Source of the DNA: Lolium rigidum
Lineage: Eukaryota > Streptophyta > Magnoliopsida > Poales > Poaceae
Direction: 5' to 3'
NCBI RefSeq assembly: GCF_022539505.1
Contig: NW_025901020.1
Coordinates: 20,567 to 84,566, forward strand
DNA: 64,000 bases
The position numbers were made by a program, and so were the translations under genes. Position 1 is the stretch's first letter; each line of letters begins with the position of its first letter. The notes beneath the pieces were generated by a model, which was not told the DNA's origin, did not search any database, and worked only from the letters and a program-made list of their open reading frames with translations. This document shows, piece by piece, positions 1 to 64,000 of this stretch.

Positions 1-2223
1 ATTTCAAAAAATCTATGACAGATTATAACAGTAGTTTTGCTTCTCTTGTCTAGTTATTATCTTCTAATATCTTCTCAAAGTTGGCTACCTGGGTTCAACC
101 ATTCAAGTGATCGCCAATAAATCAAATAATCTCCAACCATATCAAGAATAAGCTATACTTTACAAAGCTACAGATCGGCCTCCACTTAGGTAGATCTCCA
201 CTTAGGTAGAGCGCTGGGCCTGATGATGTGTTCTTTACATCCTAGGTACAGGTTCTGTTAGCAAATTCATGAACTGAACCCCATATTACAGAAAGTAGGT
301 TGTTACAACACTTCATATTGGATAATTACTTCTATATTGTTTGACAATCAGAGCTATCACATGTGAACAAACGATGGAAGGAAAAAACATAAAATATTGG
401 AAATACATATATGTACAAATACTGCAATATGGAAAATAATAAGGGAAAAGAGCTTACCAAGGGTATTGATTTAACTCAGTTTATGATCTTGAATCCAAAC
501 AGTTGATGAATCTTATTCTTTCCAGTACTCAAAATCTGAGGTCACCATAAAAGTATGATCAGGTAGTAAACAAACTAATGCATTGTTGAAAAATTCTATA
601 ATCAATATACGGAAACTTGCAATAGGAAACAGAACTCTCTGAAACGTGTTGCAATATTGCAGGTCTGGCTGGAACCCCGCGTTGGCCATCTCCATGTTTT
701 GCTAATATATGCCCAAAACCACGGTGCAGAAGCAGGACGACCCGGCCGGCCAACAGCAACAACGTCCACCCATCAAAGGCCTGCATGAAGAAAGACATTG
801 AGCTGTAAGTTTGTTCTCGGTATCCGACGACGCTAGCCCTGCACGCAACTGCTTCACCGACGGGGAAGACGCATTCAACGGGAGGACATGCATCGCGGCG
901 GCAATCGGTGCGTCCATGGCCGTGGCTGTCTTAGTTGCAGGCCTCACCAGGGACACAGAGCGGGGCTCCTCTATCGCCTTCAACATCTAAGGGGGGCGCC
1001 GCTGGCCACGCGGCGCCGTCCATGGCGGGGCTTTTCGGCGGTCGTGCCATCTAACGCAAAGGGACTCAAGCGCAGGGAGGACCTAGTTGATCTCTCCCGC
1101 AACTCCTGGCCGCCGGCGACCACGTCTGGCTCCCGCGTCCAGCGCAGGCCGCCTCAGGAAGGGAGGGAGATGGGAGGCAACCGACTTGGCCGTGGTCTAG
1201 CAAATCGGGAGGCCGAAGATGCTCCCGTTCAGCCTCGCCGCCATGGCCCACCAGCAGCACCACACGGTCGCCGTCGCCCATCCATGACGGCAGGGGCGCT
1301 ATAAAGCACTGTAGGGATGATGGAGGCAGCACGGCAGGGCGGGGAAGGAAAAGAAGATAACATGACAAAAACCAAATCCCTGTAGAGGACCTAGAACGCC
1401 ATGGAAGAATCGCTGTGGGGAGGGCTCCAAAACGCCATGGGAGAAGCGATCGGGGAGCTCCTTATTCTTCTCGATTTTTCTGTAAAGGCGGTCCGGCCAT
1501 GTGGTAAGAAAAGAGGTGAGGCACAGGAAGCGGTGAAAGTGGGTCCATCCCGTAGATTTCTCTGGAGGGAGCGCTAACCGGAAGTTGCCTAACAAACCGG
1601 TTGCCGGTAGCCATCTACGTGAGAAAAAAAGGCAAGACAAAATACCCAAACGGGTGAAGTGACCAAGTGATTAATGATGAGACTACGTGTCAAGCAACGA
1701 TCGGAGGAAGAGTTGGATAAATAGCAATCTACAGTAACTGAAACTGTAAGAGCGCGTGAATCTGTTTAGCTTTTATATAGTGTATGTATGTATGTATAAA
1801 TAAAGATATGTTACCAGCTAACTGTATTGGTTACCGTCATTCCTCAAATAATGGTTTTACTTATTGCGTGTATTAACAGATAATCATGTGATTGTGCACA
1901 TTTCACGGAAGGTGATCTGAATGGGAAAACTAAAAAACTAATACTCAAAGTCTGCTTGATAATTCATGTTTACTTAATTATCGTGAGCATGCAGCACAAA
2001 GAGGTCTGCCATAGAATGGTTTGCTCCTCCTCTCTACCTGCACTATGAACAAACGCAATATTTTGTTTGTTTAAAAGACATCACGACTAAGCAAATATCA
2101 TTCAAAAAATGATGGGCTTGCATATCCAATCTGAGTCATCAGAGGACACCATGGGATTGCATCAAACATCGTATAGTTTGCACCAAAATAATCAATTCGG
2201 TTTAAACAAGAGCAGACTGCAAA
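1..2223. other. Low-copy flank, no confident gene
   Basis: I see no complete gene, RNA gene or recognisable transposon here. The stretch 660-1300 is GC-rich with several short overlapping open frames on both strands, which is expected from composition alone. The left 480 bases and 1650-2223 are AT-rich and unremarkable. This appears to be the local sequence into which the Helitron at 2224 inserted. Confidence 0.5.
559..986 (-). other. Possible gene fragment, unrecognised
   Basis: On the minus strand a 94-codon frame (986 to 702) reads from ATG through an Ala/Ser-rich segment. A second frame (798 to 559) is entered just after an acceptor-like TTCATGCAG and holds a short hydrophobic stretch, WTLLLLAGRVVLLL. 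Another donor-like GGTAAGCTC lies on the minus strand near 450-460. Together these could be two exons of a small membrane protein, but I recognise no family and the frames are short enough to arise by chance. I infer a gene remnant at best. Confidence 0.2.
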
Positions 2224-2705
2224 TCTATACCTAATAATAAAGGAAGTAAGGTTTCTGCCAAAATTTTCGTCCAACAATTTTTTGGACCGTTTTACCCTCC
2301 CACATATTTCCTTAATACTACCACTGCCATTGTACCGGTTCGCCAGGGAGCTATATGTTGACCCATCGTCCCCAATGCGTTGTACCGTTCCGTTCCGAAG
2401 AGAAAAGCGGGGGCGTCCAGCTTCATCTCATCGCGCCGCCAGATCGCTTCGTCTTTCTTTTTTTGCGCGACTCCGCCTTCCTCACCAAATCAGATTAGAT
2501 CTGATCGAATCCTGCCATCGAAAAGTCGAGCAGATACCACCGATTTCCTCTCCGCAGCCCTGGCCACAGCGAAGGGCAGAAATCCCGCGATGGACACAGC
2601 CGGTCTCGAGCTCATCTACCCGCCGCGCCTCGATTTGATCAGAGGAGATGTTCGTCGCTGCAGAAAAACGCGGAGCACCGCCTGATCTGGATGGAGCAGT
2701 ACAAA

Positions 2706-2832
2706 CAAGTTAGTCGGATGCCACGCGAGATGTCAGATCGCGGCCATGACTGGCGCTACAAGATCCAAACAAGTTAGTCGGATGCCACACGAGATGTCAA
2801 GATCCACGGCCATGACGGGAGATACAAGATCG
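2706..2832 (+). repeat. 64-bp tandem duplication in the Helitron
   Basis: The segment starting CAAGTTAGTCGGATGCCAC at 2706 is repeated at 2770, a period of 64 bp, with scattered substitutions and a small insertion. It lies in the GC-rich middle of the Helitron, which may be captured host sequence. Confidence 0.8.
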
Positions 2833-3966
2833 AAAAGAAAGTCCATGGCCGGCGGCGGCTCGGGGTCGAGGCCATGGCGGCCGAAATCCAACCAGAACGA
2901 TCTTGTCGACTGGCCTTGGCGGTCGCTGCCGGCTCGAGATCGACACAACCCAAGAGGCAGAATTACTCTGAACAAATTATGAGCAGATACGCGTCTTTGT
3001 CTGCGTCCTTTTCTTGCTGCACCGGCGCGAGAGCATCAGACCAGCTGGCCGCCGTCGCACCTCCGTTCCCTCCGCAGATAAGGTCGGCTTTGCCCCAGGA
3101 GTCGCCGGACAGGTCTAGGCCACCAACACCAGGAACGTATGCTCCACACACAGCACATGCGCTTCTCTAGAAAGCTACAATCCATCAGAGTGTCCATCAC
3201 AGCAAGAATAATGAGAAGAAGGCATATTAAATCAGACATTGAAGCTACGCATTTTTAACCGGTCTGCTATGTATGCTGTGTATACATACTCGTCAAAGCT
3301 CCAACTTTATCTCTCTGTTTTGACTCTACACAACCGCAGTGCAGCTGCATCCTCCGGCATATCTCAGCAATAGGAACCAACAAAGTGCAGAGAAAAGAAG
3401 ACTGGGAAACAAGTGCAAGGTTGGCGCGTAAATTCTATTGCATCTTTCTGTTCTTCTTTTAGCTATTTTTGTCTCCCTGAAAAGTCACCTTCACTTGCTA
3501 ATTTGATCCAGCTTATGACTGAAAATCTAAATTCTTTTATTGCATTGCTAATTGCTTACATTATGTTACTGTTATTTCGCGTTGAATTGATAAGCATGAG
3601 AAGATATTAGCAACATGAGATTTTAATTCAGCATTTGTACTCTTCAGGTTGCAAAGAATTTTATTTAACAAGTCTAGCTCAGCCACTACTATTACAAATT
3701 ATAAATAAAAGGGGTTTGGTCTCTTTTTCTTTTCTTTTATATGTGAATTACAAACTACGATACGTACTAGAGGGTATATAAGATTTTGTGTATATTTTGT
3801 GCGTTTACATATGAGAATTTTCTGTGCTTTTATTTATTTTTCATTCGGTATACACATATGTACTTAATTTGATTTTATGATATATATTTGAAATGCAAAT
3901 ATAAATAGTAGTTATTTATAGCAATGACAACTTAATTTGTGTGTTTCGTGACACTGATTTCTGTCT

Positions 3967-4000
3967 CCCGTTGCAACGCACGGGTATGCTTCCTATCTAG
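3967..4000 (+). other. Helitron 3' hairpin and CTAG terminus
   Basis: Arms CCCGT (3967-3971) and ACGGG (3980-3984) enclose TGCAACGC. Twelve bases later comes the terminal CTAG. In Helitrons this hairpin acts as the rolling-circle termination signal. Confidence 0.8.
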
Positions 4001-4934
4001 AAAAAAAGGCCATGGAGGCAAATCAAGAGGGACGAAAAATCCTAGATGATGGGCACGACACAACAAACGCTCACCATAAACTTTGGTCATGGATCTGAGA
4101 TAGAGAGAGATGCGGGGAGAATAATCAGTTTCACTTGAGCCTCTCTTCCAATGAATCTTCTTGAAGATGATAATTTATGACCAAAGATCTCCTACCAAGA
4201 AGAGAACTGAGATCTAACCTGCAAACCACTTGATAATACTTCCAGTAATACAAATTCTACAATTATTGAAGACCATGGGATCCTGGATAGCAAGTCAAGC
4301 ATCCTACTAACCTTCAGACCACACCTCCTATGTGTGACTAATTTCAGCGAGATGGCTATTCAGTTAAATCATTTAGTCACTCGAAAAGCGAAGACCATAT
4401 AAAGTGATTTCATCTATAGAGAAAGCTAAAAATATACAAGATGATAATAAGGAGGTAAAGCCGAACAAAATGAAATCTCATTGCAACCACACAACTGAAA
4501 CATTCGCAAACATGATACTAACAGAATTGCAATCGATCATTACATTTTTCAGGCCAAACACAACAGGTAAACATGAATATATCATGATGCGAGGAGTGTA
4601 TGTGGCTTCTCAGATTGTAAAGACAACAGGTAAACATGAATATCATGAATACAGTGAAAATGCAACCAGAGGACCGATCTGTATGAAGCCTGGTTGCATT
4701 TTCACCTGTTGCATTTACGATTTATGCAAATGAACTTACGACCGATCTGTATGAAGAGAACTAAATCATATTAGAAAAATCTGGAATCCAGGAAAATGTA
4801 CCTTGTTAACCACAACAGCGAAGATGACTTGAGTTTTTTAACATCTCGTTCATAAATTTATTAACAACTAACTTTTCACTGAAACTTAAACAAATGTTAG
4901 CAGCAGTTGTGGGCACTGGAGAAAAATCTGTTAC
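4001..4934. other. Intergenic, no gene seen
   Basis: AT-rich sequence without a credible coding region. It contains two short direct duplications: about 21 bp starting ACAACAGGTAAACATG at 4560 and 4623, and about 17 bp starting GACCGATCTGTATG at 4671 and 4740. It also contains a 15-bp perfect inverted repeat, listed separately. Confidence 0.5.
4654..4705. repeat. 15-bp inverted repeat (hairpin)
   Basis: GTGAAAATGCAACCA at 4654-4668 pairs perfectly with TGGTTGCATTTTCAC at 4691-4705 around a 22-nt loop. There is no U-tract and no gene beside it. It could be the core of a small fold-back element. Confidence 0.7.
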
Positions 4935-5515
4935 TTAGGGCGTGTTCGGAAAACAGCCCAGCTTCCAGCTTCTCCAACTCCGCGTGCGGAGCGGTGCTGA
5001 ACAGCCTAGCTCTGCGGAGCTAGATCCGCGAAGCTGGCCAAATATTGTGTACAAAGTGCGAAGCTGGGGTTTGGCAAATCTCCTGATCTGAAAAACGCGG
5101 AGCAGTAGCAATTTACACAAAACTGCCACCGCCAAGTGAGGAAAACGTTTCGTTGTTCTTTGGTGTACGCACGCACAGCTCTCGGGAGAAGGGTGACCGC
5201 ACAGGCCAACCCCATCATGCCGCCGCCAAGGTCTCCATCTCCGTCGCCACACTTCCCGTGCTGCGACGCCGCCGCCGGAGACGCTACCTCTGCCCCTCCT
5301 CGCTTCTCTCTCCAGGCATCCGTATTCTACTCGCGAGCCCCACCCGAGGTCGGCCGAATCAAGCGGCGCCACCCCCGTCGTCGAGCTCGCGTCTGTGAGC
5401 ACGAGATCCCATCGCCGCGTTCCTTATCTCCTCCATCCCCGACTTGCTTCTGAAGAAGAATTTCTAGCCGCCTCTGCCCCGCCCTCCTCCTCAAGCAGTA
5501 CAATGGCCGATCTGC

Positions 5516-5918
5516 TGTCACAACCTGAAGACACTGGTGCATTTCCTGGCGTTGTCGACAACAGGTGAACATTCAGTCAAGCAACGGTTCAGATCACTTC
5601 CCCTCCATCGGACGGCTCCAATTCATTCCCATTCAAACTGTCGCCTGTGACAAGTTTTGGCAGTTTGTAAGCACACTTTATTTTGAATCGCGGCTCCTCT
5701 GGGAACTCTATATAACCAGGGAGAGTGGGTGGCTGGGTGGCGCGATCAATGAAAAACCCTAATTCTTATCTCCTACTTTATCAAGTTCTTCCTTTTGTTG
5801 CCTCTGCCTTTATATTTCCAGCAATTATCTTCCTTATTTATCTGTTGCTAGTTACTTAGTAGTGAGTTCTTGCCATAGATCTGTGTTCCTCTTTCCAAAT
5901 CATGGCCGGGTCCTGACA
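5516..5918 (+). repeat. 5' LTR of the Gypsy element
   Basis: 403 bp, TG at the start and CA at the end. It contains a TATATAA box (5709-5715) and several AT-rich poly(A)-like stretches downstream. It is followed by two bases and then the tRNA-Met primer site. Confidence 0.95.
5709..5715 (+). promoter_or_regulatory. LTR TATA box
   Basis: TATATAA in a CTC...CCAGGG context, about 195 bp into the LTR. It is repeated identically at 10816-10822 in the 3' LTR. Its position fits an LTR promoter at the U3/R border. Confidence 0.6.
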
Positions 5919-5920
5919 AT

Positions 5921-5934
5921 TGGTATCAGTCGCC
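5921..5934 (+). other. Primer binding site, initiator tRNA-Met type
   Basis: TGGTATCAG matches the first nine bases of the plant initiator tRNA-Met complement. The following bases (TCGCC) diverge from the usual AGC continuation. It lies two bases after the LTR end. Confidence 0.75.
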
Positions 5935-6047
5935 TTTTTTCCCCCGACCGCTCCCACCCACTCCACCCTCTCGCCGCCACCGTGGATCTCAATTCTCCAC
6001 CACCAGCGAGCACCACCGGGAGTATTCTGCGGAAAAGATCCAACAAG

Positions 6048-9000
6048 ATGACCCACCGCCGCACAAGATCGCAAGACAGGCTCGCCGCCGAAGCTGAGGA
6101 AGAAGAGTTGCTAGCGCAAGCTCAGGCGCAAGCAGAGGAAGAAGATGAGATCGGATCTCGACTCCCCCGCGAGGTCATCAACATCAACCGCCGCCTCGAC
6201 CACCAGCAGCACACCATGGACGCCATCCAAGGTAACCTCTCGAAGCTGACTGAGATGGTAGCGCAGCTGGCTCGTCCTACTACCGGGTCGCCGGAGTTGG
6301 CGCAACCCACCGCTGAGAAGAACCCCTTCTCTACGCCACCACCACCACCACCGAACCTCAGCCCCATCCAAGAACAGCCTACACCACCTTCCTCCACAGC
6401 CAAACTACCAGATCCACCACTACAACAACCAAATTCACAAAAGGACACTCCTTTGTACACCCAATCGCCGGAGCAGAACCAACAACAACAACCACCAAAT
6501 TCCCCACCTTTCTCCACCCTCAACCACAATACCCCAAGCTCATCCACACACCAACCTGCCAAACACCAATTCCAGAATACAAATCCATCCAACCAGCCAC
6601 ACCTATACAACCCAACACCACCTCCACCTCCGGTCCAACAGCAGTATTACCCTGCCTACACCCCATACCAAAACCCTCCACCATACTATTATCCACCACC
6701 TCCACCCAATTTCCAGCAATTCAGTCCACAACAAGGATACTATCATTACCCGTGGCAACAACAACCTTACACCCCACCACAAATTTACCCACCGCCACCA
6801 CCCACACCAAACCCCTACCAATACCCACAACCGCCACCACATGCCCCCACAAACAGACTTCCTGTCCAACCTGTTGCTGTTCATACACCAGCAACGCCCA
6901 ACCAGACACAAGTGAACCTCCAGGACCCTTATATACGAACTCCTAATGTTGAGCTGCCGCTGTTCCATGGAGAAAATGCCCAGAATTGGATTGAGGAGTG
7001 TGAGAGTATATTTTCTCTGATTGGTATACCTAACGAATCAAAAGTGAAATGGGCAAACGCACACATTAGGGGAAAAGCAAAGACTTGGCTCTCAGGCAGT
7101 AACCTGAACCTGTACCTTCTCAACTGGACACAATTTTGTCAGCTGCTTTGTGAGAGATTTCCAGTACCTGGGGAGCATGAATCAATGGAACAGTTCCAAC
7201 ACCTGCGGCAAACAAGCACTATCAATCAATACATCGATATCTTTGAGGAATACATGATATGCATGCAGAGAGACCACTCATATCTCACTGACAATTTCTT
7301 TCTGTTGAGATTTATCAGTGGCTTGAAGGAGACAGTCAAACATGCAGTGAAGAGTCACAATCCCTCTACTCTGAAATCGGCTTACTGGCATGCAAGACAA
7401 CAGGAACTGGCTTACCTAGCAACCACCAGAAGGCCTGTACCCTCTAGCACAGGTACAAGAACAGCAGCCCAGCCTCAATTCCGCCAACAGCAGAGTAACA
7501 GAGATAACAAGCCGAGAACACCTCCTGACAAGAATCGTGACAGGGGCAAATGTTGGTATTGCCCGGAACAATGGGTTTTGGGACACAAATGTGCCAGTAT
7601 GAAGAGCATTGTGCATGCAATACAATTACAAGGTCACAGTGATACTGAAGACACCAATGACAGTACTGAGACCTTTCATGATGCTGAACCCACCCTGTTA
7701 GAGAATATTGCTCCCTTGCCTATACCTAATCCTGTACCTCAGGAACCAGATTCATCACCAGAAACATTGATGCACATATCTGCTGAGGCATTACATGGAA
7801 TTCCAGGAGATACTACTCTATCAGTCATTGCACACATTGCAGGCTTCCAAGCAGTAGCATTAATTGATACTGGCAGCACCAATACTTTCATTGACACACA
7901 ATTTGTCAAAAGGGCACAATTGGAAGTTCAAGCCCCTGCAACACAAAAGGTACTAGTAGCTGGAGGAGGAGAATTACACTCAGCAGGATGTATTCCTATC
8001 TGTACCTTCAAGATCAACAAGACTACATTCTCCCACGACTGCAAGTTGCTTGATCTAAAGGGATACGATATGGTTCTTGGTGCAAATTGGCTAAAGGCAC
8101 ACAGCCCAAATTATTATGACTGGGATAAACGTCGGGTATCCATCACTGTGAAGGGAGAATGGTGTACACTCCTTGACAGCACTAAGCCACCAAGAAACCC
8201 AATCATTTCAGCTGCCAACTGCTCCAAATTGATAGCTCAAGGAGCAGAAGCCTTCCTCATAAGGCTTCCCCTTACTGACAAAGATGGGGTGACTACGTCT
8301 CAAGAGCAACAACACTTGCCCATTCCTGCAACAGTCAAGGAAATCATGGAACTTTTCTCGGATATATTCACTGAACTAGAGGGACTACCACCTAATAGAT
8401 CTTGTGATCACAAGATACCAATCAAGGAAGGGTCCAATCCACCAAATATGAGACCTTACCGCATGCCTCATAAACAGAAGAATATTGTGGAAGAATTAGT
8501 ACAGAAAATGCTCAAGAATTCTGAGATTAGATTGAGCAACAGCCCTTACTCCTCTCCTGCTATATTAGTCAGGAAAAAGGACAAAACCTGGAGGCTTTGC
8601 ATTGATTACAGACAGTTGAATGCCTTGACAATCAAAAACAAGTACCCAATTCCAGTAATTGAAGACCTACTGGATGAACTACAGGGTGCAACCATATTCT
8701 CTAAGTTGGACCTCAAATCAGGCTATCACCAAATTCGTATGAACCCTGCAGATATTGCCAAAACTGCATTCAGTACACACCCGGGTCATTATGAATACCT
8801 GGTCATGCCGTTTGGCCTGACAAATGCTCCAGCTACATTTCAGCAATTGATGAACAACATATTCTCTGCACACTTGAGGAAATTTGTCTTGGTTTTTTTT
8901 GACGACATATTGATCTATAGAAAATCTCTGGCAGAGCATAGACACCATTTGTCTCAAGTACTACAAATCCTCAGGCTACATCAGTTAAAAGCAAAATTTT

Positions 9001-10598
9001 CTAAATGCACATTTGCCACTAATTCTGTGGATTATCTGGGACATGTTCTGTCCGGATCAGGTGTAGCTACAGATCCATCCAAGATTGAGGATATCACTAA
9101 CTGGGAAACCCCTACAACCATCAAGCAACTGAGGCAATTCTTGGGCCTCACAGGGTACTACAGGAGATTCATCAAAGGGTATGCCTCCATCTGTCGACCA
9201 CTGCATGATGCACTAAAGAAAAATGCATTCCATTGGTCTGATGAGCAACATAAGGCATTCCTGATGTTAAAGGCTGTTATGTCCACTCCACCAGTGCTGG
9301 CTCTTCCCAATTTCACTCTGCCTTTCACTCTAGAGACAGATGCATCTGGCACGGGGTTGGGAGCAGTACTCATGCAACAAGGAAGGCCATTGGCATATTT
9401 CAGCAAGGCACTTGGACCAAAGGCAGCCACATTATCCATCTACGAAAAGGAGGCACTAGCTATTCTGGAATCTCTCAGGAAATGGAGACACTATCTTCTT
9501 GGTAACCAGCTCATTATCAAGACTGATCTTCTTGGTAACCAGCTCATTATCAAGACTGATCAAAGAAGCCTCAAATATTTATCTAGCCAAAGACTGCTCG
9601 AAGGGATTCAACACAAACTCATGCTCAAGCTGTTGGAGTTTGATTATGCAATAGAATACAAAAAAGGGACAGACAATACAGCTGCAGATGCCCTGTCCAG
9701 GAAATACACTGACCTAGTGGAAGAACAATGTACTGCAATATCTGCAGCTATTCCAACATGGATGAATGAAGTGGCTGACACTTATACAAATGACAACAAG
9801 TGCACACAGTTACTGCAGGAACTTGCTATCTCTGCAAACAGTAATCCCAAGTACACTCTTACTTCAGGGATACTCAGATATAAAAACAAAATTGTCCTGG
9901 GGACAGCCACTGACCTACGAGACAGAATCTTCAATGCCTTCCACTCCTCAATATTTGGTGGACATTCTGGCAATAGAGTTACTCACCACAGGATCAAGAA
10001 ACTCTTTTTCTGGCCACATCTGAAACAATTCATTGCCGACAAAGTAGCACAATGCCCGGTATGCCAGATATCAAAAACTGAACGAGTCCATTACCCTGGA
10101 TTACTTGACCCACTCAATATTCCTCACAACAAATGGGCAGAAGTGAGCATGGATTTTATTGAGGGACTACCTAGATCCAAGGGAAAGGATGTGATCCTAG
10201 TGGTTGTTGATCGACTCACCAAGTATGCTCATTTTCTCACCTTGACCCACCCATTCACTGCCCATCAAGTAGCAACATTGTTCATGGACAATGTGTCTTA
10301 CAAGCTGCAGTTACCAGAAGGAACCCTGATACACGACGTGTTCCACGTGAATCAGCTCAAGAAACACCTGGGGCCAAAAGCAGTACCAAATCCAACTCTG
10401 CCGTTACTAACTCCACATGGCAAGGTCAAATATGCACCATTGGCAGTTCTACAGTATCGGAAAATTCCACGCAGTGCTGGAGCGTACGACATTCCTGTTC
10501 CACAATGGCTGATCCATTGGGATAACATGACACCTGAGGAAGCGACTTGGGAGGACGCCAAATTTATCCAAGCAACCTTTCCATCCTTCCAGCCTTGA
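6048..10598 (+). CDS. Gypsy gag-pol polyprotein with deleted integrase core
   Basis: One uninterrupted frame of 1516 codons. It is open upstream to 5862 inside the LTR, but the ATG at 6048 is the first after the primer site. Order from this start: a Pro/Gln-rich N-terminal region; a retrotransposon gag domain (about 311-385); a Cys/His knuckle CWYC...GHKC (about 502-515); an aspartic protease with DTGS (D607); reverse transcriptase with the active-site pair FFDD (D952, D953); RNase H with TDASG (D1098); the integrase HHCC zinc domain (about 1306-1340); and the first integrase-core aspartate in SMDFIEG (D1369). Just after residue 1415 the frame jumps to a C-terminal SYKLQLPEG segment and a chromodomain-like tail. 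The second Asp and the Glu of the catalytic triad are therefore missing. Gag, protease, RT and RNase H look intact, so the product could still assemble and copy RNA, but integration would need help in trans. Confidence 0.93.
9494..9559 (+). repeat. 33-bp in-frame tandem duplication in RNase H
   Basis: Two perfect 33-bp copies (9494-9526 and 9527-9559) duplicate 11 residues, [11 protein letters not shown], within RNase H. The frame is kept. The duplicated segment carries a motif Asp (KTD), which in most relatives would occur once. Confidence 0.95.
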
Positions 10599-10622
10599 AG
10601 TCTGGTCTCGCCCAGGGAGTAT

Positions 10623-11025
10623 TGTCACAACCTGAAGACACTGGTGCATTTCCTGGTGTTGTCGACAACAGGTGAACATTCAGTCAAGCAACGGTTCAGA
10701 TCACTTCCCCTCCATCGGACGGCTCCAATTCATTCCCATTCAAACTGTCGCCTGTGACAAGTTTTGGCAGTTTGTAAGCACACTTTATTTTGAATCGCGG
10801 CTCCTCTGGGAACTCTATATAACCAGGGAGAGTGGGTGGCTGGGTGGCGCGATCAATGAAAAACCCTAATTCTTATCTCCTACTTTATCAAGTTCTTCCT
10901 TTTGTTGCCTCTGCCTTTATATTTCCAGCAATTATCTTCCTTATTTATCTGTTGCTAGTTACTTAGTAGTGAGTTCTTGCCATAGATCTGTGTTCCTCTT
11001 TCCAAATCATGGCCGGGTCCTGACA
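10623..11025 (+). repeat. 3' LTR of the Gypsy element
   Basis: 403 bp, differing from the 5' LTR at one position seen by eye. It is preceded by the purine-rich CCCAGGGAGTAT tract and followed by the target duplication TCTGC. Confidence 0.95.
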
Positions 11026-11307
11026 TCTGCCCCGCCCTCCTCCAGTACCTGCTCTGGCCGCCAACGTTGACTCTAGTAGTCTCGTTCGATACATGGTCGG
11101 ATGCTCCCAAACGGGCCAAATTGGCAACGAAAACGTCCATGCCAAAGTGGGCTTCGGTTGGGCCAGATAGGATAGATGGGCTCTCAGTCTTGCAGCAAAG
11201 GAGGAGCGCACCGAACGTTTGTAGCTCCTGCAGCGACGCTGGAGTCGCGTTTGAGAAGCGGGATCAAAGGATTTGGTGAAGCCGGACTGTTTCCGAACAC
11301 GCCCTTA

Positions 11308-12372
11308 GTGTTTTCGCCACCCAAGATCAGCATAGCAACATGAAGATGGATACTGATACCATCTATTATGAGGTAGTATTACGTTTTGTCATATATAAAT
11401 TAGACTAAATGGTATCATTACAGAAGTGAGTTCCCTTGAGGAACTCCCTTCCTCCCTGTACGATTTTAATAATACCTCTGGCCTGAATTACTTGATGCAG
11501 ATCAGAGGCAAAGCAAGGCCAATCAAGCGCTTGGTCCGCGCAAGTAAATGGGGCTGGAGGGAGTATATTCGATCTTTGATTTGATAACTTACTGTGTACT
11601 CGTTGAAGATCAATTTGTTTTTCTTTCTTCTAGGTAAGAATTTTTAGCGCTAGAAGAGATAATACGCTCGCTTTTTCTGAAGAACAGCTCATGAATTCGT
11701 CTGGGATAAAAATCTAAGAAGCTCCATGCAATACATATCAAATCTAATGAAAAAATATGATATGAAATATTAACTAAGAAATGAGTGAGAAGAGGTAAAA
11801 TTGCATAAATGGATGTACCTGTCTAGCAGCCAGGGTCTCAGGCTCTCAGATGAAGATCACACGTACAGTCCGTCTCTCTGAGACGTTCCTGAATACTAAT
11901 CCCAAACAAACAAGAACGGCAACCCCTGAAACACAGCTATCTGCTACAGGGAAGGAGGATGGAGGCAAACAAGAAATTAACCCCAAGCAAGAGCAGAGCT
12001 GAAGAACAATGCGAGGTCGAAGGCGAGACTGAAGAGATAGGGAAAGGAGAGAATAAAGGATGGTTGGTGCCGGCACATATATATGATGAACAAATAAAAA
12101 CGGTAGTAACGCAGGGTTTAAACACCATAATTGAGGAGGCAGAGGGTCGAATTTTATACTACCACAATAATTATGAAGCTGCCGACGGTTTCTTTTCAAT
12201 CGGTATGGAGAGCAGTCTGCAGGAACGGAAGGGGAGGCGTTGCTCTGAATGTGGGCCGGGTCCACATGCGAGTAGATGAAGCCTAGGCACGCATGGAGCA
12301 ACCCCACGTCACTGCCTGCGCGCCATCCGCACAACGGCGTTGCCGGCGCCGGCGCCGGCGCAAAAAGGCATC
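11308..12372. other. Intergenic, no gene seen
   Basis: No recognisable gene. A 106-codon frame at 11959-12279 has charged low-complexity content and no known motif; I do not count it as a gene. A short hairpin GAGTTCCC/GGGAACTC-like sequence lies near 11429-11448. Confidence 0.45.
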
Positions 12373-12377
12373 ACTTT

Positions 12378-12461
12378 TGTTAAGCTTCATGCACTAGCCA
12401 CTTGAACCAAAAGTTCGAACTGATGTAAAGAGCTAGACAATCTACTTTATACACGTCAACA
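12378..12461 (-). repeat. TRIM-like LTR, left arm
   Basis: 84 bp. On the minus strand it runs from TGTTGACGTG to GCATGAAGCTTAACA, and a run of G precedes it as a polypurine tract. Confidence 0.75.
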
Positions 12462-12647
12462 CCCCCTCTCACGTGTGACGGGGAGACGAGAAAATAAGTC
12501 AACACGTGTAGAGAGACAAAGAGGCAGCGGAAGGCCGGAACCACACGGCATGAGAGGCAGCAGAAGGCCGGGACCACACGGCAGGAGGCTGCGGGGAGAG
12601 GAGATAATTTTTAGAATAAACTGGGAAGATTTGAACTTGAGACCTGA

Positions 12648-12710
12648 GGGGCTCTGATACCATGTTAAGCTTCATGCACTGCATGAAGCTTAACATGGTA
12701 TCAGAGCCCC
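12648..12710. repeat. Perfect 31-bp palindrome at the dimer centre
   Basis: Arms 12648-12678 and 12680-12710 are exact reverse complements around a single C (12679). Each arm holds the last 16 bp of an LTR and the adjoining tRNA-Met primer site. Confidence 0.95.
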
Positions 12711-12868
12711 AGGTCTCGAGTTCAAATCCTGTCTTTCACATGGTTTTCGTAATTAAGCCTAAAAATTGTTGTTGCCCCCCTCTTTAGCCACCGCTGATGC
12801 TCTGTTTCGGTGTGCTCTTCTTCTTTCACGTGTTGACTTTCTCTTCTCCCGTCACACGCGAGTGGGGG

Positions 12869-12953
12869 TGTTGTGAAATGTATATGTGGATTGCCTAGCC
12901 CTTTCCATCAGTTCTGACTTTTGGTCCAAGTGGCTAGTGCATGAAGCTTAACA
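12869..12953 (+). repeat. TRIM-like LTR, right arm
   Basis: 85 bp from TGTTGTGAAATG to GCATGAAGCTTAACA, preceded by GAGTGGGGG. It is clearly homologous to the left-arm LTR. Confidence 0.75.
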
Positions 12954-12958
12954 ACTTT

Positions 12959-13860
12959 CACAGGATTTTAAATCCTCACGGAATCGACGAAAATTAGCAA
13001 CCAGCACGAAAACAACGTTGCTAGCGTTACACCTCCGGTATCTTGGCCGGCGCAAACCGCATGTGGAGCTAAGCACCGATGAGGCAAGCTGTAGGCAGAG
13101 GCCGCACCACACTCCGCAGTTCCATTGTTTTCACAAATCCGGCCGAAATAGAACTAAAAAAACGCTAAGATTGTGGCATACCTATCTACCTTCGTTGTTC
13201 ATCTGGAAGTGGGAGTCCGAAGTCGGCATCGAACGCGGAGGAATAATGGCGGCGCATGCGAACGGGAAGGAAGAAGATGGACCTTTTTTTTCCTAGACCA
13301 GTACGTGAGTACATCTCAATTCTCAAGCCTAAAGTGCATGGGCCCTTAAACTGTTTCGGGTCCAAGTTATATGGTGTGGCCTAACTCAATTTTGAGAGTA
13401 GCAGCCCTAGAATGAGAATAGGCCGATAGAACAAGAAAAGGCTTTTTTAAGGGAATCAATGCTTGTTCGGGAATGCAGTGGCTGTTCATGATCAGTAAAA
13501 ACGTTTTGGTTCGTCAGATCATTCAATTGGACGGCTCATAAGCTGAAATCGCTGTGGAGAGATCTTGATGGTTCCATTATACTGTTAACTACTGTTAACT
13601 AATATCTTGATAGACATACGAGTGGTTAGTTGCCAAAGCCAATGCAGTAATTAAACGGACCTACTAAATCTTATCAATCCATGTCCCTGAACCTCTCATG
13701 AAACATGCATGGAAATCTATAACCCCGACGAACAGCTGCATGTTAGCTTAAATCTCTTAACCGGCCAGCTGACTAAAACGGGGATGCACTTGCACGGCTG
13801 GCCGAAGGATGCCGTGGCATATACGATATACCCTGTAGGTCCGTCACTGTGCGGGGTTCA
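12959..13860. other. Intergenic, no gene seen
   Basis: Mixed low-copy sequence. A 92-codon frame (13018-13296) and a short frame beginning MEIYNPDEQLHVS (13709) show no family I recognise. The boundary with the Athila-like element to the right is not sharp. Confidence 0.4.
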
Positions 13861-16140
13861 TATTTCTATTTATCTTTGTTTGTTTTTTGTTTTTCCTATG
13901 CATGCTTGCTGTAGTATGTTAATTTTATTTTTGTTGACTCTCTGATTTCTAAATGAAGTACCAAGTTTTTACCCATTTGGGTGTTAAAACCTGCAAAACA
14001 AAAGTAAGAGTTGATGTTTTCTGTGCTGCACTTTTTAGTGCACGATTTTTATGTTTTTTGGTAACTCCTAAAATCACGAAAAGTTCACAGTGGTCACAAC
14101 TTTTCATCCTATATATGCACAAAATTGGCAAAAATTCCTGACATGTCTAAGTGGCCGAGAAATTTCAGTTTTGCTGAGATTCTATCTTGTTATGTTTGCT
14201 CTATTCTTTTGAGTTCCAAACTGATTTTTTATTGAATCTTTTGAATTGAGGAGAATGAGTAGAACTTCATGTGCTCTCTGGTACATAAATAAAATATTTT
14301 ATATTTTAAAATAATAACCATTGTTCTTGTACCCTAATATCACCCCATAGAAAAGAATAGGAAGAAAATTTTGTGTTGAAGTTTTTTCACAGGGATTGGA
14401 AGAACACCACACCAAGAGAAATCCAAGAATGATGAAAATCATAAGCTTGGGTATGCCCAAGGAACCCCACTGGACTCATATTAAATCTCTCGATTTGCAC
14501 ACTTCTAAGCTTTGTTTTTTGAGCAACATTGAATTCTCGCAAAAACTTGGAGCATCCTTTATTAGTTTTGTGTCTAGTTTTTCTTTCAAATAAATATTAT
14601 CATCATGATAAATGCCTTGCATTCTTACTAAAGAGCTACTGAAACAAATTATCATGTTCTTTAATGCCTCCATGAAAGTGACTTGCATGTTATAAAAAGA
14701 TGAAGAGGGATGCATTAAAGGCTGAAATTTATATTGTGCATAGTACTATTAGTTTCAAATGCTTTATTGAGTGATAATTTGCTATGTGCCTTACTGAGTG
14801 TTGCTTCTCACTAGTATACATAGATGTATAATTTTAAGAATCATTGTTTTAGAATGAATGAATAGCTCTATGAATACAATTGCATGTTTTTAGACCTCTT
14901 CCTAGCCAAAAGAATTGAATTTTTACACAATCATAGACTTGTTTCCAAGCTCAACTCAAACCCAGTGTCTATCATACCTACCTATATAGCACTTTCTATT
15001 CCAAGTATAGTGTGTGTGTGTGTGTGTTTTTCCTCCAACCTTTTCAAAATATTCTTTTTGTGTAATTTAAAGCTCATAAGAAAGTAAGGTTTGGTAGGAA
15101 AATACCACTATGCATGTTGTTGGTTTGACTGATTATAAGTAATGAGCTAGACCGTAACCATGTTTACTGGGGAAGTCTTTCAACATTGCACTATCGGGGT
15201 ATTGCACCTTGCGTTGATCATCATTTATTTTGTTTTGTTGATGGCTATCTCTTGTGGAATGAATGGATGTTATTTTAAGCAAGTATGCATATATTGTTAG
15301 AGAAGAGCAATGTGCCTCTAACCTAAGCCATGCTTAATCATGTTAAAAGTTTCAACAACGAGCATCCTCAATAGAGATTTGTGAAAAAAGAAAAAGAAAG
15401 AAAAAACAGTATGAGAAAAAAAGTAAGAGAGAGTTAGAGAGGATGATCAACGTCTATTTTTCATCTTGTCCTGGTATGGATGGCCTATAGTTGAGATACC
15501 CATCTCCTTTGGTCCTTTGTACAGGTGGCATGAAGGTACCCCATTGCGATACTTGGTTGAAACATGTATGTTGAAAAGTCTTGGTAACCTGAAGTTGAGA
15601 AACAAGAGGTGTAGTCCTTAGCATTCAAGAAAATGAGGCAACATTTACTCATAAGAGGCCAAACTCATGACATATAGATATCTTCATACATGAGATACTT
15701 GGTACCCCATCCTTATTACTATTGTTGACATGAATTGTATAGCTCAAAACCATGTTTTATTCTCTCGCCTTTTTTATTTTGTTGGAGGTTTAGCACATAC
15801 ATTCCATGCTTACTTTCTTTTGTCCAAGAGTCAAAAGAAATATTCATGAAAAGAGAGGACAAAGATTCTTCCAACAATTCTATAGGATTCTCCTAAAGCA
15901 TGCTTTATTATTCATACTACTTATCATTCATGTTTCTTACAATGCTATTTACTATTATGCATGCTTTGTAGAATGTAAGAGCTATCACTTTATTAGTTCA
16001 TATTACTTATTTTTCATTCTTTATTGACTGAACCTTGTAAGATTTTGCATGATTACATTGAAGAGATGCAATAAACTCCAAAGTACATCTTAGTTTTATC
16101 ACCTTTATGCTCGAGGACGAGCATAGGTTAAGCTCTGGGA
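13861..16140 (+). mobile_element. Element A: 3' internal part of an Athila-like retrotransposon
   Basis: Non-coding, AT-rich DNA that ends in a purine-rich tract beside an LTR start (GTTAAGCTCTGGGA, then TGTTGATGCATG at 16141). It shares landmarks with elements M, P and G: an AAGCTTGGG-TATGCCC motif (14443-14460), the GTCCTGGTATGGATG stretch near 15468, and the conserved block at 15514-15566. No coding frame remains, and the 5' part of the element is missing or lies beyond an unclear left break near 13861. It is more diverged than M and P, so it is probably older. M inserted into its 3' LTR. Confidence 0.65.
15010..15027 (+). repeat. (GT)9 microsatellite
   Basis: Nine GT units inside the non-coding part of element A. 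Confidence 0.95.
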
Positions 16141-16344
16141 TGTTGATGCATGTAAAATGCATACATAAACTTTGCACTTTATTGCAACATATTACCACAT
16201 GTTTGCATCTTATATAACGCCATTCCCATGTTTTATGATGTTTTAGGAGATTTTCTAAACAATCCCCCCTCCTCCGGTTCTTATTCTGTTTTGCAGGAAA
16301 CGCCACTTTTTAGTGTTTTTGACATTACAGGAGCTGCGAGATTC
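16141..16344 (+). repeat. 3' LTR of element A, left part
   Basis: Begins TGTTGATGCATG after a purine tract and is cut at 16344 by element M. It resumes after the M target duplication at 29650. Confidence 0.6.
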
Positions 16345-17803
16345 TGATGTCTACGGGAGCTTCTATTCTTGTAGACAGTGTTGGGCCTCCAAGAGCAGAG
16401 GTTTGTAGAACAGCAGCAAGTTTCCCTTAAGTGGATCACCCAAGGTTTATCGAACTCAGGGAGGAAGAGGTCAAAGATATCCCTCTCATGCAACCCTGCA
16501 ACCACAAAGCAAGAAGTCTCTTGTGTCCCCAACACACCTAATAGGTGCACTAGTTCGGCGAAGAGATAGTGAAATACAGGTGGTATGAATAAGTATGAGC
16601 AGTAGTAACGAAGCAGTAGTAACGCAGTAAAACAGTAAACAAGCAGCGATAGCAGTATTTAGGAACAAGGCTTAGGGATTACACTTTCACTAGTGGACAC
16701 TCTCAACATTGATCGCATAATAAATAACTCTTTCTCATATGTGCTACATACACTCTTTTGTTGGATGATGAACACATTGCGTAGGATTACACGAACCCTC
16801 AATGCCGGAGTTAACAAGCTCCACAATTCAATGTTCATATTTAAATAACCTTAGAGCATAATAGATCATTGCAAAATAAACCAAGAACTAACATAGTGCA
16901 CACACTGTCCACATTACACTATGAAGGAGGAATAGATCACATCAATACTATCATAATGATAATTAACTCCACAATCTACGAGAGATCATGATCATAGCCC
17001 ACGACAAGAACCACACGGTGCACACACTAGTCACCTTTACACCATGCAGGAGGAATAGACTACTTTAATAACATCACATGAGTAGCACACAACTAGTAGC
17101 GATACAAAGCTCATCATATGGATCTCAATCATGTAAAGTAGCTCATGAGATCATTGTATTGAAGTACATAGGAGAGAGATTAACCACATAGCTACCGGTA
17201 CAGCCCCGAGCCTCGATGGAGAACTACTCCCTCCTCATGGGAGACAAAGCAGCGTTGATGAAGATGGCGGTGGTGTTGATGGAGAAGCCTTCCGGGGCAC
17301 TTCCCCGTCCCGGCGGCGTGCCGGAACAGAACTCCTGTCCCCCGGATCTTGGCTTCGCGATGGCGGCGGCTCTGGAAGGTTTCTCGTACCGTGGCTTTTC
17401 CGTCTCGAGGTTTTAGGTCTGGGACCTTTATATAGGCGAAGAGGCGGCGTCAGAAGGTCGAAGGGGCGACGACACCATAGGGCCGCGCGGCCAGGGGGTG
17501 GGCCGCGCCACCCTATCATCTGGGGGCCCTGTGGCCCCCCTCTGGCGACTCTCGGGTGTTCTGGATGCTTCCGGGGATTCTAAGATCTTTGGCGTTGATT
17601 TCGTCCGATTCCGAGAATATTTCCTTACTAGGATTTCTGAAACCAAAAACAAGCAGAACAAAGAATCGGCACTTCGGCATCTTGTTAATAGGTTAGTTCC
17701 GGAAAACGCATAAATATGACATAAAGTATGCATAAAACATGTAGATATCATCAATAATGTGGCATGGAACATAAGAAATTATCGATACGTCGGAGACGTA
17801 TCA
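16345..17803 (-). repeat. 3' LTR of element M
   Basis: 1459 bp, TG...CA on both strands. It contains a TATATAAA box on the minus strand (17427-17434). A purine-rich AAGCTTGGGGATGC tract adjoins it at 17804-17820. Confidence 0.92.
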
Positions 17804-18468
17804 GCATCCCCAAGCTTAGTTCCTGCTCGTCCCGAGCAGTGTAAACAATAACAAAGATAATTTCTGGAGTGACATGCCATCATAACCTTGATCATACTAT
17901 TGTAAGAATATGTAATGAATGCAGCGATCAAAACAATGGTAATGACATGAGTAAACAACTGAATCATAAAGCAAGGACTTTTCATGAATAGTACTTCAAG
18001 ACAAGCATCAATGAGTCTTGCATAAGAGTTAACTCATAAAGCAATAATTCAAAGTAAAGGTATTGAAGCAACACAAAGAAAGATTAAGTTTCAGCGGTTG
18101 CTTTCAACTTATAACATGTATATCTCATGGATATTGTCAACATAGAGTAATATAACCAGTGCAATATGCAAGTATGTAGGAATCAATGCACAGTTCACAC
18201 AAGTGTTTGCTTCTTGAGGTGGAGAGAGATAGGTGAACTGACTCAACATAAAAGTAATAGAAAGGTCCTTCAAAGAGGAAAGCATCGATTGCTATATTTG
18301 TGCTAGAGCTTTTATTTTGAAAACATGAAACAATTTTGTCAACGGTAGTAATAAAGCATATGAGTTATGTAAATTATATCTTACAAGTTGCAAGCCTCAT
18401 GCATAGTATACTAATAGTGCCCGCACCTTGTCCTAATTAGCTTGGACTACCTGGATCATCGCAATACA

Positions 18469-18521
18469 CATGTTTTAACCAAGTGTCACAAAGGGGTACC
18501 TCCATGCCGCCTGTACAAAGG
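18469..18521 (-). other. Conserved non-coding block, copy in M
   Basis: Minus-strand copy of the roughly 53-bp block that runs from CCTTTGTACAGGCGGCATG to the TTGGTTnAAACATG segment. The same block is found in A, P and G. Confidence 0.8.
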
Positions 18522-19654
18522 TCTAAGGAGAAAGCTCGCATTTTGGATTTCTCGCTTTTGATTATTCTCAACTTAGACATCCATACCGGACAACATGGAC
18601 AACATGATAATGGACTCCTCTTTAATGCATAAGCATGTGGCAACAATTAGTGTTCTCATATGAGATTGAGGATATATGTCCAAAACTGAAACTTCCACCA
18701 TGATTCATGGCTTTAGTTAGCAGCCCAATGTTCTTCTCTAACAATATGCATGCTCTAACCATTAAAGTGGTTGATCTCTCTTACTTCAGACAAGACGGAC
18801 ATGCATAGCAACTCACATGATATTCAACAAAGAGTAGATGGCGTCCCCAGGAACATGGTTATCGCACAACAAGCAACTTAATAAGAGATAAAGTGCATAA
18901 GTACATATTCAATACCACAATAGTTTTTAGGCTATTTTGTCCCATGAGCTATATATTGTAAAGGCGAATGATGGAAATTTAAAGGTAGCACTCAAGCAAT
19001 TTACTTTGGAATGGCGGAGAAATACCATGTAGTAGGTAGGTATGGTGGACACAAATGGCATAGTGGTTGGCTCAAGGATTTTGGATGCATGAGAAGTATT
19101 CCCTCTCGATACAAGGTTTAGGCTATCAAGGTTATTTGAAACAAACACAAGGATGAACCGGTGCAGCAAAACTCACATAAAAGACATATTGTAAACATTA
19201 TAAGACTCTACACCGTCTTCCTTGTTGTTCAAAACTCAATACTAGAAATTATCTAGACTTTAGAGAGACCAATTATGCAAACCAAATTTTAGCAAGCTCT
19301 ATGTATTTCTTCATTAATAGGTGCAAAGTATATGATGCAAGAGCTTAAACATGAGCACAACAATTGCCAAGTATCAAATTATTCAAGACATTTTACCAAT
19401 TACTACATGTAGCATTTTACGTTTCCAACCATATAACAATTAACGAAGCAGTTTCAACCTTCGCCATGAAAAATAAAAGCTAAGAACACATGTGTTCATA
19501 TGAACCAGCGGAGCGTGTCTCTCTCCCACACAAGCATTTATTCAAACAAAAACAAAAACAAAAGCACACAGACGCTCCAAGTAAAGTACATAAGATGTGG
19601 CCGAATAAAAATATAGTTTCAAGAGAAGGAACCTGATAATTTGTCGATGAAGAA

Positions 19655-19675
19655 GGGGATGCCTTGGGCATCCCC
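19655..19675 (-). other. Conserved hairpin, copy in M
   Basis: Arms GGGGATGCC and GGCATCCCC form a perfect 9-bp stem on the minus strand around a CAA loop. The same hairpin occurs in P and G, and a weaker version in A. Confidence 0.85.
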
Positions 19676-20372
19676 AAGCTTAGATGCTTGAGTCTTCTTG
19701 AAATATGCAGGGATGAACCACGGGGGCATCCCCAAGCTTAGACTTCTCACTCTTCTTGATCATAGTATATCATCCTCCTCTCTTGACCCTTGAAAACTTC
19801 CTCCACACCAAACTCGAAACAACTCATTAGAGGGTTAGTGCACAATAAAAATTCACATGTTCAGAGGTGACACAATAATTCTTAACACTTCTGGACATTG
19901 CATAAAGCTACTGTACATTAATGGAACAAAGTAATTCATCCACCATAGCAAAAGAGGCAATGCGAAATAAAAGAAGAATCTGTCAAAACAGAACAGTCCG
20001 TAAAGACGGATTTTATCGAGGCACCAGACTTGCTCAAATGAAAATGCCCAAATTTAATGAAAGTTGCGTACATATCTGAGGATCACTCACGTAAATTGGC
20101 ATAATTTTCTGAGTTACCTACAGAGAATTAGGCCCAGATTCGTGACAGCAAAGAAATCTGAAACTGCGCAGTAATCCAAATCTAGTATTCACTTTACTAT
20201 CAAAGACTTTACTTGGCACAACAAAGCACAAAACTAAGATAAGGAGAGGTTGCTACAGTAGTAAACAACTTCCAAGACACAAATATAAAACAAAGTACTG
20301 TAGCAAAATAACACATGGGTTATCTCCCAAGAAGTTCTTTCTTTATAGCCGTTAAGATGGGCTCAGCTAGCT

Positions 20373-21110
20373 TTAATGATGCACTCGCAAGAGATAGTAT
20401 TTGAAGCAAAAGAGAGCATCAAGAGGCAAATTCAAAACACATTTAAGTCTAACATGCTTCCTATGCATAGGAATCTTGTAAATAAACAAGTTCATGAAGA
20501 GCAAAGTAACAAGCATAGGAAGATAGAACAAGTGTAGCTTCAAAAATTTCAGCATATAGAGAGGTGTTTTAGTAACATGAAAATTTCTACAACCATATTT
20601 TCCTCTCTCATAATAACTTTCAGTAGCATCATGAGCAAACTCAACATTATAACTATCACATAAAGCATTCTTATCATGAGTCTCATGCATAAAATTATTA
20701 CTCTCCACATAAGCATAATCAATTTTATTAGTTGTAGTGGGAGCAAATTCAACAAAGTAGCTATCATTATTATTCTCATCAAGTGTAGGAGGCATAGTAT
20801 AATCACAACAAAATTTACTCTCCATAGTAGGTGGCACCAAAAGACCACTATCATTATAATCATCATAAATAGGAGGCAAAGTATCATCAAAGAAAATTTT
20901 CTCCTCAATGCTTGGGGGACTAAAAAGATCATGAAAACCAGCTTCCCCAAGCTTAGAACTTTCTATATCATTATCAACAATTGTGTTCAAAGCGTTCATA
21001 CCAATATTACTACCAGCATGCAAATAAGATTTCATAGGTTTTTTAATTTTCGCATCAAACAATCCATGTTTTAAATCAGGAAATATAATAAGAAGCTCAT
21101 TCTTGTCCAT
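20373..21110 (-). CDS. Conserved 245-aa protein of element M, unknown function
   Basis: An intact frame on the minus strand that starts about 130 nt after the tRNA-Asp primer site, where gag begins in related element G. The protein begins MDKNELLIIFPDLKHGLFDA, is acidic in the middle (FFDDTLPPIYDDYND), and has a hydrophobic stretch near residues 195-215 (LFYLPMLVTLLFMNLFIYKI), then a basic MHRKHVRLK and a hydrophobic, aromatic tail. I see no gag, zinc-knuckle or enzyme motif. It aligns end to end with the 244-aa frame of element P, with about 32 differences and one single-residue gap. That is more conservation than two idle frames should show. It might be a membrane-associated accessory protein, loosely comparable to the third frame known in some Athila elements; that comparison is inference. 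Confidence 0.75.
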   Translation of the reverse strand: MDKNELLIIFPDLKHGLFDAKIKKPMKSYLHAGSNIGMNALNTIVDNDIESSKLGEAGFHDLFSPPSIEEKIFFDDTLPPIYDDYNDSGLLVPPTMESKFCCDYTMPPTLDENNNDSYFVEFAPTTTNKIDYAYVESNNFMHETHDKNALCDSYNVEFAHDATESYYERGKYGCRNFHVTKTPLYMLKFLKLHLFYLPMLVTLLFMNLFIYKIPMHRKHVRLKCVLNLPLDALFCFKYYLLRVHH

Positions 21111-21240
21111 TATGCCAAACTAGTGTAAACAAGAAACAAAAAGATGCAATTGCAGGATCTAAAGGAAATAGCTTCGAGTACTTACAACGGCGAAAATAGC
21201 TTAGTAGCCGAGATCCGGAGTGTGAGTACCTTTACCTTTC

Positions 21241-21258
21241 CTCCCCGGCAACGGCGCC
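21241..21258 (-). other. Primer binding site (tRNA-Asp type) of M
   Basis: On the minus strand it reads GGCGCCGTTGCCGGGGAG, complementary to the 3' end of tRNA-Asp, the usual Athila primer. About 11 bases separate it from the 5' LTR. Confidence 0.85.
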
Positions 21259-21269
21259 GTAAAATAGCT

Positions 21270-21834
21270 TGATGTCTACGGGAGCTTCTATTCTTGTAGA
21301 CAGTGTTGGGCCTCCAAGAGCAGAGGTTTGTAGAACAGCGGCAAGTTTCCCTTAAGTGGATCACCCAAGGTTTATCGAACTCGGGGAGGAAGAGGTCAAA
21401 GATATCCCTCTCATGCAACCCCGCAACCACAAAGCAAGAAGTCTCTTGTGTCCCCAACACACCTAATAGGTGCACTAGTTCGGCGAAGAGATAGTGAAAT
21501 ACAGGTGGTATGAATAAGTATGAGCAGTAGTAACGCAGCAGTAGTAACGCAGTAAAACAGTAAACAAGCAGGGATAGTAGTATTTAGGAACAAGGCTTAG
21601 GGATTACACTTTCACTAGTGGACACTCTCAACATTGATCGCATAATAAATAACTCTTTCTCATATGTGCTACATACACTCTTTTGTTGGATGATGAACAC
21701 ATTGCGTAGGATTACACGAACCCTCAATGCCGGAGTTAACAAGCTCCACAATTCAATGTTCATATTTAAATAACCTTAGAGCATAATAGATCATTGCAAA
21801 ATAAACCAAGAACTAACATAGTGCACACACTGTC
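21270..21834 (-). repeat. 5' LTR of M, first part
   Basis: 565 bp of the M 5' LTR, interrupted by element P after CTGTC (21830-21834). Confidence 0.92.
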
Positions 21835-23548
21835 TGATACGTCTCCGACGTATCGATAATTTCTTATGTTCCATGCCACATTATTGATGTTATCTACATG
21901 TTTTATGCACAATTTATGTCATATTCGTGCATTTTCTGGAACTAACCTATTAACAAGATGCCGAAGTGCCAGTTCCTGTTTTCTGCTGTTTTTGGTTTCA
22001 GAAATCCTAGTAACGAAATATTCTCGGAATCGGACGAAATCAACGCCCAGGTTCCTATTTTTCCCGGAACCATCCGGAACACCCGAGAGCCGCGGAGGGA
22101 AGCCCCGGGGGCCCCACACCACACCCCGGCGCGGCCGGAAGGGGGCCGCGCTGCCCTATGGTGTGGTGGCCCCGGGCCCCCTCCGAGGCTGCCCTTCCGC
22201 CTATTTAAAGCCTCCGTCGCGAAAACCCTATTACGTTGGACGAAACCCACGTAAACCTTCCGGAGCCGCCGCCATCGCGAAGCCAAGATCCGGGGGACAG
22301 GAGTCTCCGTTCCGGCACGCCGCCGGAACGGGGAAGTGCCCCCGGAAGGCTTCTCCATCGACACCGCTGCCATCTCCACCGCCATCTTCATCACCGCTGC
22401 TGCTCCCATGAGGAGGGAGTAGTTCTCCATCGATGCTCGGGGCTGTACCGGTAGCTATGTGGTTAATCTCTCTCCTATGTGCTTCAATACAATAATCTCA
22501 TGAGCTGCCTTACATGATTGAGATTCATATGATGATGCTTGTAATCTAGATGTCGTTATGCTAGTCAAGTGAATTTTACTTATGTGATCTCCGGAGACTC
22601 CTTGTCCCACGTGTGTAAAGGTGACTAGTGTGTGCACCGTGTGGGTCTCTTAGGCTATATTTCATAGAATACTTATTCACTGTTATGAATGGCGTAGTGA
22701 AGTGCTTATTTATATCTCTTTATGATTGCAATGTGTTTTGTATCACAATTTATCTATGTGCTACTCTAGTGATGTTATTAAAGTAGTTTTATTCCTCCCG
22801 CACGGTGTAATGGTGACAGTGTGTGCATCCGTGTTAGTACTTGGCGTATGCTATGATCATGATCTCTTGTAGATTGTGAAGTTAACTATTGCTATGATAG
22901 TATTGATGTGATCTATTCCTCCTACATAGTGTGAAGGTGACGAGTGTGCATGTCTGTGTTAGTACTTGGTTTAGTCATGTTGATCTTTCATGCACTCTAA
23001 GGTTATTTAAATATGAACATTGAATTGTGGAGCTTGTTAACTCCGGCATTGAGGGTTCGTGTAATCCTACGCAATGTGTTCATCATCCAACAAAAGAGTG
23101 TAGAGTATGCATCTATCTATTCTGTTATGTGATCAAAGTTGAGAGTGTCCACTAGTGAAAGTATGATCCCTAGGCCTTGTTCCTAAATATCGCTATCGCT
23201 GCTTGTTTACTCGTTTTCTTGCGTTACTACTGCTACCATATTACCACCATCAACCACATGCCGGCAAGCTATTTTCCAGCGCCGTTACTACTGCTCATAT
23301 TTATTCATACCACCTGTATTTCACTAACTCTTCGCCGAACTAGTGCACCTATTAGGTGTGTTGGGGACACAAGAGACTTCTTGCTTCGTGGTTGCAGGGT
23401 TGCATGAGAGGGATATCTTTGACCTCTTCCTCCCTGAGTTCGATAAACCTTGGGTGATCCAGTTAAGGGAAACTTGCTGCTGTTCTACAAACCTCTTCTC
23501 TTGGAGACCCAACACTGTCTACAAGAATAGAAGCTCCCGTAGACATCA
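21835..23548 (+). repeat. 5' LTR of element P
   Basis: 1714 bp, TGATACGTCTCC...GTAGACATCA, with a TATTTAAA-like box at 22202-22209. It is about 255 bp longer than the M LTRs, with the extra DNA in the middle of the LTR. Confidence 0.93.
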
Positions 23549-23558
23549 AGCACTTTTC

Positions 23559-23576
23559 TGGCGCCGTTGCCGGGGA
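23559..23576 (+). other. Primer binding site (tRNA-Asp type) of P
   Basis: TGGCGCCGTTGCCGGGGA, a full 18-base match to the expected tRNA-Asp complement, 10 bases after the LTR. Confidence 0.92.
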
Positions 23577-23713
23577 GGAAAGGTAAAAAGGCACTCATAC
23601 TCCGGTTCCAGGTAACAGTACTTTTATGGCGCCATTGTGTTTGTGCTCGAAGCTATTTCCTTTAGATCCTGCAATTGCATCTTTTTGTTTCTTGTTTACA
23701 CTAGTTTGGCATA

Positions 23714-24448
23714 ATGGACAACAATGAGCTTCTTATTCTATTTCCTGATTTAAAACATGGATTGTTTGATGCGAAAATTAAAAAAGCTATGGAATCTTAT
23801 TTGCATGCTGGTAGTAATATTAGTATGAACGCTTTGAACACCATTGTTGATAATAATGTAGAAAGTTCTAAGCTTGGGGAAGCTGGTTTTCATGATCTTT
23901 TTAGTCCCCCAAGCATTGAGGAGAAAATTTTCTTTGATGATACTTTGCCTCCTATTTATGATGATTATAATAGTGGTCTTTTGGTACAACCTACTATGGA
24001 GAGTAAATTTTATTGTGATTATACTATGCCTCCTACACTTGATGAGAATAATAATGATAGCTACTTTGTTGAATTTGCTCCCGCTATTACTAATAAAATT
24101 GATTATGCTTTTACGGAGAGTAATAATTTTATGCATGAGACTCATGATAAGAAAGCTTTATGTGATGGTTATATTGTTGAGTTTTCTCATGACACTACTG
24201 AAAGTTATTATGAGAGAGGAAAATATGGTGGTAGAAATTTTCATGTTACTAAAACACCTCTCTATATGCTTAAAACCTTGAAGTTAAGCTTGTCTAGTTT
24301 TTCTATGCTTGTTGCATTATGCTTCTTGAACTTGTTTATTTACAAGATTCCTATGCATAGGAAGCATGTTAGACTTAAATGTGTTTTGAATTTGCCTTTT
24401 GATGCTCTCTTTTGCTTCAACTACTATTTCTTGCAAGTGCATCATTAA
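23714..24448 (+). CDS. Conserved 244-aa protein of element P, unknown function
   Basis: An intact frame from the first good ATG after the primer site. It begins MDNNELLILFPDLKHGLFDA and matches the 245-aa frame of M along its whole length. Near residues 193-215 there is a likely membrane segment (LSLSSFSMLVALCFLNLFIY), followed by the same basic MHRKHVRLK and a Cys/aromatic tail. The centre is acidic, with FFDDTLPPIYDDYN and CDYTMPPTLDENNND. It takes the place that gag-protease holds in G, and the DNA just downstream again matches G, so it looks like a replacement of the coding cassette between shared non-coding regions. I know no family for it. The frame's survival in two copies of opposite orientation argues for function, or for a recent common source. 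Confidence 0.78.
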   Translation: MDNNELLILFPDLKHGLFDAKIKKAMESYLHAGSNISMNALNTIVDNNVESSKLGEAGFHDLFSPPSIEEKIFFDDTLPPIYDDYNSGLLVQPTMESKFYCDYTMPPTLDENNNDSYFVEFAPAITNKIDYAFTESNNFMHETHDKKALCDGYIVEFSHDTTESYYERGKYGGRNFHVTKTPLYMLKTLKLSLSSFSMLVALCFLNLFIYKIPMHRKHVRLKCVLNLPFDALFCFNYYFLQVHH

Positions 24449-25145
24449 AACTGCTGAGCCCATCTTAACGGCTATAAAGAAAGAACTTCTTGGGAGATAA
24501 CCCATGTGTTATTTTGCTACAGTACTTTGTTTTATATTTGTGTCTTGGAAGTTGTTTACTACTGTAGCAACCTCTCCTTATCTTAGTTTTGTGTTTTGTT
24601 GTGCCAAGTAAAGTCGTTGATAGAAAGGTTGATACTAGATTTGGATTACTGCGCAGAAACAGATTTCTTTGCTGTCACGAATCTGGGTCTAATTCTCTGT
24701 AGGTAAATCAGAAAATTAAGCCAATTTACGTGAGTGATTCTCAGATATGTACGCAACTTTCATTCAATTTGGGCATTTTCATTTGAGCAAGTCTGGTGCC
24801 CTAATAAAATCCATCTTTACGGACTGTTCTGTTTTGACAGATTCTGCCTTTTATTTCGCATTGCCTCTTTTGCTATGTTGGATGAATTTCTTTGATCCAT
24901 TAATGTCCGAGTAGCTTTATGCAATGTCCAGAAGTGTTAAGAATGATTGTGTCACCTCTGAACATGTTAATTTTTATTTTGCACTAACCCTCTAATGAGT
25001 TGTTTCGAGTTTGGTGTGGAGGAAGTTTTCAAGGATCAAGAGAGGAGTATGATACAATATGATCAAGGAGAGTGAAAGCTCTAAGCTTGGGGATGCCCGG
25101 TGGTTCACCCCTGCATATTCTAAGAAGACTCAAGCGTCTAAGCTT

Positions 25146-25166
25146 GGGGATGCCCAAGGCATCCCC
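25146..25166 (+). other. Conserved hairpin, copy in P
   Basis: Arms GGGGATGCC and GGCATCCCC with a CAA loop. A related AAGCTTGGGGATGCCC motif with an imperfect arm lies about 60 bp upstream (25082-25097). Confidence 0.88.
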
Positions 25167-26311
25167 TTCTTCATCTACAACATTATCGGGTTCCTCCCCG
25201 AAACTATATTTTTATTCCGTCACATCTTATGCACTTTGCTTGGAGCGTCGGTTTGTTTTTGTTTTTGTTTTGTTTGAATAAAATGGATCCTAGCATTCAC
25301 TTTGTGGGAGAGAGACACGCTCCGCTGTAGCATATGGATAAGTATGTCCTTAGGCTCTACTCATAGTATTCATGGCGAAGTTTCTTCTTCGTTAAATTGT
25401 TATATGGTTGGAATTGGAAAATGCTACATGTAGTAACTCTAAAATGTCTTGGATAATTTGATACTTGGCAATTGTTGTGCTCATGTTTAAGCTCTTGCAT
25501 CATATACTTTGCACCCATTAATGAAGAAACACTTAGAGCTTGCTAATTTGGTTTGCATATTTGGTTTCTCTAGAGTCTAGATAATATCTAGTATTGAGTT
25601 TTGAACAACAAGGAAGACGGTGTAGAGTCTTATAATGTTAACAATATGTCTTTTATGTGAGTTTTGCTGCACCGTTCATCCTTGTGTTTGTTTCAAATAA
25701 CCTTGCTAGCCTAAACCTTGTATCGAGAGGGAATACTTCTCATGCATCCAAAATCCTTGAGCCAACCACTGTGCCATTTGTGTCCACCATACCTACCTAC
25801 TACATGGTATTTATCCGCCATTCCAAAGTAAATTGCTTGAGTGCTACCTTTAAAATTCCATCATTCACCTTTGCAATATATAGCTCATGGGACAAATAGC
25901 TTAAAAACTATTGTGGTATTGAATATGTACTTATGCACTTTATCTCTTATTAAGTTGCTTGTTGTGCGATAACCATGCTTCGGGGACGCCATCAACTATT
26001 CTTTGTTGAATATCATGTGAGTTGCTATGCATGTCCGTCTTGTCTGAAGTAAGAGAGATCTACCACCTTTATGGTTGGAGCATGCATATTGTTAGAGAAG
26101 AACATTGGGCCGCTAACTAAAGCCATGATTCATGGTGGAAGTTTCAGTTTTGGACATATATCCTCAATCTCATATGAGAATAATAATTGTTGATACATGC
26201 TTATGCATAAAAGAGGAGTCCATTATCTGTTGTCTATGTTGTCCCGGTATGGATGTCTAAGTTGAGAATAATCAAAAGCGAGAAATCCAAAATGCGAGCT
26301 TTCTCCTTAGA

Positions 26312-26364
26312 CCTTTGTACAGGCGGCATGGAGGTACCCCATTGTGACACTTGGTTAAAACATG
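26312..26364 (+). other. Conserved non-coding block, copy in P
   Basis: About 53 bp from CCTTTGTACAGGCGGCATG to AAAACATG. It is nearly unchanged among A, M, P and G although the surrounding DNA has diverged. Confidence 0.8.
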
Positions 26365-27028
26365 TGCATTGCAAAGATCCGGTAGTCCAAGCTAATTAGG
26401 ACAAGGTGCGGGCACTATTAGTATACTATGCATGAGGCTTGCAACTTGTAAGATATAATTTACATGATACATATGCTTTATTACTACCGTTGACAAAATT
26501 GTTTCATGTTTTCAAAATCAAAGCTCTAGCACAAATATAGCAATCGATGCTTTTCCTCTTTGAAGGACCTTTCTTCTACTTTTATTGTTGAGTCAGTTCA
26601 CCTATTTCTCTCCACCCCAAGAAGCAAACACTTGTGTGAACTGTGCATTGATTCCGACATACTTGCATATTGCACTTGTTATATTACTCTATGTTGACAA
26701 TTATCAATGAGATATACATGTTATAAGTTGAAAGCAACCGCTGAAACTTCATCTTCCTTTGTGTTGCTTCAATACCTCTACTTTGAATTATTTCTTTATG
26801 AGTTAACTCTTATGCAAGACTTATTGATGCTTGTCTTTAAGTACTATTCATGAAAAGTCTTTGCTTTATGATTCAGTTGTTTACTCATGTCATTACCATT
26901 GTTTTGATCGCTGCATTCATTACATATGTTTACAATATGATCAAGTTTATGATGGCATGTCACTCCATAAATTATCTTTGTTATCGTTTTACTCGCTCGG
27001 GACGAAGCGGAACTAAGCTTAGGGATGC

Positions 27029-28745
27029 CGATACGTCTCCGACGTATCGATAATTTCTTATGTTCCATGCCACATTATTGATGTTATCTACATGTTTTAT
27101 GCACACTTTATGTCATATTCGTGCATTTTCTGGAACTAACCTATTAACAAGATGCCGAAGTGCCGGTTCTCGTCTTCTGCTGTTTTTGGTTTCGAAATCC
27201 TAGTAACGAAATATTCTCGGAGTCGGACGAAATCAACGCCCGGGTTCCTATTTTTCCCGGAACCATCCAGAACACCCGAGAGCCGCCGAGGGAAGCCCCG
27301 GGGGCCCCACACCACACCCCGGCGCGGCCGAGAGGGGGCCGCGCCGCCCCTATGGTGTGGTGGCCCCGAGCCCCCTCCGAGGCTGCCCTTCCGCCTATTT
27401 AAAGCCTCCGTCGCGAAAACCCTATTACGTTGGACGAAACCCACAGAAACCTTCCAGAGCCGCCGCCATCGCGAAGCCAAGATCTGGGGGACAGGAGTCT
27501 CTGTTCCGGCACGCCGCCGGAACGGGGAAGTGCCCCCGGAAGGCTTCTCCATCGACACCGCTGCCATCTCCACCGCCATCTTCATCACCGCTGCTCTCTC
27601 CCATGAGGAGGGAGTAGTTCTCCATCGAGGCTCGGGGCTGTACCGGTAGCTATGTGGTTAATCTCTCTCCTATGTGCTTCAATACAATAATCTCATGAGC
27701 TGCCTTACATGATTGAGATTCATATGATGATGCTTGTAATCTAGATGTCGTTATGCTAGTCAAGTGAATTTTACTTATGTGATCTCCGGAGACTCCTTGT
27801 CCCACGTGTGTAAATGTGACAGTGTGTGCACCGTGTGGGTCTCTTAGGCTATATTTCACAGAATACTTATTCACCGTTATGAATGGCGTAGTGAAGTGCT
27901 TATTTATATCTCTTTATGATTGCAATGTGTTTTGTATCACAATTTATCTATGTGCTACTCTAGTGATGTTATTAAAGTAGTTTTATTCCTCCCGCACGGT
28001 GTAATGGTGACGAGTGTGTGCATCCGTGTTAGTACTTGGCGTATGCTATGATCATGATCTCTTGTAGATTGTGAAGTTAACTATTGCTATGATAGTATTG
28101 ATGTGATCTATTCCTCCTACATAGTGTGAAGGTGACGAGTGTGCATGCTTGTGTTAGTACTTGGTTTAGTCATGTTGATCTTTCATGCACTCTAAGGTTA
28201 TTTAAATATGAACATTGAATTGTGGAGCTTGTTAACTCCGGCATTGAGGGTTCGTGTAATCCTACGCAATGTGTTCATCATCCAACAAAAGAGTGTAGAG
28301 TATGCATCTATCTATTACGTTATGTGATCAAAGTTGAGAGTGTCCACTAGTGAAAGTATGATCCCTAGGCCTTGTTCCTAAATATCGCTATCGCTGCTTG
28401 TTTCATTGTTTTACTTGCGTTACTACTGCTACCATATTACCACCATCAACCACACGCCAGCAAGCTATTTTTCTGGCGCCGTTACTACTGCTCATATTCA
28501 TTCATACCACCTGTATTTCACTATCTCTTCGCCGAACTAGTGCACCTATTAGGTGTGTTGGGGACACAAGAGACTTCTTGCTTCGTGGTTGCAGGGTTGC
28601 ATGAGAGGGATATCTTTGACCTCTTCCTCCCTGAGTTCGATAAACCTTGGGTGATCCACTTAAGGGAAACTTGCTGCTGTTCTACAAACCTCTGCTCTTG
28701 GAGGCCCAACACTGTCTACAAGAATAGAAGCTCCCGTAGACATCA
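27029..28745 (+). repeat. 3' LTR of element P
   Basis: 1717 bp. Its first base is C instead of T (CGATACG). It ends GTAGACATCA at 28745, followed by the target duplication CTGTC. Confidence 0.93.
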
Positions 28746-28750
28746 CTGTC

Positions 28751-29644
28751 CACATTACACTATGAAGGAGGAATAGATCACATCAATACTATCATAATGA
28801 TAATTAACTCCACAATCTACGAGAGATCATGATCATAGCCCACGACAAGAACCACACGGTGCACACACTAGTCACCTTTACACCATGCAGGGAGGAATAG
28901 ACTACTTTAATAACATCACATGAGTAGCACACAACTAGTAGCGATACAAAGCTCATCATATGGATCTCAATCATGTAAAGCAGCTCATGAGATCATTGTA
29001 TTGAAGTACATAGGAGAGAGATTAACCACATAGCTACCGGTACAGCCCCGAGCCTCGATGGAGAACTACTCCCTCCTCATGGGAGACATCAGCGTTGATG
29101 AAGATGGCGGTGGTGTTGATGGAGAAGCCTTCCGGGGGCACTTCCCCGTCCCGGCGGCGTGCCGGAACAGAGACTCCTGTCCCCCAGATCTTGGCTTCGC
29201 GATGGCGGCGGATCTGGAAGGTTTCTCGTACCGTGGCTTTTCCGTCTCGAGGTTTTAGGTCTGGGATCTTTATATAGGCGAAGAGGCGGCGTCAGAAGGT
29301 CGAAGGGGCGACGACACCATAGGGCCACGCGGCCAGGGGGTGGGCCGCGCCACCCTATCATCTGGGGGCCCTGTGGCCCCCTCCGGCGACTCTCGGGTGT
29401 TCGGATGCTTCGGGGATTCTAAGATCTTTGGCGTTGATTTCGTCCGATTCCGAGAATATTTCCTTACTAGGATTTACGAAACCAAAAACAGCGAGAAACA
29501 ACGACAGCGGCACTTCGGCATCTTGTTAATAGGTTAGTTCCGGAAAACGCATAAATATGACATAAAGTATGCATAAAACATGTAGATATCATCAATAATG
29601 TGGCATGGACCATAAGAAATTATCGATACGTCGGAGACGTATCA
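28751..29644 (-). repeat. 5' LTR of M, second part
   Basis: 894 bp that continue the M 5' LTR after P. A minus-strand TATATAAA box lies at 29269-29276. The LTR ends at ...GACGTATCA (29644), before the target duplication GATTC. Confidence 0.92.
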
Positions 29645-29649
29645 GATTC

Positions 29650-29751
29650 CAAAAAGGCAAGGTCAGGGGCCACGCTTCAGAATTTTAGAGACGAACGAGA
29701 TGGGCTGAAGAGGGACATGAGGCGGTCAGCAGGCTGGGAAAGGGGGCAGGT
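29650..29751 (+). repeat. 3' LTR of element A, right part
   Basis: About 100 bp between the M target duplication and the Copia LTR. By position it continues the LTR begun at 16141. Its end is set by the Copia junction, so the original LTR end may be lost. Confidence 0.45.
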
Positions 29752-30174
29752 TGTAGGGATTCGTAGCATAGAAAACAAAAAATTTCCTACTGCAAGAACA
29801 AATAACAAGCCAAGATCTATCTAGTAGATGGTAGCAACGAGGTGAAGATCAACATACCCTCGAAGATCGCTAAGCATTAACGAAATAAATCTCGTTGTGG
29901 ATGTAGTTGATCACTTGCCGCTTTCAAAAGCGCGTAGAAGGTCTTGACGGTGCCACAATCAGGCAGCACCTCCGTACTTGGCCACATGTACGGTGTTGAT
30001 GATGACGTCCTTCTCCCCGTTCCAGTGGGCAGCAGATGTAGTAGATCCTCCTCGAAATCCCGCCAGCACGACGGCGTGGTGACGGTGGTAGTGGAGATCT
30101 CCGATAGCGCTTCATTGTAAGCGCCGTAGGAGAAATAGGAGGAGGGAGTAGCTAGGGTTTGGGAGAGGGTGCTT

Positions 30175-30669
30175 TTTTTTTTGAACCTTGAGACTGTGGG
30201 GAAAAAACCCCACAGTTATTTATTAAGACCAAAAAAGTATGTACAAAGTAAAAGAAAACAGAGAAAAAAAGAAAAGGTTAGACCTAACTGTACAAAGACT
30301 AACAGAGAACAATAATCTAAATCAGACTGCCTATCCAGGCAACTAATTCATCTAGATGCTTCCTCTTTATCCTATGCACAAGCATGGATATGTCATGTAC
30401 AAAACCCTTCTTCCACCCTTGAAAAGATGGCCTGTGATACTGAAAGATTTTCTCATTTCGTTGCTTCCATATATTCCAGCAGGCTAAAAGCACCACCTCC
30501 ATGAAAAAAGGTTTACCGAAGTCAGATCTTGCTCTTGTAGCAGCTGTTTGAATATCTTGCCCCTGTGACCAATCAATTTGTAAATATGTCCAAATCCTCT
30601 GACTGAAATTACACTCAAAGAATAAATGCATTCTGTCCTCATAAGCCCTAGCAAAACACAACTCACAAT
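30175..30669 (-). mobile_element. 5'-truncated LINE (L1-type) fragment
   Basis: About 495 bp inserted in the C1 3' LTR, with a 20-bp target duplication, GGGTTTGGGAGAGGGTGCTT, at 30155-30174 and 30670-30689. The plus-strand left end is a run of T, that is, a poly(A) tail on the minus strand. This is the classic outcome of target-primed reverse transcription with 5' truncation. It encodes only the C-terminal zinc-binding part of a LINE reverse transcriptase. Confidence 0.92.
30317..30669 (-). pseudogene. LINE reverse transcriptase C-terminal zf-RVT domain
   Basis: About 117 codons on the minus strand: HCELCFARAYEDRMHLFFEC followed by W-rich segments (RIWTYLQIDW, LLACWNIWKQRNEKIF). This is the zf-RVT pattern found at the C terminus of plant non-LTR reverse transcriptases: CxxC, then H and C, then WxxWxxRN. 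The catalytic domain is missing because of 5' truncation. The frame happens to be open into the flanking Copia LTR up to 30826, giving a chance 169-codon fusion frame. Confidence 0.88.
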
Positions 30670-32034
30670 GGGTTTGGGAGAGGGTGCTTGGGGCGCCGTC
30701 CTTGGTTCCCCTTGGGTGGTGCGGCCAAGTCTGTGCTGCCCTCTCCTCTCTCCCTCTCTTTATATAGGTGGAAGCCCCTAGGGTTGCCCCAAAATCTCTT
30801 CGAAGTCTAACTCCAAAAACTGCCATAATGGGGAAACCTAGGTGGATTGGGATTGCTCCCTTTCCTTGTACCTTGGCCGGCCAAGGTGGTGGAGTCCACC
30901 ATGGACTCCACCTTCCCTCTTGGTTGGCCGGCTAGGGTTGGTGGAGTCACGGATGGACTCCACCTTCCATAGTGATTTATTCTGGAAGCTTCTAGAAAAT
31001 TCTAGTGCCTTCCATAAATGCACCGGATCATTTCCAAACTTGGAAACTGACTTCCTATATATGAATCTTATTCTCCGGACCATTCCGGAACTCCTCGTGA
31101 TGTCCTGGATCCCATCCGAGACCCCGAACAATATTCGAACTCCATTCCATATTCCATATCTACTTAAAACGACATCAAACCTTAAGTGTGTCACCCTACG
31201 GTTCGAGAACTATGCGGACATGATCGAGACTCTTCTTTGATCAATAACTAATAGAGGGACCTGAAGATCTATAATAGCTCTCACATATTCAACGATGACT
31301 TCGTGATCGAAAGAACCATTTACATAAAATATTGATTCCCTTTGTCTCGTGATATTTTACTTATCTGAAGTTTGATCGTCGGTATCTCCATACCTAGTTC
31401 AACTTCGTTACCGATAAGTACTCTTTACTTGTACCTTGATATGACATCCCTTGTGAGCCAGACACATGCTTGCAACCTAATTGGATGACATTCCACCGAG
31501 AGAGCCCAGAGTATATCTATCCGTCATTTGTATGGACAAATCCCACTATTGATCCACGTGCTTCAACCTATACTTTCTGAATACTTAATGCCACCTTGAT
31601 AACTACCCATTTACAAAGTGGTGTTTGATGTCATCAAAGCATCCATCCGGTGTAGGTGATTAACATGATCTCATGGTCGAAGGATTAGGTTACTATGTAT
31701 CTTAAAGCTTGAAGCAAAACGAACTTAATGACTTGATCATATGGTACGCTTACTATGGGTGTATGTCCATCACATCATTCACCTAATGATATGATCTCGT
31801 TATTAATAACATCCAATGTCCATGATCAGGAAACCATGACCGTCTATTAATCAATAAGCTATTTTAACAAGAGGCTTACTAGGGACTCCTTTATATTTAC
31901 AAAACACACAAGTATTAATGTTTTCGGTTAATACAATTATAGCATGGGATGTAAACATTTATCATGAACACTAAGATATAACAATAAACACTTTTATTAT
32001 TGCCTCTTGGGCATATCTCCAACAGTCTCCCACT

Positions 32035-35000
32035 TGCACTAGAGTCAATAATCTAGTTTACATTTGTAAAGATCTAACACCTTGGCTTTCTGGTGCTTAT
32101 CATGTTTGCTTATGGGAGAGGTTTCATTCAATGAATCTGACATTCTCAGAAATGTATGTATTTTGCAATTCATTTGCGTCTCTATGCATCACTCAGTTTT
32201 TCAAATGAGTCCGCATTAATCGTGTATGTTTGGTCTTCTGGTGGAACCTTAAATCCGCGGTCTAAAATATGTTACCAATATTGTCACATATAATATAGCT
32301 TCATAGTTCTGACACTACCGGAACTACACCAAGTTATCAAAGAACTCCTCGACTTAAACACCCTCGGTCATTGTCAAAACATTGATATACTCTGCCTTCG
32401 TTTGTAAATCCATCACAATATTTAGAACTTATCTAAATCTAGAAGAGACTTCTTCTAGACCATTGTGCTACCTTTTAATGAACACATTAGCCTAATTGAG
32501 ATTGAAATTTATTTTTATATGTGACCAAACTAATATCGGTGTAACACCTTACAACGATTTTTTTGTCATTACCCCATATAAAACTACATATTTATATCCT
32601 CGGCTCCGACAAAGCACTCAGGGATATTCTTACTGTTGTCCAATGATCATGAAATGAATCATTCTGATATATGTTCGTAACACCTTAGAGCATAGGACAT
32701 CTGATTGTGTACATATTATTCGTGATCTAAAATCACTCATGTGTTTTTACTCATTGAGTGTCAAATACAATCAAGTCTTGTTAAACCTCCACATGGAAAA
32801 GAACACCTTGTTGACGTTTTCATATTGAACTACTTCAATATTCATTCTATGTAGTTTGACTTAAACTTATTGTGCGCTTCAATATATCTTCATAGATCTT
32901 GACGCTAAATATGTTTTTAGTCCATATCCTTTCATTGAAGTTAATTTTCAATGAAACCTTCTAATCACATCAAGTACATGATTACATTATTTATAATCAA
33001 CGATATGTCATCTACATAAAGTATTATAAATATGTCTCAGTGCTCCCACTTAATTTCTTGCAAATGCAAGCATCTTCATCGTTTCTGATGAAATCAAAAC
33101 TCTTTGATTATTTCATCTGGTGAAGATTCCAACTGTGTGATACTCACTTCATCCAATGAAGTTTGTATACCTATCTAGTATTCTATGGACTAGCAATACT
33201 CTCAGTTGTATCTTTTATACACCTTTAATACACCCTTCTGTTAAGTATTGTATTTTTCCATCCTACTAACATATCTCATAAAAGAAATATGTAGTGATTA
33301 CTAGAACAATCCGCATAGACTATAAGCATTGTTGTTGAATATCTAATCTTATCGCAGTCCACTCTTTGAACTTTGCCGTAAACAATCTTTTGACAAGTCG
33401 AGCTTCTTCAAGAATATTATATCCAAGTCTATTTTTATAGATCTATTTACTTTCAAAAAGTATTTATTCCTTCAAAAGATTTACCAAGCTCCAAGCTTGA
33501 TTATAGATACTATCTTGGATTTCATGGCTCTTAGCCATTTTAACGGAGTCAGGGCCCATCATAGCTTCTTTGTATGTAGTTGGTTTATAATTGTTCAAAA
33601 TCAATACTTTGTTCACAAATCATTTATTTGATCACAAAGTAAATCATACCTACAAGGTTCAATAGGTACTTCGATCTCCATGACTATAACACTTTGTAGA
33701 CATGGGAGCCATGATCGTCGTGGCCGCTTCCGGAACTATTTCCAATGATGCGCTACTCTGATCATCATGCTCAGGTTCATCAACCTTATCAAGTTCCATT
33801 GTCCTCCCACTCAAATACTTCGCTAGAAACAATTTCTTGGAAATAAGCAAGAAACATCGACAAACACTTTTGTCTTTGACTTCATAATGGAAAGAATTCC
33901 GAATTTGTTCTCTGGGATAACCAACAAACACATTCATCCGATTTTGGTTGTAAACTCATTTACTTATGCTACGCATACCAAAATTTAAGAAATGATAGTT
34001 AGGGTTTATACCCATGCCATAACTCGTATGGTATCATTTCAATGGATTATGATGGCGCTCTATTTAGTGTAAAATCGGTAGTCTCTAAAGCATAATCTAC
34101 AAAAATATAATGGCATCATTTTATTTTTTATTTCATCATTAATCCAACAAGGTTTGGATACGTCTCTCAAATACTCCATCATAACTATGGTGTTCCGAGA
34201 AACGTGAGTTGTGGAATAATTTCGTAACTCTCTTAGATGTTTGCTAAAACTCGTAATTCGAATATTTTCACGATGATCCAATCATAGATATTTGACTCTT
34301 CTATTACGATGATTTCTACTTCATGCTAAAATTTATTTGAATCTATTCAAATGTTTCAGACTTCTTCCTCATCAAATAAATATATCCATATATATACATT
34401 CAATTCATTGTTGGAAGCTTTCATGAAGTAGAAGAATCTTCCGCACACAACTATGCCCAATGAACCATATACATCGTCATGTATGTTTCCACTAAGCTAG
34501 TTGCCCGTTCAACTCTTGGCCTATGAACGATGTTTCAGTCAATCTCTTTTAGAAAATATTTGCAAGTGCCAAACGATTCAAAAATCAAATGACTCAAAAA
34601 ATCCATTTGCATGGAGTTTCTTCATGCGTTCCTTTCTAACATGACTTAAATGGCGGTTCCACAAATAAGTGGAATTCAAATCATTTTCCTTATGGCATTT
34701 TAGCGTCAATGTTATGCATGTGTGTTTCACCATTAAGATTTATAATAACTTATCCATCGTACATGGAGTACGGTCATAACTTGAACAACTCATTGTTTTT
34801 ATTTGACCAGAGCAGAACAAAAATTATTCAGTTTTTTATTATAAATCTGATGGGCTAGGTAGAATGCCAACGACAAATATAATAACACTTTGTTTTGTTC
34901 CAGACGTGCATTATTACCACATTCATTGTCAGTCACTTAGGTCATTATATTCTTGTATTGCGTTGTGTTGTATGACATCTCATACCAACCAATATGGTAC

Positions 35001-36988
35001 AAATGCCCAAGAATTTCATTGTGTGACCAATCAAAGAATACATTCATAACATGTATATCATCTATTTACACCTGAGCTAGACTTTCTAGTCTTTTCTTTC
35101 TTTCTGCCAAAATCTTTTTGTAGTTTCTCTTTCGACTTTCCTCATATTTTAGAAAACACTTCAACATCAATAACTTCCAGGCTTGTTGGTAAAATACCAA
35201 TAACCTTGAGGTTCGCACTTTGAAGTTGATCGTCACATGACAAGTGTTCTGGATTTCACTATTAGTAACATTTAATGTGATGAACAATTTCACTCATAAT
35301 TTTATCCATCAAATCATGACAACTTCATGATGAAGCTACTATGGCTTACATGGATATGTGAATAACGTTAGTGCCCAACTAGTTGGAGGATCGGGACGCC
35401 TAGAATCTTCAACCTTCGTACATTCCCATAAAACTTATGAGTTTATGTAGTCTCACTAAATTATATTCTATTATCTTGTAATAAGATCTTAGATATCACA
35501 TATATCTCACACTTTGCTTATTTCTGAAAACAAACTTTTCAGCTCCTTACTTTTCAAATGGATTTGAACATCAAGTTTCACGGAGACAAGATAATTTTAG
35601 ATACTAGTTGAAACCATTGCTTTTCGAATTAGAAATTTGAGGATTACAATTTTTTTGAAAGAGGACTTAATCATTTCTTGATTCTTTAACGATACGGTAT
35701 CAGTCCGTAAAGTTACTTGTCAGATTTAACAGTGTTTCTATCTCAATTACAAGCCTAGCGTAAAGTAAAAAATGGATGTCAATTCTACAAAATTTAATTC
35801 AAATATAGTTTAGACTGTTTAGGATAAATTGAGTTTACTATTAATTCTTGAATTAACTAGGTGAACTTCCACTCAAAACAACATCCCTCACGTTTCCTTA
35901 GTGATTACACAAACCAAATTCAGTACACCAAGTCCGATCATCACGAGAGATGATGTAGCTTCAATGGGGAACATCGACATGTTCATCATATCATCTATAT
36001 GATTCATGCTTAACCTTTCAGTTTGTCGTGTTCCGAGCCCATGTCTGTACATGCTAGGCTCGTCAAGTTAAACCTTAGTTTCCGCATGTGTAAATCTGGC
36101 TTGCACCTGTTGTATGCACACGTTGAGTCTATCACACCAGATCATCGCGTGATGCTTCGAAACAATGAGTCTTAGAAACGGTGCTAACTAAGGATGAACA
36201 CTTTATTATCTTTATTTTTAGTGAGAGGGATCATCTTATAATGCTACCATCGCGATCTAAGCAATACAAGATGCATAAAAAGGATTAACATCACATGCAA
36301 TTCAAAATGTGATATGATATGTCCCTTTTATCTCGCGCCTTTGATCTTCATCTCCAAAGCAGGGGCATGATCTCCATCATCAACGGGCATGATCTCCATC
36401 ATCGTCGGATGGGTGTCAAGGTCCATGGCGCCGTCTTCATGGTTGTCCACCACGTGTAGCAACTATTACAACTACTTTGAAATAAAACTACTACATGAAA
36501 TATAAAGACAACCATAAGGCTCCTGCCGGTTGCCACAATACAATAATGTTCATCTCATACATCAAATATATTCACAATCACATCATTGACATATCACATC
36601 ACCAAACCCTGCAAAAAAAGTTAGACGCCTCTAATTTGGTTTGCATATTTTACGTGGTTTAGGGTTTTCGAGTAAGATCCGATCTACCTACGAACATGAA
36701 CCACAACGCTGATACAAGTGTTGTCAATTGAAAATTGTAAATTGGATCTTAACTATGGTGAGATAAACTGACACCCGCAAAGCCACTTATGCAATACAAC
36801 TTGCATGTCAAGCGTGGAGCAAGTATCATGAACGCGGTCATGTAAGGTTAGCCCAGGCCGCTTCATCCCACAATCCCGCAAGATGCAAAGTACACGATAA
36901 ACAAGAGACAAAAAAGCATCAACGCCCAAAAAACCATTGTGTTCTCCTCGTGCAACCAATCTATGCATAGACATGGCTCTGATACCAC
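32035..36988 (-). pseudogene. Degenerate Copia gag-pol of C1
   Basis: About 4.95 kb of internal domain with no frame over 100 codons. Around 33937-33659 the minus strand reads VFVGYPREQ and, further on, GRTMELDKVDEPE, which resembles the integrase/RT linker of Copia polyproteins. Around 34216-34150 a broken match to the end of the integrase core can be seen. Many stops and indels make this copy dead and old. Confidence 0.7.
36974..36987 (-). other. Primer binding site (tRNA-Met) of C1
   Basis: The minus strand reads TGGTATCAGAGCC one base after the LTR end, a standard initiator tRNA-Met primer site. Confidence 0.85.
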
Positions 36989-37722
36989 TGTAGGGATTCG
37001 TAGCATAGAAAACAAAAAATTTCCTACCACGAGAACGAATATCAAGCCAAGATCTAATCTAGTAGATGGTAGCAACAAGGTGAAGATCAACATACCCTCG
37101 AAGATCGCTAAGCGTTAACGAGATAAATCTCATGATGGATGTAGTCGATCACTTGCCGCTTTCAAAAGCACGTAGAAGATCTTGACGGTGCCACAATCGG
37201 GCAGCACCTCCGCACTCGGTCACACGTACGGTGTTGATGACGACGTCCTTCTCCCCGTTCCAGCGGGCAACGGATGTAGTAGATCCTCCTCGGAATCCCG
37301 CTAGCACGACGGCATGGTGATGGTGGTGGTGGAGATCTCCGACAGCGCTGCGCCGCAAGCGCCACGGGAGAAATAGGAGGAGGGAGTAGCTAGAGTTTGG
37401 GAGAGGGGTGCTTGGGGCACCGGCCTTGGTGCCCCTTGGGTGGTGCGGCCAAGTGTGTGTTTCCCCCTCCTATCTCCCTCTCTTTATATAGGTGGAACCC
37501 CCTAGGGTTGCCCCAAAACCTCTTTGAAGTCCTATCGCCATAATGGGGAAACCTAGGTGGATTGGGATTGCTTCCTTTCCTTGTACCTTGGCCGACCAAG
37601 GTGGTGGAGTCCACCATGGACTCATCCTTCCCTCTTGGTTGGCCGGCTAGGGTTGGTGGAGTCCATCCGGGACTCCACCTTCCTTAGTGATTTATTCCGG
37701 AAGCTTCTAGAACATTGACAAC
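36989..37722 (-). repeat. 5' LTR of C1, truncated
   Basis: 734 bp matching the 29752-side LTR up to the CTTCTAGAACATT point, then broken. It contains a minus-strand TATATAAA box at 37493-37500. About 1 kb of its U3 side is missing. Confidence 0.82.
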
Positions 37723-37779
37723 CGAACCAATTAAGCCCGACTGGAGGAAGCCCGGTTAAACGAGAACTGTTGAGATACA
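37723..37779. other. 57-bp spacer between two Copia LTRs
   Basis: Not part of either LTR. It may be host DNA or a repair-derived filler at the junction of C1 and C2. Confidence 0.6.
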
Positions 37780-39534
37780 TGTAGGGATTCGTAGCATAGA
37801 AAACAAATTTTTTCCTACCGCCAGAACGAATAACAAGCCAAGAACTAATCTAGTAGATGGTAGCAACGAGATGTATGTGAGACTAACCCTCGAAGATTCA
37901 AAAGCCTACGAGATTAGATCTCGTGGTTGATGTAGTCGATCACTTGCCGCTTTCAAAAGCGCGTAGAAGATCTTGACGGTGCCATAGTCGGGCAGCACCT
38001 CCGTACTCGGTCACACGTACGGTGTTGATGACGACGTCCTTCTCCCTGTTCCAGCAGGCAGCGGATGTAGTAGATCCTCTTCAAAATCCCTCCAGCACGA
38101 CGGCGTGGTGATGGTGGTGGTGGAGATCTCCGGCAGGGCTTCGCCGTAAGCACTGCGGGAGAAGAAGGAGGAGGGAGTAGCTAGGGTTTGGGAGAGAGGA
38201 GGGGCTTGGGGCGCCGGCTTGGGAGCCCCTTGATGGTGCGGCCAACTTGTGTAGCCTGCCCTCTCCATCTCCCTCTCTTTATATAGGTGGAACTCCCAAT
38301 GGTTTGCCCAAAATCCGAATAAGAGTCCAACTCAAAACCTTCCATATGGGTGAAACCTAGGGGAAGTGGGATTGCTCCCTTTCCTTCCCCTATGGCCGGC
38401 CATGGTGGTGGAGTCCACCATGGACTCCACCTTCCCCTTTGGTCGGCCTAGGATTTGTGGAGTCCATCCGGGACTCCACCTTCCATGGTGATTTCTTCCG
38501 GAAGGTTCTAGAACATTCTAGCGCCTTCCATAAATACATCGGATCATTTCCAAACTTGGAAAGTGACTTCCTATATATGAATCTTATTCTCTGGACCATT
38601 CCGGAACTCCTGGTGATGTCCTGGATCCCATCCGAGACTCCGAACAACATTCGAACTCCATTCCATATTCCATATCTACTTAAAATGACATCAAACCTTA
38701 AGTGTGTCACCCTACGGTTCGAGAACTATGCGGACATGATCGAGACTCCTCTCCGATCAATAACTAATAGAGGGACCTGGAGATCCATAATAGCTCCCAC
38801 ATATTCAACGATGACTTCGTGATCGAAAGAACCATTTACATATGATATCGATTCTCTTTGTCACGCGATACTTTACTTGTCCGAGGTTCGATCATCGGTA
38901 TCTCCATACCTAGTTCAACCTCGTTACCGACAAGTACTCTTTACTCGTACCGTGGTATGCCATCTCTTGTGACCTAGTCACATGCTTGCAAGCTAATGAG
39001 ACGACATTCCACCGAGAGGGCCCAGAGTATATCTATCCGTCATCGGGATGGACAAATCCCACTCTTGATCCATATGCCTCAACTCACACTTTCCGAATAC
39101 TTAATCCCATTTTTATAACCACCCATTTACGCAATGGCGTTTGATGTAATCAAAGCATCCTTCCGGTGTAAGTGATTTACATGATCTCATGATCGGAGGA
39201 CTAGGTAACTATGTATTGAAAGCTTATAGCAAGTTGAACTTAATGACTTGATCTCATGCTATGCTTACTATGGGTGTGTCCATCACATCATTCACCTAAT
39301 GATATGATCTTGTTATTAATAACATCCTATGTTCATGATCAGGAAACCATGATCATCTATTAATCAACAAGCTAGTTAAATGAGAGGCTTACTAGAGACT
39401 CTGGTTGTTTACACAACACACATGTATCAATGTTTCCGGTTAATACAATTATAGCATGGAGTGTAAACATTTATCATGAACACTAAGATATAACAATAAC
39501 TATTTTATTATTGCCTCTCGGGCATATCTCCAAC
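37780..39534 (-). repeat. 3' LTR of C2
   Basis: Complete LTR of about 1755 bp, TGTAGGGATTCG to ATCTCCAAC on the plus strand, with a minus-strand TATATAAA box near 38278-38285. Confidence 0.85.
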
Positions 39535-40733
39535 GAGTCTCCCACTTGCACTAGAGTCAATAATCTAGTTTACATTTGTAAAGATATAACACCTTGGCCT
39601 TCTGGTGCTTATCATGTTTTGCTCACGGGAGAGGTTTCAGTCAACGGATCTGACACGCTCAGAAACGTATGTATTTTGCATTTCATTTGCGTCTCAACGC
39701 ATCACTCATTTTCCAAATGAGTCGGCATTAATCATATATGTTCAGTCTTCTGGTGGAACCTTAATTCCTTGTTCTGAAATATGTCACTAATATTGTCACA
39801 CACAATATAGCTTCAAAGTTCTGACACTATCGGAACTACACCAAGTTCTCAAAGAAATCCTCGACTTAAAACTCCTCAGTCATTGTCAAAACAGTGACAT
39901 ACTCTGCCTTCGTTTGTAGAATTCGTCACAATATTTAGAACTCATCTAAATCTAGCATAGACTTCTTCTAGCTCATTGTGCTACCTTTTAATCAACACTT
40001 AGCTTAATTGAGATTTTATATGTGACCAAACTAATATAGGTGCAACACCTTACAGCGATTTGTTTGTCATTACCCCATACAAAACTATATATATCCTTGG
40101 TTCTACCAAAACACTCAGGGATATTCTTACTGTTGTCTAATGATCATTACATGAATCATTCTGGTATATGTTCATAACACTTTAGAGCACAGGACATCTG
40201 ATTTTGTACATATTATTCCTGATCTAAATCACTCATGTGTTTTTTCTCATCGAGTGTCAAATACACTCAAGTCTTGTTAAACCTTCACATGGAAAAGAAC
40301 ACCTTCTTAATATATTTATATTGAACTACTTAAATATTCATACTATGTACTTTAACTTAAACTTATTATGTGTTTCAATCTATCTTCATAGATCTTGACA
40401 CTAAATATGTTTCAGTCCATATCCTTTCATTGAAGTTAATTCTCAATGAAACTTTTTTAATCACATCAAGTATATAATTACATCATTTATAATCAATGAT
40501 ATGTCATCCACATATAATATTATAACTATGTCTCAGCGCTCCCACTTAATTTCTTGCAAATGCAAGCATCTTCATCGTTTCTGATGAAATCAAAACTCTT
40601 TAGTTATTTCATTCGTTGAAGATTCCAACTCCGTGATACTTACTTCATCCAGTGAAGTTTGTATACCTATCTAGTATTCCATGGACTAGAAAAACTCTTT
40701 GGTTTGTATCTAGTATACATCCTTCATACACAC
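37780..40733 (-). mobile_element. Element C2: partial BARE/Angela-type Copia
   Basis: A minus-strand 3' LTR at 37780-39534 (1755 bp; its terminal A is missing, ...CTCCAAC then GAGTCTCCC), followed by about 1.2 kb of internal DNA homologous to C1 32035-33230. Element G interrupts it at 40734 and the rest is not present in the window. It is a separate insertion from C1 and shows clear divergence from it. Confidence 0.82.
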
Positions 40734-42329
40734 TGATACGTCTCAAACGTATCTATAATTTCTTATGTTCCATGCTAGTTTTATGACAATACTCACATGT
40801 TTTATACACACTTTACATCATTATTATGCATTTTCCGGCACTAACCTATTAACGAGATGCCGAAGCGCTAGTTCCTGTTTTGTGCTATTTTTGGTTTCAG
40901 AAATCCTACACAGGAAATATTCTCGGAATTGGACGAAATGAACGCCCAGGGTCTTATTTTTCCACGGAGCTTCCAGAAGACCGAAGAGGATACGAAGTGG
41001 GGCCACGGGGCGCCGACACCACAAGGCCGCGTGGCCAAGGGGGGTCCGCGCCGCCCTATGGTGTGGGGCCCCCGTGCCTCCCCCGACTCTGCCCTTCCGC
41101 CTACTTAAACTCTCCGTCACGAAAACCACCGAGAGCCACGATACGGAAAAACTTCCAGAGACGCCGCCGCCGCCAATCCCATCTCGGGGGATTCAGGAGA
41201 TCGCCTCCGGCACCCTGCCGGAGAGGGGAATCATCTCCCGGAGGACTCTACATCACCATGATCGCCTCCGGACTGATGTGTGAGTAGTTCATCCTTGGAC
41301 TATGGGTCTATAGCAGTAGCTAGATGGTTGTCTTCTCCTCATTGTGCTATCATGTTTAGATCTTGTGAGCTGCCTATCATGATCAAGATCGTCTATTTGT
41401 AATGCTACATGTTGTGTTTGTTGGGATCCGATGAATATGGAATACTATGTCAAGTTAATTATCAATCTATCATATATGTGTTGTTTATGTTCTTGCATGC
41501 TCTCCGTTGCTAGTAGAGGCTCTGGCCAAGTTGATACTTGTGACTCCAAGAGGGAGTATTTATGCTCGATAGTGGGTTCATGCCTCCATTGAATCTGGGA
41601 CAAGTGACGAAAAGTTCTAAGGTTGTGGATGTGCTCGTTGCCGTAGGGATAAAACATCAATGCTTTGTCTAAGGATATTTGTGTTGATTACATTACGCAC
41701 CATACTTAATGCAATTGTCTCGTTGTTTGCAACTTAATACCTGGAAGGGGTGCGGATGCTAACCCGAAGGTGGACTTTTTAGGCATAGATGCATGCTGGA
41801 TAGCGGTCTATGTACTTTGTCGTAATGCCCTAATTAAATCTCATAGTAGTCATCATGATATGTATGTGCATTGTTATGCCCTCTCTATTTGTCAATTTCC
41901 CAACTGTAATTTGTTCACCCAAAATGCTATTTCTTATTGAAGAGACACCACTAGTGAACTGTGGACCTCGGTCCATTCTTTTACATCTGAAATACAATCT
42001 ACTGCAAACTCTGTTCTCTGTTGTTCTTCGCAAACAAACATCATTCTCCACACCATACGTTTAATCCTTTGTTTACAGCAAGCCGGTGAGATTGACAACC
42101 TCACTGTTAAGTTGGGGCAAAGTATTTTGATTGTGTTGTGCAGGTTCCACGTTGGCGCCGGAATCCCTGGTGTTGCGCCGCACTACACTCCTTCACCAAC
42201 AACCTTCACGTGGCCTTCATCTCCTACTGGTTCGATAACCTTGGTTTCTTACTGAGGGAAAACTTGCTTCTGTACGCATCACACCTTCCTCTTGGGGTTC
42301 CCAACGGACGTGTGTCTCACGCGCCATCA
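40734..42329 (+). repeat. 5' LTR of element G
   Basis: 1596 bp. The first 450 bp or so resemble the LTRs of M and P; the rest is different. A second, partial primer-like TTGGCGCCGG sits inside it at 42151-42160. Confidence 0.85.
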
Positions 42330-42340
42330 AGCAATTTTTC

Positions 42341-42358
42341 TGGCGCCGTTGCCGGGGA
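42341..42358 (+). other. Primer binding site (tRNA-Asp type) of G
   Basis: TGGCGCCGTTGCCGGGGA, identical to that of P, 11 bases after the LTR. Confidence 0.92.
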
Positions 42359-42595
42359 GATCAAGACACGCTGCAAGGGGAGTCTCCCACATCCAATCTC
42401 TTTACTTTGTTTTTGTCTTGCTTTACTTTACTTTATTTACTGCTTTGTTTGCTTTCTCTATATCAAAAATACAAAAAATTAGTTACTTGCATTTACTTTA
42501 TTTACTGTCTTGTTTGCTTTCTCTATATCAAAAATACAAAAAAATTAGTTACTTGCATTTACTTTATTTAGTTTGCTTTATTTACTACTGTTAAA

Positions 42596-44686
42596 ATGAA
42601 TACTCCTGAGAACACTAAGTTGTGTGATTTCACTAGCACCAATAATAATGATTTTATATGCACTCCTATTGCTCCACCTGCTACTACAGCAGAATTTTAT
42701 GAAATTAAACCTTCTTTACTAAATCTTGTTATGAGAGAGCAATTTTCTGGTGTTAGTTCTGATGATGCTGCTGCCCATCTTAATAATTTTGTTGAACTTT
42801 GTGAAATGCAAAAGTATAAGGATGTAGATCGAGACATTATAAAACTGAAATTGTTTCCTTTCTCCTTAAGAGGAAGAGCTAAAGATTTGTTGCTATCTTT
42901 GCCTAAGAATAGTATTGATTCATGGACTAAATGTAAAGATGCTTTCATTGGTAGATATTATCCTCCCGCTAAAATTATATCTTTGAGAAGTAGCATAATG
43001 AATTTTAAGCAATTGGATAATGAACATGTTGCTCAAGCATGGGAAAGAATGAAATCTTTGGTAAAGAATTTCCCTACCCATGGACTAACTACTTGGATGA
43101 TCATCCAAACCTTTTATGCAGGATTGAATTTTTCTTCGCGGAACCTATTGGATGCAGCTGCTGGAGGTACTTTTATGTCCATCACCTTAGGCGCCGCAAC
43201 AAAGCTCCTTGATAATATGATGATCAATTACTCTGAATGGCACACGGAAAGGACTCCACAAGGTAAGAAGGTAAATTCCGTTGAAGAAACCTCCTCCTTC
43301 AGTGATAAGATTGATGCTATTATGTCTATGCTTGTGAATGGTAGATCTAATGTTGATCCTAATAATGTTCCTTCAGCTTCATTGGTTTCTCAAGAAGAGC
43401 ATGTTGATGTGAACTTCATTAAAAGTAATAATTTTAACAACAATGCTTATAGGAATAATTCTGGTAACAACTATAGGCCATATCCTTCTAATAATGGTAA
43501 TGGTTATGGTAATTCTTATGGTAATTCTTACAACAATAATAGGAGTGTACCCCCTGGTCTTGAAGCCATGCTTAAAGAATTTATTAGTACACAAACTGCT
43601 TTTAACAAATCCGTTGAGGAAAAGCTTGGTAAAATTGATATTCTTGCTTCTAAGGTTGATAGTCTTGCCGCTGATGTTGATCTTTTAAAATTGAAAGTTA
43701 TGCCTAATGAAGATAAAGATATTAAGTCATTTGCTACAACAAACGCTATCCAAGTTCGAATTAATGAAAATATTAGATTGATGGCTGAATTGCATGCTAG
43801 GTGGGAAAAAGAAGAAAAACTCGCTAAAGAGAATAATGTAGCTAAAGTTTGGACTATTACCACCACTAGTAATGTTGATGCTTCACATGTTGCTAAACCT
43901 CCTACTATCAATGGTAAAATAATTGGTGTTGGCAATGTTTCTACTCCTAATGCAAAGCGTGCAAAACTACCTGAAACTGCTTGTGATAAAACTGCTGAAA
44001 TTTTTCAAAATATTGGGGACAATGATCCCATTGCTTTAGATCATAATGGTTTAGATTTTGATGATTGTCATATCTCTGAAGTTATTAAGTTCTTACAAAA
44101 ACTTGCTAGAAGTCCTAATGCTAGTGCTATAAATTTGGCCTTTACAAAACATATTACAAATGCTCTCATAAAAGCTAGAGAAGATAAATTAAAACTTGAA
44201 ACTTCTATTCCTAGGAAGTTGGAAGATGGTTGGGAGCCCATCATTAAGATGAAGGTCAATGATTTTGATTGTAATGCTTTATGTGATCTTGGTGCAAGTA
44301 TTTCTGTTATGCCTAAGAAACTCTATGATATGCTTGACTTGCCACCATTGAAAAAATGTTATTTGGAAGTTAATCTCGCTGATAATTCTATAAAGAAACC
44401 TTTGGGGAGGATTGATAATGTTCGCATTACGGTTAACAATAACCTTGTCCCCTTTGATTTTGTTGTCTTGGATATTAATTGCAATGCATCTTGTCCCATT
44501 ATTTTGGGAAGACCTTTTCTTCGAACTGTTGGTGCTATTATTGATATGAAGGAAGGGAATATTAAGTATCAATTTTCTCTCAAGAAAGGTATGGAACACT
44601 TCCCTGGAAAGAGAATGAAGTTACCTTTTGATTCTATTATTAGAACAAATTATGATGTTGATGCTTCATCTCTCGATAATACTTGA
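42596..44686 (+). CDS. Athila-type gag-protease, intact
   Basis: A 696-aa frame from the first ATG after the primer site and an AT-rich leader. A retrotransposon gag domain lies at about residues 60-165 (SLRGRAKDLLLSLP, then WTKCKDAFIGRYYPP). Next come an Asn-rich stretch near 285-320 and a coiled, charged region near 330-420. An aspartic protease lies near 555-670, with CDLGASISVMP (catalytic Asp about 564) and the LGRPFLRT flap-side motif typical of plant Athila proteases. The frame ends without reverse transcriptase. The product should form virus-like particles and process itself, and could supply gag to the gag-less relatives M and P. Sequence drift is low enough to keep the frame fully open. 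Confidence 0.93.
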   Translation: MNTPENTKLCDFTSTNNNDFICTPIAPPATTAEFYEIKPSLLNLVMREQFSGVSSDDAAAHLNNFVELCEMQKYKDVDRDIIKLKLFPFSLRGRAKDLLLSLPKNSIDSWTKCKDAFIGRYYPPAKIISLRSSIMNFKQLDNEHVAQAWERMKSLVKNFPTHGLTTWMIIQTFYAGLNFSSRNLLDAAAGGTFMSITLGAATKLLDNMMINYSEWHTERTPQGKKVNSVEETSSFSDKIDAIMSMLVNGRSNVDPNNVPSASLVSQEEHVDVNFIKSNNFNNNAYRNNSGNNYRPYPSNNGNGYGNSYGNSYNNNRSVPPGLEAMLKEFISTQTAFNKSVEEKLGKIDILASKVDSLAADVDLLKLKVMPNEDKDIKSFATTNAIQVRINENIRLMAELHARWEKEEKLAKENNVAKVWTITTTSNVDASHVAKPPTINGKIIGVGNVSTPNAKRAKLPETACDKTAEIFQNIGDNDPIALDHNGLDFDDCHISEVIKFLQKLARSPNASAINLAFTKHITNALIKAREDKLKLETSIPRKLEDGWEPIIKMKVNDFDCNALCDLGASISVMPKKLYDMLDLPPLKKCYLEVNLADNSIKKPLGRIDNVRITVNNNLVPFDFVVLDINCNASCPIILGRPFLRTVGAIIDMKEGNIKYQFSLKKGMEHFPGKRMKLPFDSIIRTNYDVDASSLDNT

Positions 44687-45387
44687 TTCACACTTTCTGT
44701 GCCTAGCTGAAAGGCGTTAAAGAAAAGCGCTTATGGGAGACAACCCATTATTTTACTTCTGCACTTTTGTTTTATATTTGAGTCTTGGAAGTTGTTACTA
44801 CTGTAGCAACCTCTCCTTATCTTTATTTTATTGCATTGTTGTGCCAAGTAAAGTCTTTGATAGTAAGGTTAATACTAGATTTGGATTACTGCGCAGAAAA
44901 AGATTTCTTGCTGTCACGAATTTGAGTAGACCTCCCTGTAGGTAACTCATAAAAATCTGCCAATTTACGTGTGTGATCCTCAGATATGTACGCAACTTTC
45001 ATTCAATTTGAGCTTTTTCATCTGAGCAAGTTAAGTGCCCATGAAAAATTCGTCTTTACGGACTGTTCTGTTTTGACAGATTCTGCCTTTTTATTTCGCA
45101 TTGCCTCTTTTGCTATGTTGAATGGATTTCTTTGTTCCATTAACTTTCAGTAGCTTTTTGCAATGTCCAGAAGTGTTAAGAATGATTATGTCACCTCTGA
45201 ATATGTGAATTTTTGATTATGCACTAACCCTCTAATGAGTTTGTTTTGAGTTTGGTGTGGAGGAAGTTTTCAAGGATCAAGAGAGGAGGATGATACAATA
45301 TGATCAAGAAGAGTGAAAAGTCTAAGCTTGGGGATGCCCCCGTGGTTCATCCCTTCATATTTCAAGAAGACTCAAGCATCTAAGCTT

Positions 45388-45408
45388 GGGGATGCCCAAG
45401 GCATCCCC
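45388..45408 (+). other. Conserved hairpin, copy in G
   Basis: Arms GGGGATGCC and GGCATCCCC with loop CAA, identical to the P copy. A related motif lies upstream at 45327-45345. Confidence 0.88.
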
Positions 45409-46573
45409 TTCTTCATCGACAACTTATCATGTCACCTCTAGTGAAACTATATTTTTATTCCGTCACATCTTATGTGCTTTAGTTGGAGCATCTGTATGTT
45501 TTTATTTTTGTTTGTGTTTGAATAAATTCGGATCCTAGCAATCCATGTGTGGGAGAGAGACACGCTCCGCTTTTTCATTTGAACACTTGTGTTCTTCGTT
45601 TTACTTTAATATTCATGGCTAAAGTTGAAAGACGCCTCATTTCTATTTGGTTGGAAACAGAAAATGCTTCATGTGGTAATTGGTATATTGTCTTGAATAA
45701 TTTGATACTTGGCGATTGTTGTGCTCAAATAGATCATGTTTAAGCTCTTGCATCATGTACTTTGCACCTATTAATGAAGAACTACCATAGAGCTTGTTGA
45801 AATTTGGTTTGCATGATTGATCTCTCTAAAGTCTAGATATTTTCTGGTGAAGTGTTTGAACAACAAGGAGACAAGTGTAGAGTCTTATAATGCTTGCAAT
45901 ATGTTCTTATGTAAGTTTTGTCTGTACCGGTTCATACTTGTGTTTGCTTCAAACAACCTTGCTAGCCAAAGCCTTGTACCGAGAGGGAATACTTCTCGTG
46001 CATCCAAATCCTTGAGCCAAAAACTATGCCATTTGTGTCCACCATACCTACCTACTATGTGGTATTTCTCTGCCATTCAAAAGTAAATTACTTGAGTGCT
46101 ACCTTTAAAATTTCATTCTTTGTCTTTGCAATATATAGCTCATGGGAAAATAGCCTTAAAAACTATTGTGGTATTGAATATGTTGCTTATGTATCTTATT
46201 TCTTATAAGTTGCTTGTTGAGCGGTAACCATGTTTCTGGGGACGCCATCAACTATTACACCTTTGTTGAATATCATGTGAGTTGCTATGCATGTTCGTCT
46301 TGTCTCGAAGTAAGGGTGATTTATCATGATCAAATGGTTTGAGTATGCATATTGTTAGAGAAGAACATTGGGCCGCTAACTAAAGCCATGAATCATGGTG
46401 GAAGTTTCAGTTTGGACATTAATCCTCAATCTCTTATGAGAATATTATCTCGTTGTTGAATGCTTATGCATTAAAGAGGAGTCCATTATCTGTTTTCTAT
46501 GTTGTCCCGGTATGGATGTCCTTAGTTGAGATCTATCAAAAACGAGAAATCAAATGCGATCTATCTCCTTGGA

Positions 46574-46625
46574 CCTTTGTACAGGCGGCATAGAGGTACC
46601 CCTTTGTGACACTTGGTTGAAACAT
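46574..46625 (+). other. Conserved non-coding block, copy in G
   Basis: CCTTTGTACAGGCGGCAT through CACTTGGTTGAAACAT, matching P and M with few changes. Confidence 0.8.
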
Positions 46626-47039
46626 ATATAATGCAATGATAATCCATGTAAATCCAAGCTAATTAGGACAAGGTGCGAGCACTATTGGTATTATATGCAT
46701 CACTACAAGAAAAGTTGCCATGGCCGACGAAGTTGAAGTCGCGCCGTGGTTGCTGGTGTACCATGGCCGACGATTTTTGGTCCCTCCGTGGTGCATGTCA
46801 AAACCTATTTTTTCTCGTTTTTTAGGCCACCTAGCCCGACGAAAGCGGCCAAAACGTCGCGTATGGTGTCCCGGGACGTGGTGCATCTCGAAATCTCGGG
46901 TTCGCCGGCCGAGTCAACGCAAATCCGCACCGCCGAGGGATGTAGGGCCCAGATGGCAGCCTCTCTGGCATTGTTTTTTTTCTCGATCGCGCCATCTCGT
47001 TCAACGTTCTCCGATCGAGCCGTTTACGATGCGGGATCA

Positions 47040-50000
47040 TGGGTCCCGCATGTCATCCTCTATGAACCAAAATTCTTTCTATTCTTGGATTTTTTTGACC
47101 CCCGATTTCCGGCTACTTCCTTTTTCTTTTGATCCCTTGCCGCCTTGGAAACGTTGAGACCGCTGTCTGCTAAATGGGACCCGCATGTCATCCTCTATGT
47201 GCAATCAACTTTCTTTTCTTGGAGTTTTTTTGGCACCTCAAATTTGGTCACTTGCCTTTTTCTTTCGATCCCCTGCCGCCTCTCAAACGGTGATACCGCT
47301 AGCTGCTAACTGGGACCCGCATGTCATCCTCTATGCACTATAAAACTTTCTTTTCTTGAATTATTTTTGGCACCTCATATTTGGTCACTTACCTTTTTCT
47401 TTCGATCCCCTGCCGCCTCTTAAACGGTGATACCGCTGCTGCTAAATGGGACCCGCATGTCATCCTCTATGTACTATAAAACTTTCTTTTCTTGGAGTTT
47501 TTTTTGGCACCTCAAATTTGGTCACTTGCCTTTTTCTTTCGATCCCCTGCCGCCTCTCAAACGGTGATACCGATGCTGCTAACTGGGACCCGCCTGTCAT
47601 CCTCTATGTACTATAAAACTTTCTTTTCTTGAATTATTTTTGGCACCTCATATTTGGTCACTTACCTTTTTCTTTCGATCCTCGCCGCCTCTCAAACGGT
47701 GATACCGCTGCTGCTAAATGGGACCCGCATGTCATCCTCTATGTACTATAAAACTTTCTTTTCTTGGAGTTTTTTTGACACCTCAAATTTGGTCACTTGC
47801 CTTTTTCTTTCGATCCCCTGCCGCCTCTCAAAGGGTTATACCGCTGCTGCTAAATGGGACCCGCATGTCATCCTCTATGTACTATAAAACTTTCTTTTCT
47901 TGAATTATTTTTGGCACCTCATATTTGGTCACTTACCTTTTTCTTTCGATCTCATGCCACGTTTGAAACGTTGAGGAACCTGCAGGCTCATGGGACCCGC
48001 ATGTCATCCTCTATGTACTATAAAAGTTCATTTTCTTGGTTTTTTTTCACCCTCTGATTTTTGGCAATTTCTTTTTTCTTTTGATCCCCTGCCGCCTCTC
48101 AAACGGTGATACCGCTGTCTGCTAAATGGGACCCGCATGTCATCCTCTATGTACTATAAAACTTTCTTTTCTTGAATTATTTTTGGCTCCTCATATTTGG
48201 TCACTTGCCTTTTTCTTTCGATCTCATGCCACGTTTGAAACGTTGAGGAACCTGCTGGCTCATGGGACCCGCATGTCATCCTCTATGTGCTATAAAAGTT
48301 TATTTTCTTTATTTTTTTTTCACCCTCTGATTTTTGGCTATTTCCTTTTTCTTTTGATCCCTTGCCGCCTTGGAACCGTTGGGTAAGCTGTCGCCTCATG
48401 GGACCCGCATGTCATCCTCTATGTACAATCAACTTTCTTTTTCTTTTGATCTCAAGCCGCATTTGAAACGTTGAGACCGGCTGTCGCTAAATGGGACCCG
48501 CATGTCATCCTCTACGTACGAAAAAGTTTCTTTTCTTGGATTATCTTTGGCTCCTGATATTATGTCACTTGCCTTTTTCTTTCGATCTCATGCCGCCTTT
48601 GAAACGTTGAGTAAGCTGCTGGCTCATAGGTCCCGCATGTCATCCTCTACGAACAATAAAAGTTTCCTTTCTTGGAGTTATTTTTTACCCCTAATTTCTG
48701 GCTATTTGCCTTTTTCTTTTGATCTCCTCCCCCCTCCGAAACGATGAGGACGCTGTTGGCAGGTCGGTCCCACATGTCATCCTCTATGAACAATAAAAGT
48801 TTCCTTTGATGGATTTATTTTGAACCCCTAATTAATTTCTCGATATTTCCCCTGCCGCCTTGGAATCGTTGAGGATGCTGCTGCCTCATGGGTCCCGCAT
48901 GTCATCCTCTCAGAACGGTAAATGTTTATTTTCTTGGATTTTGTTGACCAAACGATTTTTGGCTTATTTTTTCTTTCGATCACCTGCAGCCTTTAAAACG
49001 TTGAGGATGCTGCTGGCTCACGGGTCCCACATGTCAACCTCTATGAACAATAAACGCTGAGGATGCCTGCCGCCTCATGGGTCCCGCATGTCATCCTCTC
49101 GGAACGAAAATGTTTCTTTTCTTGGATTTTTTACCAACGTATTTTTGGTTTATTTTTTCTTTCCATCCCACTCGCCTTTAAAACGTTGACGACGCTGTTG
49201 GCTCATGGGTCCCCGATGTCATCCTCCCCGTACAAGAAACATATGATATCTTGATTATTTTGCAGACAATAAACAATGTATTGCGCTCTGAGCTATTTCA
49301 AACGGATAATTAAATCTTTATTTTTACATAAACAAACTTATATGTTGAATCTCCTTGTTTTTTTGTCTTTGCGAAGCATAGGACTTTCCTGTTTTTTTAG
49401 AAAATTCGGAACTTTCCTGTTTTGGAGTGGGCTGAAATTGTACGAGTCAAAAGGCCAAGCGAGGATAGTTCGAAGGCCCGGATGTCCGGATGCAGCCCAA
49501 TTGAAATCTTTCTTCTTGGATTTTTTTCACCCCACGATTTACGGCTACTTCATTTTTCTTTTGGTTCTGTGCCGCCTCTCAAACGGTGAGACCGCTGCTG
49601 CAAAATGGGACCCGCATGTCATCCTCTATGTATAGTAAAATTTCTTTTCTTAGATTATATTTGGCTCCTGATATTTGGTCACTTGCCTTTTTCTTTCGAT
49701 CTCATGCCACGTTTGAAACGTTGAAAAACCTGTTGGCTCATGGGACCCGCATGTCATCCTCTATGTACAATAAAACTTTCTTTTCTTCGATTTTTTTGGC
49801 ACCTCATATTTGGTCACTTGCCTTTTTCTTTCGATCCCCTGCCGCCTCTCAAACGGTGATACCGCTGTCTGCTAAATGGGACCCGCATGTCATACTCTAT
49901 GTACAATCAAGTTTCTTTTCTTGAATTATTTTTGGATCCCGATATTTGGTCACTTGCCTTTTTCTTTCGATCTCATGCCACGTTTGAAACGTTGAAAAAC

Positions 50001-51480
50001 CTGCTGGCTCATGGGACCCACATGTCATCCTCTATGTACTATAAAAGTTCATTTTCTTGGTTTTTTTTCACCCTATGATTTTCGGCTATTTCCTTTTTCT
50101 TTTGATCCCCTGCCGCCTTTGAAACGTTGAGGACTCTGTCGGCTCATCGATAAAACTTTCCTTTCTTGGAGTTTTTTTACCCCCTAATTTACGGCTACTT
50201 TCTTTTTCTTTTGATCTCAAGCCGCATTTGAAACGTTGAGACCGCTGCTGCTAAATGGGACCCGCATGTCATCCTCTATGTTCAATAAAGTTTTCTTTTC
50301 TTGGATTATCTTTGTCTCCCGATATTTTGTCACTTGCCTTTTTCTTTCGATCTCATGCCGCCTTTGAAACGTTGAGTAAGCTGCTGGCTCATGGGTCCCG
50401 CATGTCATCCTCTACGAACAATAAAAGTTTCCTTTCTTGGAGTTATTTTTGAACCCTAATTTCCGGCTACTTCCTTTTTCTTTTGATCCCGTGCCGCCTT
50501 GGAAACGTTGAGACCGCTGCCGCTAAATGGGTCCCGCATGTCATCCTCTATGTACAATAAAATTTCTTTCTTCGATTATTTTCGGGTCCTGATATTTGGT
50601 CACTTGCCTTTTTCTTTCGATCTCATGCCGCCTTTGAAACGTTGAGGAAGCTGGCCGGAGCATGGGTCCCGCATGTCATCCTCTATGAACAATAAAAGTT
50701 TCCTTTCTTGGAGTTATTTTTTACCCCTAATTTCTGGCTACTTCCTTTTTCTTTTGATCCCCTGCCGCCTTTGAAACGTTGAAGACTTTGCTGGCTCATG
50801 GGTCCCACATGTCAGCATCTATGAACAATAAACCTTTCCTTTGTTGGATTTATTGTTTACCCCTAATTTCTGGCTATTTGCCTTTTTCTTTTGATCCCCA
50901 CCGGCCTTTGAAAACGTTGAGGAACCTGCTGGGCTCATGGGACCCGCATGTCATCCTCTATGTACTATAAAATTTCTTTTCTTGGTTTTTTTTTCACCTC
51001 TGATTTTTGGCTATTTCCTTTTTCTTTTGATCCCTGCCGCCTTGGAAACGTTGAGTAAGCTGTTGACTCATGGGACCCGCATGTCATCCTCTATGTACAA
51101 TCAACTTTCTTTTTTTGGAGTTTTTTTACCCCCTAATTTCTGGCTACTTTCTTTTTCTTTTGATCTCAAACCGCATTTGAAACGGTTGAAACCGCCTGCT
51201 GCAAAATGGGACCCGCATGTCATCCTCTATGTACAATAAGTTTCATTTCTTGGATTATTTTTGGCTCCTGATATTTGGTCACTTGCCTTTTTCTTCCGAT
51301 CTCATGCCGCCTTTGAAACGTTGAGTAAGCTGCTGGCTCATGGGTCCCGCATGTCATCCTCTACGAACAATAAAAGTTTCATTTCTTGGAGTTATTTTTG
51401 ACCCCTAATTTATGGCTACTTCCTTTTTTCTTTTGATCCACTGCCGCCTTTGAAACGGTGAGGATTCTGCGGACTAATAC
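47040..51480 (+). repeat. 136-bp tandem repeat array, about 33 copies
   Basis: The core GGGACCCGCATGTCATCC recurs about 33 times with a period near 136 bp (for example 47052, 47187, 47323, 47459, 47596, 47731, 47867, 48003, 48139, 48275, 48411). Between cores are a CTTTCTTTTCTTGG segment, a TTTGGTCACTTGCC segment and a CCGCC...AAACG segment. At least two unit types exist: one with CTCAAACGGTGATACCG, the other with TTTGAAACGTTGAGGAA. They alternate around 47867-48411 as a higher-order repeat of about 272 bp. Some units are shortened, for example 93 bp between 48411 and 48504. Confidence 0.92.
49255..49500 (+). repeat. Array break, homologous to 51560-51800
   Basis: A non-repeat segment within the array (TTGAATCTCCTTG...GGGCTGAAATTG) resembles the sequence just after the array's end (GTAGAATCTCCGCG...GGGCCGAAATTG near 51690-51760). 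This suggests that an array plus its right border was duplicated. Confidence 0.55.
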
Positions 51481-52018
51481 AAGCTTTTTCTCTCCAAGAT
51501 CTTGCAAGTTGATAGATTAAATCATGGAATTATTAGGATATGTTTTAAATTTCAAATCCACTTTATGAATTATTAAAAATACCGTTATCCATGTGGGTAT
51601 GGAGCGAACAAGGATTTTCATATTGGGCATGAGCGAGTTTCAAAAATTGGAACCCAATAATTCAAAATAAATAAAAACAACTTTTATGTAGAATCTCCGC
51701 GTTTTTTTCTTTTGCCATTCATAGGATCTCGTGTTTCATTAGAAAAGGGCCGAAATTGCATGAGCAGAAAGGCCCATTTGTAGTTATTGGGCTTCGACAG
51801 CCGGAGCAAGTAGGCCGATAGCAATTACCATGTAGATGGGCGTTGGCAACCCAAAGTGAAATATTGGGCCCAACAGGGGAAGGCTGAACAGTACTATTTT
51901 CTAATTGGAAGGTGGTACATGGCGTAATCCTGCCAAAAAAAAGATGGACACGGGTTGCTGAAATTTGCCCATCCGCGCCTAATATCGCCGCCGCGGCTCC
52001 GCTTCCGCCGCCGCCGCC

Positions 52019-52632
52019 ATGCCTCGTCTCGCGTCGAGCTCGCGGTGCTCGCCGCGTCTCGGGCACGGGGTACCGCGGCGTCCGCGCGCGCCCCAAAGGT
52101 ACGTATTACGCGGAGATACGTGACGGCGGCGAGCGCATCGGCCTCGGCACCTACGAGACCGCGCACGAGGCCGCGCGCGCGTACGACGCCGTGGCGTGGC
52201 GGCTCGGGCGCCCGCGATCGTCGATGAATTTCCATGACGTGTGGACGCGCCGGCGAGGCCGAGGATCTCGCGCCGCCGCCGTACATCGTTAGACAGGAGG
52301 AACAGCACCGCCGCCGCGAGACGGAGCGCCGTTTGCGCATCGCCGAGCGGGACGAGCGCGCGGCGCGCGAGTGGGCGGCCCGCTTCCCCGAGGACGTTGC
52401 CGCCGAGAACGAGCACTTCCGCAGACGGAGGGCGGAGAAGGCGACGAGGCGGGCAGCGAAGAAGGAGGACCGCGCACGACGGAGGGCGGAGAAGGCGGCG
52501 AAGCGGGCCTTCATCGAAGCGCAGCTCGCCGGGCCGACCACCATTGGCGAGGACGACCCCCGTTGGATTGACCTCTTCTCGTCGGATCCGGTGTCGGGCA
52601 CGACACCGGACTCGTCAGATGTCGAGTTTTAG
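52019..52632 (+). pseudogene. AP2-domain gene, broken by two frameshifts
   Basis: A clear AP2/ERF DNA-binding domain starts YRGVRARPKGTYYAEIR at 52071 and runs through ERIGLGTYETAHEAARAYDA to MNFHDV near 52235. The ATG at 52019, in a GCCGCC context, is in another frame and would enter the domain only after a shift before 52071. After the domain the family's Arg/Glu-rich helical tail continues in a third frame (EDLAPPPYIVRQEEQ onwards) to a stop at 52630, near SSDPVSGTTPDSSDVEF. Total span fits a protein of about 200 aa. Grass genomes carry many small AP2 proteins of this layout, often near transposons. Very high GC contrasts with the AT-rich neighbours. As read here it cannot make a full protein, unless the shifts are sequencing errors. 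Confidence 0.75.
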
Positions 52633-52639
52633 TTTAGTT

Positions 52640-53014
52640 TTATCGCACTACTTTGTAAAAATATGAACTACGGAGTATCTATCAAGCTAATTTTATCCTA
52701 TTTTATGTCTATTTCTAGTCTTTGTTTGATCTTCTGTTTTACTGCACTCTATTTTTCATTATATTCTGTTTTTGGCGCTGCATTTATAGCGCCTCTGAAA
52801 ATACGCTGTTTCAGCCCTGCATTTGGCCGCCACAGTTTGCAGCTTCCGGTGAAGCTATTGCCGGCTCCATGCGCAGCATCAGCCATTCAGCCCACAGCGC
52901 CAAAATATAGAGCCACTGCTGGAGTTGCTGTAATATGTTTGTCGACAGGAGCTTACCTAATTAGTTAAAAAAAGATGTTCAGCGTGGGATTCGAAAAAAA
53001 GATCTTCATGTTTT
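52640..53014. other. Downstream of the AP2 remnant, no gene seen
   Basis: AT-rich, then a mixed stretch (52770-52965) with GGCGCTGCATTTATAGCGCC-like symmetry. No coding feature stands out. Confidence 0.4.
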
Positions 53015-53073
53015 TTTCCTAGCTATCCTAGTTCGGACTTTTTATTGTGTTGGCTAGTGCATGAAGCTTGACA
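53015..53073 (+). repeat. Remnant of a TRIM-like LTR
   Basis: AGTTCGGACTTTTT and, further on, GGCTAGTGCATGAAGCTTG match the 3' half of the small LTR found at 12869-12953, ending in the same ...ACA. No primer site follows, so it is a solo or truncated copy. Confidence 0.6.
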
Positions 53074-53785
53074 CCTGTATTATGTGATCCTGATATGAGG
53101 ATAAGAACACCTTCAGCTTGCATTGCTAATGGTGTCTGCTGCAGCAGTGGCGTACATTCAATGGAGACTGATGCAAGAGAGTTGGTACTGGTGAGCCTAC
53201 ACTTGACATCATCGTGCCACCTGAAGTAGGTGGTGTATTGGGATTAGACTGATAAGCATAGCACCTTGCAAAGAACAAGATGATGCTAGTGTTGGTTAAC
53301 GTGATTTTACGCCAAAAGTCATGTATGCTCAACAGGTGCCGTACCTAGTTTGGATATTGTGTTGTTACCCTTTTGTGGTTTGGTGTTTGTCCAACAGAGA
53401 AAGCTACTCTTTTCCCGTGTAAGTGTTATTATGTGAACAAAAGTTGTGTGTACATATATATCGGTCAGAGAACCAAGATTGCATATTCTTGCCTGGTTAT
53501 AACACATAAGTCATAATAACAATTAAAGAGAAAAGGAACATTTGCCTTTGCAATGTGATTGTGCCAAGTAGATTAGACAACCAACCACAAACATTACGAG
53601 TCAACGACCAAACGCATGCGAAAGTCCTAAGGTAAGCTCCATAATACATGTTGAAACCAAAAGCCTAGAAACCATAAGAAAGGTAGCTCCACATCACGGT
53701 TCCACGACAGACGGCATACTGATCATAAAACATATATCAAGTCGGGACAGTTCGCACCACTGGGTAAGCATCCATGGGGTCCGGC
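53074..53785. other. Intergenic, no gene seen
   Basis: Low-copy sequence without recognisable coding or repeat features. Confidence 0.4.
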
Positions 53786-54845
53786 TCAAGAGCGAAGACC
53801 GTGTGAATGCTTGCAAAATGTGGCTCTTGCATCACCCCACCCATACATCTTATCATGGAACCTTACCAAATCAGCATGAATCATCTTGACATAAACATAG
53901 CTCCTCTCTCCATGCTGATGGGATTGAACAATGCGCCGGTTGCGGTGCTTCGACTTGTCAAACGAGTATGCGAGAGATGACGAAGCATGCTTGGCTGGTC
54001 TTTGTAGTGACAATGGCTTGGAGTAGCTGGTCCTGTGAACCACCCAACTGGATCTTTAGAGCTTGAAGGACAGTCCGTGCTATATAAGCTACCGTTGCTG
54101 ACTTCGGCTCAGGTTCAGGTGAATGACAGCTGACATCTTGTCCTAGAGATGCAGATCCTTCTTGATCGATTCGGCGGAATCATCACCACTACTTACAGGT
54201 GCGTCGGTACATGCTCCGAGTTCATAGGAGTCGGGTGGGACAGCACCGTTTGCTGAAATCTCTACAATACCAGCTCCGGGTAGACCACCGGTCTCTACAG
54301 AGGGTAAACCACCAATATCCACTTCAAAGGATTCTCGTGGCACGACACCTTTCGCTAGAGGCTCTACCCTACCAGCTCCAGGTCCACCACCAGTCGATGC
54401 CGTGGGCATAGTCATGACGGGTTCTACCAATACAAAACCTCCTTCGGGTGCGAGGATCATCAGTAGCAACTCCAGCATCAGCACCGGTTAAATCGGTCTT
54501 GACAATAGGTAAACCGTTTTGCTCCAGTTCAGAGAATTCCCGTGGCACGACACCGTTCACTAGAGGCTCTACACTAGCAGCTCCAGCTGCACCACCAGTT
54601 TCTACAGCCGGGGGGTAAACCCAATCCACAACCTTCTTCATGTGGCACGATGATGCCAGGTATAGGATCATCAGTACCAGGTCCAGCGCATCGATCTCCA
54701 TAGACGGTAAACAAGGTGGCGTCGGAGGTTTAAAAGAGCGGCATGCCATTTCACCTTTGTCATCGAGACAATATAGAGTTTTCTTCAACTCTATGTTTCG
54801 CAATAATAAGCACATGAACGAAATTAGACCAGAGCATCTAGCCAT
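53786..54845 (-). pseudogene. Unrecognised gene with internal protein repeats, frame broken
   Basis: On the minus strand, frames from 54845 and 54484 encode about three degenerate copies of a 35-40 residue unit: GG..GA..VEPL..GVVPRE near 54580-54530, again near 54380-54315, and a third as GIVEISANGAVPPDS near 54270-54220. The first copy is in one frame and the next two in another, so a frameshift lies near 54440-54470. The start at 54845 gives a hydrophobic and Cys-containing N terminus. An 85-codon frame at 54043-53786 (ending VRFHDKMYGWGDARATF...) may be a further exon. I recognise no family. It could be a lineage-specific gene or a decayed one. Confidence 0.35.
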
Positions 54846-54869
54846 CTAACGAGGGCAGCGGCAAAACAA

Positions 54870-55290
54870 GCGTCGGTCCATATGTTTACCTTGTCATGCG
54901 GGATATCGAACACACGGATTTAGAAGTCATTTCACATAGCATCCGCTTTTCGTTCCTTCCCCTACGTCCATCCGGAATAAGTAATACTATTGATCACATA
55001 AAACTAATTAATCAAATATATGCATATGTTGAGAAGTTTGCACGGCAAATTGTGGATTCTCGCTTTTATCACCTACGAATCGTCGTTCTATATATTTACC
55101 TTGTTATATGGGATATCAGAAGTCACAGAATGAGAAGTCATCTCACTAAGTATCGGTTTTTTCGCTCTTTCCCCTCCATCCATCTGCAATAAGAAGTACT
55201 ATTGATCACATAAAGCCAATTCATTGAATATATGCATATGTTGAGAAGTTTGCACAACAAATTGTGGATTCTACTTCCAATCACCAAGTA
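54870..55290 (+). repeat. 212-bp tandem duplication
   Basis: TTGATCACATAAA occurs at 54990 and 55202, and TGCATATGTTGAGAAGTTTG at 55021 and 55233, both 212 bp apart. The copies are moderately diverged (about 85-90% by eye). Confidence 0.8.
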
Positions 55291-55295
55291 ATCTC

Positions 55296-57403
55296 GTGAG
55301 AAATGCATGATCAAGATATGTTTCTTCCTCTTGATCGACATCTGCATCTCCATTAAGACTAATCATCGTGCGATGGTGCTAGCGCATACACTTCCAATCA
55401 CCAGACAAGCAAAAAATTGTTGATTCTAGTAATGCTTAATCAGCAGTGGCCATGGAACGACCACGGATCGACCAAGCAAAAAAATAAATCATCAGCCTAC
55501 TGACCACCAGGCAAAACAAACTAGGCCCATACATGGCCTCACAAATCATCATCAAACGTCGATCAAACTAGCAAGTTTGAACATGGATTACTAATTTATT
55601 TTCTATAAAGTGAGTATATTAATATCGAAAGATATTGATTACACTGAGCCTCTGCAACAACGCAATACCTTACTGGTAGTACGGATGCACATGGATTCCT
55701 AATACTCCTCAGTTCGGTTTTAATTAGTCGACGCGAGGGAGAGAAGAAAATGAGCTGTCGATGCTTTCAACTAGAGTCAATTAAATACGAACGGAAGAAG
55801 TACGTAGTAGTATTGACAAATATCCGGATCTAGTCTAAAAACAAATTGGCATGTAAATCCTAGTAGTCTACTAAACTAGGATCAATACCCTAGATTAGGG
55901 TTGCAAGCGGCGTCCGCGAATCGTCCCGTAAAGCAGAAAATTAGAGCAAATAGTGGTTGAGATTAGAGCAGATTTAAAGCACTCGCACTGAAACTAGCTA
56001 GCCCGCTACCCACCCCGCTTGACACCCTGCCCTAGATGTGAATCTACACCAAATATTCAAACAAGGATGAGCAACCGCCAATAAAATTTTATCCGCACAT
56101 CATCATCTCTACCATACACAAGGGTATGGTGATTTCACATACAACCATTGTTGCCGCGGGACGAGGATGAGTGATGCGCCGCGGAGAAGGTGCCTCACGC
56201 CTCTGTCGCCGCCGCCGTCGAAGAGGAAGTCGAAGCCGCGCGATTGTGGTCCGTCGCCGATATGGAGGTGGAGCTACTAGGGAAGAGATGGAGGTGGAGG
56301 TGGAGAGGGAGTGATGGTTTGTACTAGTGGCGGCCGGTGAGGTAGTTATAAATACAGCCTCTCTCTCTTAGTTTTTTGGCAAGGAATGCGAGCTTCTCTT
56401 GGAAGGCAACGAGGCAACGCACTCCAGATTTCGTATATTACTATAATAATATGGGCGGAGAAATTTGGACGCATCTGTGTTGTCTTGTCAAATGAATCAC
56501 CAGGATTTGCTTTTAGTACTCCAGATTTGGGCGACCCAAGGAAGTAGAGATAGTAATGTACGCCATCTAGCTGCACGCTATCAAATCAAATAAATGGTCA
56601 TGCCATTTAGTTTTAAGATGGTGCAGCAGTTATTATGACCAAAGAAACATGCACGTCCGCTGATTATTTCGATGGGTATACATTTACCGTCCGCTAGCAA
56701 AGATTGTTTGGCACATTGTTCTTATGGCTTTCAACATCACACCCCTTAATAATATTATTAATCAATGTTTGGGCAATCAATTGAGTGTGTTAATAAAAAA
56801 TTAAAACCCACAAATCCAAGCTGTACTATTTTTAGGGCCATATGAAGGACAAGGAATGATTTTAAATGCCATATGGAGTACCTCCAACCATGTGAAATAT
56901 GGTTACGTCATGCGAGTGATACCCATGGCTTCGCATTGGATCTGTATGTTGTCCTACATACGATCAACTATGAAGTACCACGATTTGGTTTTTGGGTGCA
57001 ACCGGCTAGAGAATGATGCACGGGTTTGTACGGCCAGGTACAATTCACATTAAGATTTTCCGATAGGATGTTGATGTGTATATGTAAGAATCATACACTA
57101 GAATGTCTTCTATGTTTAGATGGTTGATCTACGTTTATACTTTACGTGAACCATGAGGTTAAGACCTTTGTACTGTAATAAAGATTGCTAAATAACAGTA
57201 TATATGTATGCCTCTAGGGACACTGAAACAACCAAACAACCATGCATGTGCATAGACCGTATTTGATCAAATTAAAAGAAGCACCTCGGTTCATGCAAAT
57301 AGCATCAGTTAATCACCTAAGTCCATTAGCTATAAATAGTTAAATAGGAGTCAAGACCAATTGAGCTAGCTAGTAGTATGATCCTACTATTACATAAATA
57401 TCC
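55296..57403. other. Intergenic with a possible minus-strand promoter
   Basis: Mostly AT-rich without credible coding frames. A GC-rich patch at 56160-56340 lies next to a TATTTATA box on the minus strand (about 56348-56355). It could be the promoter and 5' leader of a minus-strand transcript reaching the degenerate gene at 53786-54845, but no ATG frame links them. Confidence 0.35.
56348..56355 (-). promoter_or_regulatory. Possible TATA box
   Basis: The minus strand reads TGTATTTATAACT, followed downstream by a GC-rich, CT-rich leader-like segment (56330-56160). This is suggestive only. Confidence 0.3.
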
Positions 57404-59416
57404 CTAACTCTGATTGTCTTTGTTCCAGTCCAGCGCGTTGGTGTAGCTTGGGATGAACCAAAACCCCGTATGCCACTTGGCCCCTGGACCGCTGCTTGAG
57501 AAAGAGATGCTTTGGTGGTCTTCGCCATTTAGGCCGAAGCGGAAAATTTCTTGATGTGATGTGTCAAGCCGAGAGCCAATGGCTCGAGGCGTGGTGTAGA
57601 TGCGGTTTCTTCTTGTCAAATATCCCGGGGGAAATGTTGCACCACCCACGGCATGAAAATCGGATAGTTCAACCCAAGGAACATAGAATAGTCTCCAAGA
57701 TTAGTAACCCTTTCCCACGGGTTGGCTGGAAGTAACCGACTAGTGTCATTCGAGAATACAATGCGGGTATACCCCGAATAGCTGTGAACGAGCGCGACCG
57801 CAATGGACGAAGAGGTACTATCATAATAATAAGTTGGAGCACCGTCGGCGTCAAAATCCATTACGCCACGTGCATAGACCAGGAGAAGTCTAGAACGATC
57901 TTGAGATCTTGCCGACCACCACGTACGACTATTAGAGTCAAAATCAGTCATCGCCATAAAATCCAGCCGTCCACGGAAGGAATGGAGCACGGAGCACTAT
58001 AGGACCTTGAAAAAGGAAAGAACACGTCACATGAAAATATATTTCATGATTTATCTACTAGTGATATTGATTTGATATTGTAGATGCCAATACTAGTACT
58101 TTATAAAATCATGGTCGAACATAAGATGGTTTGAAATATATTTCGAACATCTTGGTAAAACTTCATATGGATTAAAAACATGTTCCCCAAAATATTGGTC
58201 CAAATTTTAGATGGTTTGAATATAGTACTCCTTATTCTCTAGAACCGGGGGAATATAAACAAATGAAAGTCTTTATCAATATTGCATGGCAGCTTTATTG
58301 ATTCTATTTCTACTCTACCTTAAATTTTCTAGGGAGTAATAATAAAGAAACTTAATTACTAGGGGGCCTTTTTCCTAAGGAACAACATGCACATTAGACC
58401 ATATACTAAAATTCCTATAGATGTTAAATTCTAAATATGTCCATACCACAAGAGGGTTATGGTGTGCGCCTATGGAATTCCTTTAAGCCAAAAGATGCCA
58501 AGACAGTTCAACAAATAAGAGGTGAAATACTATATAAGTTACGTATATAAAAAGATAGGGAGGAAATGTTACCAAATTTATTAGGATACCATGCATAAAC
58601 ATTTCCAAGCTCATTAACGGCGAACACAAGTCCGTTATGTATAATTGCATCGCAGTATATGGCGCCGAACAGAAACTGGTTTTCAAGAATTATCCATGTA
58701 CCAGGATATTCGGCATGGAGGTAGGCAATTGCAAAGTCGAAGATTGCGACAAGGGAGAAATCTTCATACCGCCGAGCAGCTGTAGGAACTTGGCAAATAG
58801 CTATCTTCTGGGAGTTGAATAGCAGAACCCTTATACCCGAATATAAGAGGATTGCGTGTGGTTTCAAACTTCTTCCTCAAAGATGGAAGTTTGATCTTGC
58901 GATGAGTGTAGACATTGAGGAGGTTCCACTTGCCTTCGGGGCCAACCATGGCGATCCAATCTCCATTGGCACCTGCCCGCTCCTCATCCTTACCGTGTGG
59001 CACTAGGCCATCATAGGAGAACCTGTCCAGCGGCACTAGTTTGCACTTGCTGTGCACCGGCAAATCCTCCTTGAACACCCATGGTTTATCCGCCGGGTCA
59101 CAACGAGAGAACACACGGAAGGCCAAACGGCTGAGAAGCAGGCGAGTGGCACCGTATTTGGGCTGATCGAAGAATACTTTTGGAGGAACCGACTAGGGAC
59201 GCGGCGGTGATGGCGTCGCACTGGCTGATGAGCACTTCAAGGGGGCCTTCCGTAAACACCTTGTGAAACAGCCCAATGGGGTTGGTATTTTCTTGGGAGA
59301 TCTACTGATTCGAACTTTGGGAGAGAGATGGCGATCAATGGCGGCAGGTGGGGGTTTGAGTTGGAGAACAGAGGCTCTCAAACTGGGCACTGCTGGATAG
59401 GATGCGAAAGCGCCAT
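57404..59416 (-). pseudogene. DUF295 (KIB1-4 beta-propeller) gene, broken
   Basis: Minus-strand pieces in changing frames make up a DUF295 protein. After the ATG at 59416 the first frame stops after 12 codons, then continues shifted as PSLRASVLQLKPPP... An N-terminal segment (LFHKVFTEGPLEVLISQCD) and KVFFDQPKYGATRLLL are in further frames. The core reads FRVFSRCDPADKPWVF and WIAMVGPEGKWNLLNVYTHR (59126-58764). A shift near 58800 leads to WIILENQFLFGAIYCDAI and LVFAVNELGNVYAWYP. A likely intron spans about 57999-58567. The C-terminal exon includes FMAMTDFDSNSRTWWSA and, after another shift near 57630, the tail FRFGLNGEDHQSISF. At least four frameshifts make it a pseudogene. The Arg/Ser-rich N terminus without an F-box recalls the organelle-targeted DUF295 group (inference). 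Confidence 0.78.
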
Positions 59417-59523
59417 GGCGGAGACGCAGGCGCGTGCTATGGAAGCTGGGCGGAGTGGGGATAGACGACGGAGGTGAACCGAGACGCTCCTCCTCTGATG
59501 CATATACTGCCTACTGCAGTTTC

Positions 59524-59599
59524 GAGGAGAGTGTGAATGTGTTCAAAAAAAGAGGAGAGTGTGAATGTGTTCAAAAAAAGAGGAGAGTGTGACTGTGAC
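59524..59599 (+). repeat. 28-bp tandem repeat, 2.6 copies
   Basis: Units starting GAGGAGAGTGTGAATGTG at 59524, 59552 and 59580, each ending in a short A-run; the last is partial. It lies upstream of the broken DUF295 gene. Confidence 0.9.
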
Positions 59600-59827
59600 C
59601 CGACACCCGAGTAGGAGCAGACGGACTATAGGAGTAGCCCCATCATTACAGAACATTAATCGTGCTTCCTACAATAAATAAGTGAAACATCCCAGGCTTG
59701 TGTTGTCTAATCAAATCGATGGCCATGTCGGTATTATGGTGAACAAATAAAACAAATACACACCAACCTTGTTCTTTTTGCAACGTACACCAACCTAGCA
59801 AGGCATCAACCTTCTCGCCATCAACTA

Positions 59828-60165
59828 CGACTCCGTGGCTCCGTCCCACCAAAGTTGTCTCAACTTTGTAAAAAAAAAACGGTTTTGCTATGTCTCAGTC
59901 AACTGAGATTTTCTTAAGTCTAAGTCACTTACAAAAAAGTGCTTTGAGTTGCACTTTTCTGTCAAAAAAGTGCAATTGCACTTTTCTACCAGAAATGTGC
60001 AACTGGACCGAGTTGCACTTTTCTTTGAACTGCAGTTGCACTTTTCTGAGGTGACTGAGACTTAAGAAAATCTCGATCAATCGAGACATAGGCACACCCA
60101 AAAAAAATACATCTATCCATCTAAATTTTAACAAAGGTGAGACACTTTTGGTGGGACCGAGGGAG
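59828..60165. mobile_element. Stowaway-type MITE interrupted by another MITE
   Basis: The left arm has CCGTCCCACCAAAGTTGTCTC (59841 on) and the right arm GAGACACTTTTGGTGGGAC (60139 on), inverted copies of each other. The right end reads GAGGGAG followed by TA, the Stowaway (Tc1/Mariner-like) target. The left end is disturbed (CTCCGTGGCTCCGTCCC). The inner MITE at 59889-60090 splits it. Confidence 0.65.
59889..60090. mobile_element. Inner MITE with TATGTCTC termini
   Basis: 202 bp with inverted ends of about 40 bp (TATGTCTCAGTC... and its counterpart ending GAGACATA), each itself partly palindromic. The interior repeats TTGCACTTTTCT four times. The superfamily is uncertain. Confidence 0.75.
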
Positions 60166-60167
60166 TA

Positions 60168-60604
60168 CAAAAAAAACTTTACTACTCCATGCTAGTATCG
60201 GCCACTAATTCAAATTTCAACTGAAGGCGTGCTATTTTATGGTCCTGAAAATTGCCAAAAAAAATACAACCCAAAAATGCAACAGATCCATGTTAAGGGG
60301 TACACCCTACGCAATATACATTAAGAAACTTCGAAACTTCAGCGACCTTGTAAGAATGCCCATGACAGTGCGGTTTTGCCAAATTAGGAAGAGACGAAAT
60401 ATGAATTCAACCAAAGAAATCTAAACGAATCCTTAGACAATAGCATAGTTAACACGTTCAGAAAAAAATGATGACTCCAAAAGAACAACATTAGCAAGAA
60501 ATACTCCATTTTAGTTTGAATTTGCAGATCACATACATATACTAGTAGTACTTGCCAAAATACTATAATACTCCGAGCTGCATTCTAGCACTCCAACTAG
60601 CTAG
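60168..60604. other. Intergenic, no gene seen
   Basis: AT-rich and without recognisable features. Confidence 0.4.
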
Positions 60605-61617
60605 CTAATAGTTACGGAGTAGTAGTACTACTATACAAGTCCAAAATACATCCGAACGAACCCTACTTCGAACTAAACTACTCCCTCCGATCTTCGAGTA
60701 ACTACATTGCGGTATGACTAAACGAAGATTATTGTATAACCTTCTTGTTGATGCAAACGCAGATAGGCAACACACGCTGCCCTCCATTCCGCTTCGCGTA
60801 ACGGGGCGGCACCGCCGAGAAAGAAGTGAGCTGCTGCAACATGATCGAGCTAGGCGTCGGGAGCTCGTCGGCTCGATTACCGCCATCAAGGTGTCCGTCG
60901 AGAGGTCACCGGTCCCAGCCGTCGCCGGCGCCGGCGGACCAATCACCAGCAGCTGCGCCTTGTACATCGGAAACAAGCACGCGGCCGACCCGATGCACAC
61001 ACATGACACAATGGTGGTCGGGCCGAGCGCGCCAACGGTGATGGCGAACACGCTACCGTCTTCTTCCCCACTGCCGATGAACAGGTGTCCCCGCGGTTGT
61101 ACCGGAACACGAACTATGCACCAAGCGGGTATGCCATACTGGAACGTAAACACCGGGATGAAGTGGGATGCTTGGAGGTGTACCGAGAGCTCCCGCGGCG
61201 GGCCGGTGAAGGCTGCGGCCGGTATTGATGGCCTCTGTGCGGCCGCACGGACCATGCGGGCACGCGATATAGTGCTTGTAGGACTCCGTGGAGGCGACCA
61301 AGCTCGGCAGCCGACGCACTTGACCATTGCCCCGGATCGATTCGACGGCGGCAATCTTGCCCCGCATCGATTCGACGGCGGCAACCTCGCCGGCTGCTCG
61401 CACTTCTTGCACGGGTTCGGCGCAAGCTCGCCGACGCTAGCCGCCGACGGCCCATATGACCGCCCTTGCACTCGCACGGAACAACGTACGTGGCATCGGT
61501 TGTCATTGACATTTCTCACGAGTGAACCTAAGAATGAAATCGGAAGGGAGCGACCTTGGATATAGGGGGTTTGAAGGGCAGCGAGCGGAGGGGGCACAAG
61601 AAGAGGGCCTCCTCCAT
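60605..61617 (-). CDS. Possible gene, unrecognised, GC-rich
   Basis: A GC-rich island with long open frames on both strands. The minus strand is favoured by a TATAAAA box (61672-61666) and an ATG at 61617 about 50 bases downstream, but that ATG opens only 29 codons (MEEALFLCPLRSLPF...). A neighbouring minus frame is open for 330 codons (from a GTG at 61597 to 60605), with CKKC and CVGC pairs and a hydrophobic FTFQYGIPAWCIVRVPV...FIGSGEEDG part. A third minus frame (61412-61053) also looks coding (VASTESYKHYIACPHGPCG). Mixed coding signal over two frames suggests a broken gene. A competing plus-strand frame of 283 codons (60714-61565) shares the same third-base positions and cannot be excluded. 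I recognise no family. Confidence 0.35.
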
Positions 61618-61665
61618 CTTCGAGAGAAGAGTGATCGGGAAAACGAGAACGGGATGGGTTCTTTT

Positions 61666-61672
61666 TTTATAC
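61666..61672 (-). promoter_or_regulatory. TATA box upstream of the GC-rich frame
   Basis: TATAAAA on the minus strand with an ATG about 50 bases downstream at 61617. It supports minus-strand transcription of 60605-61617. Confidence 0.4.
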
Positions 61673-62038
61673 ATGCCTTGGAGTGGAGTATGGATACTAC
61701 TACTTATAGGAAGAACTTCCTTGCTAAGAATCGGCGTCGGCCGTACGCAACCATAGATGCACCGGCGGCTCAGCGGTTTGTCAAAATAAAAGGACAGAGC
61801 TGCAGGTGACTTGAAGTCTCCAAATCTCATTGTGACTTGGTGCCACCATCTACCAACCATTTGAGATCCAACGTTCCAAACTATCTCTTATTTCGAACCT
61901 AAAAACACAAATTATGAAAAAAATCCAGTAAAATGTAGATGCCTTGTTCTAAAATCTGTGAATATTTCATCCCACTCGGACGATTAGCTTGTGATTAAAG
62001 AGCTTTTTACGTATACGAGCACTAGTTTAAACTAAATA

Positions 62039-62140
62039 CTCCCTCGATTCATATTAATTGACTTCAATATGGATGTATCTAGAACTAAAATGTGTCTAGT
62101 ACATCCATATTAGAGTCAATTAATATGAACCTGGAGAGAG
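62039..62140. mobile_element. Stowaway MITE (Thalos-like)
   Basis: 102 bp with inverted ends CTCCCTCGATTCATATTAAT and ATTAATATGAACCTGGAGAG, flanked by TA on both sides (62037-62038 and 62141-62142). The end sequence resembles the Thalos family of Triticeae. Confidence 0.85.
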
Positions 62141-62350
62141 TATATATTTGCTCACAAACCTTTGATTCAAATCGAATGAAACTTCACCAAAATATAAATC
62201 GAAATATGCACGATTAACTCGGAAGTTCTTGAAATATTTCGAGCAATTATAATAATTATTTAGTTTAAATTCTAAGTCGATCGCATACATTGGATCCGAG
62301 ATGGATGGTGGATGGTGGCACCAAGTCACCTGTGAGACTTGGAAGTGTAT

Positions 62351-62665
62351 CAAGTCGGTGAAGCTCTATCCCAAAATAAAAGCTTCGTGAAGGGGCGAGT
62401 TTGGTTCAAAAAAGAAGACGGTGCCAAGCGATTGTCAAACAATACCCATATAGTCAAATGTACTCCTCTCGATTCAAATGAATTGACTCAACTTTGTCTA
62501 GATATATGGATATATCAAGTCACCGAAGCTAAAATAAAAGCTTCATGAAGGGGGAAGTTTGGTTCGAAAAAAATACGATTGCCAAGCAGCTGTCAAATAG
62601 TACCATAACGTCAAATGTACCCCCTCCGATTCAAACGAAATGACTCAACTTTGTATTTTGCATGT
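62351..62665 (+). repeat. 165-bp tandem duplication
   Basis: The segment CAAGTCGGTGAAGC...ACTCAACTTTG starting at 62351 is repeated from 62516 with substitutions and small gaps. Each copy contains a MITE-like GATTCAAANGAAnTGACTCA stretch. Confidence 0.75.
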
Positions 62666-62735
62666 TAAAGGTTTTTCGTAAAACTTGGCCAATCTTAACA
62701 TAGTTTGCCTTTCTAAAAAAAGATATAAGCCCTAA

Positions 62736-62942
62736 GGCTCCTTTGATTCATAGGATGGGAAAACCATAGAAATATGAAAAACATAGGATTGAGATTTAAT
62801 GGCTAGTTGAATCATATAGGAAGATGAGTTGTGTTTGATTGTGCCAAAGGAAATTTTCCATGAGGTATGACCTAATGTTTTATTCGTATAGGATTTGCAC
62901 TGCAAGATTCCTATAGGATATGTTCCTATGAATCAAACAACT
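62736..62942. mobile_element. MITE-like fold-back element
   Basis: Perfect 14-bp inverted repeats TTTGATTCATAGGA (62742-62755) and TCCTATGAATCAAA (62924-62937) enclose an AT-rich interior with more ATAGGA/TCCTAT motifs. Elements with CCTTTGATTCATAGGA ends are common in grass genomes. No target duplication could be fixed. Confidence 0.5.
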
Positions 62943-63295
62943 AGTGTGGGGAAAATTCACATGTGATCTAAATCCTACATAATTCCTATACAAATCCTAT
63001 ATATGAATTTTAGTTGTTAGGTCACTTAAAATGACTTCACTTGAAGGGTTACATTTTTGTTTTTTTCTGAATTAGTAGTGATGCCTAACCATATATATAC
63101 CTAAACCAAGAGAATCATCATAAACTTATGTATATTAATAGTAAGCGCATATATGAATGTTTTTTATCTACAAACCCAGGGTCATATATATGTACATAGA
63201 AACATGCATATATGCTAGTTTTTGTACCTTGGTGTGTTCCTCTTTTGGGCTATCTCTTTTTTGTTCACCGGTTCGATCACAACCAACGCCCTAGA
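62943..63295. other. Intergenic, no gene seen
   Basis: AT-rich, with ATATAT-rich patches near 63090-63210. No coding feature. Confidence 0.4.
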
Positions 63296-64000
63296 TTGAT
63301 AAACAAGGTCTAGACGTATTCAAACCAGACAAATCATGTATCTACCCCTAACCCTAAACTCTGTCTTATGAAGTCAAGCATGAAGAGAAGTTGTTTTGGG
63401 TTTCAAACATGGAAATTTCAAAAACCCTCTCAAAGAGCTTCATTTTGGAGTGACTAAGAAGGATCCATAGGAAACTATGTACTAATACAGTATAATGATC
63501 ACCCGAGTTATTAGAGCAACAAGTCTATCACTTACGTGTGGTTCCCATGCGTGAGGTCCCACACTTCAGTGAGCACAAGTCACGTAGTCTTCTTATGTCA
63601 TATAGTAAGCATTCAATTAAGTTGATAAACAAGGTCTAGAGACATATCAAACCAGAAAAATCATGTATCTACCCCCTATATATCCCTAAACCCTGACTTA
63701 TGAAGTCAAGCATGAAGAGAAGAAGTGGTTTTTGGTTTCAAACATGGAAATTTCAAAAACCCTCTCCCAAGAGCTTCATTTTGGAGTGACTATAGTTAAG
63801 ACGCATACATGCTTACTTTTTCATATTCATGTTTTAAACTTGTTCAAATCTTGGTCAACAAACCTACGATTTGACGAAGATTCAAATGGGTATAAAAAAA
63901 TTAAAACCAAGGTCTGCTCATGTCATATAGTAAGCATTCAATTAAATTGATAAACAAGGTCTAGACATATTCAAACTAGTAGGAAAATCATGTATCTACC
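63296..64000 (+). repeat. 325-bp tandem repeat running off the right edge
   Basis: TTGATAAACAAGGTCTAGA starts units at 63296, 63622 and 63947 (periods 326 and 325). Shared content includes TATGAAGTCAAGCATGAAG and ATGGAAATTTCAAAAACCC. The third unit is cut by the window end, so copy number is unknown. Confidence 0.88.

Follow-up and report, generated by a model that had tools for sequence, protein, structure and literature searches.

How can a retrotransposon-derived insertion end in the same LTR terminus on both sides and be framed by one target duplication? The question is raised by a 576-bp structure at positions 12378-12953 of the window (the whole 64-kb stretch of Lolium rigidum DNA that was analysed), in which two LTR units, related to each other and devoid of coding capacity, are arranged head to head between two copies of the pentamer ACTTT. 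As far as its sequence organization allows a judgement, the two units had probably been combined into an inverted dimer beforehand and entered the chromosome in one integration event (probability about 0.78). This probability is divided among three routes by which the dimer could have been made, with the largest share on the joining of minus strands, a smaller one on the joining of full-length cDNAs, and the smallest on randomly broken cDNAs.

Anatomy and family of the two units

From the centre outwards, each unit consists of a U5 stub, a TGGTATCAGAGC primer site, which we take to be of the initiator tRNA-Met type, an interior, a G-rich tract, and a complete LTR. The two 3′ LTRs face outward and form both outer ends of the structure, the left one with 84 bp (12378-12461, minus strand) and the right one with 85 bp (12869-12953, plus strand), both reading TGTT...AACA. 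Both outer termini are complete U5 LTR ends, as the preliminary description had recognized. A TATA box is found at position 11 of the left LTR (TATAAA), and only a weaker TGTATATG in the right LTR. Counted with primer site and purine tract, the internal regions measure 201 bp in the left unit (12462-12662, minus strand) and 173 bp in the right unit (12696-12868, plus strand). The purine tracts were read from the sequence: GTGAGAGGGGG adjoins the left LTR at 12462-12472 (minus strand), and GCGAGTGGGGG ends the right interior at 12858-12868 (plus strand). The primer sites, located by motif match, lie at 12651-12662 (minus strand) and 12696-12707 (plus strand), and beside them the 5′ LTRs of both units are gone but for their last 16-18 nt. 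A further TGGTATCAGAGC motif is present far from the structure at 36976-36987 (minus strand), directly after an LTR-like end (...CTACA G TGGTATCAGAGC), and by eye it probably belongs to a separate Copia element.

In size (less than 1 kb), lack of coding capacity, and a duplication within the 4-6 bp range, the structure corresponds in part to the description of TRIMs; each unit, however, has a single full LTR and a stub of 16-18 nt, and the termini of the dimer are inverted where those of a TRIM are direct repeats. Of two protein searches with frames crossing the dimer centre, one returned 12 candidates, none with E <= 1, and the other no candidate. The units are probably tiny non-autonomous LTR elements that depend on Copia elements. 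Among the described families, they come close to SMART (FRetro129), for which the accessible text of the family description gives 85-bp LTRs with TGTT...AACA ends, a TATA box in the form of the LTR motif TATAAAA, lack of coding capacity, a 5-bp duplication, an occurrence in grasses, and a reference length of 292 bp with genome averages of 261-284 bp (standard deviations 14-36; Gao et al. 2012, PMC3281118). Set against this account, the structure shares the grass host, the LTR length and ends, the TATA box, a primer site at one end of the interior and a purine tract at the other (both units carry TGGTATCAGAGC and G-rich tracts), the 5-bp target duplication (here around the whole dimer), and the absence of coding capacity, the longest stop-to-stop frame inside the element having 78 aa. 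It differs from it in that the published elements carry two direct LTRs whereas an inverted dimer is found here, and in that restoring the 5′ LTRs would give units of 343 and 369 bp, against the published 261-292 bp. Because this length lies outside the published range and the assignment is by features as described, not by alignment to a SMART sequence, we call the units SMART-type and do not treat them as proven SMART elements.

On sequence likeness, the two arms are two members of one family. The LTRs are identical in 72 of 82 ungapped columns (87.8%), with three gap columns, in an alignment for which both slices were started one base inside the LTR. The interiors, which the preliminary description had held to differ strongly, turned out to be homologous: in an alignment of 223 columns, 138 are identical, 15 mismatched, and 70 gapped, which amounts to 90% identity where aligned. 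The difference lies in large indels, and part of the difference in length is due to a 33-bp tandem duplication (2.1 copies, 12520-12587) that is present in the left unit only. An exact 33-bp tandem duplication is also present at 9493-9561, inside a 1578-aa open frame (5862-10598, plus strand) that looks by eye like a Gypsy-type polyprotein.

A hairpin made by simple copying of one arm was rejected as an origin, since the arms are separated by many indels and by about 10-12% substitutions in both LTR and interior; on this point the preliminary description was right. The outermost 27 bp are identical between the arms. A decayed piece of an LTR from this mini-retrotransposon family, at 53007-53073 (plus strand), has kept its U5 end (GGCTAGTGCATGAAGCTTGACA) and retains GGCTAGTGCATGAAGCTT, the U5 end being nearly unchanged in this old relic, which points to conservation of the U5 end within the family. 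As the U5 end is kept in this third LTR, the identity of the outer 27 bp needs no gene conversion.

One target duplication around the pair

The ACTTT copies adjoin the outer LTR ends exactly, at 12373-12377 on the left and 12954-12958 on the right. By chance, exact 5-bp duplications adjoin 94 of the 63,414 intervals of 576 bp in the window (0.0015), and 133 of 87,616 pairs of 5-mers drawn from the local flanks agree (0.0015); the chance of an exact 5-mer match at both outer ends is about 0.0013-0.0015. The boundaries of the structure were fixed by the LTR ends and not picked to yield matching 5-mers; therefore, the duplication can with good reason be read as the mark of one event that joined both outer ends to the chromosome. 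Together with the intact outer LTR ends, it gives good support to the single integration event that had been proposed for this locus.

The preliminary description had also pointed out that ACTTT as part of a pre-existing local repeat would speak for two successive events. Within 500 bp on either side, ACTTT is not part of any evident local repeat: on the plus strand it occurs once per flank, i.e., just as the two copies of the duplication, and its other-strand form AAAGT is absent from the left flank and occurs once in the right. Matches of the 500-bp left flank elsewhere in the window do not exceed 19 bp, and the right flank has none. If the flanks are joined to each other, a credible empty site carrying a single ACTTT results.

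The least probable of the readings that we weighed is that the two units inserted independently, side by side or one within the other, and that the middle was deleted afterwards. In grass genomes, elements are often nested or recombined (PMC1950507), which lends such a history some plausibility, but the exact duplication at both outer ends would then be a coincidence at about 0.0015, and in the nested form the deletion would also have to end exactly at the outer duplication.

It is likewise highly improbable that the structure belongs to a fold-back family that multiplies in dimer form, as had been suggested for it. Its terminal inverted repeats of 69 bp (90% complementary) and the 5-bp duplication would suit such a family. 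Against it, no second dimer was seen in the 64-kb window, and the units look like ordinary LTR units: MITEs or fold-back DNA transposons are recognized by terminal inverted repeats that occur in many copies and lack retroelement signals, whereas both units here carry an LTR, a primer site, and a purine tract. Moreover, both LTRs, which would be the promoters if active, point outward, which leaves the interior off any LTR-driven transcript, so the genomic dimer is not expected to transcribe its own interior. Patterns of the dimer centre and of U5 or U5 with primer site gave no matches in four viral-contig and two genome-contig scans, in collections that are viral and prokaryotic and therefore say little about grasses.

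The window around the insertion contains other repeats and reading frames. No Rfam match was obtained in it at gathering scores. Of five frames searched against Pfam, one has gag and protease domains of retrotransposons and another a zf-RVT match below the curated cut-off; the two frames beside the insertion gave no match. For the retrotransposon frame at 42596-44686, all those among the matches listed (120 of 484) that bear a species name are from Lolium multiflorum, with 80-94% identity over 42-78% of the query, and others span the whole query with an identity of up to 90%; this agrees with a grass host close to Lolium. Several blocks of long tandem repeats, with a unit of about 136 bp that contains ATGGGACCCGCATGTCATCCTCTACGTAC, lie within 47039-51464; their copies match each other at 74-83%. 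A related pair of frames (245 and 244 aa, 87% identical) is found in opposite orientation at 20373-21110 (minus strand, no Pfam match) and 23714-24448 (plus strand).

Published inverted pairs and fused elements

Fusion of LTR elements prior to integration has a precedent in the template-switching complexes of grasses, where fused elements flanked by only one 5-bp duplication are argued to have been fused before they integrated (Sabot and Schulman 2007, PMC1950507). The Lolium structure resembles these complexes in that two copies would have been fused before one integration with one 5-bp duplication; the published complexes, however, are direct, with three LTRs and with U3 and U5 as outer ends, whereas the structure described here is inverted and has two U5 ends. 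Tandem multimers are also on record for Cassandra TRIMs, for which template switching has been discussed (Kalendar et al. 2020, PMC7215508). These differ in being direct arrays with 5S-like LTRs, and in the text of that paper available here “inverted” refers to primers or PCR and an inverted dimer is not described.

A closer counterpart is a maize Zma-SMART insertion that the legend of Fig. 2C of Gao et al. (2016, PMC4717578) describes as “two inverted TRIMs” (AC220956:117725-118283, TSD CTTCA), and that belongs to arrays stated in the paper to be validated by PCR and sequencing. According to the legend, the maize pair shares with 12378-12953 the two inverted mini-LTR units and the one 5-bp duplication, and it is of similar length (559 bp in maize, 576 bp here). 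The Lolium structure likewise has the make-up of an inverted TA-TRIM, i.e., two inverted TRIM units inside one target duplication. In a literature search at the level of titles and abstracts, no inverted TRIM or inverted LTR dimer was recognized besides the one in PMC4717578. The earlier statement that a single integration with two U5 ends is not a normal retrotransposon product is weakened by this published inverted pair with one duplication, as far as its legend describes it.

The two pairs may not be built alike in every respect. With the maize anatomy taken from the figure legend and coordinates, its 559 bp agree by length arithmetic with a pair of full-length maize units (540-596 bp) and exceed what a pair with both 5′ LTRs cut to about 17 nt would measure (404-460 bp), whereas the units of the Lolium pair are longer and have their central LTRs cut to 16-18 nt. 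By this arithmetic alone, the near-symmetrical central truncation may set the Lolium structure apart from the maize case. The kind of object is thus already known since 2016, and the symmetrical truncation at the join is a possibly new feature of the Lolium structure.

The central join and its possible origin

The centre of the structure is a 63-bp palindrome (12648-12710) with perfect 31-bp arms around a one-base spacer (12679), and it holds the two facing TGGTATCAGAGC primer sites, which confirms this part of the preliminary description. It is by far the longest perfect palindrome of the 64 kb: with spacers of up to 4 bp allowed, no other has arms of more than 11 bp. Treated as single-strand DNA, the segment 12600-12760 folds at −56.2 kcal/mol, compared to a mean of −14.5 for 200 shuffles (z −15.8). 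Of the claim that both units keep the last 16 bp of their 5′ LTR, only the half concerning the right unit holds: the right remnant is indeed the last 16 nt of U5 (12680-12695, plus strand), but the left one comprises the last 18 nt (12663-12680, minus strand). The two U5 remnants overlap at the join by a single base, 12680, which is common to both.

The near-equal length of the stubs hints at a shared cause; this may be a fixed stop of reverse transcription, or the loss of the middle of a longer palindrome once it had integrated. Two breaks in an 85-bp LTR would fall no more than 2 nt apart, as they do here, with a chance of 5.7% if they were independent and uniformly distributed. This figure bears on the route in which two cDNAs were broken at unrelated points of the 5′ LTR, joined by ordinary end joining, and then integrated, with the core of a single integration kept. 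The minimal microhomology at the join would suit this route, and the 5.7% counts only mildly against unrelated breaks; altogether, we consider it unlikely.

The joining of minus strands is the route that we tentatively place first, at somewhat less than even odds. The RNAs of two family members would have been reverse transcribed in one particle, each minus strand starting at its tRNA primer, from which the outer U5 end would derive. Each minus strand would then have run through its unit and the primer site and halted 16-18 nt into U5, after which the two minus-strand 3′ ends would have been joined by a template jump or by end joining. Second-strand synthesis would have yielded a linear DNA with U5 at both ends, and an integrase supplied in trans would have accepted the two U5 ends. 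As for the matching stops, our guess is that, once the first strand transfer had taken place, RNase H may have degraded what was left of the R-U5 template; its active site lies roughly 18 nt from that of the polymerase.

Of two variants concerning the centre, the first was discarded. Annealing of two minus strands via the U5 palindromes TGCA or AAGCTT would make a different centre, without the extra C, and the join overlaps by one base. That the stubs represent the 5′ end of the RNA is not favoured either. Transcription typically starts 25-40 nt downstream of a TATA box; with TATAAA at LTR position 11, this spacing leaves 34-49 nt of R plus U5, compared to remnants of 16-18 nt.

Central truncation could also have followed integration. 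Here, two full-length linear cDNAs would have been joined 5′ LTR to 5′ LTR, a joining of cDNA ends of the sort that generates retroviral 2-LTR circles, and integrated by the U5 end of each; from the roughly 170-bp palindrome formed in this way at the centre, hairpin slippage or repair would later have deleted the middle and spared 18 and 16 nt, again with the core of a single integration kept. We regard this as possible but doubtful. A later deletion in the centre would be near-symmetrical by geometry, one base of microhomology is present at the join, and the length of the maize insertion, which fits full units, suggests that full inverted dimers probably exist. On the other side, a second event is required, no full-length inverted dimer is seen in the 64-kb window, and the maize anatomy comes from a legend and coordinates. 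The earlier proposal of aberrant reverse transcription of two co-packaged mini-element RNAs thus stands in part: an origin from two related RNAs or cDNAs is the best inference, but no single way of making the dimer is singled out, the joining of minus strands included.

Taken alone, the structure is a genomic curiosity of limited consequence, a strong hairpin with two outward LTRs at one site. It is also a cleanly readable inverted mini-LTR dimer that apparently integrated as a whole; its two source copies can be told apart, and its join is sharply defined. We consider it improbable, though worth stating, that mini-LTR elements regularly give rise to inverted dimers ending in U5 on both sides, by way of a fixed stop 16-18 nt beyond the primer site, at the point where RNase H has cut the template, of paired joining, and of an integrase that takes two U5 ends; if this were true, the length of the central stub would record in the genome where RNase H cuts during reverse transcription of plant Copia elements. 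If further dimers were to share the join, they would provide direct evidence on how plant Copia-type reverse transcription stops and on the tolerance of the integrase for two like ends.
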